Assembly (NCBI GenBank): GCA_031277475.1 | Contig: JAITMJ010000005.1 | Coordinates: forward strand, 1-62,200 | From: Flavobacteriaceae bacterium | GTDB lineage: Bacteria > Bacteroidota > Bacteroidia > Flavobacteriales > Weeksellaceae | Reading direction: 5' to 3' | DNA: 62,200 nt | In this document: piece by piece, positions 1-62,200 of the stretch | Numbering within the stretch: position 1 is the stretch's first letter | How the letters are laid out: each line of letters begins with the position of its first letter | Position numbers and translations under genes: made by a program | Notes under the pieces: generated by a model | What the model was told of the DNA's origin: nothing | Databases searched by the model: none | Seen by the model: the letters and a program-made list of their open reading frames with translations, nothing else

Positions 1-119
1 TGGTTTGATAACGACAGAAGATTATGTAGAAATTACGAACTATTAACGAAAAATTCAGAAAATATGGTCAAATTATCCGCTATAAGATTATTGTTGAATA
101 AAATTTAAACAGGCTCTTA
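1..119 (+). mobile_element. 3' end of an IS5-type insertion sequence (transposase C-terminus and right terminal repeat)
   Basis: Bases 1-108 read in frame 1 as the last 35 residues of a protein starting WFDNDRRLCRNYELL and ending LLLNKI before a TAA at 106-108. Aromatic and basic residues spaced this way are typical of the C-terminus of DDE transposases of the IS5 group, as I know the family. The stop codon lies inside the sequence AATTTAAACAGGCTC (102-116). This is the reverse complement of the end sequence also found at 23201 and, slightly diverged, at both ends of the MITE at 14368-14543. The TTA at 117-119 would be a 3-bp target duplication. The 5' part of the element lies outside the window. 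Confidence 0.7.
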
Positions 120-142
120 GGTCAAACTTCAAATCTCAAACT

Positions 143-269
143 TCAAATCCTCAAAATTCGGAACTACTTCACATTAAATTCACAATTCGCCGGATTTCTT
201 AATAATTATTTAAATAAAAATTAAAGTTTACTAAACCAATGTAGCCTTTAAACTTCTGTTTCTTTGCAT
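143..269 (+). repeat. Upstream regulatory region, copy 1 of a 127-bp paired repeat
   Basis: This region aligns without gaps to 1701-1827, with roughly 16 mismatches by eye. Each copy ends in TTTCTTTGCA just upstream of an ATG (281 and 1847). TTTCTTTG differs by one base from the Bacteroidota -7 box TAnnTTTG. The lipoprotein and receptor genes therefore appear to carry duplicated promoter and operator DNA. What binds here is unknown. Confidence 0.75.
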
Positions 270-280
270 CAAAAAAAACA

Positions 281-1480
281 ATGAACAAAGCAATTTTAAA
301 GGCTGCAATCTACTTTTCAGTAGCAGCCACGTTTACAGCAACTGCAATTTCTTGCAACAATGACGACAACTCGACACCGACAACGCCGTCATCCATTGAC
401 CCGAACAACTTTCAAGGGAAAATTTCCTCCGGAACTACGGAAACTTTAGACCCGGCGAAAGTCTATAAACTCACCGGAAAATTTTTGGTGGAAAGCGGAG
501 CCACGCTCATCATTCCCGCCGGAACAAGAGTAACCGCAAATGAAGGCGATACCTATTTAATCGTAGATAGAGGCGGAAAAATTATGATCAACGGAACAGC
601 CGCGAATCCCGTAACTTTTGAAGGAACCGCTCACAAACAAGGACATTGGGGCGGAATCGTAATTCTCGGCAATGCACCGTCTAACCGAAGCGCAAGCGGA
701 ACTTCTTCCTCCGAATTGGGAGATATGATTTACGGCGGAACAAACAAAACCGATAATTCCGGCTCTATTTCTTATTTAATCATCAAAGACAGCGGTTTTA
801 AATACAGTCCCGAAAAAGAATTTAACGGGCTTTCCCTTTTCGGCGTAGGTAGCGGAACACAGATTTCCAATGTTTATGTAACCGACGGTGCCGATGACGG
901 AATTGAATGTTTCGGCGGAAATGTGAATCTCAACAACATCATGATTACAGGCGTGGGAGACGATGGTTTCGATTGGACGGAAGGCTATCAAGGAAACGTA
1001 ACCAATCTTTATGTTGCCAGAAAAAAACAATATCAAAACGCCGGCGAACCCGGAAACAGAGGAATCGAAGCCGATACTAATGATCCGGACAATAATACCA
1101 CTTTCGGAAACGGTGTATCAAATCCGAGCATTTCCAATGCAACATTTCTGGGAAATACGGCAGGTGCGGAATCTCAAGGTTTGAAAATCCGAGCCGGATC
1201 AAACGGAAAATTTGATAACATATTGATTGCCAACTATTCCACAGGTTTAGATTTTGAAACCGACAGAACATACAATTGGTTTACAGGCGAAAATTATTTA
1301 AAAAATATAAGATTTGTAAATGTAGGAACCCATGTAAAAACGAAAGATACTACGCCTAATCCCATTCAATTTACCGAAAACGCAGGCGCAAACGGTGCCG
1401 GAAGCGGAACCGCACTTCCCGATTGGGCAAAAGGATGGACAGGCTTGCAAAACTTCGACGTATCTGATTCCATGAATTAA
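281..1480 (+). CDS. Surface lipoprotein with beta-helix-like repeats, partner of a TonB-dependent receptor
   Basis: The product has 399 residues. A hydrophobic leader (about residues 5-22) ends in the lipobox AISC with Cys25, and the following NNDDN is acidic, as in the lipoprotein export signals of Bacteroidota that send lipoproteins to the cell surface. The mature part is rich in Gly, Asn and Asp, with recurring short strands such as IIPAGTRVTA and DDGIECFGGN. This pattern suggests a parallel beta-helix. No catalytic motif is seen. The next gene is a TonB-dependent receptor with a near-identical upstream region, so the two probably act on one substrate: surface capture here, import there. 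Relatives are sometimes mislabelled as multidrug transporters, but nothing here supports transport by this protein itself. Confidence 0.75.
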   Translation: MNKAILKAAIYFSVAATFTATAISCNNDDNSTPTTPSSIDPNNFQGKISSGTTETLDPAKVYKLTGKFLVESGATLIIPAGTRVTANEGDTYLIVDRGGKIMINGTAANPVTFEGTAHKQGHWGGIVILGNAPSNRSASGTSSSELGDMIYGGTNKTDNSGSISYLIIKDSGFKYSPEKEFNGLSLFGVGSGTQISNVYVTDGADDGIECFGGNVNLNNIMITGVGDDGFDWTEGYQGNVTNLYVARKKQYQNAGEPGNRGIEADTNDPDNNTTFGNGVSNPSISNATFLGNTAGAESQGLKIRAGSNGKFDNILIANYSTGLDFETDRTYNWFTGENYLKNIRFVNVGTHVKTKDTTPNPIQFTENAGANGAGSGTALPDWAKGWTGLQNFDVSDSMN

Positions 1481-1504
1481 AACAAAATTAGTTAGTTTTC
1501 ATAT

Positions 1505-1542
1505 AAAAAACTCATCGGAAATTTTCTTCCGGTGAGTTTTTT
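1505..1542 (+). terminator. Rho-independent terminator after the lipoprotein gene
   Basis: An 11-bp stem (ACTCATCGGAA pairing with TTCCGGTGAGT, one G-T wobble) with a short loop is followed by a run of T. It sits 25 bp after the stop at 1480 and is flanked upstream by A residues, so it could work from both sides. Confidence 0.85.
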
Positions 1543-1700
1543 GTTTTGAATTTTTATTTGGAAAATATCATTTTATCCCGAAATTAAAATCAGTTTTTTA
1601 GGTCATTTTTGCTTCAGGCTGTAAGCAGTAGGCTTTAGGCTTCCCGATTCATCGGGACAAGTTATTGCCTATTGCCTATTGCTTATTGCTTTTTCAAATT

Positions 1701-1827
1701 TCAAATCTTCAAAATTCGGAATTACTTCATATTAAATTCACAATTCGCCGCATTTCTTAATAATTATTTAAACAAAAATTAAATTTCACGAAACCGTTTT
1801 AGCCTCAAAACTTGCATTTCTTTGCAC
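1701..1827 (+). repeat. Upstream regulatory region, copy 2 of the 127-bp paired repeat
   Basis: This is the gapless counterpart of 143-269. The conserved core includes ACAATTCGCCG, TTTCTTAATAATTATTTAAA and, at the 3' end, TTTCTTTGCA about 20 bp before the receptor start codon. Its preservation in front of both genes points to shared transcriptional control. Confidence 0.75.
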
Positions 1828-1846
1828 TAAAAAAATATAAAGAAAA

Positions 1847-4357
1847 ATGAGTTTTAAAAAATTCGGAATTGTAGTTTTTTTAATTGTCGCAGAAATGGTT
1901 TTCGCGCAAGGATTAAGAAATGATTCGATAAAAATCAAAAACCCAATCGGAAATCAAACCGAAACGCAAGTTGAAAGCCAAATTGAACAAGTAGTCGTCA
2001 ATGGAAATTCCAAGAAAGGAAGTGAAAATCAGTTGATTAACCTTCAAAAAAAATCCATAGAAGTGGTGGAAAGAATCGGTGCGGTGCAACTTTCAAAACA
2101 AGGTGTCGGCGATGCGGCAACTGCCGTAACCAAAGCCACCGGAACCCAAAAACAAGAAGGGAGCGGACAAATTTTCGTGCGAGGTTTGGGCGACAGATAC
2201 AACGGCACAACGCTGAACGGACTGCAAATTCCTTCCAACGATCCGGAATTTAAAAACATCGACCTCGAAATTTTTAAAACTTCAATGGTGGAATATATTT
2301 CATTGGACAAAGTTTATAATCCGCGATTTTCCGGCGATTTCGGCGGCGCAAATATCAACATCGTTTCCAAAGAACATTCCGGAAAACCGTATTTTAAAGT
2401 TGATATCGGCAGCAGCATCAATCTGCAAACGTTTGATAAACAGGATTTTAAACTTCAAGACGGCGGACCCGGATTTTTCGGTTTCAAGGAAACTACTTTC
2501 ATCAAAGAAAACCCCGGAAACATCTATCCGTTCACCACAAATTGGAATTTTAAAAACGCCGAAAATCCTTTCAATTCAGCGATGAGCGTGGAAGGCGGAA
2601 CAAGTTTCGGGAAATTTTCGCTTTTCGGATACGCCGGATTTGAAAATGCCTACCAATACAGCAACGGACGAGAAGGTTTTTACACCGCTCAAGGCGATGC
2701 GAATAAAGATTACAACGTGAAAAGTTCTGAATATCAAACAAATACAACTGCGCTAATTAATTTTATTTATAAAATAAACGCCAATCATAAAATAAATTTC
2801 ACTTCCGATTTTATTCATTCCTCCAATCAAACCGCGAAAATTTTCAAGGGATACAACAATGAATGGCAGAAAGACATCATCATCAACAGAGGCGATAATA
2901 AAATCACAAATCTTTGGATTAATCAGTTGTTCGGCGTTCATAAATTCGCAAAAAACTGGTCGGCGGATTGGGCAATCGGGTTCAATATGCTCGAGAGCAA
3001 AAGACCGGACAGATTGCAAAATACCATTGACGGCGAAACGTTTCAATTCATTTCCGGCTCCGGAGCCATCAGCAATCACAGATATTTTGACGAACTGAAA
3101 GACAACACCATTCTCGGACATTTATATTTTACTAAAAATTTAGAAAAATTTAAAATAAATTTCGGTTACGATGTTTCCTCCAAAAACCGCAATTTTGAAA
3201 ATACCACCATCGGCATCGTTTTTAACACCGTAGTTTCCTTGGATCCGGAAAATGTGGATGCGTTCATCAATCCGTTTAACAATGCTTTGTTTACTTATCA
3301 AACTTTTCAGCCGAGCGACAGATTGTTCACGCCGTTTTTCTACGACATCAAACAAAATATTCAGTCCGGTTTGGCGAATGCAGACATCCGTTTTTCCGAA
3401 AAATTCATAGTGCAAATCGGCGGACGTTTTGATGATATCAATATGAAAATGAATTGGAACGACCCTTTAACCGATGGAAAAAAAGATAAACATTACACCA
3501 AATTTTTGCCCGCTCTGAACGCAAAATACAGCCCGAACGACAAACAAAATTTCAGATTTTCCGCCTCCAAAACTTATACTTTGCCGCAAGCCAAAGAACT
3601 GATTCCGATAGCGTATTTCGATGTAACCACGAATGTTTACGGAAACAAAAACCTGTATCCGTCCGGCAACTACAACCTCGATTTGAAGTGGGAACTTTTT
3701 CCGAAATCCGGTGAAATTTTTTCGGTTGCCGTTTTCGGAAAATACATTGAAAACGCCATTGCCAGAACCACATTTTCCATTTCTGCGGCAAGCGATATGA
3801 CGTATTTGAACGCCTCAAATTGGGGCTATATTTACGGTGCGGAATTGGAATTTCGGAAAGATATTTTCACTTGGAACTCGTCTAAAATCTACACTTTTTT
3901 GAACGGAACTTTTATGCAATCCAAACAAGAATTGAAATCTGCAGCGGAAATTGCGGCGGAAAACGACGGCATAATCGCACAATTCGGGCAAGGCACAGAC
4001 GATGTGGTGAAAGATGATATTCAGGGCGTTCCGGATTTTTTAGCCAATATTAATTTAGGCTACAGCCATAAATGGAACAGCGTGAACACTTTGGATTTCG
4101 TGATTTCATATTCGCACATCGGGAAAAATCTTTTTGCTGTCGGCACGAACAATTTGGGAAATTTTTACGAATTGGGCAGAACTATTTTCGACATCAATTT
4201 GAACATTACTTTAGATAAAATCGGAATCGGCATCACCGCCAAAAATTTGCTCAATCCGCACAACAAAATAGAGCAAACCAATAAATCCGGAACTTTCACC
4301 AACAAAGATTACACAAAAGGAAGTTTAGCAGGATTGAGTTTTTCGTATAGGTTTTGA
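1847..4357 (+). CDS. TonB-dependent outer-membrane receptor
   Basis: The product has 836 residues. A signal peptide (basic start, hydrophobic core, AEMVFA then Q21) directs export. Residues about 65-170 form the plug: GVGDAATAVTKATGTQ, IFVRGLGDRYNGTTLNG and a short segment before the barrel. The remainder has alternating beta-strand patterns and ends in an aromatic-terminated strand (FSYRF), as in outer-membrane barrels. The carboxypeptidase-like N-terminal domain common in SusC-type receptors is absent. The family imports substrates too large for porins using TonB energy. The substrate cannot be read from the sequence. The upstream lipoprotein with the matching promoter region is the likely binding partner. 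It follows a terminator, so it is probably transcribed separately. Confidence 0.92.
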   Translation: MSFKKFGIVVFLIVAEMVFAQGLRNDSIKIKNPIGNQTETQVESQIEQVVVNGNSKKGSENQLINLQKKSIEVVERIGAVQLSKQGVGDAATAVTKATGTQKQEGSGQIFVRGLGDRYNGTTLNGLQIPSNDPEFKNIDLEIFKTSMVEYISLDKVYNPRFSGDFGGANINIVSKEHSGKPYFKVDIGSSINLQTFDKQDFKLQDGGPGFFGFKETTFIKENPGNIYPFTTNWNFKNAENPFNSAMSVEGGTSFGKFSLFGYAGFENAYQYSNGREGFYTAQGDANKDYNVKSSEYQTNTTALINFIYKINANHKINFTSDFIHSSNQTAKIFKGYNNEWQKDIIINRGDNKITNLWINQLFGVHKFAKNWSADWAIGFNMLESKRPDRLQNTIDGETFQFISGSGAISNHRYFDELKDNTILGHLYFTKNLEKFKINFGYDVSSKNRNFENTTIGIVFNTVVSLDPENVDAFINPFNNALFTYQTFQPSDRLFTPFFYDIKQNIQSGLANADIRFSEKFIVQIGGRFDDINMKMNWNDPLTDGKKDKHYTKFLPALNAKYSPNDKQNFRFSASKTYTLPQAKELIPIAYFDVTTNVYGNKNLYPSGNYNLDLKWELFPKSGEIFSVAVFGKYIENAIARTTFSISAASDMTYLNASNWGYIYGAELEFRKDIFTWNSSKIYTFLNGTFMQSKQELKSAAEIAAENDGIIAQFGQGTDDVVKDDIQGVPDFLANINLGYSHKWNSVNTLDFVISYSHIGKNLFAVGTNNLGNFYELGRTIFDINLNITLDKIGIGITAKNLLNPHNKIEQTNKSGTFTNKDYTKGSLAGLSFSYRF

Positions 4358-4623
4358 AAGTTTCTCCAAAGTTGGCACGCACACGCCGCGCAAATAAAAA
4401 TCTGTGTCGCCTGCAGGCAAAACGCATTAAAAATTGAGTTCCAAATTTTTAATGTCTTATGTCTCGCGTCTTATGTCTCAAAGTCTAAATCAGGGCGTGC
4501 CCCTCGCCAAAGCATTGCAACCGCTCGGGTCGGGCTGTCCGTTGCAATCTTTTTTTTGCCTCCGCAAAAATCCCAATCGCAAAAAAAAAGGATTTCCACT
4601 TCCATCCCTCACGCAAAACCGAA

Positions 4624-4753
4624 GGTTTCGCCGACACCATTAAAAAAAAATAAAAATGCAGGAGGCAAATCCGAAGGATTGGCTACGCCGAACCACTTTG
4701 TTAGGTTTCGCCGATTCCATTGAAAATAATAGAAAAAGCAATGAGGCAAAACC
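4624..4753. repeat. Two-unit direct repeat with an 80-bp period
   Basis: Bases 4624-4673 and 4704-4753 align gaplessly (GGTTTCGCCGA, CCATT, then an A-rich stretch, then GAGGCAAA and CCG). Each unit is associated with a small palindrome of the form X-CCGAAGG-X': AACCGAAGGTT at 4617-4627 and AATCCGAAGGATT at 4668-4680. The palindrome arms differ between the units but stay self-complementary. Confidence 0.6.
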
Positions 4754-4840
4754 GGAAACCCAAAACAAATTTTTGCAAACTAAACAAGTCCGGGAAAATC
4801 TGTGAAATCTGTGCAATTTGTGGGAAATCTGAAAGATTCA

Positions 4841-5089
4841 CCGCTCCTGCACAAATCCTTTCGTGTGGTCATTACAAAAGAAAAAAGATTTGAATAGAGG
4901 CGGCTCGGAGAGCCGAATGTTCATAACCGTAGGCAAGCGGAGCGCAGCCTACGGATGAATACGACTTCCACAAGAACCGCCCGCAAGGGCGGCACAATAA
5001 TCCCCATAAAATAAACATAAATCACAGATTGAAAAAGATATTCCGCCTTTCCGTCGCTCCCGCACGAATCTTTCGTGTGGTCATTACAG
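4841..5089. repeat. Pair of direct repeats flanking the three-hairpin element
   Basis: The motif CGCTCCtGCACaAATCcTTTCGTGTGGTCATTACA occurs at 4841-4876 and again at 5052-5089 with a few differences. The second copy contains a perfect small hairpin (CACGAA-tct-TTCGTG, 5063-5077). The two copies bracket the element at 4901-4995, which might mark a composite mobile unit. Confidence 0.55.
4901..4995 (-). repeat. Three-hairpin palindromic element, copy A
   Basis: Read on the minus strand: stem 1 CCGCCC/GGGCGG (4992-4977), linker beginning TTCTTG, stem 2 CCGTAGGC/GCCTACGG (4954-4927), linker TTATGAACATT, stem 3 CGGCTC/GAGCCG (4915-4901). Stem lengths are 6, 8 and 6 bp. The same plan recurs at 26039-26123 with compensatory changes in stems 2 and 3. 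Origin and function are unknown. It could be a REP/MITE-like repeat or a structured RNA. Confidence 0.75.
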
Positions 5090-5244
5090 AAAAATCAACG
5101 CAAAAGTTCAACAAAATCCGTGAAAATCTGCGGAAAAAAAATTAGTGAAAATCTGCTCTTGGTTTTGCATCATTTTTTTTATGGAAATAATATTTTTATC
5201 TTTTGGAAATTCGAAATTTTGGACTTTTTAAATGTTCAAATACA

Positions 5245-5252
5245 TATATTTG
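5245..5252 (+). promoter_or_regulatory. -7 box TATATTTG for the frameshifted gene at 5298
   Basis: A perfect match to TAnnTTTG, about 45 bp upstream of the ATG at 5298. It suggests the downstream broken gene is still transcribed. Confidence 0.55.
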
Positions 5253-5297
5253 TGATATTAGAAAGCGATTTTGAATAAGAAAAAAAATAAAAATTTT

Positions 5298-5760
5298 ATG
5301 GAATTAGACAAAAACGGAATAGCAACGGGTGCTACAAAAGAAGATTATTTGATGCGGAAAAAATTTATTTCCGATTTTTATGCCCGTTGGATTGCGGCGA
5401 ATATAAGTAAACATATTTTTCTCTTGAACTTTTTTATTATATCGGTTTATAACTTTACTAATGGAATATAAGTATTTATCCATAAATGAAACAGTAGGCA
5501 AAGCGGCATACAACTATAAATCAACATTGGCGGTTACTTTTCTTACCGAAATATTAGAAAATGCTAATGTAAAAAAAGATAAAAAAGGCTATCCGATGTT
5601 TGAAAATCCTAAGCCGAATGTAAAAAATCAAGTGCGTTTTTCAAAAATTTTTACGATGTATTATGAAAAACCAACTTTTGGAAAAATCAAATTGACCGTC
5701 GGGGAATTGCGGGGAAGCAAGCAAAGAATACAATATTGCATTGGCACAACAGAAAAATGA
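5298..5760 (+). pseudogene. Small conserved Bacteroidota protein interrupted by a frameshift
   Basis: The first half reads from ATG 5298 as MELDKNGIATGATKEDYL and so on through DFYARWIAANISKHI. It then drifts into low-complexity sequence and stops at 5469-5471. The second half lies in another frame from about 5461 to 5760 and reads YLSINETVGKAAYNYKSTLA to the end RIQYCIGTTEK. Together they resemble, from memory, a short conserved Bacteroidota protein of about 140-150 residues without an assigned function. The frame change falls near 5420-5460 in a T-rich stretch. It may be real decay or a sequencing indel. No function is proposed. Confidence 0.6.
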
Positions 5761-5949
5761 CCGAAAAACTCGCGTGGTATCGCATAATTATTCGGTCATT
5801 TTCTTTTTTTATGCCACAAAGTTACAAACAATCTTTTGAATATGCAAAAAATAAAATCACTCATCAGTTTTTTCAGAACACTATTTCAAACTTCGGCTTT
5901 CAGCAATAAAATCTACTCCGAGAATTTCCATATACACAGGTTTTATTAA

Positions 5950-5957
5950 TATCTTTG
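5950..5957 (+). promoter_or_regulatory. -7 box TATCTTTG of the Nramp transporter gene
   Basis: A perfect TAnnTTTG box whose G lies only 7 nt before the ATG at 5965. Transcription should begin at or next to the start codon. Confidence 0.75.
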
Positions 5958-5964
5958 TTCTTAA

Positions 5965-7278
5965 ATGAAAAAACCTTGGCAAAGAGAGAAACACCTCAAT
6001 TCTTTACCCGAAGTTCATGCCACGATAAAAGTTCCGGAAACTAAAAATTTTTGGAAAAAACTGTTCGCGTTTGCCGGACCCGGATTGATGATTGCCGTTG
6101 GATATATGGACCCGGGAAATTGGGCTACCGACATTGCCGGCGGCGCAAAATTCGGATATACGCTTTTGTCGGTGATTTTGATTTCCAATATTTTTGCGAT
6201 GATTTTGCAACACCTTTCCGTGAAATTGGGAATCGTGGCAGAGCGAGATTTGGCGCAGGCTTGCAGAGATCATTTCCATCCGAAAATCAATTTTGTTCTT
6301 TGGATTTTTTGTGAAATTGCCATCGTTGCCTGCGATTTGGCGGAAGTCATCGGAACGGCAATCGCCATCAATTTACTCTTTGGAATCCCTTTAATTTGGG
6401 GAATCGTCATCACGATTTTAGACGTTTTCGTGATTTTGCTTTTGCAAGCCAAAGGTTTTCGATACCTTGAAAGTATAGTCGGCGGATTGATTTTTGTGAT
6501 TATTCTCTGTTTCGGATACGAAATTATTATCTCAAAACCGGCGTTGTTTCCTTTGCTGAACGGACTTTTGCCTCAAAAAGAAATCGTGATGAATCCGTCC
6601 ATGCTGTATATCGCCATCGGAATTTTGGGAGCAACGGTGATGCCGCACAATTTGTATTTGCACAGCAGCATCGTGCAGACCAGAAATTACAAAAGAACCG
6701 AAATCGGAAAACGCGAAGCCGTAAAATTTGCGACCATCGACAGCACTTTTTCTCTGTTCATCGCATTTTTCATCAATGCGGCGATTTTAATTTTGGCGGC
6801 GGCAACTTTTCACACCACAGGAAATCGCAACGTTGCCGATATTCACGATGCTTACAAACTTTTAACCCCGATTTTGGGAACCGGACTTGCGAGTATTTTT
6901 TTCGGAATCGCGCTTTTGGCTTCGGGACAAAATTCTACGCTCACAGGAACTTTGGCGGGGCAAATCGTGATGGAAGGTTTTCTGAATCTCCGCATAAAAC
7001 CTTGGCTTCGAAGGTTGATAACGCGTTTGATAGCCGTAGTTCCGGCATTGATTGTCGCATTTTTTTACGGCGAAAAAGGAACGGGAGAATTGCTGGTTTT
7101 CAGTCAGGTGATTTTGTCCATGCAACTCGGTTTTGCGGTAGTTCCGCTCGTAATTTTCACCGGCGACAAACTAAAAATGGGAACATTCGCCAACCGACCT
7201 TGGCTAAAAATTTCCGCTTGGACGATTTCCGGAATCATCATCATTTTGAATTTATACCTTTTGTTTCAGTGGTTTTAA
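5965..7278 (+). CDS. mntH: Nramp-family divalent metal/proton symporter (MntH-like)
   Basis: The product has 437 residues and about 11 hydrophobic segments. The family-defining metal-site motifs are present: DPGN at residues 49-52 in the first helix and MPHN at 226-229 in the sixth. The SIVQTR stretch that follows MPHN also fits the family. Nramp proteins import Mn2+ or Fe2+ across the inner membrane driven by protons. Length and motifs are complete. The gene stands alone, with its own -7 box so close to the ATG that a leaderless mRNA is likely. No metal-regulator operator was recognised. The gene symbol is by family; Mn versus Fe preference cannot be decided. Confidence 0.93.
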   Translation: MKKPWQREKHLNSLPEVHATIKVPETKNFWKKLFAFAGPGLMIAVGYMDPGNWATDIAGGAKFGYTLLSVILISNIFAMILQHLSVKLGIVAERDLAQACRDHFHPKINFVLWIFCEIAIVACDLAEVIGTAIAINLLFGIPLIWGIVITILDVFVILLLQAKGFRYLESIVGGLIFVIILCFGYEIIISKPALFPLLNGLLPQKEIVMNPSMLYIAIGILGATVMPHNLYLHSSIVQTRNYKRTEIGKREAVKFATIDSTFSLFIAFFINAAILILAAATFHTTGNRNVADIHDAYKLLTPILGTGLASIFFGIALLASGQNSTLTGTLAGQIVMEGFLNLRIKPWLRRLITRLIAVVPALIVAFFYGEKGTGELLVFSQVILSMQLGFAVVPLVIFTGDKLKMGTFANRPWLKISAWTISGIIIILNLYLLFQWF

Positions 7279-7294
7279 GAATATGAACCTTGGT

Positions 7295-7624
7295 TTACAA
7301 ATCTTTTACTAACGGAATCACGTGATCCTCTTGCATAATAAACAATGAATCGCCTTTCACTTCTGCTTTTACACTGTTTCTTTCGTAGGTTGTGGAATCG
7401 GTTTGGTCGAGTTGATATTTTTGTCCGTTCGCTTCGATGCTTATCGTTTTTTTCTTGCCGGAATTTGTAAAAGTTACTTTCGCCGGAGTTCCGTCCAAAG
7501 CCTTGTAAGTGTATGATTGTTTAGCGGTTTCCTCTTTAATGATGCCTTTGTTTCCGCTTTTGGATTTGTTGCAACCCATCGTAAAAATTAATGCACAAAA
7601 TGCGGCTGTTAATGTTTTTTTCAT
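7295..7624 (-). CDS. Small lipoprotein, possibly MliC-like lysozyme-inhibitor fold
   Basis: The product has 109 residues. The leader MKKTLTAAFCALIFTMGC ends in a lipobox with Cys18, so the mature protein is lipid-anchored. The mature part contains SYTYKALDGTPAKVTF, ANGQKYQLDQ and KGDSLFIMQE. The order (a strand with a DG turn, GQKYxL, then KGD) resembles the MliC/PliC lysozyme-inhibitor domain. The two family cysteines are missing, so the link is tentative. The gene converges on the transporter gene, with 16 bp between the two stops. Confidence 0.6.
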   Translation of the reverse strand: MKKTLTAAFCALIFTMGCNKSKSGNKGIIKEETAKQSYTYKALDGTPAKVTFTNSGKKKTISIEANGQKYQLDQTDSTTYERNSVKAEVKGDSLFIMQEDHVIPLVKDL

Positions 7625-7698
7625 AATGATTGATTTAAAAAAATTGAGATTTGAAATTCTAAAAACTAAAATTCACATAAAAAACTAATATTTAAAAT

Positions 7699-8151
7699 CT
7701 AAAAACTAAAATTTAATAAGTTTAGAGCAAGAAGCAAAAAGCCGAGAAACTCCACACTCGCGCCTTTCAGTTCGGCGTTCATCGGCGGATTGGTTTTGGT
7801 GATTTTAATTTTAATGAAAGAAATTTCCGCAAATTTTTCTTTAATTCTGTTTATAATTCTTGCGGCGACGTGTTCCAAAAGTTTGGATTTTATTTTCATT
7901 TCTTCGTGAATCAAATCGTTGATTTCGGCATAATTTACAGTATCATTCAAATCGTCTGTTTCGGCGGCTTTCCACAAATCTGCATGAAGTTCCACGTTCA
8001 AAATATAATACGTTCCGATGATGTTTTCTTCAGGCAAAACACCGTGATAAGCGTAGATTTTTAAATTTTCTATGATGAGTTTCGAGGTGTGAGTTTCGGG
8101 GTGCGAGTTTCGAGGTTCGAGTTTCGGGGTGCGAGTTTTGAGGTTATTCAT
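7699..8151 (-). CDS. folB: Dihydroneopterin aldolase
   Basis: FolB converts 7,8-dihydroneopterin to 6-hydroxymethyl-dihydropterin and glycolaldehyde in folate synthesis, in the cytosol. The family core starts at about residue 24: LIIENLKIYAYHGVLPEE carries the YHG and the catalytic-region Glu, and KIKITKTNPP holds the conserved lysine near the C-terminus. The open frame begins at ATG 8151 with about 22 extra residues (MNNLKTRTPKLEPRNSHPET) encoded by a tandem repeat of CGAACCTCGAAACTCG type. No ATG, GTG or TTG lies between that repeat and the core, so the repeat seems to be translated. The C-terminal hydrophobic tail (FLGFLLLALNLLNFSF) is also longer than usual. Confidence 0.85.
   Translation of the reverse strand: MNNLKTRTPKLEPRNSHPETHTSKLIIENLKIYAYHGVLPEENIIGTYYILNVELHADLWKAAETDDLNDTVNYAEINDLIHEEMKIKSKLLEHVAARIINRIKEKFAEISFIKIKITKTNPPMNAELKGASVEFLGFLLLALNLLNFSF
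8088..8150. repeat. Degenerate tandem repeat overlapping the start of folB
   Basis: Units of about 15-16 bp (TTTCGAGGTGTGAG, TTTCGGGGTGCGAG, TTTCGAGGTTCGAG, TTTCGGGGTGCGAG) follow each other. Similar GAGGTTCGAG-like strings occur in other gaps of the window (for example 27820-27870 and 32540-32580), so this is a dispersed family rather than a folB-specific signal. Confidence 0.6.
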
Positions 8152-8299
8152 TATTCAAGTTTTTTATGGTTTTCATAACTGTGGTCAGTGTAAAGTTAAT
8201 AACTTATTACCAAATTTTATAAATATCTGAATTTCTGTAAATCATATTTTTTTGCATTTATTATGAAAACCTCTAAACCTGCACCTAGCACTTCGAAAC

Positions 8300-9325
8300 T
8301 CACTTCACCGTTTTTGAAAGTTCGAGCATGGCTTCGATTGGTTTTAAGGCTTTCAGACGCAATTCTTCTTCGATGATAATTTCCGGAAGTTCGTATTTCA
8401 TACAGAGATAGAGTTTTTCCAGCGTGTTTCGTTTCATATAAAAACATTCGGAGCAGTTGCAACTTTCGTCGAAAACCAACGCCGGAATCAATGTTTTTTC
8501 GGGAGCGCGTTTTTTCATTTCGTGCAAAATACCTTCTTCGGTAGCGATAATGAATTCTTGGCAATCGTCTTTTTCCACATAATTCAACAATGCGGAGGTA
8601 GAGCCGATGAAATGTGCGAGTTCCAAAACCGCAGTTTCACTTTCGGGGTGTGCAATCAGTTTTGCGCCCGGATGTTCGGCTAATTGTTTCGCTATTCGCT
8701 CCATCGAAAACGCTTCGTGAACGATGCAACTTCCGTCCCAGAGAATCATATCTCGACCGGTTTTTTTCATCAGATATTTTCCCAGATTTTTATCCGGTGC
8801 GAAAATAATCGGTCTGTCTTTCGGCAAAGAATTGATGATGATTTCCGCATTGGAACTCGTAACGATAATGTCGCTTTCAGCTTTGGTTTCGGCGTTGCAA
8901 TTGATGTAAGTTGCAATTATGGCGTTCGGAAATTCCTTGCGCATTTTGCGAAGACCTTCGCCGCTGCAGCCGTCTGCCAAAGAGCATCCCGCCATTGTGT
9001 CCGGAAGAACCACTTTTTTTGCGGGATTCAAAATTTTTGCCGCTTCCGCCATAAAATGAACGCCGCAAAAAGCAATCATATCGGCGTTTGTGTCTTTTGC
9101 TTGCCTTGCCAATTGCAAAGAATCTCCGAGAAAATCGGCAATATCTTGAATTTCCGCCGGCTGATAATAATGTGCGAGAATGACGGCGTTTTTTTCTTTT
9201 TTAAGTTCCAGAATAGCGTTCATCAAATCTTTTCCCTTCGGAACCAATAAATCCAAATCCTTGAATTTCAAAAATCCGAAAACGGGAAGATTGGCTTTTG
9301 CGGTGTTTAAGGTTTCTGTGCTCAT
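8300..9325 (-). CDS. nadA: Quinolinate synthase A
   Basis: The product has 341 residues. NadA condenses iminoaspartate with dihydroxyacetone phosphate to quinolinate in de novo NAD synthesis and carries an oxygen-sensitive [4Fe-4S] cluster. The three expected cluster cysteines are present: Cys114 ([10 protein letters not shown]), Cys200 (WDGSC) and Cys294 ([12 protein letters not shown]). [15 protein letters not shown] near residue 51 and AHPESE at 225 are further family motifs. nadB and nadC are not in the window. A -7 box lies at 9376-9369, giving a leader of about 40 nt. The gene is divergent from the RND pump gene. Confidence 0.95.
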
Positions 9326-9368
9326 TTTTTTATTCTATGTATGATTTATTTTAATTTTTAAATTTTGA

Positions 9369-9376
9369 CAAAGTTA
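9369..9376 (-). promoter_or_regulatory. -7 box TAACTTTG of nadA
   Basis: A perfect TAnnTTTG on the minus strand, 43 nt before the nadA ATG. It overlaps a partial copy of the ACTTTGWCAAAGT palindrome found in other gaps. Confidence 0.6.
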
Positions 9377-9706
9377 TTCATATTTTCGGTCCTTCATCAG
9401 ATTACCGTAAAGTGCCTATTTCACGGTATTTAAAATTTCAACAAAGATAATACAACAAATCCAAACACAAGCAACTGATTATCAGAGATTTTATTTCTTT
9501 TGATTTTATTAATTTATATATTTGTCTAACAATTCACGCTTTCGTAAATTACTGATTTTCAGTCGATAAACTGCAATTTTTTGAATTGCTCTTTTATATT
9601 AATAAGTTTAAATTAGTTCAAAGTGTAATTCACCTAAATCACAAAATATTTTCCGGCTCTTTTCCTTTATGTAACATCTGTTACCAAAACTCCCATTTTC
9701 TCTCTA

Positions 9707-9714
9707 TAGTTTTG
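9707..9714 (+). promoter_or_regulatory. -7 box TAGTTTTG of the RND permease gene
   Basis: A perfect TAnnTTTG, leaving a leader of about 85 nt before the ATG at 9808. Confidence 0.6.
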
Positions 9715-9807
9715 CATCCGAAAAATTAGAACAATTCAAAGTTCCGTGTTCAAAGTTCAAAGTTTCCCAACCTTGAACCTTAAACTTTAAACCTTAAACA
9801 AAAAAAT

Positions 9808-12800
9808 ATGGAAAAAGGATTTGCAGGGCGTATTGCCGAGTTTTTTATCAATTCTAAACTCACCATTTTGTTGATGGTTGCGCTGATGATTATCGGTGCG
9901 TACAGTTCTACTTTGATTCCGAGAGAGGAAGAACCGCAAATCATCATTCCGATGGCAGATGTGATGGTAGGCTACCCCGGAGCAAATCCGAAGGAAGTTG
10001 AAAACAGAGTGGTGAAACCTTTGGAAAAAATTATTTCCAACATCAAAGGCGTGGAACACATTCATTCGATGGCGATGAACGGACAGGCGGTCATCATCGT
10101 TCAGTTTTATGTAGGCGAAGACACGGAAAGATCCTATGTGAAATTGTATGACGAACTGATGAAAAATAAAAATATTTTTCCGAAAGGCATTTCCGAACCT
10201 ATGGTAAAAACGCGTTCCATAGACGATGTTCCGATGTTGGGACTCACGCTGTGGAGCGAAAAATATGATGATTATGAACTTCGGCAAATCGGAGAAGAAT
10301 TGTCGTCTGAGATTAAAAAAATTAAAGATGTTTCGCTTACGAAAGTGATTGGCGGAAGAAATCGGCAGTTGCAAATCGTGCTCGATAAGGATAAAATGGC
10401 GGAACTGAATGTGGATGCGCTTTCCATTATGCAAATGATTCAGGCAAACAACGGAAGTTCACAATCGGGAACGTTCGATTCCGGCGATTCCGAATATCTG
10501 CTCACCACCGGACAATTCATCAATTCCGGCGAAGATGCGGAAAATTTGGTTATCGGAACTTCTCAAAATATGCCGGTTTATTTAAAACAAGTGGCAAGCG
10601 TTGCGGACGGTGCTTCCGATCCCGCAAATTATGTGAGTTTCGGCTATGGAAACACTACGGAAAACGGCAAGAAATTTCAATCCGAATATCCGGCAACTAC
10701 GGTTTCCGTCTCCAAAGTGAAAGGTGCCGATGCGATGAAAATCTCCGAACAAATTATACATAAAGTCGAAGAACTGAAAAAAACATTAATTCCCGATGAT
10801 GTTCATGTAGAAATCACCCGAAACTACGGCGAAACGGCATCTCATAAAGTTTCGGAATTGCTGTTGCATCTGGGAATCGCGATTTTGGCGGTAACGCTTC
10901 TCGTGATGCTTGCAATGGGCTGGCGCGGCGGATTGGTCGTGTTTTTTTCCGTACCGCTCACATTTGCGCTCACACTTTTCAGTTACTACATTTTGGGATA
11001 CACGCTGAACAGAATCACGCTGTTTGCGCTGGTTTTCGTGGTCGGAATTGTGGTGGACGACAGCATCATCATCGCCGAAAATATGCATCGGCATTTCGGA
11101 ATGAAAAAATTGCCTTTCAAACAGGCTGCGATTTATGCGATTAATGAAGTCGGAAATCCCACAATTTTAGCCACATTCACGGTGATTGCCGCCATTTTGC
11201 CGATGGCTTTCGTTTCGGGAATGATGGGTCCGTATATGTCGCCAATGCCGATTGGAGCGTCTATTGCGATGTTGCTCTCGCTGTTTGTGGCATTGACGAT
11301 TACGCCGTATCTCGGTTATCATTTATTAAAAGTAAAAGACGAAAAAAAACACAAGGAAGAGCAAGGTTTGGAAACCGGAAAAATTTATAAAATTTACAAA
11401 AAAATTGAACAGCCGCTTTTAAATTCAAAATCAAAAAGATGGACAATGATGGGCATTACCGTAGTTTTATTGCTGATTTCCGTATCTGCATTTTTCACAA
11501 ACCGGGTCGCCGTAAAAATGCTTCCGTTCGACAATAAAAATGAAATCCAAGTGGTGATTGATATGCCCGAAGGAACTACTCTGGAACGCACTGCCGCCGT
11601 TTCCCAAGACATTGCGCAATATTTGAAAACCGTTCCGGAAGTGGTGAATTATCAAACTTACGCCGGTTCGTCGGCACCGATTACGTTCAACGGTTTGGTT
11701 CGGCATTACGATATGAGAGGCGCCGCCAATACTGCTGATATTCAGGTTAATTTGCTTCACAAAGAAGATAGAAAAGAGCAAAGCCACGATATTGCCAAAA
11801 AAATTCGTCCCGAAATTCAAAAAATTGCAGCGAAATACGATGCCAATGTGAAAATTGTGGAAGTTCCGCCCGGACCGCCGGTTCTTTCTACGATTGTCGC
11901 CGAAATCTACGGTCCCGATTACGCCGGACAAATAAAAGTAGCCGAAGATGTGCAAAATATTTTGAAAAAAACCGATGATGTGGTAGATATTGATTGGATG
12001 GTGGAAGCACCGCAAAAAGAATTTAAACTGATTCCCGACAAGGAAAAAGCAATGCTGAACGGCGTTGCACCGCAACAAATTGTCGGAAACATCACCTATT
12101 TAATCGGTCAGCATCCGATTGGAAATCTTTACGACGAAAAATCCAACGATCCGGTAGAAATCGTGATGAAATTAAAAAATGCCGATAAAACCGATATTCA
12201 AGATATTACCGAATTGAAAATCAAAGGATTGCAAGGAATGATTCCGGCGAGTGATTTGGTGAAAATCGAAGAAAAAGAATTGGACAAAACCATTTACCGA
12301 AAAGACCAAAAACGCGTGGTTTATGTGCTTGCGGATATGGCGGGAGATTTGGAAAGTCCGGCGTATGCGATTTTGGGAATGGAAGAAAAACTGAAAAAAA
12401 TACAACTTCCGAGCGGCTACACGATGAACGAACTCTATATGAATCAGCCGGAAGACGAGAGCAATTATACCGTGAAATGGGACGGCGAATGGCAAATCAC
12501 GCTGGAAGTTTTTCGGGATTTGGGAACGGCGTTTGCGGTCGTCATCATCATTATTTATATGTTGATTGTCGGCTGGTTTCAAAATTTTAAAACACCGATT
12601 GTGATGATGGTTGCCATTCCGCTTTCGCTCATCGGAATTGTGTTGGGGCATTGGCTTTTGGGCGCATTTTTCACGGCGACTTCATTTATCGGAATGATTG
12701 CGCTTGCCGGAGTGATGGTGCGAAATTCGGTTTTGCTGATTGATTTTATTGAAATTCGATTAGCAGAAGGAATCCCGATAAAACAAGCCATCATCGAAGC

Positions 12801-12993
12801 CGGAGCCGTGCGAACCACCCCGATTTTGCTGACGACGGGAGCCGTAGTCATCGGAGCCGTGATTATTCTTTTCGATCCTATTTTTCAAGGCTTGGCGATT
12901 TCATTAGTGTTCGGAGCCATCGTTTCCACGCTGCTCACACTCGTGGTTGTGCCGCTGGTTTATTATATTACGGAAAAGAAACGCAGGCTTTAA
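9808..12993 (+). CDS. RND-family efflux permease (AcrB/CusA type)
   Basis: The product has 1061 residues, a typical full length, with twelve expected transmembrane segments: one near residues 15-33, a block near 350-520, one near 550, and a block from about 905 to the end. The fourth-helix proton relay motif GIVVDDSIIIAENMHRH is intact. Two large periplasmic regions lie between the blocks. RND permeases export drugs, metals or detergents and normally work with a membrane-fusion protein and a TolC-like channel encoded alongside. Here neither is present: the gene has its own promoter and is preceded by divergent nadA. It is followed by a PII-like and a DUF2892 gene. Substrate is unknown. Confidence 0.93.
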   Translation: MEKGFAGRIAEFFINSKLTILLMVALMIIGAYSSTLIPREEEPQIIIPMADVMVGYPGANPKEVENRVVKPLEKIISNIKGVEHIHSMAMNGQAVIIVQFYVGEDTERSYVKLYDELMKNKNIFPKGISEPMVKTRSIDDVPMLGLTLWSEKYDDYELRQIGEELSSEIKKIKDVSLTKVIGGRNRQLQIVLDKDKMAELNVDALSIMQMIQANNGSSQSGTFDSGDSEYLLTTGQFINSGEDAENLVIGTSQNMPVYLKQVASVADGASDPANYVSFGYGNTTENGKKFQSEYPATTVSVSKVKGADAMKISEQIIHKVEELKKTLIPDDVHVEITRNYGETASHKVSELLLHLGIAILAVTLLVMLAMGWRGGLVVFFSVPLTFALTLFSYYILGYTLNRITLFALVFVVGIVVDDSIIIAENMHRHFGMKKLPFKQAAIYAINEVGNPTILATFTVIAAILPMAFVSGMMGPYMSPMPIGASIAMLLSLFVALTITPYLGYHLLKVKDEKKHKEEQGLETGKIYKIYKKIEQPLLNSKSKRWTMMGITVVLLLISVSAFFTNRVAVKMLPFDNKNEIQVVIDMPEGTTLERTAAVSQDIAQYLKTVPEVVNYQTYAGSSAPITFNGLVRHYDMRGAANTADIQVNLLHKEDRKEQSHDIAKKIRPEIQKIAAKYDANVKIVEVPPGPPVLSTIVAEIYGPDYAGQIKVAEDVQNILKKTDDVVDIDWMVEAPQKEFKLIPDKEKAMLNGVAPQQIVGNITYLIGQHPIGNLYDEKSNDPVEIVMKLKNADKTDIQDITELKIKGLQGMIPASDLVKIEEKELDKTIYRKDQKRVVYVLADMAGDLESPAYAILGMEEKLKKIQLPSGYTMNELYMNQPEDESNYTVKWDGEWQITLEVFRDLGTAFAVVIIIIYMLIVGWFQNFKTPIVMMVAIPLSLIGIVLGHWLLGAFFTATSFIGMIALAGVMVRNSVLLIDFIEIRLAEGIPIKQAIIEAGAVRTTPILLTTGAVVIGAVIILFDPIFQGLAISLVFGAIVSTLLTLVVVPLVYYITEKKRRL

Positions 12994-13121
12994 GCAATAT
13001 GCAGTAGGCAGTAGGCAGTGAGCCTAAAGTCTATCGTCTGAAGCAATTTAAAATTTAAAAAATATAAACATTAAACCTCGAATCCCGAACCTCGTAACTC
13101 GTAACTCAAAAACAAAAAAAT

Positions 13122-13421
13122 ATGAAACTATTATTAATCACAGCCGTAGAAGAATTTGAAAAAGAAGTGAAGAAAATATTAAAACATTCCGGTGTGAAAG
13201 TATTTTCGTATCAATCCGTAAAGGGTTTTAAAAACCAAGAAACCGACCTTGAAAATTGGTTCGGCATTGAAAATACGGGTATAGATTCTTTGCTTTTCAT
13301 CGTGTTCATAAAAAGCGATTGCGCCGACGATATTTACAAAAAAGTGGAAGAATTTAATTCCAACCAATACGTTTTGTCCCGCATTCACATTGCAAGTGTG
13401 GCGTTGGAAAAGTTTATTTAG
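13122..13421 (+). CDS. Small PII-like protein linked to the RND pump
   Basis: The product has 99 residues. MKLLLITAVEEFEKEVKKIL, a central VKVFSYQSVKGF, then SLLFIVFIKSDCADDIYKKV suggest a beta-alpha-beta ferredoxin-like fold of the GlnB/PII-like kind. It is assigned by pattern only. The canonical T-loop for GlnD uridylylation is not evident. It lies 128 bp after the RND permease and 23 bp before a DUF2892 gene, an order I have seen after pump operons in this phylum. It could sense a nucleotide or metal and modulate the pump; this is inference. Confidence 0.6.
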   Translation: MKLLLITAVEEFEKEVKKILKHSGVKVFSYQSVKGFKNQETDLENWFGIENTGIDSLLFIVFIKSDCADDIYKKVEEFNSNQYVLSRIHIASVALEKFI

Positions 13422-13444
13422 AAATAACTTTAAACAAAAATATT

Positions 13445-13633
13445 ATGCAAACAAGAATAGTTCACGGCGTTGCAGGAACGTTTATTTTGGTCAGTTTACT
13501 TTTGGGGATTTTCGTCAATAAAAACTGGTTTTGGCTCACGGGATTTGTAGGTGTAAATTTATGGATTCACGCCCTTACAAATTGGTGTTTGATGTATTTG
13601 ATTATAAAAAAAATCGGGGTGAAGGGAGATTAG
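13445..13633 (+). CDS. DUF2892 (YgaP-like) small inner-membrane protein
   Basis: The product has 62 residues. The pattern RIVHGVAGTFILVSLLLG followed by NKNWFWLTGFVGVNLW and a final IIKKIGVKG matches the DUF2892 family: two membrane helices (about residues 8-25 and 29-52). In many relatives the second helix carries a Cys-Pro motif; here it reads NWCLMYL, with the cysteine but without the proline. It likely belongs with the RND permease and PII-like gene. Molecular role is unknown. Confidence 0.75.
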   Translation: MQTRIVHGVAGTFILVSLLLGIFVNKNWFWLTGFVGVNLWIHALTNWCLMYLIIKKIGVKGD

Positions 13634-13664
13634 GAATGGAAAAATTTAATCTCTCAAGTCCGGC

Positions 13665-13697
13665 AAAAAAAATCCCGCTGCAAAAATGCAAACGGGA
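13665..13697 (-). terminator. Rho-independent terminator of the 13727 lipoprotein gene
   Basis: On the minus strand the stem TCCCG...CGGGA, extended inward by TTGCA/TGCAG pairing, is followed directly by eight T. It lies about 30 bp beyond the stop at 13727. Confidence 0.8.
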
Positions 13698-13726
13698 ACG
13701 AAAATATATGTAGGGTTTTAAAAGAT

Positions 13727-14254
13727 TTACAATTTCTGAACTTTAGAATCGTCGATATTGTAATATTTAATCACAGCGTTATAATCATTGTAATCCACCG
13801 CAGGTTTTCCGTCGAAAAATGCAGGTATTAAAATCACTCGGAAAGTTTGATTGTTGAGATAATCATCTTTAAAACTCGCAGGAACATCAGCATCGTTGAA
13901 ATTTATGGTTCCTCCGGCGTAAATCAAAACATCGTTTATGGTGAAATCAAAACTGTAGTCCAATTCATCGTCAAATCCATCGAGATCGACATCACCAAAA
14001 TACCAAGTGTCGGGAATCAATCTCCAAATCGGATTTCCGCCGTCGGTTCCGTCTTTTCTGTACACCAAAACCACATCACTGTTATTGAGTACCAAACCTT
14101 GGCTAATCGTGTAGCCGTTACCATTATTAAAACTTCCGGTTATGTCCCTAACCACGGCATAAATCGGTTCAGGTGGAGGTGGATCGTCATCGTTACAACT
14201 GAACGGAATTGTTGCTAAAAGTCCTATAAATAGGAACGAAAATAGTTTTTTCAT
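13727..14254 (-). CDS. Lipoprotein of unknown function
   Basis: The product has 175 residues. The leader MKKLFSFLFIGLLATIPFSC has Cys20 in a lipobox, and the acidic NDDD that follows fits a surface export signal. The mature protein is rich in Asp, Asn and aromatics (DVDLDGFDDELDYSFDF) and could bind Ca2+ through its Asp-rich loops; this is inference. I do not recognise the family. Its own terminator lies downstream, and the gene converges on the DUF2892 gene. Confidence 0.7.
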   Translation of the reverse strand: MKKLFSFLFIGLLATIPFSCNDDDPPPPEPIYAVVRDITGSFNNGNGYTISQGLVLNNSDVVLVYRKDGTDGGNPIWRLIPDTWYFGDVDLDGFDDELDYSFDFTINDVLIYAGGTINFNDADVPASFKDDYLNNQTFRVILIPAFFDGKPAVDYNDYNAVIKYYNIDDSKVQKL

Positions 14255-14367
14255 AAGATTTAATTTTAAGATTATTTTTGTTAATTTAAAAAATACGGCA
14301 TTTAGATACTGCGTTTTTTAAAAAGTTAAATTTGATTTTGGTTGTTGATGATGTCCGGAAATATTTA

Positions 14368-14543
14368 GAGTCTGTTTAAATTTGAACATCCCGTGTGACG
14401 AAACAATAATCCACAAGATACCACAAGAAAAATTCTGAAAAGGAAGACAAGATTGTAATATCGAAAAACCATTATTTTGAGAAGAGATAGGCGGGAATCT
14501 TACCTGCTTTTTATTGGCTTTAGCCAAAAATTTAAACAGATTC
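14368..14543. mobile_element. MITE of about 176 bp with IS5-like ends
   Basis: The left end GAGTCTGTTTAAATTTG (14368-14384) and right end CAAAAATTTAAACAGATTC (ending 14543) are inverted repeats. They match the IS end at 102-116 and the half-element at 23201. A TTA triplet sits immediately outside both ends (14365-14367 and 14544-14546), fitting a 3-bp target duplication as in the TNA-targeting branch of the IS5 family. The interior has no transposase gene. Confidence 0.75.
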
Positions 14544-14618
14544 TTATTCCTAAATTTAATTCGGGATTGTACGGAATTTTAATATTTGGTTTAATGTCCC
14601 CAAGTCTAAATTTTTTCA

Positions 14619-14626
14619 TACCTTTG
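14619..14626 (+). promoter_or_regulatory. -7 box TACCTTTG of rpsA
   Basis: A perfect TAnnTTTG followed by CAGCC. The transcript would have a leader of about 115-120 nt before ATG 14750, long enough for autoregulation as known for S1 in other bacteria. No specific structure is proposed. Confidence 0.65.
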
Positions 14627-14749
14627 CAGCCGCTTTTGCGGGAAAATTTTGAAAAGTAGAACCATTAATTATTAACATCTTCCGTATTTTTTTTAGTCCG
14701 CATTCATTCAAAATACTTTAAAAAAGAAGGAATACAATTTTTTTTTTAA

Positions 14750-16531
14750 ATGTCAGAACAGACAAATTCAACAGAGGTTTTAAAAAACCAAAACGTAGCA
14801 CCGGAACAATTTGATTGGGATTCCTTTGAATCCGGATTGGATGCCGATGCTCGAAAAGAAAAATCAGATCTTGAAGAAATCTACAAAGGTTCGCTCAGCA
14901 ATTTGGACGACAACGATGTGCTTACCGGAAAAGTGGTGAGACTGACCGACAAAGAAGCGATTGTGGATATCAATTTCAAATCCGAAGGCGTGATTTCGCT
15001 TAACGAATTTCGCTACAACCAAAACATCAGCGTAGGCGATGAAGTGGAAGTAGTGGTGGACAAACGAGAAGACAAAACCGGACAACTGCAACTTTCTCAC
15101 AAAAAAGCGCGAACGCTGAAAGCGTGGGACAAAGTAAACGAACTGTACGAAAGTGGCGAAATTGTGAACGGTTTCGTGAAATCCAGAACAAAAGGCGGAA
15201 TGATTGTAGATGTTCACGGAATCGAAGCCTTTTTGCCCGGCTCGCAAATTGACGTGAAACCGATTAAAGATTACGACCAATTCGTAGGAAAAACGATGGA
15301 ATTTAAAGTCGTGAAAATCAATCCGGAATTTAAAAACGTCGTGGTTTCTCACAAAGCGTTAATCGAAGCCGATATCGAAGATCAGAAAAAAGAAATCATC
15401 TCTCAACTCGAAAAAGGACAAGTGTTGGAAGGAAGTGTGAAAAACATCACTTCTTACGGCGTGTTCATCGATCTTGGAGGTGTGGACGGATTAATTCACA
15501 TTACCGATCTTTCTTGGTCGAGAGTGAATCATCCATCGGAAATTTTGGAAGAAGGACAAACCGTGCGAGTGGTAATCCTTGATTTTGACGATGAAAAATC
15601 CAGAATCCAACTCGGAATGAAACAACTCGAACCACATCCGTGGGAAGCGCTTTCCGCAGAATTGAAAGTGGGCGACAGAATAAAAGGAAAAGTGGTGGTA
15701 CTTGCCGATTACGGCGCATTTGTAGAAGTGGCACCCGGCGTTGAAGGTTTGATTCACGTTTCGGAAATGTCTTGGAGCACGCACCTCAGAAGTGCCGGAG
15801 ATTTCGTGAAAGTGGGCGATGAAGTGGAAACGGAAGTTCTTACGCTCGATAAAGAAGAAAGAAAAATTTCTCTCGGAATGAAACAACTTACAAAAGATCC
15901 GTGGGAAAATATTGATGCTAAATATCCTGTCGGTTCAAAACATAAAGGAACCGTACGAAACTTTACTAATTTCGGTGTTTTCGTGGAATTGGAAGAAGGA
16001 ATTGACGGTTTGGTTTATATTTCCGACCTTTCGTGGACGAAGAAAATCAAACATCCTTCGGAATTTTGCAATGTAGGCGACAAATTGGAAGTCGTTGTGC
16101 TTGAAGTAGATACCGCCGCAAGAAGAATTTCGCTCGGACACAAGCAACTCACTGAAAATCCGTGGGATGTATTCGAAACCAAATATGCCGAAGGAACCGT
16201 ACATTCCGGCGTTGCAAAAGATGTTTTCGATAAAGGCGCGCAAATTCAGTTTGAAGATGCGGAAGTAGAATCCTTTGCTCCGGCGAGATTGCTGGAAAAA
16301 GAAGACGGCACGAAGATTAAAAAAGGCGAAACTGCGGATTTCAAAGTCGTAGAATTTAACAAAGAATTTAAACGAGTTGTAGTTTCCCACACCGGAACTT
16401 TCCGCGATGAAGAGAGAAAAAATGTGAAAGAAGCCGCCGCAAAAGCCGCATCTTCCGGCGATGAAAAAACCACGCTCGGAGACATTGACGTTTTGGCGAA
16501 ACTCAAAAAGAAAATGGATAAGGAGAAATAA
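14750..16531 (+). CDS. rpsA: 30S ribosomal protein S1
   Basis: The product has 593 residues. It binds mRNA and delivers it to the 30S subunit. Six S1 domains follow an acidic N-terminus of about 55 residues: domains start near VLTGKVVRLTDKEAI, IVNGFVKSRTKGGM, VLEGSVKNITSYGVF, RIKGKVVVLADYGAF, KHKGTVRNFTNFGVF and VHSGVAKDVFDKGAQ. Domains 3-5 have the strongest RNA-binding consensus (GLIHITDLSW-type strands). The C-terminus is Lys/Ala-rich. It is a single gene with its own promoter and terminator. Confidence 0.96.
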   Translation: MSEQTNSTEVLKNQNVAPEQFDWDSFESGLDADARKEKSDLEEIYKGSLSNLDDNDVLTGKVVRLTDKEAIVDINFKSEGVISLNEFRYNQNISVGDEVEVVVDKREDKTGQLQLSHKKARTLKAWDKVNELYESGEIVNGFVKSRTKGGMIVDVHGIEAFLPGSQIDVKPIKDYDQFVGKTMEFKVVKINPEFKNVVVSHKALIEADIEDQKKEIISQLEKGQVLEGSVKNITSYGVFIDLGGVDGLIHITDLSWSRVNHPSEILEEGQTVRVVILDFDDEKSRIQLGMKQLEPHPWEALSAELKVGDRIKGKVVVLADYGAFVEVAPGVEGLIHVSEMSWSTHLRSAGDFVKVGDEVETEVLTLDKEERKISLGMKQLTKDPWENIDAKYPVGSKHKGTVRNFTNFGVFVELEEGIDGLVYISDLSWTKKIKHPSEFCNVGDKLEVVVLEVDTAARRISLGHKQLTENPWDVFETKYAEGTVHSGVAKDVFDKGAQIQFEDAEVESFAPARLLEKEDGTKIKKGETADFKVVEFNKEFKRVVVSHTGTFRDEERKNVKEAAAKAASSGDEKTTLGDIDVLAKLKKKMDKEK

Positions 16532-16559
16532 ATTTTTGTTTTAAATATTTATAAATGTT

Positions 16560-16596
16560 GTCAGCTTCGTCTTAAAGATGAGGCTGACGTTTTTTT
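16560..16596 (+). terminator. Rho-independent terminator of rpsA
   Basis: The stem GTCAGCcTC-type (GTCAGCTTCGTC with GATGAGGCTGAC, one mismatch) is followed by GTTTTTTTA, about 30 bp after the rpsA stop. Confidence 0.85.
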
Positions 16597-16618
16597 ATTG
16601 CCTTTCCTTAAAATTCAT

Positions 16619-16626
16619 TAAATTTG
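16619..16626 (+). promoter_or_regulatory. -7 box TAAATTTG of idi
   Basis: A perfect TAnnTTTG; only 4 nt separate its G from the ATG at 16631, so the transcript should be leaderless. Confidence 0.75.
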
Positions 16627-16630
16627 GGCA

Positions 16631-17140
16631 ATGGAAGAAATGGTAGTTTTGGTCAATGAAAATGATGACGTTTTGGGATTGATGGAAAAACAGCAGGCTC
16701 ACGTCAATGGACTTCTGCATCGTGCTTTTTCGGTTTTTTTATTTAATAAAAACGGCGAAATGCTGTTGCAAAAACGCGCCTCCGAAAAATACCATTCGCC
16801 GAACCAATGGACTAATGCGGTTTGTTCTCATCCGAAATTCGGAGAAACTTATCTCGAAGCCGCCAAACGCCGATTGAAAGAAGAATTGGGAATAGAAACC
16901 GAAATTTCCGAAAAATTCAGATTTATTTATAAAGCCAAAGTCGGTGAAAATCTTTGGGAACACGAACTTGATTGCGTTTTTACGGGAATTTATGAAGGCG
17001 ATTTTAATTTAGATAAAACCGAAGTTTCCGAAATCCGATATGTTTCACCGGAAAATTTAGATAAGGAAATCTCGAAAAATCCCGAAGATTTCACCGAGTG
17101 GTTTAAGATTATTTTAAATGAATATAAAGATCGGTTTTGA
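16631..17140 (+). CDS. idi: Isopentenyl-diphosphate delta-isomerase, type 1
   Basis: The product has 169 residues. It interconverts IPP and DMAPP for isoprenoid synthesis in the cytosol. It is a Nudix-fold protein: QAHVNGLLHRAFS gives the metal-binding histidines (24, 30), TNAVCSHP contains the catalytic Cys65 and His67, the Nudix-like helix is AAKRRLKEELGI, and WEHELD holds the catalytic glutamates (110, 112). Length is normal. The gene stands alone between the rpsA terminator and the convergent phosphate transporter gene. Confidence 0.95.
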   Translation: MEEMVVLVNENDDVLGLMEKQQAHVNGLLHRAFSVFLFNKNGEMLLQKRASEKYHSPNQWTNAVCSHPKFGETYLEAAKRRLKEELGIETEISEKFRFIYKAKVGENLWEHELDCVFTGIYEGDFNLDKTEVSEIRYVSPENLDKEISKNPEDFTEWFKIILNEYKDRF

Positions 17141-17158
17141 GAATCAAGATTTTTTCAC

Positions 17159-18301
17159 CTAAAAATTAATCACCGCCAAATACGTCAATCCGGCTATGAT
17201 TGCGGAAATAGGAATCGTCAAAATCCACGCCCAAAGTAAACTTACCGTAATTCCCCAGCGAACGGCGGAAATGCGTTTCGTCAAACCAACGCCGATGATG
17301 GACCCCGTAATCGTATGTGTGGTGGAAACCGGAATCCCGAAATGATCGGTGATGAACAGCGTAATCGCTCCGGCAGTTTCTGCGCTCACACCTTCAAGCG
17401 GCGTTACTTTCGTGATTTTTGTTCCCATCGTTTTGATGATTTTCCAGCCGCCGCTCATCGTTCCAAGCGCAATCGCGATGAAGGAAACCAAAGGAACCCA
17501 AAGGTAATGTTTCGTGAAATAATCAAATCTGTCGGCGGAAGCCAATTCTGCATAAACAGGGTCGTTCAGCAAATCGACATGATAAAAAATAACCGCCGCT
17601 CCGATGATTCCCATTACTTTTTGGGCATCGTTCAAACCGTGTCCGATGCTGAACAACGCGGAAGAAACCAATTGCATTTTTTTAAACGCGCGATCTGCTT
17701 TGTGCGGATTGGATTTTTTGTAAAGATTAATGATAACTAATGTGATGATAATCGAAATAATCATCCCGATAAAAGGTGCCAGAAATATGAACAGAAATAT
17801 CGGAATCACTTTATCAAATTTCACGACGCTTTGTGTAGTCAGTTGTTTCACAGCAAGTTGCAGCGTATCAAAAAAACCGAAATTCGGATGTTGAGCGGCG
17901 ATATCGCGATAATCCATCAGCAAAGCGTGCATCAAAGCGGCTCCGAGAAATCCGCCGATTAAAGTATGCGATGATGATGACGGAATCCCGAACCACCACG
18001 TCAAAAGATTCCAGAAAATAGCGGCGATTAATCCTGAAAAAATCACTTCCAGCGTGATGAAATTTTCGTTTACGGTTTTGGCAATTGTATTTCCGATTTT
18101 AAAACCTCCGGGCAAAAGATAGGCGGCGAGAAAAAATGCGGCGAAATTCCAAAGTGCAGCCCAAAGCACGGCTTGAAAAGGCGACAAAACTTTTGTGGAA
18201 ACAATGGTAGCGATGGAATTGGCGGCATCGTGAAAACCATTGATATAATCAAATATTAACGCTAAAACGATAATGACGACAAGTAGAACAGGAAACTCCA
18301 T
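17159..18301 (-). CDS. PiT-type inorganic phosphate transporter
   Basis: The product has 380 residues and about ten membrane helices. It carries both PiT signatures: DYINGFHDAANSIATIVST near residues 18-36 and GIPVSTTHTITGS near 325-337. This family moves phosphate with a cation (H+ or as a metal-phosphate complex) through the inner membrane. It lies 10 bp downstream of the DUF47 gene in one operon, the standard arrangement. No Pho box was recognised. Confidence 0.95.
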   Translation of the reverse strand: MEFPVLLVVIIVLALIFDYINGFHDAANSIATIVSTKVLSPFQAVLWAALWNFAAFFLAAYLLPGGFKIGNTIAKTVNENFITLEVIFSGLIAAIFWNLLTWWFGIPSSSSHTLIGGFLGAALMHALLMDYRDIAAQHPNFGFFDTLQLAVKQLTTQSVVKFDKVIPIFLFIFLAPFIGMIISIIITLVIINLYKKSNPHKADRAFKKMQLVSSALFSIGHGLNDAQKVMGIIGAAVIFYHVDLLNDPVYAELASADRFDYFTKHYLWVPLVSFIAIALGTMSGGWKIIKTMGTKITKVTPLEGVSAETAGAITLFITDHFGIPVSTTHTITGSIIGVGLTKRISAVRWGITVSLLWAWILTIPISAIIAGLTYLAVINF

Positions 18302-18311
18302 TTTTCAAGTT

Positions 18312-18950
18312 TTAGGCGTATTTTATCATAATGGTTTCTATCGTATTGGCTACGTCTTCGGCTTTATCCGTAACGATTTCCAAGTAATTCAGCACCGATG
18401 ATATTTTGATGATGTTGATGGCATCTCCGGTTTCAAAAAGTTCCACCATCGAGTTGGAAAGCAAGTCGTCCGCGATGTTTTCAATGGAATTTATTTTGAT
18501 GCAGGCTTCTTTCACTTGCTCCATATTTTTAAAACCTTTCAAATTTTTCATCGCAGTTTGGATTTCCAGACAGGCTTTGTGAATCAGCAGTGCAAAATCT
18601 GCGTAAGCCTTCATGTGCGGAGATTTGTAGAGGAAAATATATTTCGCGGAAGCGTAGATATAATCGGCGATATCGTCTAAACCGGTTGCCAATGTGTGAA
18701 TATCTTCGCGGTCAAAAGGCGTGATAAAATTCTTGCTGAGTGCCACAAAAATTTCGTGTGTCAAGTTGTCGTTTTTGTGTTCATAGTCGCTCAAGAGTTT
18801 CAGCATAGAATCGTCGTTGAGGTCAAAATCTTTAAAACCGTTTTTAAAATCTTCAGCCATCGCCACCAGATTGTCGGTTACTTTCTCGAACAGCACATAA
18901 AAGACTTTGTCTTTCGGCTGAAAAGCGTGAAAAATATTGCCAATTCCCAT
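18312..18950 (-). CDS. DUF47/PhoU-like accessory protein of the PiT transporter
   Basis: The product has 212 residues, all-helical in pattern, starting MGIGNIFHAFQPKDKVFYVL and including DREDIHTLATGLDDIADYIY, the PhoU-like metal-binding helix with Glu and Asp. DUF47 proteins are encoded with PiT transporters and are thought to regulate them. It is the first gene of the two-gene operon. Confidence 0.93.
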   Translation of the reverse strand: MGIGNIFHAFQPKDKVFYVLFEKVTDNLVAMAEDFKNGFKDFDLNDDSMLKLLSDYEHKNDNLTHEIFVALSKNFITPFDREDIHTLATGLDDIADYIYASAKYIFLYKSPHMKAYADFALLIHKACLEIQTAMKNLKGFKNMEQVKEACIKINSIENIADDLLSNSMVELFETGDAINIIKISSVLNYLEIVTDKAEDVANTIETIMIKYA

Positions 18951-19044
18951 ATTTTTATTAATTCAAAGTTCAAAAATTCAAAGTTCAACGTTTCGACAGG
19001 CTCAACGTGACAATAGTTTAAAGTTTAAGGTTTAAATCTCGAAA

Positions 19045-19089
<45 letters not shown>

Positions 19090-19224
19090 AAAATGCAAAT
19101 ATCCGCAATCGAGTTTTAATTTTAATATTAATTTTTGTTAATATTCGGGTAATAAATATAATCTATCTCTTCTTCAAGGACTAATTTGTGTGTTTAATTT
19201 GTTTATGAAATTTTATCGCAAATC

Positions 19225-19355
19225 GAGGCTGTCTCGAAAGCATGCAGATGACACAGATTTTGCAGATTTACGCGGATAAAAGAAAATATCATTTCTGATA
19301 TTCAGATAAATAAATTGGCGTTATCTGCGTGCTAAATTACTTTTAAGACAGTCTC
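19225..19355. mobile_element. MITE-like element of 131 bp
   Basis: The left end GAGGCTGTCTCGAAAG (19225-19240) is an imperfect inverted repeat of the right end CTTTTAAGACAGTCTC (19340-19355). These ends resemble those of common Bacteroidota IS elements. The interior contains CACAGATTTTGCAGATTTACGCGGAT, a phrase similar to strings at 4795-4830, with no ORF. No convincing target duplication is seen. Confidence 0.55.
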
Positions 19356-19382
19356 ATTTGAAGAATATTTTTTATTTTTTTT

Positions 19383-20288
19383 CTACGGTTTTTTTTCTTC
19401 ACGAATTTTTTTAATACTGACATTCAATTCGTTTCCCAAAAGCATTAAAATAATATTGATATTAATCCAAACCATTGCGATGATGATGGTTCCGATGGAG
19501 CCGTATAAAACGTTGTAGCGTGCAAAATTTTTGAGGTAAATCGCAAAAAGATAGGTGAGCAAAACGAACAAAACGGTTGTGAAAACGGCTCCGGGAATTG
19601 CCTGTTTCCAAGCGGTAATTTTCATACAACCTGCCCAATAGAAAAGGCTTAAAAGCATAAAATAAAAAAACGGAAACGAAATATATCCGATGATTTTCGC
19701 CAAATTGTTCACAAACCACGAAATATGATATTCGGGTGAAAGGAGTTTTAAAACTACTTCGCTGTAATAGATTCCAAAAATCGAGAGTACAATTAACACC
19801 ACAAAAGCAGAGGTAATTCCGATGGAAATAGCGTATTCTTTAAAGAAATTTCTTTTCAATCTGGTGCTGGCATTGAAACCGTTGATGAGCGAATGTGTTC
19901 CGCTGGTTCCGAAAATCAGGGCTAAAAGTATGGAAAGTTTATTCACTTTTTTCAAGTTCGGGATGAGGTTGGTTTGGATATAATCCGTGATTTCATTCAG
20001 AATATTTTCGGGGAGAATTTTCGGCATCAAAACATTAAAAATATAGTATTGAAGTTCGGTGTAGTGCGGTAAATACGGCAAAAGGGAAAGCAAAAACAGA
20101 ATAAACGGAAATAAACTCAGAAAAAACGCCCACGAAATCGCGGCAGCCTGCTTTCCTATTTGATTTTCAAAAATTCCTTTGGCATAAAACCCGAACATTT
20201 TCCACAACGAAATTCCCAAAAAAGGAATGTGGATTCCATCGAGAAAACTTTTGATTTTTAAAAGAAATTTTGGGGTTTTCAGAGACAT
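19383..20288 (-). CDS. YihY/BrkB-family inner-membrane protein
   Basis: The product has 301 residues from the chosen start (MSLKTPKFLLK). The frame stays open to an ATG at 20351, but the -7 box TATCTTTG (20314-20307) lies inside that extension, so 20288 is preferred. Six membrane helices are visible, and QAAAISWAFFLSLFPFILFL and GSIGTIIIAMVWININIILM are characteristic of the family. The family was once called ribonuclease BN, but that assignment was withdrawn for the E. coli protein. Function is unknown. Confidence 0.9.
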   Translation of the reverse strand: MSLKTPKFLLKIKSFLDGIHIPFLGISLWKMFGFYAKGIFENQIGKQAAAISWAFFLSLFPFILFLLSLLPYLPHYTELQYYIFNVLMPKILPENILNEITDYIQTNLIPNLKKVNKLSILLALIFGTSGTHSLINGFNASTRLKRNFFKEYAISIGITSAFVVLIVLSIFGIYYSEVVLKLLSPEYHISWFVNNLAKIIGYISFPFFYFMLLSLFYWAGCMKITAWKQAIPGAVFTTVLFVLLTYLFAIYLKNFARYNVLYGSIGTIIIAMVWININIILMLLGNELNVSIKKIREEKKP

Positions 20289-20306
20289 TGGTCTGCGTTT
20301 GTGAAA

Positions 20307-20314
20307 CAAAGATA
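20307..20314 (-). promoter_or_regulatory. -7 box TATCTTTG of the YihY gene
   Basis: A perfect TAnnTTTG on the minus strand, 18 nt before ATG 20288. It rules against the longer start at 20351. Confidence 0.75.
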
Positions 20315-20385
20315 ATGAAACTGATGATTTAATAATCATGTAAAAATTCATGCTTTAATCAAATTAAAATTTTTAAAAAGTCTTT

Positions 20386-20393
20386 TATCTTTG
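20386..20393 (+). promoter_or_regulatory. -7 box TATCTTTG of the methyltransferase gene
   Basis: A perfect TAnnTTTG followed by C, giving a leader of about 22 nt before ATG 20423. Confidence 0.75.
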
Positions 20394-20422
20394 CGCTTTA
20401 CTCTTCTAATCAAAATTAAAAA

Positions 20423-21208
20423 ATGAATAAACTCACGCTTTTTATTAAAAAAAACTCATCCGTAAAACTGCGAATTTTTTTCAGGAAAACGAGGTGGAAA
20501 TTCCTTTATTATTATCAAAGCATCGTTTGTTTTAAATTCAAAAAAGAGTATTATTGTCCTGTAAATCGCAAAAAATACAGAACTTTTATCAAAACAAAAA
20601 AATTGCTTTTGTCTCCGGATTTGGGTGCTCGGCAGCGGCATCGTTTTATTTGGCATTATCTTTCCGAAAATACTAATGTTCTGAAAATCAACAGCAAACT
20701 TCTGCATATTTCTCCCGAATATTGTTTTTATGAAAAATTCAGAAAACAAAAAAACATCGAATATTTTCCTGTGGACAAATTTGAGCCGGGCTATGATTAT
20801 TTGTCGCTGACCAAAAATTTTGATTTGTTGGGTGATGATTTACCAAAACATGAATACGATTTCATAATATGCAACCATGTTTTGGAACATATTATTGATG
20901 ATAAAACGGCGATTAATAACATTTTTTCGATGTTAAAAACCGGAGGAACAGCCATTGTTTCCGTTCCGATTTTGCCGAATAATCAACCCACTTTTGAAGA
21001 TTTTTCCATCGCATCACCAAAAGAAAGAAAAAAATATTTCGGACAATGGGACCACGTTCGATATTACGGAACGGATATCTGCCGCAGATTTTCGGATGCA
21101 GGATTTGATGTAAAAACCATAAAATCAGACGATTATTTCTCCGGAAAAGAATTAAAAACTTTCGGCGTTTCCAAAGAATCTTATTTGTTTGAATTGCGAA
21201 AACACTAA
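20423..21208 (+). CDS. SAM-dependent methyltransferase (class I), small-molecule or glycan type
   Basis: The product has 261 residues. The N-terminal 60 are strongly basic and lack the usual motif I glycine-rich loop in clear form. The region DYLSLTKNFDLL, then HEYDFIICNHVLEHIIDDK (motif near residue 150) and MLKTGGTAIVSVPILPNN match the post-I and motif II/III region of Methyltransf_11/25 enzymes. Late residues include a QWDHVRYYGTDICRRF segment common in such enzymes of polysaccharide loci. The neighbour (21309) is a polysaccharide flippase on the other strand, so a glycan substrate is possible but unproven. Confidence 0.8.
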   Translation: MNKLTLFIKKNSSVKLRIFFRKTRWKFLYYYQSIVCFKFKKEYYCPVNRKKYRTFIKTKKLLLSPDLGARQRHRFIWHYLSENTNVLKINSKLLHISPEYCFYEKFRKQKNIEYFPVDKFEPGYDYLSLTKNFDLLGDDLPKHEYDFIICNHVLEHIIDDKTAINNIFSMLKTGGTAIVSVPILPNNQPTFEDFSIASPKERKKYFGQWDHVRYYGTDICRRFSDAGFDVKTIKSDDYFSGKELKTFGVSKESYLFELRKH

Positions 21209-21308
21209 GAACGTTTTGGCTTTTATCGTGAAAGATATTATTTCATCTGTTTATATTTTATTTTTCAGCGGTCAGATAGAACACTTCCGTTTGTGTGTCA
21301 ATATTTTG

Positions 21309-22799
21309 TCATGGGCGTTTCATTTTAAACAGACTTTTCAGAAAATTTTTATTTAAAAAATCTTCAATCGGGAAAATTTTTAGAAAATAATTTCCGATTA
21401 GAAAGAATACCAAAACGACTGTCGGTTTGCAGATTAAATTCAGAAAATTGCTTTCAAATTCGGGCAAAATTGTAATGGAAGAAGTAATCGCTAAAGTTGC
21501 GATGATGGAAGCGAACATCATTTCAAAACTCAGCGGGAAAACTTTGAATTTCCAATAGTTGAAAATAATTTTTGCGAAGTTAAAAAGTGTGAGCGAAACA
21601 GCGTAAGCAATAGCAATTCCGAGCAATTCGAGGTTGGTGTATTTCAGAAAAATAAAGTTCAGAATCACGGTTGTAGCCGCCAGAAAAAGCATTACCACAA
21701 TATTGAAACGATAATATTTCGACATGGAAATGATGTGTCCGTTGAAACCGGTTGCCAAATCGAAAAGCATTGCAACGCCTACAATCCAAATTACGGGTTC
21801 AAATTGCTTCAACAAATCGCCGTTTTTCATAAAATTTGCGAGATACGGAAAACCGACGAAAATACAGGAAAGCAGCACCAATCCTACAAAAAATAAAGTG
21901 AGCGATGTTTTTTTGTGAAAGCGGTCGAGTTCTTCAAAATCGTTTTCGGCAATGTGTTTATTCACAATCGGCGTGGAAATATTATACAAACCCATCGCCG
22001 GAACGCTGATGAGCGAAATCACGGCGAACAAAGTGCTGTAAATCCCGTTCAGTTCAAAGTTTAGAAATTCGACAATCATAAAGTTGTCTATTCGGAGGGC
22101 TACAAATTGCCCGATATTTCCGAGAAATCCGAAGAAACTATAGTTTAAAATATTTTTCCAAAGGTTGTTTTCGGTGAAATAATTTAGTTTGAAATCGGGT
22201 TTTATTTTTTCGAGTTTATTAGTGTAAATGCTGATACCGACGAGTCCCAGAAAAAAAACGGCGATAAAAAAAGCGTAGGCGGATTTTTCCGAAAAGTGCA
22301 GGAAAAAGAACAGGCAAAACGCTCCCAAATTGGCGATTTTTGGAAAAAGATTGTCGAAAATACTCGGAATCACGATGCGTTTGTAGTTGGAAACGAATTT
22401 TCCGAAAACGGTACTCAAAGCCAAAACAAGAATCAGCGGGAAAATCAGGCGTTTCATTTTCCATATTTCGCTGAATTTGAGTTCAGGAAAGAGATAATTA
22501 ATTAAAAAATAAAGACCGACTAAAACCAAGAAATTGACGATTATAAAAACCAGCGAAAGCGATAGAAAATTGTGATGTTTTTTGTCTTTAAAAGTTTGAT
22601 GAAAAAATTTCACATTGGAAAAAGACAGTCCGAAAACCACGATTGGAACCAGCATTTCCGCCGTTGAGAGGACGTAGCGAAGTTTTCCGTAGAATTCCAA
22701 ATCGTGTGTGAAAACCACGAGCACCGAGAAAGTTCCCAGCAAAAATCCGAGATATCCGATGATGGAATATTTGAAACCTTGTCTTGCAACGACGCTCAT
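21309..22799 (-). CDS. Oligosaccharide flippase (polysaccharide biosynthesis/Wzx family)
   Basis: The product has 496 residues and about 14 hydrophobic helices. The N-terminus MSVVARQGFKYSIIGYLGFLLG, the segment AMGLYNISTPIVNKHIAEND and the whole MATE-like layout fit membrane flippases that carry lipid-linked sugars across the inner membrane. Start is supported by a -7 box (22826-22819) about 20 nt upstream. No glycosyltransferase cluster surrounds it. Confidence 0.88.
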   Translation of the reverse strand: MSVVARQGFKYSIIGYLGFLLGTFSVLVVFTHDLEFYGKLRYVLSTAEMLVPIVVFGLSFSNVKFFHQTFKDKKHHNFLSLSLVFIIVNFLVLVGLYFLINYLFPELKFSEIWKMKRLIFPLILVLALSTVFGKFVSNYKRIVIPSIFDNLFPKIANLGAFCLFFFLHFSEKSAYAFFIAVFFLGLVGISIYTNKLEKIKPDFKLNYFTENNLWKNILNYSFFGFLGNIGQFVALRIDNFMIVEFLNFELNGIYSTLFAVISLISVPAMGLYNISTPIVNKHIAENDFEELDRFHKKTSLTLFFVGLVLLSCIFVGFPYLANFMKNGDLLKQFEPVIWIVGVAMLFDLATGFNGHIISMSKYYRFNIVVMLFLAATTVILNFIFLKYTNLELLGIAIAYAVSLTLFNFAKIIFNYWKFKVFPLSFEMMFASIIATLAITSSITILPEFESNFLNLICKPTVVLVFFLIGNYFLKIFPIEDFLNKNFLKSLFKMKRP

Positions 22800-22818
22800 T
22801 TATGAAATGTAAGAAACG

Positions 22819-22826
22819 CAAATATA
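22819..22826 (-). promoter_or_regulatory. -7 box TATATTTG of the flippase gene
   Basis: A perfect TAnnTTTG followed by C, 19 nt before ATG 22799. Confidence 0.7.
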
Positions 22827-22914
22827 AGAATTAGACGCGAGATGAGAGGGATGAGATACGAAATGAGATGTTTAGCGGTTTGAAAAATTATTTTCATAAT
22901 TCAAGAAAAAGTTG

Positions 22915-22922
22915 TAAATTTG
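22915..22922 (+). promoter_or_regulatory. -7 box TAAATTTG of the initiator tRNA gene
   Basis: A perfect TAnnTTTG followed by C, 11 nt before the mature tRNA 5' end. Confidence 0.75.
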
Positions 22923-22933
22923 CCGCACGAAAT

Positions 22934-23006
<73 letters not shown>

Positions 23007-23011
23007 CAACA

Positions 23012-23041
23012 AATCTCAATTTTAGGATTGGGATTTTTTTG
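23012..23041 (+). terminator. Rho-independent terminator after tRNA-fMet
   Basis: The stem AATCTCAAT/ATTGGGATT (one wobble) with loop TTTAGG is followed by a T-run, 6 bp beyond the tRNA. Confidence 0.85.
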
Positions 23042-23197
23042 TTTTTATGTGATTCGCTTTTGTTTAAGGAGATTTTCACAAGTTTTCCTTCTTTTAAATT
23101 TTCTGAAATTATTTTCAAATTACTTTATTTTTTTGAGAAATTAGGCATACAAGAAGGTATAAATTTTATGGAGTTAGCGCCAAAATATACATTATTT

Positions 23198-23228
23198 TAA
23201 GAGCCTGTTTAAATTTTTGGCTAAAGCC
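23198..23228. mobile_element. Solitary IS5-like end
   Basis: TAA followed by GAGCCTGTTTAAATTTTTGGCTAAAGCC. It matches the right end of the MITE at 14368-14543 over about 28 bp in inverted orientation, and the IS end at 102-116. No partner end was found within the gap, so this is a remnant or a truncated insertion. Confidence 0.6.
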
Positions 23229-23352
23229 GATGGAAGAAATTAAAAAAAAGCGTAAAGCCCTCCCAAAGATTTGTAGAAAAAGAATGAGCGTAAAGTTTGT
23301 CCGGATCTCCTTCGGAACCGAACCTTAAAACACTTTGTCAAAATTGAATAGA

Positions 23353-23386
23353 AAAAAAACTCGCCCAAAAACAAGCGAGTTTTTTG
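23353..23386. terminator. Bidirectional terminator-like palindrome
   Basis: The stem AAAAACTCGC/GCGAGTTTTTT has an A-rich loop. The A-run and T-run on either side make it work in both directions. It lies about 170 bp beyond the end of the minus-strand outer-membrane gene. Confidence 0.7.
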
Positions 23387-23524
23387 AAAAAATTAGTTTG
23401 AATATGGCTTTTGGCTATTCGCTTTTGGCGATTGGCTCTTTGCTTTTTGTCACACTGATTCTTCGACTGCCCTTCGACCTCGCTCAGGATGACATTGCTC
23501 AGAATGACAAATCGAAGCGTTGCG

Positions 23525-23551
23525 ATTTTTCCCCCTTCGGGGGACAGGGGG
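23525..23551. repeat. Left copy of an inverted repeat bracketing the beta-barrel gene
   Basis: TTTTTCCCCCTTCGGGGGACAGGGGG; its reverse complement recurs, with one change, at 25823-25848 in the signal-peptide codons of the same gene. The core CCCCCTTCGGGGG is itself a hairpin. Similar strings are common dispersed repeats in Bacteroidota. Confidence 0.7.
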
Positions 23552-23554
23552 CAT

Positions 23555-25879
23555 TCACCGCGTTCTGTTTTTAATATCATCCGCAGCGTTGCCGATTTCG
23601 CGGATTTTTTTCACTTTCTGATTTCCGAAATTATACACAATGCTCGCCCCGAAACTCCTTCGGAAATTGTCTTGATACACATAAATAAAATTTCCGTTTT
23701 CCTGATTATTTTCAATCGTGATGAGGTTTGTGCGGAGAATATCGTTTGCAAAAACGCTGAACGTCCAATCGTTCCAAATTTTTTTCAAAGTCAGGTCGAG
23801 GCTTTGAAGATTTTTCAGCATTCCCAATTCGATTTGCTGTTTGTCCACATAAAAATAATTGATTCCCAAAAACCACGTTTTCGCTTTGTCCAAACGAATG
23901 TTGTTATTGGTTTGAATGAATAAACTCGCAGACGTTGTATTCAGTACAAATTCCGGAAAAACATCGCCGGAAGTGGGATCCACGCTCAAACTTCCTGTGT
24001 TTTTGTTGAATTGAACTCCGAGATTAAAATTCGTGGTAAGATATTGTTTGAAAAAAGATTTATTCATTCCGAGAGCGATTGCCGCCTCTTGTTTATCGCC
24101 AAAATTGGTTCGGATGTAGCGCAATTCTTGAACTTTATCAATAATCGGATTTCCGCCCGCGTCCAAAACCGGATTTCCGTTTTCGTCCAAACGCGGAATA
24201 TCGCTCGTTCTTTGCAGCGGAACTTGCACGATTTGATCTTTGTAAAACGAATGGCTCAAAATCAAGAAATACGAACTTTTAAACATATACGTAAATTCCT
24301 GATTATAAGTGGATTGCGACTTCACGAAAGGATTATTTTGCGTGTAGTTGTAGTCCGTCAAATACGTTCTGCGCGGATTGATTTCCCAAAAACGCGGACG
24401 CTGCATTCTACCGGAAAATGCGTAGGAAACGTTGTGATTATCATTAATTTGATAATTCAAACTGACGTATGGAAGCCAATTGTTGTAATTTCTTTCGATG
24501 CTTCGCATTTCCTCGTTCGGCGCATTGTCGGAAGTTCCCAAACTTTTCGTGATTTCGTAGCGGGTGCCGATTTTCCCTGAAAATTTATCGGAAAATTTTT
24601 TCTCTAAAGTCAAATAAAATCCGTAAATATTTTCATCGTAAATAAAATGGTTCGGCGAAGATTCCAAATCCATATGGTTCAAAGTTCCGTCCACGTTGTA
24701 AAAATAATTGTAGGCATCGTCTTTCGTATCGTTATCGGTTTTGGTTTTGTTAAAATTTCCGCCGACAGAAACCGTGAAATCGTTTTTAAATTTCTGAATA
24801 TAATCCACAGTTGCAGAAAAATTATCAATCATTTGCGGAATATTTTGGTAGATGTATTTCGTCAAATTTCCGTCTGTTCCGTTTTCGGAAGATTGATAGG
24901 TGAAATTGTCCGTAGATTGAAATCTTTTATAATTCAAATATGCAGCGTTCAAATTCAGTTTGCTTCCCAAAGAATCGAGTTTCAGTTCGTAATTCAAATT
25001 GAGATTATTGTCGTAGGCACGGGCGTTTTCATTGTCGAGGGAACGGGTAAAAACGGTAACTTCTTGATTTGTATTTTGGTCAAAAGACTTGATGGTGTTG
25101 AAAAAATTGATTTCGTTTCCATAACTTTTATTCGCCCGAGTGTTCCAGCTTAAAGCGAGATTTGATTTTTCATTTAATTGATAATCCATATTCAAATAGC
25201 CGCCGATATTTTTGTCGGGACCAACAATGGCATCGCTAACCGACGACACAAAATTGTCGCTGTTTCCGTTGTTCAGTATTATAATTTGCGGATTGATATT
25301 TTCATTGCCGAAAATATTGGCGGAAATTCCGAGTTTATTTTTTCTGTAATTCGCGGAAAAACTCGAAGAATTGTCGCTGTATTTTTGGTTTGCAGAAGCC
25401 GACATTCGCATATTCCCGTTGATTCCGTCCGAAGTTTTTTTCTTTAAAACGATGTTGATAATTCCGTCCGAAGATTCCACCTGATATTCGCTTCCGGGCA
25501 TCGTGATGACTTCAATTTTCTGGATATTTTCGGCGGGCGTATTTTTCAAAAATTGAGTTAAAGATTCCGCATCCATATTGCTTTTTCTGCCGTTGATGTA
25601 GATTAAAGCGTTGTTTTTTCCGGCGATTTTCAGGGTTTTATCGTCTGTGGAAGAAAGCAGCGGCGTTTGTTTCAAAATATCGAAAGTAGTATTTCCTTTG
25701 GCGATTGGCGTGTTGGAAATATCGAAAACAAAACGGTCGGATTCTTTTTTAAAGACTTTTTTCGTCATCAAAACTTCCTGAATATTTTCGGTTTTCAAAG
25801 TGTCCGACTGAGCGGATAAGCCCCCTGTCCCCCAAAGGGGGAAAATGCTTATCAGAATTAAATTTTTTAATGTTTTCAT
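23555..25879 (-). CDS. Outer-membrane beta-barrel protein (OMP_b-brl_3 / TonB-receptor-like)
   Basis: The product has 774 residues. The signal peptide runs to SAQ near residue 24. The plug-like region has RFVFDISNTPIAKGNTTFDIL, the phrase LIYINGRKSNMDAESLTQFL and IQKIEVITMPGSEYQVESSDG, followed by IINIVLKKK. These are hallmark strings of the OMP_b-brl_3 family, which are TonB-receptor-like barrels without a classical TonB box. The rest is alternating strands with Asn-rich loops. The residues FPLWGTGGL inside the signal peptide are encoded by the right copy of the inverted repeat, an odd overlap. The substrate is unknown, and there is no accessory gene. Confidence 0.9.
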   Translation of the reverse strand: MKTLKNLILISIFPLWGTGGLSAQSDTLKTENIQEVLMTKKVFKKESDRFVFDISNTPIAKGNTTFDILKQTPLLSSTDDKTLKIAGKNNALIYINGRKSNMDAESLTQFLKNTPAENIQKIEVITMPGSEYQVESSDGIINIVLKKKTSDGINGNMRMSASANQKYSDNSSSFSANYRKNKLGISANIFGNENINPQIIILNNGNSDNFVSSVSDAIVGPDKNIGGYLNMDYQLNEKSNLALSWNTRANKSYGNEINFFNTIKSFDQNTNQEVTVFTRSLDNENARAYDNNLNLNYELKLDSLGSKLNLNAAYLNYKRFQSTDNFTYQSSENGTDGNLTKYIYQNIPQMIDNFSATVDYIQKFKNDFTVSVGGNFNKTKTDNDTKDDAYNYFYNVDGTLNHMDLESSPNHFIYDENIYGFYLTLEKKFSDKFSGKIGTRYEITKSLGTSDNAPNEEMRSIERNYNNWLPYVSLNYQINDNHNVSYAFSGRMQRPRFWEINPRRTYLTDYNYTQNNPFVKSQSTYNQEFTYMFKSSYFLILSHSFYKDQIVQVPLQRTSDIPRLDENGNPVLDAGGNPIIDKVQELRYIRTNFGDKQEAAIALGMNKSFFKQYLTTNFNLGVQFNKNTGSLSVDPTSGDVFPEFVLNTTSASLFIQTNNNIRLDKAKTWFLGINYFYVDKQQIELGMLKNLQSLDLTLKKIWNDWTFSVFANDILRTNLITIENNQENGNFIYVYQDNFRRSFGASIVYNFGNQKVKKIREIGNAADDIKNRTR
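25823..25848. repeat. Right copy of the inverted repeat, inside the signal-peptide codons
   Basis: CCCCCTGTCCCCCAAAGGGGG plus flanking A residues; inverted relative to 23525-23551. It is in frame with the beta-barrel gene and supplies the residues FPLWGTGGL. Confidence 0.7.
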
Positions 25880-25988
25880 TTTTTGTTGTATTAAAGTATA
25901 ATGTATTTTGTTTATCTGTTATTCCGTCCTAAACTTGCTTCGGTATCTCACGGAATCTCTTGTTTTCAATAATTTTTGTTTTTCTCAA

Positions 25989-26020
25989 ACTTTGACAAAG
26001 ATTTGAAACTTTGTCAAAGT
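25989..26020. repeat. Nested palindrome element, copy 1
   Basis: ACTTTGACAAAG, spacer ATTTGAA, then ACTTTGTCAAAGT. The right half is the reverse complement of the left half, and each half is itself nearly palindromic. Related copies lie at 29288-29320 and 32588-32621. Confidence 0.75.
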
Positions 26021-26038
26021 GTTAAATCTCAATTTTTT

Positions 26039-26123
26039 GTGCCGCCCTACGGGCGGTTCTTGGATATTTTTCTTTTTCCACAGGCTTGCGCCTGTGGTTA
26101 TTCACATTCAGTCCTACGGACTG
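26039..26123 (+). repeat. Three-hairpin palindromic element, copy B
   Basis: Stem 1 CCGCCC-tac-GGGCGG (26042-26056), linker TTCTTGG..., stem 2 CCACAGGC-ttgc-GCCTGTGG (26078-26097), linker TTATTCACATT, stem 3 CAGTCC-tac-GGACTG (26109-26123), then a T-run. Stem lengths of 6, 8 and 6 bp and both linkers match copy A at 4901-4995. Two pairs in stem 2 and three pairs in stem 3 differ with both arms changed. The T-run after stem 3 could act as a terminator. Confidence 0.8.
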
Positions 26124-26601
26124 TTTTTTTTCTTTATCTCACAACTTTGTCAAAGTATTAAATCTCACAACTCTCAACGTTACTTCGCTCAAGATGACTT
26201 TTCTTAACGTGACAAAAAGCCAAAAGCCAACCGCCAAAATCCATCTGCATTAAAACAATGCAAAGATATAAATAAAATTAAGTAGTATGCAATACAAAAT
26301 ACTAAAATTTTTCAAATAATCGTTTAACATATTGATTTTCAGCCTTAAAAATTTTAATAAAATTTTGCGCCTTTCCAATTAGACAATCGAGAAAGGAAAT
26401 TTGTTACATCGGATTTGGGAAAAAATGGGAAATTTGCTTTTGTTTTTAGAAAGATGGAGATGAGGCAACAAAATTGTTTTATCTCAAAATCAAAAACACA
26501 CACAAATAAATTCTCTTATAAATCTTAACAAGAAAAGATATTATATTTTTTATCAAATAAGGAAAGCCAAACGCTCTAATCGCCAACAGCCATTTACAAA
26601 A

Positions 26602-27606
26602 TCACGGCGCTTGAATTTTCCCCAAAATTTTATCGATGATGTGTTCCGTGTTGATTTCTTCGGCTTCGGCTTCAAAAGTGAGCCCGATTCTGTGTCGAAG
26701 AACGTCTTTTGCCACATCTTTCACGTCTTCAGGAATTACGAATGCGCGATTTTTCAAGAAAGCGGCGGCTCTGGAAGCGATTGCCAAATTGATGGACGCA
26801 CGCGGCGAAGCTCCGAAACTGATGTAGTTTTTCAAATCGGAAAGCCCGTAGTTTTGCGGAAAACGAGATGCAAAAACCATATCCAAAATGTATTTTTCGA
26901 TTTTTTCGTCTAAATAAATTTGATTGACGAGTTCCTTTGCATCCATCACATTTTCAAGGGAAATCACCGGTGAAATTTCGGGTTGATGAGCGGTGGAAAC
27001 CATTTGCATCACTTTTCTTTCGGCTTCAAATTCGGGATAATCTATTTTGCATTTCAGCATAAAACGGTCGCTTTGTGCTTCGGGAAGCATGTAAGTTCCT
27101 TCTTGATCAATCGGATTTTGAGTGGCTAAAACTAAAAAAGGTTTCGGCAGAGAAAGTGTTTCATCGCCGATGGTTACTTGCTTTTCCTGCATTGCTTCCA
27201 AAAGAGCCGATTGCACTTTCGAGGGTGCTCTGTTGATTTCATCTGCCAAAACGAAATTCGCAAAAACGGGACCTTTTTTTATGGAAAAATCATTGTCGCG
27301 AATGTTGTAAATCTGTGTTCCCACAACGTCGGCGGGCAGCAAATCCGGCGTAAACTGAATCCTCGAAAATTCTCCGTGAACGGCTTGTGCCAAAGTTTTT
27401 ATCGCCAAAGTTTTTGCCAATCCCGGAACGCCTTCCAAAAGAATGTGCCCGTTTCCGAGAAGTCCGATTAACAAACGGTCTGTCATATATTCCTGACCGA
27501 TAATCGCTTTGTTGATTTCCTGTTTTAAAAGCGTGAAAAACCGGTTTTGCTGTTCCACTTTTTCGTTGAGTTGTCTGATGTCTTCAGCCTGATGTAGTTC
27601 CGACAT
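26602..27606 (-). CDS. MoxR-family AAA+ ATPase
   Basis: The product has 334 residues. Walker A GVPGLAKT is at 59-66, Walker B is FVLADEINR with DE at 122-123, sensor-type ATQNP follows, and the C-terminal lid has FGASPRASINLA. MoxR ATPases act as chaperone-like enzymes in cofactor insertion or envelope stress and are usually the first gene before DUF58 and von Willebrand (BatA/BatB) genes. Here the downstream side is a 722-bp gap and an unrelated gene, so this copy is an orphan. Confidence 0.93.
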   Translation of the reverse strand: MSELHQAEDIRQLNEKVEQQNRFFTLLKQEINKAIIGQEYMTDRLLIGLLGNGHILLEGVPGLAKTLAIKTLAQAVHGEFSRIQFTPDLLPADVVGTQIYNIRDNDFSIKKGPVFANFVLADEINRAPSKVQSALLEAMQEKQVTIGDETLSLPKPFLVLATQNPIDQEGTYMLPEAQSDRFMLKCKIDYPEFEAERKVMQMVSTAHQPEISPVISLENVMDAKELVNQIYLDEKIEKYILDMVFASRFPQNYGLSDLKNYISFGASPRASINLAIASRAAAFLKNRAFVIPEDVKDVAKDVLRHRIGLTFEAEAEEINTEHIIDKILGKIQAP

Positions 27607-28079
27607 AAATGATTTCTTAAAAATACGCTGTAAAATTGCGAATTTATGAACACAATCAACGCCAATATTTAGTTAAAGTTTGTTAAAATTAAAGATAAAA
27701 GATTGAAAATAAAGAGTAATTTAGAAATGTGAATCTTGATTTTTAAAATCTCGTGTCTCTAAATTCCCTATTTTTGCAAACGATGTTTTTTGAGATATGA
27801 GTTGCGATGTTCGAGATACGAGGCTTCGACTTCGCTCAGCCTGACAAAGTTATGAGGTTCGAGGTTTAACACTTTGTCAAAGTTCAATCCTGAATTAAAT
27901 TCAGGATTTGACAAAGTTTAAAGCAAAAAGTAAAAAAAATATGAGAAATTCCGGTGTAATCATCGCAATAACAGAACAAAAATAAATTTAATGAAAACCT
28001 TGAATTTTTGAACCTTGAATTTTAAATAAACAGCCAAAAGCAAACAGCAAAAATTTTGAATATAATCCAATAATAAATA
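27607..28079. other. Gap with dispersed repeats and a gene remnant
   Basis: This gap holds repeated strings (TTCGACTTCGCTCAGCCTGACAAAG near 27826-27850), a single ACTTTGTCAAAGT (27871-27883), a small palindrome TCCTGAATT/AATTCAGGA (27888-27906) and the remnant at 27949-28000. No intact gene is seen. Confidence 0.7.
27949..28000 (+). pseudogene. 3'-end remnant of a duplicated phosphodiester-glycosidase-like gene
   Basis: The stretch encodes SGVIIAITEQK-stop and then the start ATGAAAACC. It closely matches 28748-28799, the last codons of the next gene (FGVIIAITE) plus the start of the gene after it (ATGAAAACA). This is a leftover of a tandem duplication, or a recombination scar, of about 50 bp. 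Confidence 0.65.
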
Positions 28080-28781
28080 ATGAAGAAAATCGTCCTGTTT
28101 TTTATTTTTTTTATTATATCTTGTAGAGAAAAACCGGACTTTGAAAAAGATTATGTGATTTATCCGGCAAATCCGAAAACAGAAAATATCGGGTTTTATT
28201 GGAAAAATAATGCCGGACAAATTTTAAAAAATATTGGAAATTTGAAAAAAGAGGTTGAAACCGAAAATAAAAAGTTGAAATTTGCAATGAATGGAGGAAT
28301 GTTTGAAATCAACAATTTTCCGAAAGGATTATACATTGAAAACTTTAAAACCCTCAATGAAATCGATACTTTGACCGGCGAAGGAAATTTCTACATTCAG
28401 CCGAACGGAATTTTTTACCTCACAAAAAGTAATGATTCTGAAATAGTTGAAACCAAAAAATTCCAAAAAAATGCGAATATTAAATATGCCACTCAGTCCG
28501 GTCCGATGTTACTGATGAACGGAAAAATAAATCCTGTTTTTCAAGAACAGTCAAAAAATCTAAATATCAGAAACGGTGTCGGGATTTTGGAAGACGGTAA
28601 TATTGTGTTTGCAATGTCAAAAAAGGAAATTAATTTCTATAAATTTGCTTTATTTTTTAAAAAAATGGGCTGTAAAAGTGCGCTGTATCTTGATGGTTTC
28701 GTTTCAAAAACATATCTCCCCGAAAAAAATTGGATTCAGGAAGATGGAGATTTCGGCGTAATCATTGCGATAACAGAATAA
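28080..28781 (+). CDS. Phosphodiester glycosidase family lipoprotein (NAGPA/DUF2233-like)
   Basis: The product has 233 residues. The leader MKKIVLFFIFFIISC has Cys15 in a lipobox. The body carries the family string FAMNGGMFEINNFPKGLYI, then QPNGIFYL, ATQSGPMLLMNG, IRNGVGILEDGN, and the C-terminal ALYLDGFVSKTYLP and DFGVIIAITE. The family includes mammalian N-acetylglucosamine-1-phosphodiester glycosidase and bacterial YigE; it cleaves sugar phosphodiesters, although most bacterial members are untested. The next gene starts 11 bp downstream. Confidence 0.85.
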   Translation: MKKIVLFFIFFIISCREKPDFEKDYVIYPANPKTENIGFYWKNNAGQILKNIGNLKKEVETENKKLKFAMNGGMFEINNFPKGLYIENFKTLNEIDTLTGEGNFYIQPNGIFYLTKSNDSEIVETKKFQKNANIKYATQSGPMLLMNGKINPVFQEQSKNLNIRNGVGILEDGNIVFAMSKKEINFYKFALFFKKMGCKSALYLDGFVSKTYLPEKNWIQEDGDFGVIIAITE

Positions 28782-28792
28782 AAACAAATTTA

Positions 28793-29242
28793 ATGAAAAC
28801 ATTGCTTTACACTATTTTGCTGATGTTTGTATTTTCTCTTAAAGTAAATGCACAATACGAGGATTTTATACCGAAGAAAGATACAGTCATCACAACTTAC
28901 AAGAAAAATAATCAAATATCCGACAGTGAAAATTGGGATGAAAAACATATTCTGACCGTAGAAGTAAAATCCGACACAATTTCCTATTCTGTTGATTCTT
29001 TTTTCTTGGAAGATGATATTATTTCATCAAAAATAAAAGTAAAAGCAGTAAATGATGTTCCCCTTGTTCCTATCATTATGGAAGAAAAATATGGAAACGG
29101 AAAAATGAAAATATCAACGTGTAAAGATTTTGATCATTGCAACGACAAATGTTACAATAAAAGCAATAAAATAATTGATTGCAGAGAAATCTTTACCGAT
29201 GACAAACGCCTTCAAGAATCAATAAAGGTCGATATGAAGTAG
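28793..29242 (+). CDS. Exported protein of unknown function
   Basis: The product has 149 residues from ATG 28793. The frame is open from 28730, but that extension overlaps the previous gene and lacks a signal peptide. The leader MKTLLYTILLMFVFSLKVNA then Q21 is a clean signal peptide. The mature part has three cysteines clustered near the C-terminus (TCKDFDHCNDKCYNK) and a fourth in DCREIF, which suggests disulfides. I do not recognise the family. It probably shares an operon with the gene before it. Confidence 0.65.
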   Translation: MKTLLYTILLMFVFSLKVNAQYEDFIPKKDTVITTYKKNNQISDSENWDEKHILTVEVKSDTISYSVDSFFLEDDIISSKIKVKAVNDVPLVPIIMEEKYGNGKMKISTCKDFDHCNDKCYNKSNKIIDCREIFTDDKRLQESIKVDMK

Positions 29243-29287
29243 ATTAAACATTGTTATAAATCAAACTTTTTTCAAATCTTGAATTTA

Positions 29288-29320
29288 ACTTTGTCAAAGA
29301 TTTTGGAACTTTGACAAAGT
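29288..29320. repeat. Nested palindrome element, copy 2
   Basis: ACTTTGTCAAAG, spacer ATTTTGGA, then ACTTTGACAAAGT. Compared with copy 1 the central A and T of the two halves are exchanged, so the long inverted repeat is kept (a compensatory change). It lies between the exported-protein gene and serS. Confidence 0.75.
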
Positions 29321-29404
29321 TTAAAAAGCATTAAAATTATTAATAAAAATAAATCACGGCAAAAAAGGCAAAAAGCCAAACGCCAACAGCAAAAAGCCAA
29401 AATT

Positions 29405-30673
29405 ATGTTGCAAGTCAATTTTTTACGCGAAAACAAAAACCTCGTTTTGGAGGGATTAAAAAAACGAAATTTCAAAAATCCGGAATTGGTGAATGATGCC
29501 GTTTCAAAAGACGATGAAAGAAAAAAAATCCAATACGATTTGGACGAAAATCTTTCGCAAATGAATAAAATTTCAAAGGAAATCGGGCTTTTGATGAAAG
29601 ACGGAAAAAAAGCCGAAGCCGAAACCGCCAAATCCAAAACGGCGGAATACAAGGAAAATTCGCAAAAACTTCAGCAAAAACTCCGCGAAACCGAAGAACA
29701 GCTCACCAATATTTTGTACCAAATTCCGAACATTCCGAGCGAAAAAGTGAACGCCGGAATTTCTGCGGACGACAATGAAATCGTGTTTCAATCGGTGGAA
29801 GTTTCCGGTCTCGGCGAAGGTGCGATTCCGCATTGGGAACTCGCAAAAAAATACAATCTCATTGATTTTGAACTCGGTGTGAAAATTGCCGGTGCCGGAT
29901 TTCCGGTTTATTTCGGGAAAGGAGCGCGATTGCAGCGGGCGTTGGTTCAATATTTTTTAGATAAAAACGTTGCCGCCGGATATTTGGAAGTCAATCCACC
30001 GCACGTCGTAAACGAAAATTCCGGTTACGGAACAGCGAATTTACCCGACAAAGAAGGACAAATGTATTACATTAATGAAGACGATTTGTATTTAATTCCA
30101 ACCGCCGAAGTTCCGGTTACGAATTTGTATCGCGATGTTTTGTTTGAAGAAAAAGATTTGCCGGTGAAAAATACCGCATTTTCCCAATGCTATCGGCGAG
30201 AAGCAGGAAGTTACGGCGCGCACGTTCGCGGCTTAAACAGGCTTCATCAGTTTGAAAAAGTGGAAATCGTGCGGATTGAAAAACCCGAAAATTCTTACGC
30301 CGTTTTGGAAGAAATGGTAGCGCATGTGCAAGGAATTTTGGAAGATTTGGAATTGCCGTACAGAATTTTGAGGTTGTGCGGCGGAGATATGGGATTTGCT
30401 TCCGCAATGACGTACGATTTTGAAGTCTGGAGCGCGGCTCAGGAAAAATGGTTAGAAGTTTCCTCCGTTTCCAATTTTGAAACTTTTCAAGCCAACCGAT
30501 TAAAATGCCGATACAAAACCGCCGGAAAATCTCAATTAGTGCACACTTTGAACGGTTCGGCAATGGCACTTCCGAGAATTATGGCTGCACTTTTGGAAAA
30601 CAATCAAACCGAAAACGGCATCAAAATCCCGAAAAAAATCGCGAAATACGCAGGGTTTGAGATGATTGGTTAG
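29405..30673 (+). CDS. serS: Seryl-tRNA synthetase
   Basis: The product has 422 residues, a normal length. It charges tRNA-Ser (and tRNA-Sec where present) in the cytosol. The N-terminal 100 residues form the long coiled-coil arm that contacts the tRNA extra arm. The class II core has TAEVP at 233-237, motif 2 CYRREAGSYG at 262-271 and motif 3 NGSAMALPRIMAALLE near the C-terminus. It is the first gene after the repeat at 29288 and has no partner gene. Confidence 0.97.
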   Translation: MLQVNFLRENKNLVLEGLKKRNFKNPELVNDAVSKDDERKKIQYDLDENLSQMNKISKEIGLLMKDGKKAEAETAKSKTAEYKENSQKLQQKLRETEEQLTNILYQIPNIPSEKVNAGISADDNEIVFQSVEVSGLGEGAIPHWELAKKYNLIDFELGVKIAGAGFPVYFGKGARLQRALVQYFLDKNVAAGYLEVNPPHVVNENSGYGTANLPDKEGQMYYINEDDLYLIPTAEVPVTNLYRDVLFEEKDLPVKNTAFSQCYRREAGSYGAHVRGLNRLHQFEKVEIVRIEKPENSYAVLEEMVAHVQGILEDLELPYRILRLCGGDMGFASAMTYDFEVWSAAQEKWLEVSSVSNFETFQANRLKCRYKTAGKSQLVHTLNGSAMALPRIMAALLENNQTENGIKIPKKIAKYAGFEMIG

Positions 30674-30739
30674 CGCGTAGCATTGATCTATACATGAGAC
30701 ATCTCTGATAACCAATATTTTACATTAATATAATAAAAA

Positions 30740-31933
30740 ATGACGACAAGTATCATCATCACATTATGCGTTTTGTTGCTATTGGCGTATTTGTTTGAAA
30801 TCACGACCTCGAAAGTAAAAATTCCATCGGTAATTCTATTGCTGACGTTGGGTTTCGGCGGAAAACTTCTGTCGGGTTCTTTAGGTCTTGAGATTCCAAA
30901 TTTAAACCCGATTCTGCCGGTATTGGGAACGGTCGGGTTGATATTGATTGTGCTGGAAGGTTCGCTGGAATTGGAAATGGATAAAAGCAAATTGCCGCTC
31001 ATTTTCAAATCGTCGCTTATTTCGTTGTTGCCAATCATCATTTTAAGTTTTGGCATTGCCTATTGTTTGCATTATTTTGCTTCCGTTCCTTTGAAAATCG
31101 CTTTGGCGAATGCCATTCCTTTTGGCGTTATCAGTAGTGCCATCGCTATTCCGAGTGCCAGAAATCTTTTGTCCGGCGACAAAGAATTCATCACATACGA
31201 AAGCAGTTTTTCGGATATTTTCGGTGTTATTATTTTCAATTTCATTGTGTTGAACGACTATTTTGGAGTGAAAGTTTTCGCTGATTTTGGTATAGAATTG
31301 CTGTTGATGTTGATTATATCGTTTATTGCCACGATTCTGCTGGCGAGATTTTTAAACAAAATAAAACACCACATCAAATTCGTTCCCATCATCATTACTA
31401 TCGTTTTGATTTACGTTGTTTCAAAAGAATTTCATTTGCCGGCACTGATTTTTATAATGTTGTTTGGTCTGTTTATGGGAAACATCGGCAAATTGCGGCG
31501 TTTCAGAATTATTCAAAAATTGGACACATTGGATTTCGGCAAAGATGTGGAAAAGTTTAAAGAAATCACCACAGAATTCACGTTTCTGATTCGTGCTTCG
31601 TTTTTCATTTTGTTCGGATTTTTGTTGGAAACTTCGGATTTGCTGAACACATCCACCTTATTTTTTGCGATTGGCATCACGGCAGGAATATTTTTAATAA
31701 GATTTTTACTTTTAAAACTGTTTAAAATCCCCGTAAATCCATTGGTTTTTATGGCACCGAGAGGTTTAATTACGATTTTACTGTTTCTTTCCATTCCGCT
31801 GTCGCAACAAATCGAAGAAATCAACAAATCTTTGATAACGCAAGTCATTATACTTTCGGCATTGATGATGATGACAGGATTGATGAACTATAAAAAACAA
31901 ACCGCCGAATCAACTGAAATGAAAACATCGTAA
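30740..31933 (+). CDS. Cation/proton antiporter (CPA-type, NhaP-like)
   Basis: The product has 397 residues with about 12 membrane helices. Segments LGTVGLILIVLEGSLELEM and PFGVISSAIAIPSARNLLSGDK match the core of monovalent cation/proton antiporters. The usual central Asp pair is replaced by SSFSDIFGVIIFNFIV, in which Asp is present. Such proteins exchange Na+ or K+ for H+ across the inner membrane. There is no TrkA-type regulatory domain at the C-terminus. Confidence 0.85.
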   Translation: MTTSIIITLCVLLLLAYLFEITTSKVKIPSVILLLTLGFGGKLLSGSLGLEIPNLNPILPVLGTVGLILIVLEGSLELEMDKSKLPLIFKSSLISLLPIIILSFGIAYCLHYFASVPLKIALANAIPFGVISSAIAIPSARNLLSGDKEFITYESSFSDIFGVIIFNFIVLNDYFGVKVFADFGIELLLMLIISFIATILLARFLNKIKHHIKFVPIIITIVLIYVVSKEFHLPALIFIMLFGLFMGNIGKLRRFRIIQKLDTLDFGKDVEKFKEITTEFTFLIRASFFILFGFLLETSDLLNTSTLFFAIGITAGIFLIRFLLLKLFKIPVNPLVFMAPRGLITILLFLSIPLSQQIEEINKSLITQVIILSALMMMTGLMNYKKQTAESTEMKTS

Positions 31934-31992
31934 AATTTTAATTTTGACTTAATCATCATTGCGAAAAATGAGAAACTCTAATCATGTAAAAT

Positions 31993-32511
31993 TTAAATAT
32001 TCTCCAACAGCAGCATTTCCCTTTTCAGTTCGTCTATCGTGCCGGAAAAATAATCGCCTTCATTCATATAATTCATCAGGAAAACGGTTTTAAAATCTTG
32101 AAGATTGGCATTGCTTTTCAAATTTTCGTAAGTGGAATGCAGCAGCCGGATAATCTTATCTTTATTGTTTACGATGTTCAGCCAATTGGCTTTGCTGATA
32201 TAGATTTGCAGCGAAGCATTGTATTCAAATTCTTCCTGAATATTTTTTTCGGCGAGAAAAATAAATTCGTGCGGCGAAAGGTTTTTATCGAATTTGCCGA
32301 CGAGGTTGGAAGGTTTCATTCTTTCCAAAAAAAGCGTCATCCGTTCAAACGCCTGAAAACGGAGATCCATACTTTCTTTGATGCCGAAAAATTTCATTTC
32401 TTTTTCTTTCAGGGAAATGTAAGTATAAACGAATTGGCGCAGCAAAACCAAAAACGGAATCGCTATGACGAGCGCAAAAGCGTAAGGAAGATAATCTGAT
32501 AAACTTGCCAT
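31993..32511 (-). CDS. Membrane-anchored protein of unknown function (Bacteroidota-specific family)
   Basis: The product has 172 residues. One transmembrane helix (about residues 8-27, YAFALVIAIPFLVLLRQFVY) is followed by a cytosolic helical domain with RFQAFERMTLFLERMKPSNL and LHSTYENLKSNANLQDFKTV. I associate this pattern with a conserved Flavobacteriia family lacking a known function (DUF7935 in some databases, from memory). The gene converges on the antiporter gene. No promoter was clearly seen. Confidence 0.65.
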   Translation of the reverse strand: MASLSDYLPYAFALVIAIPFLVLLRQFVYTYISLKEKEMKFFGIKESMDLRFQAFERMTLFLERMKPSNLVGKFDKNLSPHEFIFLAEKNIQEEFEYNASLQIYISKANWLNIVNNKDKIIRLLHSTYENLKSNANLQDFKTVFLMNYMNEGDYFSGTIDELKREMLLLENI

Positions 32512-32587
32512 AATTCGAGCGTGAAATTACGATTTTTTTTTCGAGTTGCGAGTTTCGAGTTTCGGGGTTCGGGTTCCGAGGGTTTTA

Positions 32588-32621
32588 ACTTTGACAAAGT
32601 TTCAAAAATCTTTGTCAAAGT
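32588..32621. repeat. Nested palindrome element, copy 3
   Basis: ACTTTGACAAAG, spacer TTTCAAAAAT, CTTTGTCAAAGT. On the minus strand the spacer reads ATTTTTGAAA, matching copies 1 and 2 in length and composition. It sits between two minus-strand genes. Confidence 0.75.
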
Positions 32622-32656
32622 TGTTGGCTTCAAACATCAAACGTTTTAATTTTTCT

Positions 32657-33544
32657 TTAAAACAGAGCATTTTTTATCGTGAAAATCTTTTGTAAAAATT
32701 TATTTTGGATGAAACCGTATTCTTCAAGTTCGCCACCGAAGCTTTTAAAAAAGATTTCTATTCCGCGGATATTGCTGCCCATAAAATTAAAGGATTTTTT
32801 GTGAATATAATTTTCTAAAATTTTATCAATCAAAAAAGAAGCACCGTTTTCATTTTTATAAAAATCATTATTGGCGAGTGATAAAAGGGAAAACTGCTCC
32901 TGTTCGCGAATTAAAACAGCAAGATTTATCAATTCTTCGTTTAAATATGCTCCGCATAGTTTAAGCGATTCGATGCTGTTTAAAAATTCAATATATTTTT
33001 TTAACTTTTCAATATCCGATTTTTTCGAGAGCCCGATAACATTGTTTTCAATGAACGAAATACTGTCGGCATCCAAATTTATTTCTCTGTAAAACAGATG
33101 TTGAGCCCATTTAACGGTAGATTTTCTTCCTTTAAAATATTTTTTTCTCTTCAAAACGGCATAGTCGGAAATCGGGATGATGTAATTTTTTTTCTTATCC
33201 AAATTTTCCAAAAAACGGTTCTTGTTGTTAAAACAATAATAAAAAATAGTGTAATTCTTTTTTAAAAATTTTAAAAATTTATCGTTGGTTTGCGGATTAT
33301 CAATTTTTGAAAATATACCCAATTGCTGGCAAAAAAGCGGCATAGAAACAATATCAATTCCCGTTTTTCTTATCAATGGAATTGGCATTACCGCATCATA
33401 ATCTCCATAAACCAATATTTGCCAATTTCCGGAAAGCACATCCAAAATTTCTTTTTGGGCATACCAATTTTTCTGAACTGAACCATTCAAACATTTCGAA
33501 TATTTATCAAAATCTATTTCACTGTATTTCAGGCGTTTAATCAT
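32657..33544 (-). CDS. GNAT/FemAB-like acyltransferase-fold protein
   Basis: The product has 295 residues. The N-terminal pattern (a conserved W-Y near NWYAQKEILDVLSG, PIPLIRKTGIDIVSMPLFCQQLGIFS, then a Lys/Phe-rich segment) and the C-terminal FNFMGSNIRGIEIFFKSFGG with a final aromatic strand follow the layout of the Bacteroidota GNAT-like FemAB-type family. Function unknown; it may transfer an acyl or aminoacyl group. The -7 box at 33592-33585 gives a leader of about 40 nt made of GCCAAAAGCAAA-like repeats. Confidence 0.65.
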   Translation of the reverse strand: MIKRLKYSEIDFDKYSKCLNGSVQKNWYAQKEILDVLSGNWQILVYGDYDAVMPIPLIRKTGIDIVSMPLFCQQLGIFSKIDNPQTNDKFLKFLKKNYTIFYYCFNNKNRFLENLDKKKNYIIPISDYAVLKRKKYFKGRKSTVKWAQHLFYREINLDADSISFIENNVIGLSKKSDIEKLKKYIEFLNSIESLKLCGAYLNEELINLAVLIREQEQFSLLSLANNDFYKNENGASFLIDKILENYIHKKSFNFMGSNIRGIEIFFKSFGGELEEYGFIQNKFLQKIFTIKNALF

Positions 33545-33584
33545 TTTTGCTTTTGGCTGATGGCAATTTGCTTTTGGCTTTTAA

Positions 33585-33592
33585 CAAAGATA
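33585..33592 (-). promoter_or_regulatory. -7 box TATCTTTG of the GNAT-like gene
   Basis: A perfect TAnnTTTG on the minus strand, 40 nt before ATG 33544. Confidence 0.65.
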
Positions 33593-33646
33593 AAAAACAT
33601 TTTGAATAATGTGATAAATGCATTAAACTAAAAACATCGGGACAAT

Positions 33647-36600
33647 TTAATTTTTATGGGTTTCGTCCGTCAATCTCTGCCTTAATATTTTTATGCTTTT
33701 GATTTCATTTTTGTTGTTAAAGACGAATAGGAAAATATCAGGATAATTTTTGGTTAGTTTGATTTCGCCGTTTTCGGTTATAAATTTTCCTTTGTACAGT
33801 TCATTTCCGTTTAAATCTACAATTCTAAATTCCGAGCCGATTAATGATGTGTCCTGCAATTTGTATTTGATGTGGTCAACCACAGGATTCGGATATATTT
33901 TTATCACTTCTTCTTTTTCTTTGTTGCCGATTTCGCGTTCATATTTATCGTTTTCTTCTTCCTCAAAATTCCCGAATCTGTTTGATTCCCAATCGGGTTC
34001 GTTGTCTTCACTATAAACAATATCGCCGTCTGTAGCATTGTATTTGCTGTACGGCGTTGATAAATCATCCGAAATAGAGCCGTCAATTCTTGCAAAAACA
34101 AAATTTGAAAGCGTGGTTCCAGGCTCAAAAGTGATGAATTTTTTTGAAACCATATCTACATTTGAAGCGGCTGAAACCTCTCCCCAAAGATAGACATTAT
34201 TTACATTTTTCCCGACTGAAATGGAATTGTTGGACTCAAACCAATAGTTTCCGTCGTTGATTACGGGCGTGGTTTTGTCGAGAAAATCATCATTTTGAAC
34301 ATCAATATCTTTATCATAAACTTTTATTTTGCCTGTTCCCGTCATATTGATAGTTCCAATGCCTGAATAGTATTCGGAATTTATAAAATTGGGGGTTGTA
34401 TTGTGTGTTTTGTGATAATAACTCGCATAGAAATTCAGAAAGGAATCGTTTAGAGTCAAAAGGGAATTTGAGTTATTGTCGTAAAAAGAGCCGCCGTAAA
34501 CATTAAAAGAGGAATTATTGGCGATGATGCTGCCGGTTTCCAATGTTGCATTTTCGAAATTATTAAAAGTATAATCGTTTACGGTTACGTTTTTTATTGA
34601 AAATTTTGAGTTTCTCACGCCTATTGCAAAAGATTTCTGATTTGGGTTGGTGGAGTTTAAAACACCTCCGTCCCACAGGATTTTTGCGCCCGGTTCCAAA
34701 ACAATATTTTTGGCGGTGATGTTGGATTTATTTACATTTAATGTAAAGTCGTGTTTCACCCTTAAATCTCCGCAGATGGTTTGGTTTTGCCCCGTCCACG
34801 TTGTATCTTCCATAATCAACATATCTTTGCAATCCGAAAGCGGTGCGCTCCAAATGCCGTTGTTGGCTGTCCCTACCACAATTTCGTTGTAATAATCGTC
34901 CACAAATATGTTGGTAATTACAGCTCTCGGAAGTCCGGTTCCATAGATTTTCCATTGCTTGGTATTTTTATCCAAATAAAACAATCCGTAGTCTGTTCCC
35001 AAAAACAGGATATCTCTGTTTTCATCATATTCTATTTGGTTTGCGGGATAATTTCCGGGTGTTTTCGGCGGAAGTCCCAAACTTGCAACGTTTGATAGAT
35101 TATAAGAAATATTTTGCCATGTTTTGCCGAAATCATTGCTTTCATAAACTTTTTGATTGATTAAACCACTTCCCGCAAAAACCACCCACATTCTGTTTGG
35201 ATTGTAATCATCCATTGTAACACAGGTGAGCATTGCCCCGGGATGGTTTATGACATCGGGTAATCCGGAGTCGGCATTTTTTATATTTTTTCCTATATCT
35301 TCCCAGTTTTGCCCTCGATCTTTTGAAAAAATGAGCATATGTTTCTGAAAATATATAGGAGGAGGATAAGTATAATACATTATTGGAAATAAAATGTTTT
35401 TATTGCTGTTAAGAGCAATTTTGGGTTGTATTCCTATATTATCCATGCCCGTCGAGGTATTGGCAAAAAGGGGAAACAGGTTTGGGCTTGGGAGATTGTT
35501 ATCATATATAACAAATCCGTTTATGTGTGGGAAGTGGTATCGTATTTTATAATCTAAAGGGTCTTCTGCCATTCCTCTAAAAGTCGTATTAAGATTTTGG
35601 AGTGGCGGAGCACCATTATTTTCGGTATATTGATTGGTTCCAAAATAAATTCTTTTGCTGTTGTGGAGGCTGGTGTATACGGCTCCTTCCCATGCTCTTG
35701 TTACAAAAGATCCCGAAGGCGGATTGGTGAGATCGTTTCTGTACCAGCCGGTGTCTTGTGTGCCGATATCAAACGCTCTGTCCAAGGGATCGGTGTAATA
35801 TCCCATATTGTTTAGCAAGGGAGCATTAAGGTCTCCCATAATGTTTTGCCAGGTGTTTCCACCGTCTTTGCTTCTGGAAATCCCGCCGTCGTGTCCCGCA
35901 AAAATATATTCGGTTCCTCTGTTGGTGGCAAATGCAACGCTGCGGATGTCGTCGTGTGTTTTATTATTTTTTTCATTATATGTGAGATTTGTATAGCTGT
36001 TATTTGCCCCTAATTTTAATAAAGAGGTCATTCCATACAGATAATCATTGGCAGGAGTTTTAATATAATCCACGGATGCTGAAGAGAAGGCATAAGGAGT
36101 TGATGTAACATAGTTTCCTACTACACTGAAATTAGTCCAGTCACTACTCTTGATAACGGCTGTATTATATGATTTATTAAGTGAAATGTATAAATCGTTA
36201 TTGTACACATATACCGAAGTGGTAGCAATGGAGTTGAAAAACCCCGGAAGTGAGGTGTTATAATTAAATAGACTTCCCAAATCACTCCATGTGGAACCTC
36301 CGTTTTTAGAAAAAAACACTTTTTCCACGCCTAAAGGACCGGAAGAAGTACTGACAAACACCGTATTCGGGTCAGACGGATGTGCAACTATTCTGGATAT
36401 AATTCTATTGGTATAGCCCTCTTGTGTAAATGTGATATTCAAATCTGTCCATTTGTCCCCATAATCGAAAGATTTATAAACTTTATGTCTTGATGCGGCA
36501 TACATTATGCCTCTATCAGACGGCGGTGTAAAATCCCCACAGAGAAATCCCGATTCTGGATTCGGCATATCGCTGATTTGCCAGGTACTTCCATTGTCGA

Positions 36601-37075
36601 AAGACTTGATGACCCCTAAGCCGTATAAATTTCGAGATTCTTTAGCATTACCATAATAGTAATTGCCTGCATTCATATAGAATCCTCCGGCAGCGGCATA
36701 TAATACATTATTTTGTTTTATGATTTTTCCCACAAGATGCACGGGGATGTCTTTGGTGATATGTTCCCAATGGATGGAGGAATTTGGGGGATTAGGGAAA
36801 CCGGAAGAAGAAAGCTCAGCCAAAGCATTATACGTTTCGTAAATACCACCGCCATAAGTGCCGATTAAAACATGATTGGCATCATCCGGATCTACCCAAA
36901 TTGCCTGAACACGCCCGTTGCCGATATTTTTTATTAGACCATTATAATTAATTCCCCAATGGTTATTCATTATGTTAAGCGGATCTACAGGCACTTTATC
37001 CGCACCAAGCCTTGACCATATTTGAGATTGGAATACCGCCGGAAATATGATTAAGCATAAAAATAATTTTTTCAT
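33647..37075 (-). CDS. Secreted T9SS-sorted protein with BNR/sortilin-like repeats
   Basis: The product has 1142 residues. The signal peptide MKKLFLCLIIFPAVFQSQ is followed by about 700 residues with BNR/Asp-box strings (SFDNGSTWQISD, SKNGGSTWSDLG, SKDGGNTWQNIM, SKDRGQNWEDIG, SNDFGKTWQNIS), as in sortilin/VPS10 beta-propellers and sialidase-like folds. A beta-helical segment follows (LEPGAKILWDGGVL region). The C-terminus IYPNPVVDHIKYKL and IVDLNGNELYKGKF is a type A T9SS sorting domain that directs export across the outer membrane. About nine extra residues (RLTDETHKN) follow the usual last strand, which is atypical. It likely binds or cleaves a surface or environmental polymer. Confidence 0.88.
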   Translation of the reverse strand: MKKLFLCLIIFPAVFQSQIWSRLGADKVPVDPLNIMNNHWGINYNGLIKNIGNGRVQAIWVDPDDANHVLIGTYGGGIYETYNALAELSSSGFPNPPNSSIHWEHITKDIPVHLVGKIIKQNNVLYAAAGGFYMNAGNYYYGNAKESRNLYGLGVIKSFDNGSTWQISDMPNPESGFLCGDFTPPSDRGIMYAASRHKVYKSFDYGDKWTDLNITFTQEGYTNRIISRIVAHPSDPNTVFVSTSSGPLGVEKVFFSKNGGSTWSDLGSLFNYNTSLPGFFNSIATTSVYVYNNDLYISLNKSYNTAVIKSSDWTNFSVVGNYVTSTPYAFSSASVDYIKTPANDYLYGMTSLLKLGANNSYTNLTYNEKNNKTHDDIRSVAFATNRGTEYIFAGHDGGISRSKDGGNTWQNIMGDLNAPLLNNMGYYTDPLDRAFDIGTQDTGWYRNDLTNPPSGSFVTRAWEGAVYTSLHNSKRIYFGTNQYTENNGAPPLQNLNTTFRGMAEDPLDYKIRYHFPHINGFVIYDNNLPSPNLFPLFANTSTGMDNIGIQPKIALNSNKNILFPIMYYTYPPPIYFQKHMLIFSKDRGQNWEDIGKNIKNADSGLPDVINHPGAMLTCVTMDDYNPNRMWVVFAGSGLINQKVYESNDFGKTWQNISYNLSNVASLGLPPKTPGNYPANQIEYDENRDILFLGTDYGLFYLDKNTKQWKIYGTGLPRAVITNIFVDDYYNEIVVGTANNGIWSAPLSDCKDMLIMEDTTWTGQNQTICGDLRVKHDFTLNVNKSNITAKNIVLEPGAKILWDGGVLNSTNPNQKSFAIGVRNSKFSIKNVTVNDYTFNNFENATLETGSIIANNSSFNVYGGSFYDNNSNSLLTLNDSFLNFYASYYHKTHNTTPNFINSEYYSGIGTINMTGTGKIKVYDKDIDVQNDDFLDKTTPVINDGNYWFESNNSISVGKNVNNVYLWGEVSAASNVDMVSKKFITFEPGTTLSNFVFARIDGSISDDLSTPYSKYNATDGDIVYSEDNEPDWESNRFGNFEEEENDKYEREIGNKEKEEVIKIYPNPVVDHIKYKLQDTSLIGSEFRIVDLNGNELYKGKFITENGEIKLTKNYPDIFLFVFNNKNEIKSIKILRQRLTDETHKN

Positions 37076-37176
37076 AAAATTTAATTTTAGTTTCTAAGTT
37101 AGTAAAAATTTTTTAAACATTTTGTTATCCTATAAAAAACACCAGGCTAAACAAATTCTTCGAGCATTATCATGTC

Positions 37177-37269
37177 TAACCACATAGAAACATAGTTTTT
37201 ATAAATATTCTACACATAGATTTTCGCAAAGCGAAAAAACAAATGTGTTTCTATGTTTCTATGTGGTTA
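37177..37269. repeat. Long inverted repeat with 19-bp perfect arms
   Basis: Left arm TAACCACATAGAAACATAG (37177-37195) and right arm CTATGTTTCTATGTGGTTA (37251-37269) are exact reverse complements. The 55-bp interior contains a second hairpin TTTTCGC-aaa-GCGAAAA (37221-37237). A similar phrase is known to me as a dispersed repeat in Flavobacteriia. It could extrude as a cruciform or mark a MITE-like insertion. Confidence 0.85.
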
Positions 37270-37326
37270 TTTGTCATTAATATTTGTAATAGATATTTTC
37301 ATGAAATTTTAATGCGTTTAATTTGT

Positions 37327-37366
37327 AAAAACTCCGCCTCATTACTAAACAAGGCAGAGTTTTTTG
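37327..37366 (-). terminator. Rho-independent terminator of the 37398 gene
   Basis: On the minus strand the stem ACTCtGCCT/AGGCgGAGT has a loop of about 12 nt and a T-run follows. The complementary A-run on the other side means it may also work on the plus strand. Confidence 0.8.
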
Positions 37367-37397
37367 TCTTTATTCTTTGTTCTCCAAGTCTAAAAAA

Positions 37398-38288
37398 TTA
37401 CTGTTTAATAAACTTTTGAACAGATTTTTCTCCGTTTACAGTGCCTGTAACGATGTAAGTTCCTTTTGGTAAAAAAGAAACATTTACGATTGTATCTTTT
37501 TCAACAGAAAGCGTTTTAACCACTTTTCCTGCCATATCATAAATGCTCACATCAGATTTTGCGGCAAAAACCAAGTTATCGCTTACCAAAGTATTTTTTA
37601 TCAAAGGGTTCTTTACTTTGGTAACATCCGAAACAGCCAAAGGACTCCACAGTAATATCGTTAACTCAATATCATCTATCCTCCAATTTGCCGTATTGAC
37701 AGGAGGAGTGCCGGAACTCGTGCTGTCGCTACCGTAGATTCTTAATGTAACCGGAAATAATACACTGCCGGAGATTGCCCCTCCCTCTTCCGGAAAAGAA
37801 ATGGAATGGAACGCCCAATTGGTACCATTAGCATTGAGACCGGATATACTTCCTATTGGGGCAGTATAATTATCAATACTGGAATATATGGTAATTTTAT
37901 CCGGTCCCGTTGCTGTACTTCTTGACCCTAAACTTATAGACAGTAAATCAATCGTCGTATCTCCATCCATTAGCACAGGATCCGGCGCAATGGTTACACT
38001 AAAATAAGTACTGGTATCCGTAGAAAGCGGTTCTTTAAAACAGGCGGCACCAAAATTTTCTCCGCCGGAGGCTTCGGGATATCCGGAAGACGGAGATGTG
38101 GTAGAAATTAACGGCGTGGTGCCGTTGTTGTTTCCTTGCACGGCATCAAATGCTACGCTTGGTATGAAATCGTTTGACCCCGATGTCGGCTCTAATGTAG
38201 AACAATCCCAAGTATAGGTTGTAGGTCCATACTGCGCAAAACTCATAGTTGCCATAGCAACTGCTAAAATGGTAAAGATTTTTTTCAT
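37398..38288 (-). CDS. Secreted T9SS-sorted protein of unknown function
   Basis: The product has 296 residues. The signal peptide MKKIFTILAVAMATMSFA is followed by Q19. The middle region has jelly-roll-like strands with ANWRIDDIELTI, typical of carbohydrate- or adhesion-related beta-sandwich modules. The C-terminus SIYDMAGKVVKTLSVEKD and FLPKGTYIVTGTVNGEKS to KFIKQ is a complete type A T9SS sorting domain. No catalytic residue set is recognised. Confidence 0.85.
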   Translation of the reverse strand: MKKIFTILAVAMATMSFAQYGPTTYTWDCSTLEPTSGSNDFIPSVAFDAVQGNNNGTTPLISTTSPSSGYPEASGGENFGAACFKEPLSTDTSTYFSVTIAPDPVLMDGDTTIDLLSISLGSRSTATGPDKITIYSSIDNYTAPIGSISGLNANGTNWAFHSISFPEEGGAISGSVLFPVTLRIYGSDSTSSGTPPVNTANWRIDDIELTILLWSPLAVSDVTKVKNPLIKNTLVSDNLVFAAKSDVSIYDMAGKVVKTLSVEKDTIVNVSFLPKGTYIVTGTVNGEKSVQKFIKQ

Positions 38289-38344
38289 TTTTTTTAAATT
38301 TTTAAAGTTATAGTGTAAAGTTAGAAATGTTTTTTTTCAAAATA

Positions 38345-39157
38345 TTATTCTTTTTGTAATTTATTTTCCAATTCTTCTATCCGTTTGTTCTGTTCTTCGA
38401 TTTGTTTATTTTGCTCTATAAGATACAGTGTCAATTCTTCCACTTTTTTCAGCAGAAGAATATTCATTTCTTTTAGTTCTATACCGTTTTGCATTGCCTC
38501 TTCCGTAGTCGGAACTTCGGGAAGATGTTTGTTTTCTTTGATGTAGGCTTCCAAAGTTTTTAAATCCGTCAATTCATAATCTTCATCAAAAACATAATCT
38601 GCCCAGCCGTTGTCTTGGGCAACATCTACTTTCACTTTTTCCGTACGGATACCGTCTTTTACAAACAATCTATACCCCGCGCAATCCGAACAATTTTGAA
38701 AATTAGTGGTACCCAATCCCAATTTGCCGTTTGCCCGCAAATTGAAAAAAGCTTCGTATTTTGTGGGGGTAGGCCATCCGGAAACAGTCATTATACCCGG
38801 ATTATTGGGTTGGTATTTTCCATATCGAAGAAACAGAAGATCCATTCCCGTTTGCACATTGTCTTCATCATTAAAAACGTCTAATACATCGGCATTGGTT
38901 GAGTTTGATCTAAGTCTTGTTTGCCCGACAACATCCAATGCCATACGAGAATCAGGAATCATATTAATTCCGACTGAACCACTTGATAATATTCTCATTC
39001 GTTCAAGATTATTTGTTTTGAAAACGAAATCCTTATTATCCGTAGTCCCGATAAAATTGGTTCCGGGTGTGGTTCCGGAATTTCCGGTTAATCCCCAATA
39101 TTGTGCTTGTGCCGTAAGAACACTAAATATTGCTAAAAACGTTATGATATTTTTCAT
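38345..39157 (-). CDS. Tail-fibre-like secreted protein with C-terminal coiled coil (intact copy)
   Basis: The product has 270 residues. The signal peptide (MKNIITFLAIFSVLTAQAQ) is followed by YWGLTGNSGTTPGTNFIGTT, then repeats with LRMRI-like and GKLGLGT strings as in phage tail-fibre or cell-surface repeat proteins. A conserved block follows (VDVAQDNGWADYVFDEDYEL, LEAYIKENKHLPEVPTTEE). The C-terminus from about 225 is a heptad-type coiled coil (LLLKKVEELTLYLIEQNK). Relatives in this class are often exported surface proteins; the role is unknown. A -7 box at 39181-39174 supports the start. A decayed paralogue lies at 40605-41469. Confidence 0.8.
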   Translation of the reverse strand: MKNIITFLAIFSVLTAQAQYWGLTGNSGTTPGTNFIGTTDNKDFVFKTNNLERMRILSSGSVGINMIPDSRMALDVVGQTRLRSNSTNADVLDVFNDEDNVQTGMDLLFLRYGKYQPNNPGIMTVSGWPTPTKYEAFFNLRANGKLGLGTTNFQNCSDCAGYRLFVKDGIRTEKVKVDVAQDNGWADYVFDEDYELTDLKTLEAYIKENKHLPEVPTTEEAMQNGIELKEMNILLLKKVEELTLYLIEQNKQIEEQNKRIEELENKLQKE

Positions 39158-39173
39158 AAATTTAATTTTTTTC

Positions 39174-39181
39174 CAAAGTTA
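39174..39181 (-). promoter_or_regulatory. -7 box TAACTTTG of the tail-fibre-like gene
   Basis: A perfect TAnnTTTG on the minus strand, 16 nt before ATG 39157. The same sequence and spacing class precedes the pseudogene copy (41506-41499). Confidence 0.6.
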
Positions 39182-39328
39182 ATAAATATTTTTCAACAAT
39201 CTAATTTTTTAGTTAAAAAAAATATTTTTCAATTCGGGATTTTCTTCGGGCGTACAAATTCGGAATCCGAAAGGCAGAACAAAAATCCATCAGAATAATA
39301 AAAATTCCGCTTTTATCAACTCAGAAAC

Positions 39329-40600
39329 CTATTGTTTTTCCAATTCTTCTCGGCTGTATTTATGTTTTGTGCGTTCGATGTATTCGTTTGCAGGCTGTGT
39401 CATCCACGAAATATCTTCGGGAGCGGTTTTTCCACGGATGGTAAATTCCAATATCCCGACATTGTTATTCAACCAAGGCAACATATAATATTTCAAACCG
39501 CCTTTGTATGCTTTGCTTTCGTGAAATTCTTTTCCGAAGGACGTATTGTCGGCAATTTTATACGAAACAAAATAAAACAGCGGAAAAAGCAAAATCCCGA
39601 ATTTTAAATATTTGAAAGAAAGCCAACGGATTTTATTTTCGAGAATGCCTTGATAAATGTAGATAAACAAAACGATGTACGAGATGATGAAATAATTATA
39701 ATTATCGGTGGCAGCATAAAATGTGGCAAATCCGAGATTAAATAAAATTGAAACGAATAAAATAATGGAAAGTTTTTTGTCTTTATGAAACAAACTCAAA
39801 AATCCGCTGAAAATGAAATAGATAAGAAACCACACGTTGTAAACCAAGTATCCTGCCGCTTTCAAAATATCTTTTAAATATTGCGAGAAATCTTTAGTAA
39901 AAGTTTCTCTGACCCATTTGGAATCCGAACTTAAAACTTGATTGGATGCTTGATTTTGAATGTGGTTTACGCCAAAAATAATTCCCAAACACAACAATGA
40001 AATCAATAGCGGCAAAACCGTTTTGAATCGGTGTTGTTTGTAAAATAAAATTGGGACAGCAAACAATATCGGCAATAGCATAATATTCTGAATGTGAGAG
40101 GTAAAGCCGATGCCAAGCGAAATTCCGGTAAATAAGTAATATTTCAGTGTTCCGGTTTTCAAACTTTTTACCAAAAAAAGATAAAACAACAGTGCGAATA
40201 TGGCATTAAAAGTATAAACCTCCAGATTGGCGGCGTTTCTCCAAAAAGTGAAGCCCAATCCGAAAGCAACGCTCAGCCAAAACGCAATTTTTTTATTCTT
40301 TCCAAATTCACATAACAACAAATATATCAATGAAATACAAATTGCCGAAGAAAACACCGAAATCATTCTGCCGATTTCTATGGAAGATATGTTCGGAAAA
40401 ATTTGATGCAATAAAATTCCGGTATTTACATAAAGAAAATGCGACATTGACGTTATTGATGTGATCCATTTTGCTCTCTCAAAATCAATCACAAAACCCA
40501 TGCAATCTCCAAAAGGCACTTTGCTAAAACTCGTCAAATAATACAGAAGTAAAAACCCTGCGAATAACACGATGAATGTAGTTGATTTTGAGTATTTCAT
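39329..40600 (-). CDS. DUF2723-type membrane protein, likely GT-C glycosyltransferase-like
   Basis: The product has 423 residues from the chosen start MKYSKSTTF at 40600. The open frame extends to 40639 but would overlap the previous reading frame; 40600 lies just past the TGA at 40605-40607. About 10-12 membrane helices are present, and GFTFWRNAANLEVYTFNAIF near residue 120 fits the DUF2723 signature. The family resembles protein O-mannosyltransferases and is thought to transfer sugar from a lipid carrier. It is the downstream partner of the tail-fibre-like pseudogene and the intact member of a duplicated cassette. Confidence 0.82.
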   Translation of the reverse strand: MKYSKSTTFIVLFAGFLLLYYLTSFSKVPFGDCMGFVIDFERAKWITSITSMSHFLYVNTGILLHQIFPNISSIEIGRMISVFSSAICISLIYLLLCEFGKNKKIAFWLSVAFGLGFTFWRNAANLEVYTFNAIFALLFYLFLVKSLKTGTLKYYLFTGISLGIGFTSHIQNIMLLPILFAVPILFYKQHRFKTVLPLLISLLCLGIIFGVNHIQNQASNQVLSSDSKWVRETFTKDFSQYLKDILKAAGYLVYNVWFLIYFIFSGFLSLFHKDKKLSIILFVSILFNLGFATFYAATDNYNYFIISYIVLFIYIYQGILENKIRWLSFKYLKFGILLFPLFYFVSYKIADNTSFGKEFHESKAYKGGLKYYMLPWLNNNVGILEFTIRGKTAPEDISWMTQPANEYIERTKHKYSREELEKQ

Positions 40601-40604
40601 AGTA

Positions 40605-41469
40605 TCACTTTTCATCAATTTTACTTTCCAATTCTTCAATACGTTTGTTTTGTTCTATAAGATGCAATGTCAATTCTTCCACTTTTTTCAGCAGAAGGAT
40701 GTTCATTTCTTTCAGTTCTATACCGTTTTGTATCGCTTCTTCTGTGGTTGGAACTTCGGGAAGGTGTTTGTTTTCTTTGATGTAGGTTTCTAAAGTTTTT
40801 AAATCCGTCAGTTGATAGTCTTCATCAAAAACATAATCCGCCCAGCCGTTGTCCTGTGCAATATCTACTTTCACTTTTTCCGTACGGATACCGTCTTTTA
40901 CAAACAGTCTGTATTCTGCACAATCAGAACAAGAAGCTATTGAATTCACCCCAACTAAAATTTGACCGTTAATATTTACAGTTTTATTATTTAAAAATTT
41001 TGCCCAAATTCGATTTGCATCATCTCCTATGCCTATATAATTGGAACCGTTGTTACTATTATTGGGAATATATAAAATGACATTCTGTGAAGAACCTAAG
41101 TTTCTAATAACAGCATCCCCAGCAATAGATCCAAGAGCAAAACATCATTACAATAAGATTTTCCCAATTCAAAACGTCCATATGTGTTAGCAATCTCAAA
41201 AGAAGTGTTAGCATTCCGATATAATCTCAATGTTGCTCCGTTTATCACAGGGTCAATATCCGCCCCAATTCGTACATTTCCATCGGAAAGTAACCTAAGC
41301 CCTTCGGCATTATTAGTTTTTAGAATTAACGGTTGATTATCCGTAGTCCCGATAAAGTTGGTTCCGGGCGTGGTTCCGGAATTTCCGGTTAGCCCCAATA
41401 TGTTCCTAATGTCTGTGCACTAACAGCAAGTGAAGACAACGCACATAAAGTTATTACTAATTTTTTCAT
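40605..41469 (-). pseudogene. Decayed tail-fibre-like paralogue with two frameshifts
   Basis: The leader MKKLVITLCALSSLAVSAQ (from 41469) reads to TYWG and hits TAA. The next block (GLTGNSGTTPGTNFIGTT) continues in a shifted frame from about 41398. That frame stops after SYCNDV. The rest resumes in a third frame through ALGSIAGDAVIRNLGSSQNV into NSIASCSDCAEYRLFVKDG and ends in a coiled coil at 40605. Against the intact copy (38345-39157) each shift is a single-base deletion: GGGGCTAACC for GGGGATTAACC, and GATGTTTTGCT where five T are expected. Confidence 0.85.
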
Positions 41470-41498
41470 AAAGTTTAAATTTTTATAATTATTTCTCC

Positions 41499-41506
41499 CA
41501 AAGTTA
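41499..41506 (-). promoter_or_regulatory. -7 box TAACTTTG upstream of the tail-fibre-like pseudogene
   Basis: A perfect TAnnTTTG on the minus strand, 29 nt before ATG 41469. It is the counterpart of the box at 39181-39174. Confidence 0.55.
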
Positions 41507-41591
41507 AAGAATTTTTATTAAAAAAATATTTTTCAATTCGGAATTTTCTTCGGGCGTACAAATTCGGAATCCGAAAGGCAGCAAAAATCCA

Positions 41592-41931
41592 TCAGAATAA
41601 TAAAAATTCCGCTTTTATCAACTCAAAAACAATTCTTCTCGGCTTCACCAAATTGATGTATTCATCTGCATCTCTCATCATCCATCGAATTTCGTCCGAA
41701 GTGCTTTTTTTATTAACGGTAAATCCGAGATTAAATAAAATTGAAACGAATAAAATAATGGAAAGTTTTCTATTTTTATGAAATAAACTCACGAATCCGC
41801 TGAAAATGAAATAGATAAAAAACCAAAAATTGTAAATGAGATAGCCGATTGCTTTCAAAACTCGTCAAATAATACAGAATTAAAAATATTGCGAATAATA
41901 CAATGCAAGTTACTGATTTTGAAAGTTTCAT
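41592..41931 (-). pseudogene. Decayed, internally deleted DUF2723 paralogue
   Basis: From ATG 41931 the frame reads MKLSKSVTCIVLFAIFLILY then YLTSF, matching the N-terminus of the intact gene (MKYSKSTTFIVLFAGFLLLY). It then continues, one frame off, as KAIGYLIYNFWFFIYFIFSGF and SIILFVSILFNLGF, which in the intact gene lies some 230 residues later. A second junction joins LGFTVNK to DEIRWMMRDADEYINL, the end of the family. Two large deletions and at least one frameshift are needed, and the first junction falls at a TTTTGAAAGC microhomology. Confidence 0.85.
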
Positions 41932-42185
41932 AATAGGTTTGATTTGCGACACGATTTTTTGCGAATATAACCTTAGAGTAAAAAAAAATAATAAATGACA
42001 AGTAGCCAATTTCATGACCAATCTCGTTTCCGGAATTATCCTTACAATTTCCTATCGCAAGCCCCTCTGAAAATATGAAACCGTAAAAAAACCAATCAGT
42101 TGGCACTGTTTTATTAATCAAACACAGGGTTACAAAAAAATCCCGTTGTTCAGACGAGATATTTTATTATTTTCATCGAAAAAAC
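41932..42185. other. AT-rich spacer between the decayed cassette and nusG
   Basis: This stretch reads in short frames (around 41855-42121) without a recognised product. It marks the point where the usual rplK gene would follow nusG in this phylum. No repeat was seen. Confidence 0.6.
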
Positions 42186-42728
42186 TCAAACCTTTTCCAC
42201 TTGCATATAGCTGAGTTCCATCGGGGTTTTTCTGCCGAAAATCAATACGGAAACTTCAAGTTTTTTCTTGTCTTCAAGGATTTTTTCAACCGTTCCGTTG
42301 AATCCGTTGAAAGGTCCGTCGATTACTTTTACAGTTTCGCCGATTATATATGGAATGGCAATGTCTTGTGCAAATTCCGAGAGTTCATCGGCTTTTCCGA
42401 GCATTCTATCAACTTCGGCTTTTCTCATCGGAACAGGGTCGCCGCCTTTTGTGAGGCTAAGGAATGAAATTACAGAAGGTAAATTTTTGATGGTATGTGC
42501 AATTTCTCCACCGAGATCGGCTTCCACCATCAAATATCCGGGATAATGGGGTTTTTCTCTTACAATTTTTTTCCCGTTTTTCATTTGTATCACTTTCTCC
42601 ATCGGAATTACGACTTGCGTAACGCGGGATTCGAAACCAAGACGTTTCATCTCGTTTTCGATATAACCTTTTACTTTGTTCTCCTGTCCGCTGATGGATT
42701 TAAGAACGTACCATTTTAAATCACTCAT
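42186..42728 (-). CDS. nusG: Transcription termination/antitermination factor NusG
   Basis: The product has 180 residues. The N-terminal NGN domain (MSDLKWYVLKSISGQENKVK, with KPHYPGYLMVEADL) and C-terminal KOW domain (GETVKVIDGPFNGFNGTVEKI) are both complete. NusG couples RNA polymerase to Rho and to the ribosome. It follows secE by 15 bp in the conserved order tuf, tRNA-Trp, secE, nusG. Normally rplK and the rpoBC cluster come next; here they do not. Confidence 0.97.
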   Translation of the reverse strand: MSDLKWYVLKSISGQENKVKGYIENEMKRLGFESRVTQVVIPMEKVIQMKNGKKIVREKPHYPGYLMVEADLGGEIAHTIKNLPSVISFLSLTKGGDPVPMRKAEVDRMLGKADELSEFAQDIAIPYIIGETVKVIDGPFNGFNGTVEKILEDKKKLEVSVLIFGRKTPMELSYMQVEKV

Positions 42729-42743
42729 TCCGAATTATTTTTT

Positions 42744-42947
42744 TTAATTAAAAACTCCGATTAAAAATTGAAGCACATTTCTGATGGTTTTGGAGAATAG
42801 TTCATCTACTCCAAAAGTAAACAGCGATAAAATAAGCGTAGCCACAGCCACAACAACGGTGGACGATTGCAAATCCATCCATTTTGGCCATTCTACTTTA
42901 TGTCTAAACTCGTGATAAGAGCCTTTTAAAAATTCTGCTAAACTCAT
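42744..42947 (-). CDS. secE: SecE subunit of the Sec translocase
   Basis: The product has 67 residues, a normal length for the single-helix type. The motif YHEFRHKVEWPKWMDLQSST precedes one transmembrane helix (VVVAVATLILSLFTFGVDEL). SecE stabilises SecY in the inner membrane. Its position between tRNA-Trp and nusG is conserved in the phylum. Confidence 0.97.
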   Translation of the reverse strand: MSLAEFLKGSYHEFRHKVEWPKWMDLQSSTVVVAVATLILSLFTFGVDELFSKTIRNVLQFLIGVFN

Positions 42948-42961
42948 AACTTAAATAGTTG

Positions 42962-43033
42962 CACGGGCACAAGGATTCGAACCCTGATCAACGGTTTTGG
43001 AGACCGGTATCCTAGCCATTGGACGATGCCCGT
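42962..43033 (-). tRNA. tRNA-Trp (CCA anticodon)
   Basis: The acceptor stem is ACGGGCA/TGCCCGT, with discriminator G. The anticodon loop CTCCAAA contains CCA, and the T loop is GGTTCGAATCC. It is 72 nt without encoded CCA. It lies between tuf and secE, where Bacteroidota keep tRNA-Trp. Confidence 0.95.
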
Positions 43034-43038
43034 ATTTA

Positions 43039-43074
43039 AAAAAGTTCCGCAAGTTTTTTCCTTACGGAACTTTT
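43039..43074 (-). terminator. Terminator or attenuator between tuf and tRNA-Trp
   Basis: On the minus strand the stem AAAAGTTCCG/CGGAACTTTT has an internal A-rich loop and T-run. It lies after the tuf stop and just before tRNA-Trp, so it should limit read-through into the tRNA-secE-nusG unit. Confidence 0.8.
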
Positions 43075-43100
43075 AGTTTAATTAAAAGATTTATAAAATA

Positions 43101-44288
43101 TTAATCTAATATTTCTGTTACCTGACCGGCACCGACTGTTCTTCCGCCTTCTCTAATCGCAAATCTGAGACCATTGTTTAGAGCGATGGGTTGAAGCAAT
43201 TCTACGGTAATCGTCAAGTTGTCTCCCGGCATCACCATTTCTACGCCGTCCGGCAAGAAAATTTCACCGGTTACGTCAGTAGTTCTCACATAGAACTGAG
43301 GACGATATTTGTTGTGGAACGGTGTGTGTCTTCCGCCTTCTTCTTTGGAAAGGATATAAACCTCTGCTTTGAATTTTTTGTGCGGCGTTACAGAACCTTG
43401 TTTCGCGATAACCATACCTCTTCTGATGTCGGTTTTTTCGATACCTCTGAGAAGCAAACCTACGTTGTCTCCGGCTTCGCCTCTGTCAAGAATTTTTCTA
43501 AACATTTCAACTCCGGTTACGGTTGAAGTTAATTTTTCATTACCCATACCTACGATATCTACAGCATCTCCGGTGTTGATAACTCCTGCCTCGATTCTTC
43601 CGGTTGCTACGGTTCCTCTACCTGTGATAGAAAATACGTCTTCAATCGGCATCAAGAACGGTTTATCTTGATCTCTCACCGGTTGCTCGATCCAAGTATC
43701 AACGGCAGCCATCAATTCATCAACTTTTTCAACCCATTTCGGTTCGCCGTTAAGCGCTCCGAGAGCAGAACCTTGAATTACGGGAGAATTGTCTCCGTCA
43801 TAATCATAAGAGGAAAGAAGGTCTCTCACTTCAAGTTCTACGAGCTCCAACAATTCCGGATCGTCCACCATATCTACTTTGTTCATGAAAACAACAATTC
43901 TTGGTACGTTTACTTGGCGGCAAAGCAGGATGTGCTCTCTGGTTTGCGGCATCGGTCCGTCGGTAGCGGCTACTACCAAAATAGCACCGTCCATTTGTGC
44001 GGCACCTGTTACCATGTTTTTTACATAGTCGGCGTGTCCCGGACAATCCACGTGTGCATAGTGTCGGTTCACGGTTTCATATTCTACGTGAGAAGTATTG
44101 ATGGTAATACCTCTTTCTTTTTCTTCCGGTGCAGAGTCGATTGTAGTAAAATCTCTCTTTTCCGCTAAACCTTTGTCTGACAATACTTTTGTAATAGCAG
44201 CAGTCAAGGTGGTTTTACCATGGTCAACGTGACCAATGGTACCAATGTTCAAGTGTGGTTTGTTACGATTAAACGTTTCCTTTGCCAT
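43101..44288 (-). CDS. tuf: Elongation factor Tu
   Basis: The product has 395 residues, the standard length. It carries aminoacyl-tRNA to the ribosome. The P-loop GHVDHGKT is at 19-26, DCPGHADYV and NKVD follow, and domains 2 and 3 are complete through [16 protein letters not shown] -7 box upstream (44343-44336) gives a leader of about 47 nt. Confidence 0.99.
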
Positions 44289-44335
44289 GATTTCAATTAT
44301 TTATTTTATTGTTAATTATTAAAAATTTCAGTTTG

Positions 44336-44343
44336 CAAATATA
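44336..44343 (-). promoter_or_regulatory. -7 box TATATTTG of tuf
   Basis: A perfect TAnnTTTG followed by C on the minus strand. A TTTG at 44363-44360 lies 16 nt upstream, in the range of the -33 element. Confidence 0.75.
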
Positions 44344-44452
44344 GTGATTTTTTGAATATCAAAATATTTTTTAATGAAAAAGTTTTGTTGATAGTTGAAT
44401 CTATCCTTTGCTCTGTCCGCAATTAGTTCTTTGCTCCGTCAGAAAAATTGAT

Positions 44453-44460
44453 TATTTTTG
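44453..44460 (+). promoter_or_regulatory. -7 box TATTTTTG of phoH
   Basis: A perfect TAnnTTTG with only 4 nt between its G and ATG 44465, so the mRNA should be leaderless. Confidence 0.75.
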
Positions 44461-44464
44461 AAAA

Positions 44465-45424
44465 ATGTTTGAACTGCATTACGAAATCATCGGCGTTGAT
44501 GCCAAAATTTTTTACGGCGTAAACAATCAATTTTTCAATTTGATAAAATCCAATTTTCCGATGCTGAAAATCACGGGGCGAGACCACCACATTTTTGCGA
44601 TGGGGAACCAAGAAGCATTGGATATTTTGAAACAGAAATTGGATGATATCGTTCATTTTATCTCTGAAAACAATGCACTCCAACTGAAAGATGTGGAAAA
44701 TATTCTGAACATCAAAGACGAAACCGAGAAACAGTTGGTTTTCGATCAAGATATTATTATTAAAGGTGTCAACGGAAAAATCATCAAAGCCAAAACCACG
44801 AATCTGAAAAAACTCGTGAAAGAAAGCGAGAAAAAAGATATGGTTTTTGTAATCGGACCGGCAGGAACCGGAAAAACCTACACCGGAGTTGCTTTGGCAG
44901 CAAAAGCCCTGCGCGACAAAGAAGTGAAAAGAATCATCCTGACCAGACCGGCAGTGGAAGCCGGCGAAAGTTTGGGATTTTTGCCCGGAGATTTGAAAGA
45001 AAAACTCGATCCGTATTTGCAGCCGCTTTACGACGCACTTCACGATATGATTCCGCACGAAAAATTAGAAGGATACATCGAAAAAAAAATCATTGAAGTT
45101 GCACCGCTGGCTTTTATGCGTGGAAGAACTTTGGATGAAGCCTTTGTGATTTTAGACGAAGCGCAAAATACCACGCACGCACAAATGAAAATGTTTCTCA
45201 CCAGAATGGGAATGAACGCCAAATTCATCATCACCGGAGATCCGAGTCAAGTAGATTTGCCGCTGAAACAAAAATCCGGATTGAAAGAAGCGATGCGCAT
45301 TTTGAAAGATATTGAAGAAATTGGTTTTGTGCATCTTACGGAAGAAGATGTGGTTCGACATCCCGTTGTGAAAAAAATAATCTATGCCTACGGTAAAGAA
45401 GAAAAACGGATTCGGGAAGAGTGA
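44465..45424 (+). CDS. phoH: PhoH-family ATPase
   Basis: The product has 319 residues. After an N-terminal domain with a KH/PIN-like pattern, the PhoH core has Walker A GPAGTGKT at 131-138 and Walker B LDEAQN at 230-235, with QMKMFLTRMG following. PhoH proteins are nucleotide-binding and probably act on RNA; their cell role is not settled. The gene is divergent from tuf and has a very short promoter-to-ATG distance. Confidence 0.95.
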   Translation: MFELHYEIIGVDAKIFYGVNNQFFNLIKSNFPMLKITGRDHHIFAMGNQEALDILKQKLDDIVHFISENNALQLKDVENILNIKDETEKQLVFDQDIIIKGVNGKIIKAKTTNLKKLVKESEKKDMVFVIGPAGTGKTYTGVALAAKALRDKEVKRIILTRPAVEAGESLGFLPGDLKEKLDPYLQPLYDALHDMIPHEKLEGYIEKKIIEVAPLAFMRGRTLDEAFVILDEAQNTTHAQMKMFLTRMGMNAKFIITGDPSQVDLPLKQKSGLKEAMRILKDIEEIGFVHLTEEDVVRHPVVKKIIYAYGKEEKRIREE

Positions 45425-45599
45425 TTGACAGTTGGTTATCGGCTTCTTTATTCCGAATTTGGAACTCACACTTCTCTTTCCGCATCAGTAAATTATTTTT
45501 TTATTTTCCACTGTTTAAGATTAATATAGCATTAGTTGTCATATTTGGATTGAGTATATGAAAATTGCTCTTCACCTCCGTAACTCGAAAACTTTTTCT

Positions 45600-45607
45600 T
45601 AAATTTG
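45600..45607 (+). promoter_or_regulatory. -7 box TAAATTTG of sucC
   Basis: A perfect TAnnTTTG; the leader would be about 70 nt and contains a GACGCTGAGCGAAGTCAAAG string, a variant of a dispersed repeat. Confidence 0.6.
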
Positions 45608-45682
45608 TATCCCCGAACATTGACGCTGAGCGAAGTCAAAGTGTTGAGTTTTTAAATCCTTAAATCTTTTAATTAAATTTAT

Positions 45683-46870
45683 ATGAATCTCCACGAGTAT
45701 CAATCGAAAGAAATTTTATCAAAATACGGCGTAGCCGTTCAACGCGGAATTTTAGCGAATAATGTAGATGAAGCCGTTGCCGCTGCCGAAAAACTGACTG
45801 CCGAAACCGGAGCGCAAGGTTGGGTTGTAAAAGCGCAAATTCACGCGGGCGGACGCGGAAAAGGCGGTGGCGTAAAGTTTTCTCCGAATATGGAAAAACT
45901 GAAAGAAAACGCCGGAAACATTATCGGAATGCAACTCGTAACGCCGCAAACTTCCGCCGAAGGTAAAAAAGTAAATTCTGTTTTAATCGCCGAAGATGTT
46001 TATTATCCCGGAAATTCCGAGCCGAAAGAATATTATGTTTCCGTGCTTTTGGACAGGGCCGCAGGAAAAAACACAATTGTATATTCCACAGAAGGCGGAA
46101 TGGATATTGAACAAGTCGCCGAAACTACGCCGCATCTCATTCATAAAGAAACCATCGATCCCGCGTTGGGACTTCAAAGTTTTCAGGCGAGAAAAATCGC
46201 TTTCAATCTCGGTTTAGAGGGAAATTCGTTTAAAGAATTTGTGAAATTCATCACCGCTTTATACCAAGCCTACATTGGGATTGACGCTTCGCTTTTTGAA
46301 ATAAATCCGGTTTTGAAAACTTCGGACGATAAAATTATTGCCGTAGATGCGAAAGTAACATTGGACGATAATGCGCTTTTCCGGCACAAAGATTTGGCGG
46401 AATTGCGAGATACAAGAGAAGAAGATCCGCTGGATGTGGAAGCGGGAGAAGCCGGTTTGAATTTCGTGAAACTCGACGGAAATGTAGCGTGTATGGTAAA
46501 CGGCGCAGGATTGGCAATGGCAACGATGGACATCATAAAACTTTCCGGCGGAAATCCCGCGAATTTTCTGGATGTCGGCGGAACTGCCGATGCACAAAGA
46601 GTTCAGACCGCTTTCGGAATTATTTTGCGAGACCCGAATGTAAAAGCGATTTTAATCAATATTTTTGGCGGAATTGTTCGCTGCGACAGAGTAGCGCAAG
46701 GCGTTGTGGACGCTTACAAAGCGATGGGAAATATTCCCGTTCCGATTATCGTGAGATTGCAAGGAACCAACGCCGTTGAAGCAAAAAAACTGATTGACGA
46801 ATCCGGTTTGAACGTTCATTCCGCCATCACGCTGGAAGAAGCCGCAAGCAAAGTGAAGGAAGTGATTTGA
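45683..46870 (+). CDS. sucC: Succinyl-CoA synthetase (ADP-forming) beta subunit
   Basis: The product has 395 residues, the normal length. It makes succinate and ATP or GTP from succinyl-CoA in the TCA cycle. The start MNLHEYQSKEILSKYGVAV, the ATP-grasp segment (VVKAQIHAGGRGKGGGVK), GGTAD and NIFGGIVRCD are all present. The partner sucD is not adjacent, unlike in many bacteria. Confidence 0.97.
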   Translation: MNLHEYQSKEILSKYGVAVQRGILANNVDEAVAAAEKLTAETGAQGWVVKAQIHAGGRGKGGGVKFSPNMEKLKENAGNIIGMQLVTPQTSAEGKKVNSVLIAEDVYYPGNSEPKEYYVSVLLDRAAGKNTIVYSTEGGMDIEQVAETTPHLIHKETIDPALGLQSFQARKIAFNLGLEGNSFKEFVKFITALYQAYIGIDASLFEINPVLKTSDDKIIAVDAKVTLDDNALFRHKDLAELRDTREEDPLDVEAGEAGLNFVKLDGNVACMVNGAGLAMATMDIIKLSGGNPANFLDVGGTADAQRVQTAFGIILRDPNVKAILINIFGGIVRCDRVAQGVVDAYKAMGNIPVPIIVRLQGTNAVEAKKLIDESGLNVHSAITLEEAASKVKEVI

Positions 46871-47022
46871 GAATGTCATCATCATTATCATAAAAAAATT
46901 TACATTGTAACCATTTTTTTTCTTAATAGAAAGTTACAATCTTGTGGCTATTAGAGTCCGGACAATAATGTTTTTTTTCAATACATTTACACAGCACAAT
47001 CGGCGCTTACAAAATAAACCCA

Positions 47023-47646
47023 ATGGACAAAATAAAAATATTAGTCGTGGATGACCATCCGATAGTGCTGGAAGGAATGCAAACTGTTCTTTTAAATATT
47101 GGTTATGTGGAAGTTACGGCATTTGCAGATCATCCGTTAAAAGTTTTGGATTTGATAAAGACCGACAAACCGGACATTGTGATCACAGATATCAATATGC
47201 CGGAAGTGAGCGGCATTGAACTGACGGCGAAAATAAAAAAAGAATTTCCCGAAATAAAAATAATTGCGATGAGCAGTTTTGACGACCGTCTCTACATTTC
47301 GCAAATGGTGCAAAACGGTGCGTCCGGCTACATTCTGAAAAACTCGTCGAGAAAAGAAATCGAAGAAGCGATACTTACCGTAAGCGACGGAAAATTGTTT
47401 ATGAGCCTGAATTTGGATTTAAACAAACACGAATACGCGGAAATGAGCGGCATTCCGTTGTTGAGCAGTCGCGAAAAGGAAGTTCTATCGCTGATAGCCG
47501 AAGGATTTACCTCGGCACAAATTGCGGAAAAACTTTTTGTAAGTTTTCACACCGTTGAAGGACATCGCAAAAACCTGCTTGCCAAACTCAAAGCAAGCAA
47601 TACTGCCGGTTTGATAAAATTAGCGGCAAAATACGGATTGGTGTGA
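47023..47646 (+). CDS. NarL/LuxR-type response regulator
   Basis: The product has 207 residues. The receiver domain has the acidic pair DDHP near the start, the phosphorylated Asp56 in VITDINMPEVSG, then a conserved Ser and Lys. The C-terminal HTH (LLSSREKEVLSLIAEGFTS, with VSFHTVEGHRKNLLAKL) binds DNA. No histidine kinase gene is adjacent, so this is an orphan regulator in this window. Confidence 0.95.
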   Translation: MDKIKILVVDDHPIVLEGMQTVLLNIGYVEVTAFADHPLKVLDLIKTDKPDIVITDINMPEVSGIELTAKIKKEFPEIKIIAMSSFDDRLYISQMVQNGASGYILKNSSRKEIEEAILTVSDGKLFMSLNLDLNKHEYAEMSGIPLLSSREKEVLSLIAEGFTSAQIAEKLFVSFHTVEGHRKNLLAKLKASNTAGLIKLAAKYGLV

Positions 47647-47763
47647 AGTTATAAATAAGGCTCGCGTCTTCTTAATACGTTTTTCCGGTTGCCGAGTGAA
47701 ACGCCTTTGCGTAAAATATTTTTAAACCTTTATAAAAACTCTTTGTGTTAAAATTATAATAAG

Positions 47764-47798
47764 AAAAACCCCGAATTTCAAAAAAAATCAGGGTTTTT
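47764..47798. terminator. Bidirectional terminator between convergent genes
   Basis: The stem AAAAACCC/GGGTTTTT has an A-rich loop. It lies between the response regulator stop at 47646 and the HhH gene stop at 47818 and can serve both. Confidence 0.85.
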
Positions 47799-47817
47799 GT
47801 TTATAGTTTTCACGGTT

Positions 47818-49164
47818 TCACGATTTCAGATAAAGCCTCATTTTGGCTTCGGTTTCCGGTTTGAGTTTCAGATTTTTGAAAATCTTTTTCTCGTCTTGAA
47901 AAGAAATTCTGTAATAAACAATTTTATCCGCATAATATTTGAAATACGGATGTTCTTTCATCCATTGTTCCGGCGCATCCAAAAGCGTGTGTTTCTGAAC
48001 GTTACCGGAATTTAGCGGCGAAATTTCCAACAAATTTTCGGTTAAATTTTTGTCGATATTATAGGTTTCCAAAATTTGATCTTTGCTTACAAAACCTCCG
48101 AGTTTCTTGCGAAATCCGATGAAACTTCCGGCGGCTTTTTCGTCGAAACCAAATTCTCGAAGTTGCTTAAACGTGATTTCATTCAAATCAATTTTTGAAA
48201 AATCGGTTTTGGATGCGATTTCGTTTTTTGAATATTCGGAAACTTCTGTTTTAATGGGGTTTTCAACGGTTTTTATTTGCAGAAAAGGTTTCATTTCTTC
48301 AAATTTTTCTTCCGAAACCACGAAACAATTTTTCAAATCTTCATCGGTTTTAAAATTACCTTTCAAAATTTTGTTTTTGTAATTTAAAATTACAGTCGCC
48401 TGTTTTTCGGAGAAACCGAGTTTTTGCCAGCCTTCCGAATCCAATTCATTCGGATTAAAATCCGCATATTGAATTTTTGGTTTTTCGGTTTTAACGTTTG
48501 AAAAATGTTTTTCAAAATTTTCAGGCGTTTTTTCCGGCAACAAAATAAATGCTTCCAATTTTGCAAAATTTTCTTCGCTGATGATGAAACATTCTTTGAA
48601 TTTTTCTTTGCTGATGAAGCTTCCGCCGAGATAATTTTTATATTTCAAAATGGCTTCGGATTGTTTTTCACTGAAACCCAAATTCTGCCAATCGGTTTTG
48701 GAAAAATCGTCAGGATTAAACTTTTTACGAACCGAAATTTCTTTTTTGGAATATTTTGAAAAGCCTTTTGTATAAGCATTTTCCGAGGTTTTCGGCAACA
48801 AAATAAACGCTTCTAACTGCAAATATTTTTCATCCGACACAGCGTAGCATTTTTTAAACTGATTTTTCGAGGAAAATTTGCCGCCGCAAATATTTTTGTA
48901 TTTTAAAATGGTTTTCGCTTGTTTTTCGCTGAAACCCAATTTTTGCCAATCGTTTTCCGAGAGATTATTCGGATTAAAATTCTGTAAATCAATCTTATTT
49001 TCAGTATTTTGAACGGAAAATTCCAATGTGGAAAATTCCGAATTTTTTCTTTCAAAAGGAAAAAAGTTTTGGGAGATGAATAAAAATCCAAGTCCCAAAA
49101 CACTCACTACAAAATATATGAAAAACTTTGATTTTGCGAAGAAAATTTTGTTTGTTGTTGTCAT
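47818..49164 (-). CDS. Membrane-anchored protein with tandem ComEA-like helix-hairpin-helix repeats
   Basis: The product has 448 residues from the chosen start MTTTNKIFF at 49164. The longer frame to 49233 contains the -7 box, so it is rejected. A membrane helix (about FFIYFVVSVLGLGFLFI) is followed by three near-identical units of the form NPNNLSENDWQKLGFSEKQA and ILKYKN, each followed by a spacer. A fourth diverged unit (IDLNEITFKQLREFGFDEKA, with FRKKLGGF) follows. HhH motifs bind DNA non-specifically; ComEA-type proteins take up DNA in transformation. The C-terminal region has no clear domain. DNA binding is inferred from the repeats only. Confidence 0.85.
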   Translation of the reverse strand: MTTTNKIFFAKSKFFIYFVVSVLGLGFLFISQNFFPFERKNSEFSTLEFSVQNTENKIDLQNFNPNNLSENDWQKLGFSEKQAKTILKYKNICGGKFSSKNQFKKCYAVSDEKYLQLEAFILLPKTSENAYTKGFSKYSKKEISVRKKFNPDDFSKTDWQNLGFSEKQSEAILKYKNYLGGSFISKEKFKECFIISEENFAKLEAFILLPEKTPENFEKHFSNVKTEKPKIQYADFNPNELDSEGWQKLGFSEKQATVILNYKNKILKGNFKTDEDLKNCFVVSEEKFEEMKPFLQIKTVENPIKTEVSEYSKNEIASKTDFSKIDLNEITFKQLREFGFDEKAAGSFIGFRKKLGGFVSKDQILETYNIDKNLTENLLEISPLNSGNVQKHTLLDAPEQWMKEHPYFKYYADKIVYYRISFQDEKKIFKNLKLKPETEAKMRLYLKS

Positions 49165-49181
49165 TTCTAAAATTTTTCTTG

Positions 49182-49189
49182 CAAAGATG
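49182..49189 (-). promoter_or_regulatory. -7 box CATCTTTG of the HhH gene
   Basis: One mismatch to TAnnTTTG (C for T at the first base), followed by C, 17 nt before ATG 49164. It fixes the shorter start. Confidence 0.55.
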
Positions 49190-49206
49190 AAAAGTTTGGG
49201 AATCAA

Positions 49207-49230
49207 AAAAAAGGTGAAAACACCTTTTTT
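49207..49230. terminator. Short palindrome with flanking A and T runs
   Basis: AAAAAAGGTG-aaaa-CACCTTTTTT. It resembles a bidirectional terminator but overlaps the expected -33 region of the HhH promoter, so it may instead be an operator. A related GTGAAAATCACC lies just downstream. Confidence 0.4.
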
Positions 49231-49393
49231 CATACGTGAAAATCACCTTTTTTTTATGATTGATGATTTTCAACTTATGATTATCAAGTCTACAATGCTT
49301 ATAATCAGCCCATTAAATAGAAAAATAGAAAATGTCTAAAGCAACGGAAAAAAACCAAAAGCGAAATCTGTTTTTGTATTTGGAAATTTTTTT

Positions 49394-49423
49394 TTGAAAA
49401 TGATTTGAAATTTCTTAATTTCG
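49394..49423 (+). promoter_or_regulatory. Promoter of the bTHX gene (TTTG and TAATTTCG)
   Basis: A TTTG at 49394-49397, an 18-nt spacer, then TAATTTCG at 49416-49423, one mismatch to the -7 consensus. The ATG at 49452 follows after about 28 nt. Confidence 0.5.
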
Positions 49424-49451
49424 CCGTAATCATCAAAATTAATTTTCAATT

Positions 49452-49739
49452 ATGGGAAAAGGAGATAGAAAGACCAGACGCGGGAAAATAACAATGGGAA
49501 GTTACGGAAAAACCAGACGCAAGAAAACTTCAAAAACGGTTGCTGTCTTAGGAAAACCTGTGAAAGCAGTTGCTGTTGAGGTTATGGAGAAACCCGTAAA
49601 AACAGAACCGGTAAAAAAAGAAACCAAACCCAAAGCCGCCAAAACTGAAAAACCCAAAGCAGAAAAACCGGAGAAACCGAAAACCACTGAGGCTAAACCG
49701 AAAACCACAACGGCAAAAAAGAAAAAAGCAGAAGAATAA
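49452..49739 (+). CDS. 30S ribosomal protein THX, with a long Lys/Ala/Pro tail
   Basis: The first 26 residues (MGKGDRKTRRGKITMGSYGK then TRRKK) match bTHX, a small basic protein of the 30S head. Typical family members stop near residue 30-60; here an additional tail of about 65 residues (repeating KPKAEKPEKPKTTE-type units) extends to 95. The tail is low-complexity and may be disordered. Promoter and terminator frame it as a single gene. Confidence 0.88.
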   Translation: MGKGDRKTRRGKITMGSYGKTRRKKTSKTVAVLGKPVKAVAVEVMEKPVKTEPVKKETKPKAAKTEKPKAEKPEKPKTTEAKPKTTTAKKKKAEE

Positions 49740-49760
49740 TTTTACCTCATTTTTTTGTGA

Positions 49761-49790
49761 AAAACGCTTTATTTTTAAAGCGTTTTTTTT
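49761..49790 (+). terminator. Rho-independent terminator of the bTHX gene
   Basis: AAAACGCTTTA, loop TTTT, TAAAGCGTTTT and a T-run, 20 bp after the stop. Confidence 0.9.
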
Positions 49791-49830
49791 TGAATTAACG
49801 GATTGTCTTGTGTCTCACGTCTGAAATCTA

Positions 49831-49838
49831 TACTTTTG
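49831..49838 (+). promoter_or_regulatory. -7 box TACTTTTG of the SRPBCC gene
   Basis: A perfect TAnnTTTG followed by C, only 4 nt before ATG 49843, so the mRNA should be leaderless. Confidence 0.75.
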
Positions 49839-49842
49839 CAAA

Positions 49843-50883
49843 ATGCGTTGGTTGAGAATCATTTTTTTTACGATGTTGGCTTTGTTTGGGGCATATTCTG
49901 CGGTGATGTATTTTTTTGCAGACGAAAACAAAAACTTCACCGTAACCCGAGAAATTGACTATCCTTTGGAAAAGGTTTTTCCGCAATTTAATAATTTTCA
50001 ATATTTTACACGATGGAATGATTATTTTTCCGATTCAAAAAAAATACACATCAATTATTACCGACCTTACGAAGGAAACGGCAGTGCGATTAGTTTTTAC
50101 AATCGTGATAACGACAGGCAAGGCGAGATGTTCATCCGCTACGAAAATCCGTTTAAAGTTTTGAAATATCAACTTTTTGAAAACGAAAATACCAATCCTA
50201 CTTTAATTAATATTAAATTTAAAACCATTTCTCCGCAGAAAACGCAGATTATTTGGGAGGTTCACACACCGAAACAGCCGTTGCTAAAACGTTCCGTGAA
50301 TTTTTGGACACAAGACCGATACATGGAAAATCTGGATAAAAGTATGGCAAGTTTGAAAAATATTCTCGCCAACAAAGTGGAAAAAGACGAGCAAATAAAC
50401 CGCATAAAGTATGATACGATTTTGGTGGAAGAAAGAAAAGGCGGATTGCTGATCGGCGTAAGTGTAAGCACTTCCGGTAAAAATGATGCTTTGTTTAAAA
50501 ATATCGTTCAAAATCATAATAAGGTTCACAATTTTGTAACGACTAATTTGGAAAAAAACGAAGATGAATTCGGGATGCCGATGTTGATAACCCATCCCGG
50601 AAGTTTTAAAGATAAGGAAGTTTCCTATTTCTATGGCGTTCCGGTTTCCAAAAGAATTTCAATTTCGGATAACAATTTCAGTTTCAAAACGTTAAACGAA
50701 ACAAAAACTTATGCTATTTATTTTAAAGGAAACTATTCCGATAGAATTTCAAGTATCCAAAAACTCCTCGAAAAAGCCCAAAAAGATACTTTGCGAAACG
50801 GCGATTTGGAACAAATTTTCATCGAACCGCCAACGGAAAGACAAGAGGTAACGCTGAAAATTTCGTTACCGGTTTATAAATAG
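49843..50883 (+). CDS. SRPBCC plus GyrI-like effector-binding protein, membrane-anchored
   Basis: The product has 346 residues. One N-terminal transmembrane helix (RIIFFTMLALFGAYSAVMYF) precedes an SRPBCC domain (FTVTREIDYPLEKVFPQFNN, with FQYFTRWNDYF). A GyrI-like effector-binding domain begins at about residue 190 (YDTILVEERKGGLLIGVSVS). This pairing occurs in several bacteria, and the effector domain usually binds small hydrophobic ligands. The specific ligand is unknown. Gene stands alone. Confidence 0.8.
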   Translation: MRWLRIIFFTMLALFGAYSAVMYFFADENKNFTVTREIDYPLEKVFPQFNNFQYFTRWNDYFSDSKKIHINYYRPYEGNGSAISFYNRDNDRQGEMFIRYENPFKVLKYQLFENENTNPTLINIKFKTISPQKTQIIWEVHTPKQPLLKRSVNFWTQDRYMENLDKSMASLKNILANKVEKDEQINRIKYDTILVEERKGGLLIGVSVSTSGKNDALFKNIVQNHNKVHNFVTTNLEKNEDEFGMPMLITHPGSFKDKEVSYFYGVPVSKRISISDNNFSFKTLNETKTYAIYFKGNYSDRISSIQKLLEKAQKDTLRNGDLEQIFIEPPTERQEVTLKISLPVYK

Positions 50884-50910
50884 AGCATTACTGAAAATTT
50901 TGAAATCCTT

Positions 50911-52173
50911 CTAAGGATTGGTTTTCTCAAAATGTATGTTCTTGTTTTCGAGCGAAATTTTAAATCCTTTTTGCCGTAAATATTCGCTGATTTCATGGTC
51001 TGTTTTGATGTCTCCGGAAATAATTTTGTTGTTCAATTTCAGATTTTTTATTTCGGTGTTTATGCCTTTGCTCGGAATAGAAATTTTCACGCCGTCCGAT
51101 ATTGTCAATGTTGATGAATTGACGAATTCCGCATGTTCGCTTGTTCCGGAAATCAAAATGCCGGTATCTGCAATTTCGGATTGTGGCAGACAAATTTTGT
51201 CGATTTGCAGGCTAAATCCGGTTTTTGTTTCAAACGTGAGGGAGGAAATGCCGACCAGAATTTCGGTGGCGGTATTTTTTTGGCTGTTTGTTTGGTGCAG
51301 CATTTTTTCGTCAATGATGAGGCTGATGTATTCCGCATCGGAGGAAAATCTTATGACGGGCGTTATCAGTTTTAATACCGTATCCATGGCATTTCCTGCG
51401 GAAAACGTATTGAAAATATTGTTTATTCGGGTTTTTTCCGTTTCGTTTATCGGGCGGATTTCATCGTCGGTTTTGATGAAAATATCATTAATAAATTGGC
51501 TGAACGGAATTTTTTTTTCGCTCAACACGATTGGGATGTAATCCAGATATTCGCCATCATCATCATAAACCACATCGGCTTTGTATTTTTTGTTGATTTG
51601 TGCGATGATGGATTCTATTTCATTTTTGTTTTTATAAGCAAGTGCTTGCGGCAATATTTCACGTTCAGAATCTATCATACGGCAAAGAATATCCACATAA
51701 GATTGAGAATAGTGGTCAAAATCTTTTTCAAAATCATATCGCATATATCGCATAATTGGATATTCGGTGGTTCCGGTGATATTAAAATCACGAAATTGGG
51801 ATTGGCAAGGCGTAAGATTGATGCCGATGCTGTTTTCCGGATGTGTGAATGAAAGAACGGGCTTTATCGGAGTAACCAAAATATAATACTCCCATATTGC
51901 CGAGCCGCTTGTGTTGATGCTGAATTGGTAATTTTTGTAAAACAGTTTGCTGTATGCTTCCTCTCCGCCTGCAAGTTTCCAAGGGATAAGTTTTGAAAAC
52001 ATATTGTAACTTTTTAAATCTACCAATTGGGGAAAATAAACCGGAGATCTATTTACCGTTTCATTTTTTTTGCAAAAGCAAGTGTCATAATCTGCCGAAT
52101 ATTCTGTTTTGCTGTTTTGTGCGGAATATTGTGCGGAGATTAAAGTGCAGAGTAATAATGTTTTAGGGTTCAT
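50911..52173 (-). CDS. Exported protein of unknown function
   Basis: The product has 420 residues. A short signal peptide (MNPKTLLLCTLISAQYSAQ) is likely. The mature part starts with two cysteines (DTCFCKKNE) and includes two acidic/aromatic patches (YDDDGEYLDYIP, WEYYILVTPIKPVL). No known domain is recognised. It converges on the SRPBCC gene, with 27 bp between stops. It could be surface-exposed, but there is no sorting domain. Confidence 0.65.
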   Translation of the reverse strand: MNPKTLLLCTLISAQYSAQNSKTEYSADYDTCFCKKNETVNRSPVYFPQLVDLKSYNMFSKLIPWKLAGGEEAYSKLFYKNYQFSINTSGSAIWEYYILVTPIKPVLSFTHPENSIGINLTPCQSQFRDFNITGTTEYPIMRYMRYDFEKDFDHYSQSYVDILCRMIDSEREILPQALAYKNKNEIESIIAQINKKYKADVVYDDDGEYLDYIPIVLSEKKIPFSQFINDIFIKTDDEIRPINETEKTRINNIFNTFSAGNAMDTVLKLITPVIRFSSDAEYISLIIDEKMLHQTNSQKNTATEILVGISSLTFETKTGFSLQIDKICLPQSEIADTGILISGTSEHAEFVNSSTLTISDGVKISIPSKGINTEIKNLKLNNKIISGDIKTDHEISEYLRQKGFKISLENKNIHFEKTNP

Positions 52174-52282
52174 ATTGATAGAGGTATTTTTCGTATTATT
52201 TTAATGAATATCCGTTTAATAGAACTTGAAACTGTAGTTTCCAATCAAAAAAGCAACTTGAAAGCCGCAATGTTTAAAGCAT

Positions 52283-52720
52283 TTATTTTTTGTATAAACT
52301 TTTTTTAAGTTCTGTTGTAGTTATACAAATGTCGTAACCTTTTGCTTTCAATCCGTTTTGTAATTGAATATCGGTTGTCCAAATTTTATGTTTGGTATAG
52401 AGATGTAATGCAACAAAAGCAAGGTCTTCCAAATCAATATCGCGTACTATTTTATAGGCTTGAACAACATCTTTTTTAGGAATGTCTTCCATATTGATGA
52501 TGCTGATTTTGGCAAGGAGCATTGTTAATTCGTTTAACTTTTCTTTCCTGCTTTTTTTCGTATTGTCCACAATTTCATCGATTTTGTCCCTAATTTCATC
52601 AATCAGAAAATCGGGTGCAAAAAACTGAATTTTACTTTTTGCGGTCAATATTTTAGCAATAATGCCTGAGGGTTTTTGTAATGCGCTGTAAAAAATATTG
52701 GTATCGGTAATGACGATCAT
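52283..52720 (-). CDS. PIN-domain nuclease toxin (VapC-like)
   Basis: The product has 145 residues. The first acidic residue of the PIN active site is Asp7 (ITDTNIFYS). Further acidic residues that fit lie near DEIRDKIDE (about residue 42), DLEDLAF (about 98) and WTTDIQLQNG (about 117). PIN toxins cut RNA. The ATG overlaps the stop of the small upstream gene by ATGA, as in translationally coupled toxin-antitoxin pairs. Confidence 0.88.
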   Translation of the reverse strand: MIVITDTNIFYSALQKPSGIIAKILTAKSKIQFFAPDFLIDEIRDKIDEIVDNTKKSRKEKLNELTMLLAKISIINMEDIPKKDVVQAYKIVRDIDLEDLAFVALHLYTKHKIWTTDIQLQNGLKAKGYDICITTTELKKSLYKK

Positions 52721-52881
52721 AAATTGTGCAATGCCAGCAGTCGTTTAGTAATGTTTTGATTGATCTCTTTTACAATCCGTACTTGTTTATTTTTTTGTGC
52801 CGAGTCTAATACTTTTTTATTTTTAGACTTTATCGTTTTGTTTTTAGCGGGTATTACAGGATTTGAAACCGTAGTTTCCAT
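52717..52881 (-). CDS. Small antitoxin-like protein of the PIN toxin pair
   Basis: The product has 54 residues from ATG 52881 (METTVSNPVIPAKNKTIKSK). The frame is open to 52959, but the -7 box TATATTTG (52915-52908) lies inside that extension, so 52881 is preferred. It is highly basic, with a C-terminal helix (KEINQNITKRLLALHNL) that could wrap the toxin. It is not similar to any family I recognise. Its 3' end overlaps the toxin start by ATGA. Confidence 0.7.
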   Translation of the reverse strand: METTVSNPVIPAKNKTIKSKNKKVLDSAQKNKQVRIVKEINQNITKRLLALHNL

Positions 52882-52907
52882 AAGAACAGATTTTAAATTT
52901 GATATTA

Positions 52908-52915
52908 CAAATATA
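52908..52915 (-). promoter_or_regulatory. -7 box TATATTTG of the toxin-antitoxin pair
   Basis: A perfect TAnnTTTG on the minus strand, 26 nt before ATG 52881. Confidence 0.6.
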
Positions 52916-53029
52916 CATTCTTTTTTTTCATTTGTGTTAGGTTTCCGAAGCCGTTTCAAATATACAAAATACCGGATTTTATTTATTATTGAGATTGCCG
53001 GACATTCATTTTATTTTATTCAGAAAAAT

Positions 53030-55618
53030 CTATTTAGGACCGTAGTGGATTTGTCTTGGGCGAGGTGGTAGTTTTGGAGATGGAGAAATATTTCCATCCA
53101 TATCAACAATGCCGTCGTCCGTTACTATTGAACTTTGCCCAAAATACCAATTACAAGAAACGTCGTTATTACCATTGTGATATATTGAGGCTATTTTTTC
53201 ACCTTTGTTGTTGAAAAAAATATCTGCATCCGGATGACAAGCAACATAAAGTTTTTCGGATAAAATTTCTACGGCACCGTATTCACAAGGAATGAATTGT
53301 TGTTTGCCGTCTTTGCTCAGCAATCCCCATTTTCCGTTTTTGCGGACTTTTACAAGTTCGGATTTGGTTTTATTGTAATAATTCCCGGTGTTGAGATTTA
53401 ATCCGAAAATTTCCATATTTCCGTATTCGCAAGGAATAATTTGTTTTTTTTGAAAATCTATTATTCCCCATAATCCGTCAGTATTCACGGCGATAAGATT
53501 TTTGTTTATGACTTCTATATTATCGTATTGAAAAGGAATAATCCGATTTCCTTTAAAGTTTATGAGCCCCTGTTTTTCCGATTGTGAAGCGACAATAAAT
53601 AAACCGCCGTACAAAGCCGAATCATCATACACTTTCACGATATTTTGAAATTGCGGTTTGATGATTTCTTCGCCGTCTTCGGTCATTAAACCTTTTTTGT
53701 CGTTGTCTTCTGTGATGATCCATTTCGTCCATCCTCCTCGTTCAAAACGTTTAAAACCTGTGTAAAGAGATTTCCCGCGTTTGCCTGTTTTATTGTCTAT
53801 CGCACTCCATTTTTGATTTTCTTGTATAAAAAATGTATGGTTTACGCTTTCAATTTTATCGTAGATGCAGGGTGCGATTTCTTTTCCTTTTTTGCTTATG
53901 AGACCAAATTTTGAACCGATTCTTACTTGGATAAAATTTTGCTTGTCATAATAATAGTCGTTAGTGCCTAATATTTCATCGTATTTGAAATCGGAAAGCG
54001 GTTTGGCGGTGGCACTGTCCACAAGTCCGTATTTATCGTTTAATTTAAGAAAAAACAGATTTTTCCGTTGCCAACTGTATTTTTGGTATTCCATCGGGAT
54101 GATCCATTTGCCGCTATCGGCAGCGATAAATCCTTGTTTATCATTTTTCTCTACGCGAACTACATTAGGAGAACCACTCATAGGATATATGTCATCATAT
54201 TCGCAAGGGAATATCATTTTTCCGTTGTCATCCATTAATCCGTAAACATAATAGCCTGCGCCGGAGGAACGCAAGCGGGTTTTGTACAGATTTGTGCCGG
54301 AGCGGAGAGCTTCTATGCTTTCATACTCGCAAGGAATCACTTCTTTACGAAGTTTGGTATTGATCATTCCCTTTTTTCCGTTTTGGCTCACAACGAGCAG
54401 ATGTTTTGCCGTAACACGATAATCGGAATAATAGTCTTTAATCGGATCATAAACAAATGGAAAAATTTCTTCGCCTTGATTGGTGAACAATCCGGATTTG
54501 CCATTTTTCTCGGCAGCGATTTTATCAACATTAATCTGATATACAATATTGTCGAATCGGCAAGGGAGAATTTCCACATCGGCATAATTGCGTACGCCCC
54601 ATTTTCCGTTTTGGAAAACTTTCAACAAATCCGATTTCAGGATTTCAACCTGCTCGTAATTTTCGGCTATTTTATTACCTTTTTTATCATAAAGAAAGTT
54701 TTTGTTTCCCCGTTTCGCTTGAAAAATATCTTGCTGAGGTTGAACATCGCTATATTCAGCAGGAATAATAATGTTTCCGTTAATATCCGCTATTCCGCGT
54801 TTTCTGTTGATTTCTAATGTGAAATAATAGTTTTTATTTTCTTGTTTCGATTTAAAAAAATCTGCGTGAAAGTGGATGTAATTGTATTCAACAGGAATAA
54901 TGATGTTTCCGTTAATATCTGCTATTCCGTAATTTTCGTTGATTCGTAATTTGAAATACGGATATTTCCTATTATCGCCGCTATCGAGACCGATGCCATC
55001 ATATATGCACGGCAGAATTTCTTTGCCGTTGGTTTTATCCAAAAGTGTGTATTTACCATTTTTTTGTGCAATAATATAATTGTTTTGTGAATAATAATTT
55101 GCATCGCTTCCAATAATGTCGTACTGAACAGGCACTACCACAACGCCGTTGTCATCCACCAATCCATATTTTTTGTCAAGAGAAATTTTTATCAAATTCT
55201 CATTAAAACGTCCCACAAAAGTATAAATGCACGGCAAAATTTCTTTTCCGGATTTATCAATATATCCTGTTTTTCCACCACGAACAGCCCGTGCAATTCC
55301 CGCTTCGTTGAATTTACCGATAGATTCGTATTCAATAGGAATAATCGTATTTCCGTTTTCATCAATCATACCCGTTTTACACCATAAAATAATATCATCG
55401 GTTTTGGTATATTGTTCTTTACAATCCGATGAGTAAACAAAAGCGTATCCGTCTGCAAAAGAATCGGCGCGGTGATATTGACAAGGAATCACCACATTTC
55501 GCAAACTGTCGGAATATCCCCATTTGCGATCGCTGCATTGATAAGGAATTAATTTCGGCAACTGCGCCTGCAAATGCCCGGATACGAAAACAAGAACTAA
55601 TATTTTGAGGAATTTCAT
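53030..55618 (-). CDS. Secreted WG-repeat protein
   Basis: The product has 862 residues. The signal peptide MKFLKILVLVFVSGHLQAQ is followed by many WG repeats of about 40-45 residues, of the kind KWGVRNYADVEILPCRFDNI, KYGLVDDNGVVVVPVQYDII and KRGIADINGNIIIPAEYSDV. WG repeats form beta-rich surfaces for protein binding. It follows the nuclease gene by only 26 bp with no -7 box in the gap, so it may be transcribed with the defence operon, although its function may be unrelated. Confidence 0.85.
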   Translation of the reverse strand: MKFLKILVLVFVSGHLQAQLPKLIPYQCSDRKWGYSDSLRNVVIPCQYHRADSFADGYAFVYSSDCKEQYTKTDDIILWCKTGMIDENGNTIIPIEYESIGKFNEAGIARAVRGGKTGYIDKSGKEILPCIYTFVGRFNENLIKISLDKKYGLVDDNGVVVVPVQYDIIGSDANYYSQNNYIIAQKNGKYTLLDKTNGKEILPCIYDGIGLDSGDNRKYPYFKLRINENYGIADINGNIIIPVEYNYIHFHADFFKSKQENKNYYFTLEINRKRGIADINGNIIIPAEYSDVQPQQDIFQAKRGNKNFLYDKKGNKIAENYEQVEILKSDLLKVFQNGKWGVRNYADVEILPCRFDNIVYQINVDKIAAEKNGKSGLFTNQGEEIFPFVYDPIKDYYSDYRVTAKHLLVVSQNGKKGMINTKLRKEVIPCEYESIEALRSGTNLYKTRLRSSGAGYYVYGLMDDNGKMIFPCEYDDIYPMSGSPNVVRVEKNDKQGFIAADSGKWIIPMEYQKYSWQRKNLFFLKLNDKYGLVDSATAKPLSDFKYDEILGTNDYYYDKQNFIQVRIGSKFGLISKKGKEIAPCIYDKIESVNHTFFIQENQKWSAIDNKTGKRGKSLYTGFKRFERGGWTKWIITEDNDKKGLMTEDGEEIIKPQFQNIVKVYDDSALYGGLFIVASQSEKQGLINFKGNRIIPFQYDNIEVINKNLIAVNTDGLWGIIDFQKKQIIPCEYGNMEIFGLNLNTGNYYNKTKSELVKVRKNGKWGLLSKDGKQQFIPCEYGAVEILSEKLYVACHPDADIFFNNKGEKIASIYHNGNNDVSCNWYFGQSSIVTDDGIVDMDGNISPSPKLPPRPRQIHYGPK

Positions 55619-55644
55619 GTTTTTTTGTATTGGTGATGGATTTT

Positions 55645-57468
55645 TTATAGTTCAAACTTCAACTGCATTTCTTTTTCTTTGTACAACTTGTAAACCGTTG
55701 GAAAATTTGTTTTACCCTCAATTTTCTTTATTAGGTCGCTCATTTCTTGTTTGAAAATTCCGATTGCCCATTCGTTACGATTAGTAATACGAAAAATAAA
55801 ATCAACATTGTCAGGTTGCCAATCGGTTGTAGTGTTGTTTTTTATACCAAATGCAACGCCGATTACAATGTTTTTCAGTTGCTTGTTTTCATCAATCACT
55901 TGCGCAACAAGTAATGTTTTTTTGAGTGCCGTTTTTAGTTTTTCATCGGTTTTGTAACGCAAAATCTTTTCCAAATCCTTTTCTACGCTTGATTTTGCAA
56001 ACATACCTTTGCTTTCGTTTAATATGACATCAATTTTTGAATGTGCCGGTGGAAGTGCAATTACATCGGGATATTCACGAGGTTGGGCTTTCCCGAGTTC
56101 CGGATTTGGCAAAACCGCACCGCCGCCTTGCGAGCCGGGATAAGAAACTGAAACGATTTGAAAACCGTTTGGAATTAAGATTTTATGAACAATGGTGTAG
56201 GTTACTTCGTCCTCATCAACTTCATTTGCGACTTCGATAATCGGAGTTGGTTTTGTATAATTTGAAAAACCAAAGTATGCCGAAAATGCAGGCAAGAAGT
56301 TTTTATTTGTTGAATTTACCAATTTTCGCTTGTCCCATTTTAAACATATTCCGTTGTGATTTAGATAAATTCCGTCTAAAAAATAAGCCAATGTCATCAC
56401 AACTTTATTGTTTGTGATTTTGTTTTTATGTTTTTCCCAAACAGGTTGAAAATCTATAACTTCGTTTAATGATTTTGCATTTTTTGCAACCGTTTTAAAT
56501 TCGTCTATCAACCAATCTGGCATTCCGCCTTTGTCCATTTCGAGGGCGGTTTTCAATTTTTCACGCAATAAATCAAGCGTTGTCATATCTTGTTTCATCA
56601 GTTCGTTTCCTCTTGGGCGAACAAGTGCATAAATCCCAAAAACCTGTCGGGTTTCAGAAAACAAAAACGAAATGAATGTCAAAATCCCTCTGTCCGGATC
56701 CATTGCATGACTGAAACGATTGATTTTTGCCGCAACAAAATCGGGCTTTACGAAATAGCGCAATTTATTCAGATTGTCACTTCTGCGATTTTTCCACGCT
56801 TCTAACAATTCTTTCGCACCCGTTGCCGAATCAACTTGTTTGCGGTAAATTTGATAGGATTTATCTTTTTTCAATTCGGCAAGGCTTTTTGAAAACCAAT
56901 TTTTTTCAGATTGCACAAAAGCCGAAACCGCATTTTGCAGTGTTGCCGTAAGAATGGCAATATCGGGCGGACAAGACGGATATTTTGCGTTGCGTTGAAG
57001 TGTGTATTTGTTGTCTTTTCGGGTTTTCCAATCTGCAATGATATAGCCTTCATATCCGACTTCTTCAATAAAAATTTTCGGTGTCGAAAACGGATTGTAG
57101 TTTGCTCCGCCAAATTCTTTTTCAGAATATTTTTCGCCTGATAATTTTAAATAATATGCGCCTGAAAGATAGGCGGCAACTGCGCCGTAAGTACGTTGTA
57201 ATTCGTGGTCTTCGGTGGTAACGGCTTCTGTAAATTCAATGAGGATTAACGGATATTCTTTATCATTGACAATTCCTGTAATCAAAACGTCGGGTGTTGT
57301 CATCGTTTGAAGTGCGGAAATTGAGCCATCGTTCAAATCTTGTGCGGTTTTTGCTCGCTTTACCAAAACTATTTCAACCATTTTTTTATCAATAACTTTT
57401 TCGATTATCGGCTTGATGTAGTTTTCTGCTTGTTCCAAGCATTCGTAATATATTCTGATGTGTTTCAT
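55645..57468 (-). CDS. Putative restriction nuclease with two PD-(D/E)XK-like regions
   Basis: The product has 607 residues. Near the N-terminus PD at 59-60 is followed by IEFTEA at 77-82, a PD-(D/E)XK-like core in which the usual lysine is replaced by Glu. Near the C-terminus PD at 467-468 is followed after 16 residues by NESKG (E485, K487), which fits the classical PD-(D/E)XK pattern better. The middle (KNWFSKSLAELKKDKSYQIY and so on) has no recognised domain. Its start immediately follows the methyltransferase stop. The pair could form a restriction-modification system, with this as the cleavage subunit; assignment is from motifs and context. Confidence 0.7.
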   Translation of the reverse strand: MKHIRIYYECLEQAENYIKPIIEKVIDKKMVEIVLVKRAKTAQDLNDGSISALQTMTTPDVLITGIVNDKEYPLILIEFTEAVTTEDHELQRTYGAVAAYLSGAYYLKLSGEKYSEKEFGGANYNPFSTPKIFIEEVGYEGYIIADWKTRKDNKYTLQRNAKYPSCPPDIAILTATLQNAVSAFVQSEKNWFSKSLAELKKDKSYQIYRKQVDSATGAKELLEAWKNRRSDNLNKLRYFVKPDFVAAKINRFSHAMDPDRGILTFISFLFSETRQVFGIYALVRPRGNELMKQDMTTLDLLREKLKTALEMDKGGMPDWLIDEFKTVAKNAKSLNEVIDFQPVWEKHKNKITNNKVVMTLAYFLDGIYLNHNGICLKWDKRKLVNSTNKNFLPAFSAYFGFSNYTKPTPIIEVANEVDEDEVTYTIVHKILIPNGFQIVSVSYPGSQGGGAVLPNPELGKAQPREYPDVIALPPAHSKIDVILNESKGMFAKSSVEKDLEKILRYKTDEKLKTALKKTLLVAQVIDENKQLKNIVIGVAFGIKNNTTTDWQPDNVDFIFRITNRNEWAIGIFKQEMSDLIKKIEGKTNFPTVYKLYKEKEMQLKFEL

Positions 57469-58590
57469 TTATTTTTTCAATATTATCAAATGCTCTTTCT
57501 TGTTTTTCTGTGCAAATGTAGGATTAAAAATTCGAGAGTGTTCCGACAAATCAGACGAAATAATATTGCATATTTCAAACCCGATTTCAGGAATAAAATC
57601 TTTTATAACCTTATCTATTTTGATGTGTTCTTTTTTAATAACGCTATCGCCAATAACGATAAATGCCAATCCGTCTTTTTTTATTAAACGATACATTTCG
57701 GAAAAACATTTTTTCAAATCTACCGTCCATTGCGCTGCGGGTTTTTTCAAACTCGAATATTCTCGGCGCGAACCGATTTCATTGTATTGTGCATACTGAA
57801 CATCCAAATCAAGCCAACGTTTGCGAAATTTGTGATACAAATAATAATCATAAGTATTGGCATAAGGCGGCGAAGTGATAATAATATCAACGCTTTCGTT
57901 GTTGAGCATTGACAAGTTACGGCTGTCGGCATTTAATAATTTCAAGTAACCGTCCGCATTTATTTTTTTAGAATATTCCGCAATTCGAGTTAAATATTCA
58001 TTGGCTCTTGTGAGAAACAATCCGAAAGTAAAGTTGTCCGGAACATTTTTGTTTTTTGCTGCAAATCTTGTGTCGCTATCTTGGTTTGAAACCCTTACAA
58101 TGATTGAGGATAAAACGATTTTCAAAAAGTCTTTTACATTTTCATTGTCGAGTTTTGTAATCAGATTGAGAATATGCGTTAATTCTTCGGCTACATTCAT
58201 TTGAAACCAATGTTCCAAACCTTCAATTTTTTTTACTTCGATAGTCGGACGTTTCATTTTCCATTGCAAATCCTCACATGCAATTATGTTAAGGAATAAT
58301 TTAATTTGCGTAAGTTCTCTTTCGGAAAGCGGCGTTGCTTTTACTTTTGAGAGCAAAGATGATAAACCGTTTACATCTACTCCAATTGCGTTGCAACCGA
58401 ACAATCGAGCCTCCACAAGTGTTGTTCCCGAGCCACAAAAAGGGTCTAAAACGGTTGCGTTTTTTTGTGCAAATTGTTTTAGTATTGTGTGCGGCAACTG
58501 CGGCGGAAACTTTGCAGGATAAGGATGCAAAGAATGCGTGAGATACATTGTATCGCTGTTACCGAAGTTGAAGTTTATGTTGTAGTTCAT
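57469..58590 (-). CDS. Site-specific DNA methyltransferase (adenine-N6 or cytosine-N4)
   Basis: The product has 373 residues from the chosen start MNYNINFNFG at 58590. The longer frame to 58665 overlaps the end of herA by about 60 bp, and no clear ribosome site supports it. Motif I DPFCGSGTT (49-57) binds SAM, and motif IV TSPPY (239-243) is catalytic; the order X-I-IV is a class alpha-like layout. Its stop touches the nuclease start. Amino-methyltransferases with SPPY modify A-N6 or C-N4; which one is undecided. Confidence 0.88.
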   Translation of the reverse strand: MNYNINFNFGNSDTMYLTHSLHPYPAKFPPQLPHTILKQFAQKNATVLDPFCGSGTTLVEARLFGCNAIGVDVNGLSSLLSKVKATPLSERELTQIKLFLNIIACEDLQWKMKRPTIEVKKIEGLEHWFQMNVAEELTHILNLITKLDNENVKDFLKIVLSSIIVRVSNQDSDTRFAAKNKNVPDNFTFGLFLTRANEYLTRIAEYSKKINADGYLKLLNADSRNLSMLNNESVDIIITSPPYANTYDYYLYHKFRKRWLDLDVQYAQYNEIGSRREYSSLKKPAAQWTVDLKKCFSEMYRLIKKDGLAFIVIGDSVIKKEHIKIDKVIKDFIPEIGFEICNIISSDLSEHSRIFNPTFAQKNKKEHLIILKK

Positions 58591-58603
58591 AGTTTCTATT
58601 TGT

Positions 58604-60532
58604 CTAAATTTCCACATTAAAATCTTTTTCCCTAAACCAATTCTTACTAATCTCGTTATTATCACTTTTCGGTTTTGGGTCGGCTGTATTTACTTTGAAT
58701 GTTGTTGGCAAATTAACGGCGTGACCAAAAATTAAAGCGTGTTGAGTAGGAATTGATGGCAAGCGTTTTAATATTGTGTCCGAAATATGCGGTGTGATTT
58801 GTCGAATATGTGATAAATCTTCGGGATTTTGTATTCGGTGAACAATAAAATTACTGCATTGCGATAAGACTGTACGCGACAATTCGCTTGGTCTTTGTGA
58901 AGAAATCAACAAAAACATACCGTATTTTCGCCCCTCTTTTGCAATGCGTTCAAATATTCTGTTCGCATCGCCAAATACTTTTCCCGATTCGGTGGAAATA
59001 TAGCGGTGTGCTTCTTCCAAAACAAGATTTACAGGGAATTTATTTCTATCTTTTGCTTTTCGTAATTTTTCAAAAATCATTCTTGCTAATACGCAAGATA
59101 TAACTTCTACCATTTCATCATTTGCGGAATTTAAGTCAATAATTATTATTTGAGATTTTTTGGTGTTTTGAGTGATTCCTAAAAATTGAGATAAAAACTC
59201 GTTTTGATTTACTTCGTTGTGGTTTTTTGTCAGGAATTTAAAATCATCTCTGTTTTGTACGCTTTTGTATCTTGTAAGTAGTGAGGAACAATAATCTCTA
59301 ATTTGTTTATTACCGTGAAATTCTTCATATAACAAAGCTGTTTCAAGTGCTCTACCTAAATCTTCAAAATTAAATTTTTCAGAATTGTAGATAGGGTCTA
59401 TTATAATATCTTCTTTAATAAATCTACGAACTGCATTTTTAAATATATCTTCTTCGTTTGGTGGAAAATTTCCATATTGCGCATTGTATTTAGTAAAATC
59501 AATAGAAGGATTAAATTTTGCAGATTCTAATAAGGATATGATTCTTTGTCGTTTTGCAACAGGACTTTCCCAGTGCTCAAATACATACATAATACTGCAA
59601 GCGTATATATGTTGTAACGCTTCGGACGATAAATTTTGTGTAAAGCCTAACGCATTTCGCAATATTGGCAGCTGTGTTCTTTCGCTTGCTTGCAGTAACA
59701 ATGCCCATTCATCAATATTCAAAAACCAATGTGGCAGTACAAATTTTTCTGCATTTTCTTCATCTGTTTCGGGGATTTCGTCTATTGTAAAGTTTTTTAC
59801 CTCAATATCATTATTGTTTTCGGCAAGTTTGCTGAAAGCCTGCCGATATTCGCCATTTACATCAAAGAAAATAAATGTACTTCCTGTTGCACTGTATTCT
59901 TTATATCTGTACAAAGTTTGCAGCATTGAAGCAATCGTACAAGATTTTCCGCTACCTGTATTACCCAAAACTGCTGAATGACTGCCGAAAAATTTATCAA
60001 TATCTATTTTTACATCATAATCGGGGAAAATACTTGCACTTCCAATCGGTAATGAAGTATAGCGATTTTTACATTGACAATTTCCTTTTCTACATTCTTC
60101 TGTTTCTTGGCAACTTGTTTCAAAAGATTTGTTTGTCTTGAAAATAATATCTAATTCTTCTTCCTTAATGTAGAGAACATCGGAATACAAAGTAGGATAA
60201 ACACTTACGCCAAAATCAAAATTTTTATTGTTAATTGTTCCAATCGGAATAACTTCTAAAAACTTGCCTGTCTGTATTTTACTTAAAATTTGTTCGGTTG
60301 GATTTGAAAAAGGTACATTCAAGTCTTTTTCTCTAACACCCGAAACCTCTGCAACTAAATAATAGTTCTGATATGGAACAATCACATAACTATTCAGTTG
60401 TGCAAAATAATGAATGTCGTCAAAACCGCTTACATTAAAGTTTTCCAATCCGCTTAACAATTCAACTGTAAAACGGTCGGAATTGATTGCTACGACTTTG
60501 CCAATCACTCGCTGTTTATCTTCTTTTGTCAT
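58604..60532 (-). CDS. HerA-type DNA translocase/ATPase (DUF87), SIR2 partner
   Basis: The product has 642 residues. The Walker A GNTGSGKS is at 190-197 and the Walker B region is LVLEEAHRY (503-511), with ISSQRPSEL following. A four-Cys insertion (C141, C147, C152, C154) may bind zinc. HerA ATPases pump DNA as hexamers. In the SIR2-HerA system they form a large complex with SIR2. The gene overlaps the SIR2 gene by ATGA (60529-60532). Confidence 0.93.
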   Translation of the reverse strand: MTKEDKQRVIGKVVAINSDRFTVELLSGLENFNVSGFDDIHYFAQLNSYVIVPYQNYYLVAEVSGVREKDLNVPFSNPTEQILSKIQTGKFLEVIPIGTINNKNFDFGVSVYPTLYSDVLYIKEEELDIIFKTNKSFETSCQETEECRKGNCQCKNRYTSLPIGSASIFPDYDVKIDIDKFFGSHSAVLGNTGSGKSCTIASMLQTLYRYKEYSATGSTFIFFDVNGEYRQAFSKLAENNNDIEVKNFTIDEIPETDEENAEKFVLPHWFLNIDEWALLLQASERTQLPILRNALGFTQNLSSEALQHIYACSIMYVFEHWESPVAKRQRIISLLESAKFNPSIDFTKYNAQYGNFPPNEEDIFKNAVRRFIKEDIIIDPIYNSEKFNFEDLGRALETALLYEEFHGNKQIRDYCSSLLTRYKSVQNRDDFKFLTKNHNEVNQNEFLSQFLGITQNTKKSQIIIIDLNSANDEMVEVISCVLARMIFEKLRKAKDRNKFPVNLVLEEAHRYISTESGKVFGDANRIFERIAKEGRKYGMFLLISSQRPSELSRTVLSQCSNFIVHRIQNPEDLSHIRQITPHISDTILKRLPSIPTQHALIFGHAVNLPTTFKVNTADPKPKSDNNEISKNWFREKDFNVEI

Positions 60533-61833
60533 TTTAGCAAATTCTTTAGATTATTGATTGTTGTTTCCATTTTTTTATCCAAATCTTCATTGGTTAAATC
60601 GGGCAAAATTTCATTTACAAATCTTTCAAAAAAATGCAATGGTTGTTTGCCGTCTTGTTTTTCGCCAATTATCCAAATTCTTGGATCATTTAGTTCAAAC
60701 AATTTATAAATATTGTTCTTTTCTTCATTTTCTTGCCCTTGATTTTTGATTATAGGTTCGCCAATAATTATCAATCTGAAAGAGGGAATTGTAAACGCTT
60801 GAAAAATTAAATTGTTAATATGTTCATCGCTGAAGCTGTAGCCAATGGTAACGAGTATATTATTGTTTATCATCAGTTTTCTTTGAAACTCACGGAACAA
60901 ATCGGAATACGGACTTCCAAAACTCGCATTGTATTTTAGTGGGGTTGGATAAATCATTGTTGCTTCATCTTTCAAAGTGTCGAAAGTTGGCTCTTGTATT
61001 TCTTTGACTTTAAATAATTTATTTTCGCCAACCGATTCAATCCAATTAACAGAACCGTGTATTTTATACAAATAAAAGAAGTTGTCAATTACACTCCATT
61101 TGGATTGCGACAAGTCCATTTTTTCAGAAAGAGCATAATTAAAAATTGTAGGATTGAAAAATTTGCTTATTCCGCCAGTAAATCCATTTACATAGTGTAT
61201 CCCCAGCAAATCCATTGCTTTTTCGGAATACAAGTCATAGTTTGTTGTAAAAATATTTAATCGTGGTAATGTTGAGTTTCGAGATAACAATTTCCTGTAA
61301 AATTGCTTATAAATATCAAGTAATGGTTTATCTAATTGGTTTTGAATATTATCTTCATTGAGTATCTTTTTCAATAGGAAGTTTCTTGTTTCTTTGATAA
61401 CATCATTTATTCTTTTTTCAGTTTTTTCCCAGAGTTCGTTTTTTTCAGAATTAGAATAATAAAATGAAAGACTATGGAGAGTTGAAAGGAACGTTTCAAG
61501 ATTTGTTTTGAAATTATCTTCTTCCAAATTGATTTTGAAAAATAATTTAAGCCATCTTTTATATTTTGAAAAAATATCCAAAGTATAAAATTCTTCTGCT
61601 AATGGGCGCATTACCGGAATACCGACTTGAATACATTCTTTTTCTTCCGTTTCTTCTTTTTCTATTTCAAATGATGAACAGCCACTACCCAAAAGGAATG
61701 ACAAATTTTTATTGTCAAGCACTTTTAGAAAAGCGTCTTGGATTGGCTTGATGTCTGAATTATTATTTTCAGCTACCGACTTTCTTTCTGTATCAAGTAT
61801 GTTTTCTTTGCCTTTGTAAAAGAATATATTCAT
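60529..61833 (-). CDS. SIR2-family protein, NADase/deacetylase-fold partner of HerA
   Basis: The product has 434 residues. The NAD-binding motif SFLLGSGCSS (45-54), TTNYD (196-200, N198) and KIHGSVNW (257-264, H259) are the core SIR2 elements. A C-terminal extension (from about 290, PTPLKYNASFGSPYSDLFRE) continues to residue 434. SIR2 of this type breaks NAD+ and, with HerA, aborts phage infection (established for SIR2-HerA systems). The gene lies 19 bp after the partial methyltransferase and overlaps herA. Confidence 0.92.
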   Translation of the reverse strand: MNIFFYKGKENILDTERKSVAENNNSDIKPIQDAFLKVLDNKNLSFLLGSGCSSFEIEKEETEEKECIQVGIPVMRPLAEEFYTLDIFSKYKRWLKLFFKINLEEDNFKTNLETFLSTLHSLSFYYSNSEKNELWEKTEKRINDVIKETRNFLLKKILNEDNIQNQLDKPLLDIYKQFYRKLLSRNSTLPRLNIFTTNYDLYSEKAMDLLGIHYVNGFTGGISKFFNPTIFNYALSEKMDLSQSKWSVIDNFFYLYKIHGSVNWIESVGENKLFKVKEIQEPTFDTLKDEATMIYPTPLKYNASFGSPYSDLFREFQRKLMINNNILVTIGYSFSDEHINNLIFQAFTIPSFRLIIIGEPIIKNQGQENEEKNNIYKLFELNDPRIWIIGEKQDGKQPLHFFERFVNEILPDLTNEDLDKKMETTINNLKNLLK

Positions 61834-61852
61834 ATCATTATTTATTTTCTAT

Positions 61853-62200
61853 TTATTTAATTTTCCTAAACACCACCACAAACGAGCAATTTTGATTGGT
61901 ATATAAAACACTCGGATAACCCAAAAGCACCAATCTGCGTTGTCCGGTTTGGTCCCAAATTATTAAATCGTGGTATTTCCAGCCCACTTCTTCGCCTGCT
62001 CTTGCCAAATCGGAATGAAACGGAACGTAAGGAATTTTGTTTTTTGTGTCTCTGTAATCTTTCACCACCCAACAAGAATAGCCGCCTGCTTTTGTAATCG
62101 CCAAATTATCTTTCAGAATATTTTTTATTTGCTCCAAAAATTCGGGATAAGGCAAATTTCCAAAATCGTTTTCTTCTTGGCTGTATTGTTTTACGGTGCT
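61853..62200 (-). CDS. DNA methyltransferase, C-terminal part (truncated by window edge)
   Basis: The frame remains open to the window edge; the first residues visible are STVKQYSQEENDFGNLPYPE. The segment CWVVKDYRDTKNKIPYVPFH then WDQTGQRRLVLLGYPSVLYT and SFVVVFRKIK matches the C-terminal half of DNA amino-methyltransferases of the kind seen in type II systems, in particular the V-x-D-x-R strand. The catalytic SPPY motif would lie outside the window. It is the first visible gene of the defence operon. Confidence 0.75.
   Translation of the reverse strand, partial: STVKQYSQEENDFGNLPYPEFLEQIKNILKDNLAITKAGGYSCWVVKDYRDTKNKIPYVPFHSDLARAGEEVGWKYHDLIIWDQTGQRRLVLLGYPSVLYTNQNCSFVVVFRKIK

Follow-up and report, generated by a model that had tools for sequence, protein, structure and literature searches.

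A SIR2-HerA pair lies between the methyltransferase genes of a restriction-modification operon in a Flavobacteriaceae bacterium

Embedding of one defence system in the operon of another is a recent theme, known mostly from type I restriction-modification (RM), Hma and BREX loci, and the Campylobacter rlo genes are another such defence embedded in type I RM operons; Payne et al. 2024 are said to speak of 'guilt-by-embedding'. RM operons are also known for HTH regulators, including the C proteins, RptR and methyltransferases with an N-terminal HTH. Among embedded systems, TgvAB (PMC11411939) and DarTG2 (PMC12255303) reside in type I RM operons. A Vibrio SIR2-HerA pair protects with all other genes of its island deleted (PMC11559045). 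In the window analysed here, a stretch of 62,200 nucleotides from Flavobacteriaceae contig JAITMJ010000005.1, we found a SIR2-HerA pair that, like TgvAB, DarTG2 and PrrC, forms a complete second defence placed between genes for modification and for restriction. Unlike in those cases, the host is a two-methyltransferase type II operon and the cargo an NADase pair. Embedding is an already published theme and the two-methyltransferase type II host operon is a new variant of it. A literature search whose coverage did not extend to Payne et al. 2024 found no paper on SIR2-HerA inside an RM operon.

The five genes lie on the minus strand in the order MTA, SIR2, HerA, MTB and REase, encoding methyltransferase A, the SIR2-HerA pair, methyltransferase B and the restriction endonuclease, and homologues and family matches for all five ruled out chance open reading frames. 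MTA ends 19 bp before SIR2 (left junction of the insertion, 61834..61852), HerA and SIR2 overlap by 4 bp (ATGA), 13 bp separate the HerA stop from the MTB ATG (right junction, 58591..58603), and REase starts directly after the TAA stop of MTB. Strand, order and gaps agree with the first-pass annotation, which had described five co-directional, tightly packed genes, and the coordinates confirm the ATGA overlap and the nuclease start touching the methyltransferase stop that it had reported. A second complete defence therefore sits between the genes of one RM operon, on the same strand and with operon-like gaps. The leader at the left junction, TAATGATATG, is common to this locus and L084, and the form TAACGATATG occurs in L055 and L058. 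The inserted genes are AT-richer, with a GC content of 0.297 and 0.329 for SIR2 and HerA versus 0.353-0.383 for the flanking RM genes.

The end of the window is the end of its contig (C83), where MTA (M1), an N6_N4 DNA methylase gene, is open, its 3' part occupying 61853..62200. The last 119 bases of C83 recur without a mismatch at the start of contig C146, as its first 119 bases, and nowhere else in the assembly; the rest of MTA lies in C146 (locus L003, 120-923) and the frame is continuous across the join. The completion of this methyltransferase, which the first-pass annotation had called for, is based on the 119-bp contig overlap and yields a protein of 383 aa with an HTH_17 domain and an N6/N4 methyltransferase domain, 76% identical to intact homologues in loci L052 and L053. 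MTB (M2; 57469..58590) is likewise of the N6/N4 type, carrying DPFCGSGTT and TSPPY motifs, and shares 64-66% identity with its L052 and L053 counterparts; the Pfam N6_N4_Mtase family matches both enzymes. The MTB start was set at the ATG at 58590 from homologues and the DNA; a GTG at 58665, the mechanical choice, which would overlap HerA by 62 bp, was rejected given that homologues start near the ATG.

Upstream of MTA lies clpC, and just before the MTA start we found a 15-bp perfect inverted repeat, ATAAAAGTATCAATT; 0 of 500 shuffles gave one as good. The core of the repeat, AGTATCA/TGATACT, is found before MTA in L052 and L053 as well; in L066 the core is absent before MTA, and the L066 MTA is without HTH. 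A sigma-70 and terminator scan within the operon gave background level only. The arrangement resembles that of C proteins and RptR in that an HTH protein is encoded first in the operon and repeated operator half-sites lie over the promoter; it differs in that HTH_17 is fused to an N6/N4 methyltransferase and the operator is predicted from sequence alone. The HTH of MTA probably tunes all five genes via this putative operator.

The SIR2-family NADase (60529..61833, 434 aa) is matched by Pfam PF13289 (46 bits) and PADLOC SIR2 (434 bits; SIR2_2 family), and its GxGCS, TTNYD and HGS motifs are invariant or nearly so among nine relatives, N198 and H259, inside TTNYD and HGS, being invariant in all nine. 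HerA (58604..60532, 642 aa), an ATPase, is matched by Pfam PF01935 (DUF87/HerA, 84 bits) and PADLOC HerA (821 bits), and its Walker A motif GNTGSGKS and LEEAH are invariant among 12 relatives. The idea that the insertion had shortened HerA was rejected, the L058 HerA terminating at the same point. Judged by these motifs and family matches, the pair is of the Nezha type with catalytic motifs intact, in line with its initial description as a type of anti-phage pair; SIR2-HerA is known as a two-gene phage defence that works by cell suicide. It shares with Nezha the SIR2 GxG, TTNYD and HGS motifs, the HerA Walker motifs and the overlapping genes, and both proteins are relatives of the solved SIR2 and HerA chains; however, it stands inside an RM operon and not alone, and its clade (PADLOC PDLC04084/04102) is only distantly related to the solved SIR2-HerA and scores below the NCBIfam cut-offs. 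Phage records gave no HerA match and single-protein scans of viral contigs gave no close relatives of MTB or HerA; an alignment scan of viral contigs revealed SIR2-HerA pairs at the 44-54% level in prophage-like contigs, where no RM neighbours were seen.

The restriction endonuclease (REase; 55645..57468, 607 aa) is matched by PADLOC REase_II (124 bits), while neither Pfam nor, in an hmmsearch with the REase alignment, the PDB sequences yielded a match. For a structure model of residues 1-219, BsmI was by far the best structural match, at Z 12.8 (next unrelated entry 7.5; Foldseek E 6e-6), the full-length model having a mean pLDDT of 46 and being poor past residue ~220. The C-terminal half carries a conserved PD-(D/E)XK-like motif (D468-E485-x-K487), by which that domain is recognised here. 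The likeness to BsmI thus concerns the fold of the N-terminal domain, with marginal sequence similarity (E 0.03), and two strand methyltransferases fit an asymmetric site; unlike in BsmI-like type IIS/IIT systems, an HTH is fused to MTA and the operon is interrupted by SIR2-HerA. MTA, MTB and REase are a coherent system of two methyltransferases and one nuclease, found elsewhere as an uninterrupted trio. Given the likeness of the nuclease to BsmI, whose site is asymmetric, the reading of this system as a two-methyltransferase type II system for an asymmetric site, put forward in the first-pass annotation, is plausible.

The MTA-MTB-REase trio occurs uninterrupted, without SIR2-HerA, in all four other loci found (L052, L053, L075 and L066, a Helicobacter plasmid), and in these relatives MTA and MTB abut, overlapping by 1-4 bp where SIR2-HerA sits here. 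Close relatives of the pair (HerA 78-88% identical) lie between hsdS and hsdR of a type I system and upstream of an MvaI/BcnI-type system, giving the orders HsdM-HsdS|SIR2-HerA|HsdR and SIR2-HerA|MTase|MvaI_BcnI REase. Across the clade (HerA 73-88% identical) the neighbours are type I RM, MvaI-like RM, QatABCD-like, KAP/AAA and DUF1016 nuclease genes and a conjugative element. The slot between hsdS and hsdR holds SIR2-HerA in L084, L161, L166 and L170; in one type I family (HsdM 74%, HsdR 62% identical) it is occupied by two HerA types only 24% identical to each other, and the same slot also holds OLD, HipA and RelA/SpoT genes. The exact five-gene order was found in one locus only among the five trio loci and close HerA relatives compared.

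In a Bacteroidota sample, which may not represent other phyla and includes a few near-duplicate loci, RM or BREX genes were found in the same gene run for 11 of 37 SIR2-HerA pairs, the other 26 lying outside RM runs; the RM and BREX labels were assigned by phmmer with seeds taken in part from SIR2-HerA loci, and were checked by Pfam. The corresponding counts were 0 of 23 for SIR2-less HerA, a control that is mostly chromosomal and not defence, and 1 of 40 for AbiEii with phmmer labels, rising to 2-3 of 40 upon the Pfam check (Fisher p 0.001 to 0.017). Type I RM genes flanked SIR2-HerA on both sides in five loci of the sample, and the RM-association label changed 12-13 times on the HerA tree, the shuffled mean being 14.2. 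The survey shows that SIR2-HerA has moved into modification operons time and again, in independent events. The recurrence of the same pair in DNA-modification operons of many types in related genomes suggests that such operons are docking sites for back-up defences. We favour, as the likely explanation, a portable SIR2-HerA cassette embedded in a two-methyltransferase BsmI-like RM operon as a back-up, co-regulated layered defence.

It is unlikely that SIR2-HerA stands beside RM genes merely through the clustering of defence genes, with no consequence. The uniqueness of the union, the freely varying partners of close relatives and the many cargos accepted by the type I slot are what such clustering would give, but the insertion falls precisely at a gene junction, the RM-run enrichment exceeds that of AbiEii, a second defence gene, and five sampled pairs are flanked left and right by type I RM genes. 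The first-pass annotation had held that separate occurrence of the pair and the trio would make their union a chance neighbourhood; the specific union indeed fails in the comparison, but the inference of chance is too weak given the enrichment over two controls.

A guard arrangement would have the RM system keep SIR2-HerA silent or sensitised, such that a phage disabling restriction brings on NAD+ depletion. The precedent is PrrC, which the linked type I system EcoprrI silences and Stp of phage T4 activates (PMC2610378), and the recurrence of the pair between modification and restriction genes, here and in several type I loci, and the filling of one slot by two highly diverged pairs point the same way. 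However, the partners (BsmI-like, MvaI-like, type I, BREX and type III) bear no relation to one another, making a common protein contact hard to imagine, the majority of pairs have no linked RM, the Vibrio pair works with the rest of its island deleted (PMC11559045), and the type I slot takes OLD, HipA and RelA/SpoT genes as well. The comparative data gave no RM-specific partner of SIR2-HerA, and we regard a guard as improbable.

There is a small chance that SIR2-HerA is a general alarm of restriction failure in type I, II, III and BREX operons, responding with NAD+ depletion to a common signal that restriction is failing or overwhelmed. At similarly low probability, the signal might be, e.g., DNA ends left free or unmodified DNA passing through HerA. 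If this alarm exists, the operon encodes a two-stage response and not two independent defences. A merged machine of SIR2-HerA, methyltransferases and nuclease, with for example HerA feeding DNA to the nuclease or the methyltransferases marking self for SIR2-HerA, is very improbable: tight packing and the recurrence of HerA/FtsK translocases with nucleases in other anti-invader systems (PMC12839542) speak for it, but the halves are independent in relatives, with four trios lacking SIR2-HerA and many SIR2-HerA pairs lacking RM, and the merged five-gene system entertained in the first-pass annotation is not supported by the same observations or by the varied other neighbours of same-clade pairs.

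In the layered, co-regulated arrangement that we favour, a SIR2-HerA cassette would have gone in precisely where the MTA stop meets the MTB start, and one promoter would serve two defence layers. The methyltransferases and nuclease would restrict unmodified incoming DNA; infection would trigger SIR2-HerA and, if the pair acts as its family does, HerA-dependent assembly of the NADase would deplete NAD+, and this loss would stop phage escaping restriction. HTH_17 of MTA may bind the predicted inverted-repeat operator over the promoter, resulting in autoregulation. This computational comparison gave no sign that SIR2-HerA and these RM enzymes interact physically or in any specific functional way. 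The "layered backup" of the first-pass annotation remains the leading idea, though in a general sense and not as a relation specific to these enzymes.

The locus widens the theme of embedding to a two-methyltransferase type II operon, with one effector pair, SIR2-HerA, as a recurrent entrant. Matched loci are available, i.e. the same RM with and without the cargo and the same cargo with different RMs, and they suit tests that tell co-regulation, layered protection and true coupling apart as the meaning of embedding. How the whole operon is regulated can be framed as a concrete hypothesis around the HTH-methyltransferase and its predicted inverted-repeat operator.

Exploring the end of the window, we found five co-directional genes on the minus strand in the order that the first-pass annotation had given: the 3' end of a DNA methyltransferase gene (MTA; 62200..61853), a SIR2 gene (61833..60529), a HerA gene (60532..58604), a second methyltransferase gene (MTB; 58590..57469) and, fifth in transcription order, a nuclease gene (REase; 57468..55645). 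MTA could be completed beyond position 62200, where contig C83 ends: the last 119 bases of this contig are the first 119 bases of another contig of the assembly (C146), with no other match within the assembly, and the MTA frame stays open across this overlap, on which the full-length protein of 383 aa rests. MTA combines an N-terminal HTH_17 with an N6/N4 methyltransferase domain and shares 76% identity with intact homologues; MTB, too, is an N6/N4 methyltransferase. SIR2 and HerA scored 434 and 821 bits with PADLOC models, matched solved chains distantly, and keep motifs conserved among their relatives (GxGCS, TTNYD and HGS in SIR2; GNTGSGKS and LEEAH in HerA). The nuclease matched no Pfam family and was recognized by PADLOC as a type II REase; its structure model, which is of good quality over residues ~1-215 only (overall mean pLDDT 46), compared best with four BsmI entries (Z 12.0-12.8; next entry 7.5). 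In its C-terminal half D468...E485-x-K487 is conserved and looks like a second PD-(D/E)XK site. BsmI and Mva1269I are isoschizomers. Mva1269I is a textbook case of a two-site enzyme made of a single chain, with an asymmetric target sequence (PMC4081073). Given this BsmI-like fold and the asymmetric sequence cut by Mva1269I, it is plausible that MTA and MTB are strand-specific methyltransferases for an asymmetric site, as had been proposed from the gene content. On the upstream side of the operon is clpC, and a WG-repeat protein gene begins 26 bp past the nuclease. Farther downstream, ~2.7 kb from the nuclease gene, a gene for a PIN-domain-like toxin is preceded by a small partner gene (52283-52959, minus strand); from the sequence, the two appear to resemble a toxin-antitoxin pair.

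The five genes had been read as a possible merged defence system, a reading that comparison with relatives does not support. MTA-MTB-REase relatives were found in genomes G255 (L052), G071 (L053) and G455 (L075, where MTA is cut by a contig end) and on a Helicobacter plasmid (L066). MTA and MTB abut in all four, mostly with a few-base overlap, and SIR2-HerA is absent from between them; among the trio loci found only that of the window is interrupted, exactly at the MTA/MTB junction. SIR2 and HerA (GC 0.297 and 0.329) are AT-richer than MTA, MTB and REase (0.353-0.383), a difference that fits an insertion. The nearest SIR2-HerA pairs (HerA 73-88% identical to that of the window) lie upstream of a methyltransferase and an MvaI/BcnI-family REase (L055), between HsdM-HsdS and HsdR (L084), after a DUF1016 nuclease (L082) and, as we read the sequences, before a KAP-NTPase/QatABCD-like set (L058), after KAP/AAA-like genes (L056) or inside a conjugative element (L057). 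Alphaproteobacterial and actinobacterial plasmid pairs at 45-51% HerA identity had no restriction-modification (RM) neighbours in the genes seen. The first-pass annotation had named what would count against the union, namely pairs mostly without these neighbours and trios mostly without SIR2-HerA; judged by this, the particular five-gene combination does not form a conserved system. A TAA[C/T]GATATG leader precedes SIR2 in the window (61834-61852), L084, L055 and L058, in otherwise unrelated contexts, and perhaps marks the left edge of a mobile unit. In the alphaproteobacterial plasmid pairs L060, L061 and L062 an RNase_T/3'-5' exonuclease gene overlaps the HerA end by ~14 bp and may encode a third subunit, and a pair with 54% HerA identity on a contig with Mu-like phage genes (L085, ~8725-12085) reads as a putative phage-borne defence.

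To characterize the association of SIR2-HerA with RM genes, every HerA match in a sample of 395 Bacteroidota genomes was refetched with its flanks, and runs were defined as uninterrupted, co-directional series with gaps <200 bp and at most 4 genes each way. RM or BREX genes shared the run in 11/37 SIR2-HerA loci, flanking the pair on both sides in 5 of the 11, compared with 0/23 SIR2-less HerA loci, a count that leaves out a 24th, BREX locus whose upstream side is lost at a contig end (L184). As the SIR2-less control is largely chromosomal, the comparison was repeated with another defence gene, AbiEii: 1/40 loci by survey labels and 2-3/40 by Pfam (Fisher p between 0.001 and 0.017, with label seeds partly drawn from the loci under test and a few near-duplicate loci in the sample). 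These counts argue against the chance neighbourhood that the first-pass annotation had offered as the alternative. Pfam bears out the labels: the 70 proteins flanking SIR2-HerA include N6_Mtase (9), Eco57I (6), Methylase_S (5), HsdM_N (5) and HSDR_N (4), none of which is among the most frequent families flanking SIR2-less HerA. Hosts included type I (L084, L154, L158, L161, L166, L170), type IIG-like (L041, L043, L165), type III (L049), a lone methyltransferase (L163) and BREX (L046). With gene names read from sequence, one SIR2-HerA clade (L046, L050/L184) is apparently built into a BREX-like operon, in the order BrxC-methyltransferase, SIR2-HerA, then further genes up to PglZ-BrxL.

On a HerA tree of 55 rows the RM label changed 12-13 times, near the shuffled mean of 14.2, indicating that linkage to RM genes has been acquired and dropped many times, not passed down. 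The strongest case for independent entry is the comparison of L084 and L170, whose type I systems are of one family (HsdM 74%, HsdR 62% and HsdS 46% identical) and whose SIR2-HerA pairs are only ~24% identical, yet occupy the same slot between hsdS and hsdR. Cargo differs in every near member of this family seen in full (L084, L170, L226, L228, L230, L231): SIR2-HerA, SIR2-HerA with AbiE (L170), OLD with GmrSD-like genes, OLD with others, HipA, or RelA/SpoT with AAA and PD-(D/E)XK genes; in more distant members (L233-L235) the slot is empty. The hsdS-hsdR interval acts as a bay for cargo, with SIR2-HerA as one of its frequent occupants.

Immediately upstream of the start of MTA lies a perfect 15-bp inverted repeat with a 28-bp spacer (ATAAAAGTATCAATT / AATTGATACTTTTAT; 924-981 of L003, the C146 locus), which spans a -7 box of the Bacteroidetes consensus type (TAAATTTG) and was reached by 0/500 shuffles. 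Its core, AGTATCA/TGATACT, occurs before MTA twice in L052 and four times in L053, whose MTAs carry the same HTH, and is absent before the MTA of L066, which is without HTH. The repeat at the promoter, and a core that tracks the HTH in this small set of homologues, suggest that MTA may repress its own operon, SIR2-HerA now included.

One defence embedded in the operon of another is itself already published, reportedly as 'guilt-by-embedding' by Payne et al. 2024. Like SIR2-HerA in the window, TgvAB (PMC11411939) and DarTG2 (PMC12255303) are so embedded, both between hsdS and hsdR, and the two papers cite Payne et al. The literature searched, which did not include Payne et al., contained no description of SIR2-HerA inside an RM operon, and we therefore rate this as a new variation on embedding; the exact five-gene arrangement is that of one locus. 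An attractive relation between SIR2-HerA and its linked RM system would be that of a guard, for which PrrC is the precedent (PMC2610378); we disfavour it because the RM partners vary freely and the Vibrio pair, in which SIR2 catalysis and HerA are both required and NAD+ is depleted, works without the rest of its island (PMC11559045). Most likely the operon works in layers under MTA: a single transcript, its level set by MTA, would supply both a restriction layer that cuts unmodified DNA and a SIR2-HerA layer that stops phage escaping restriction.
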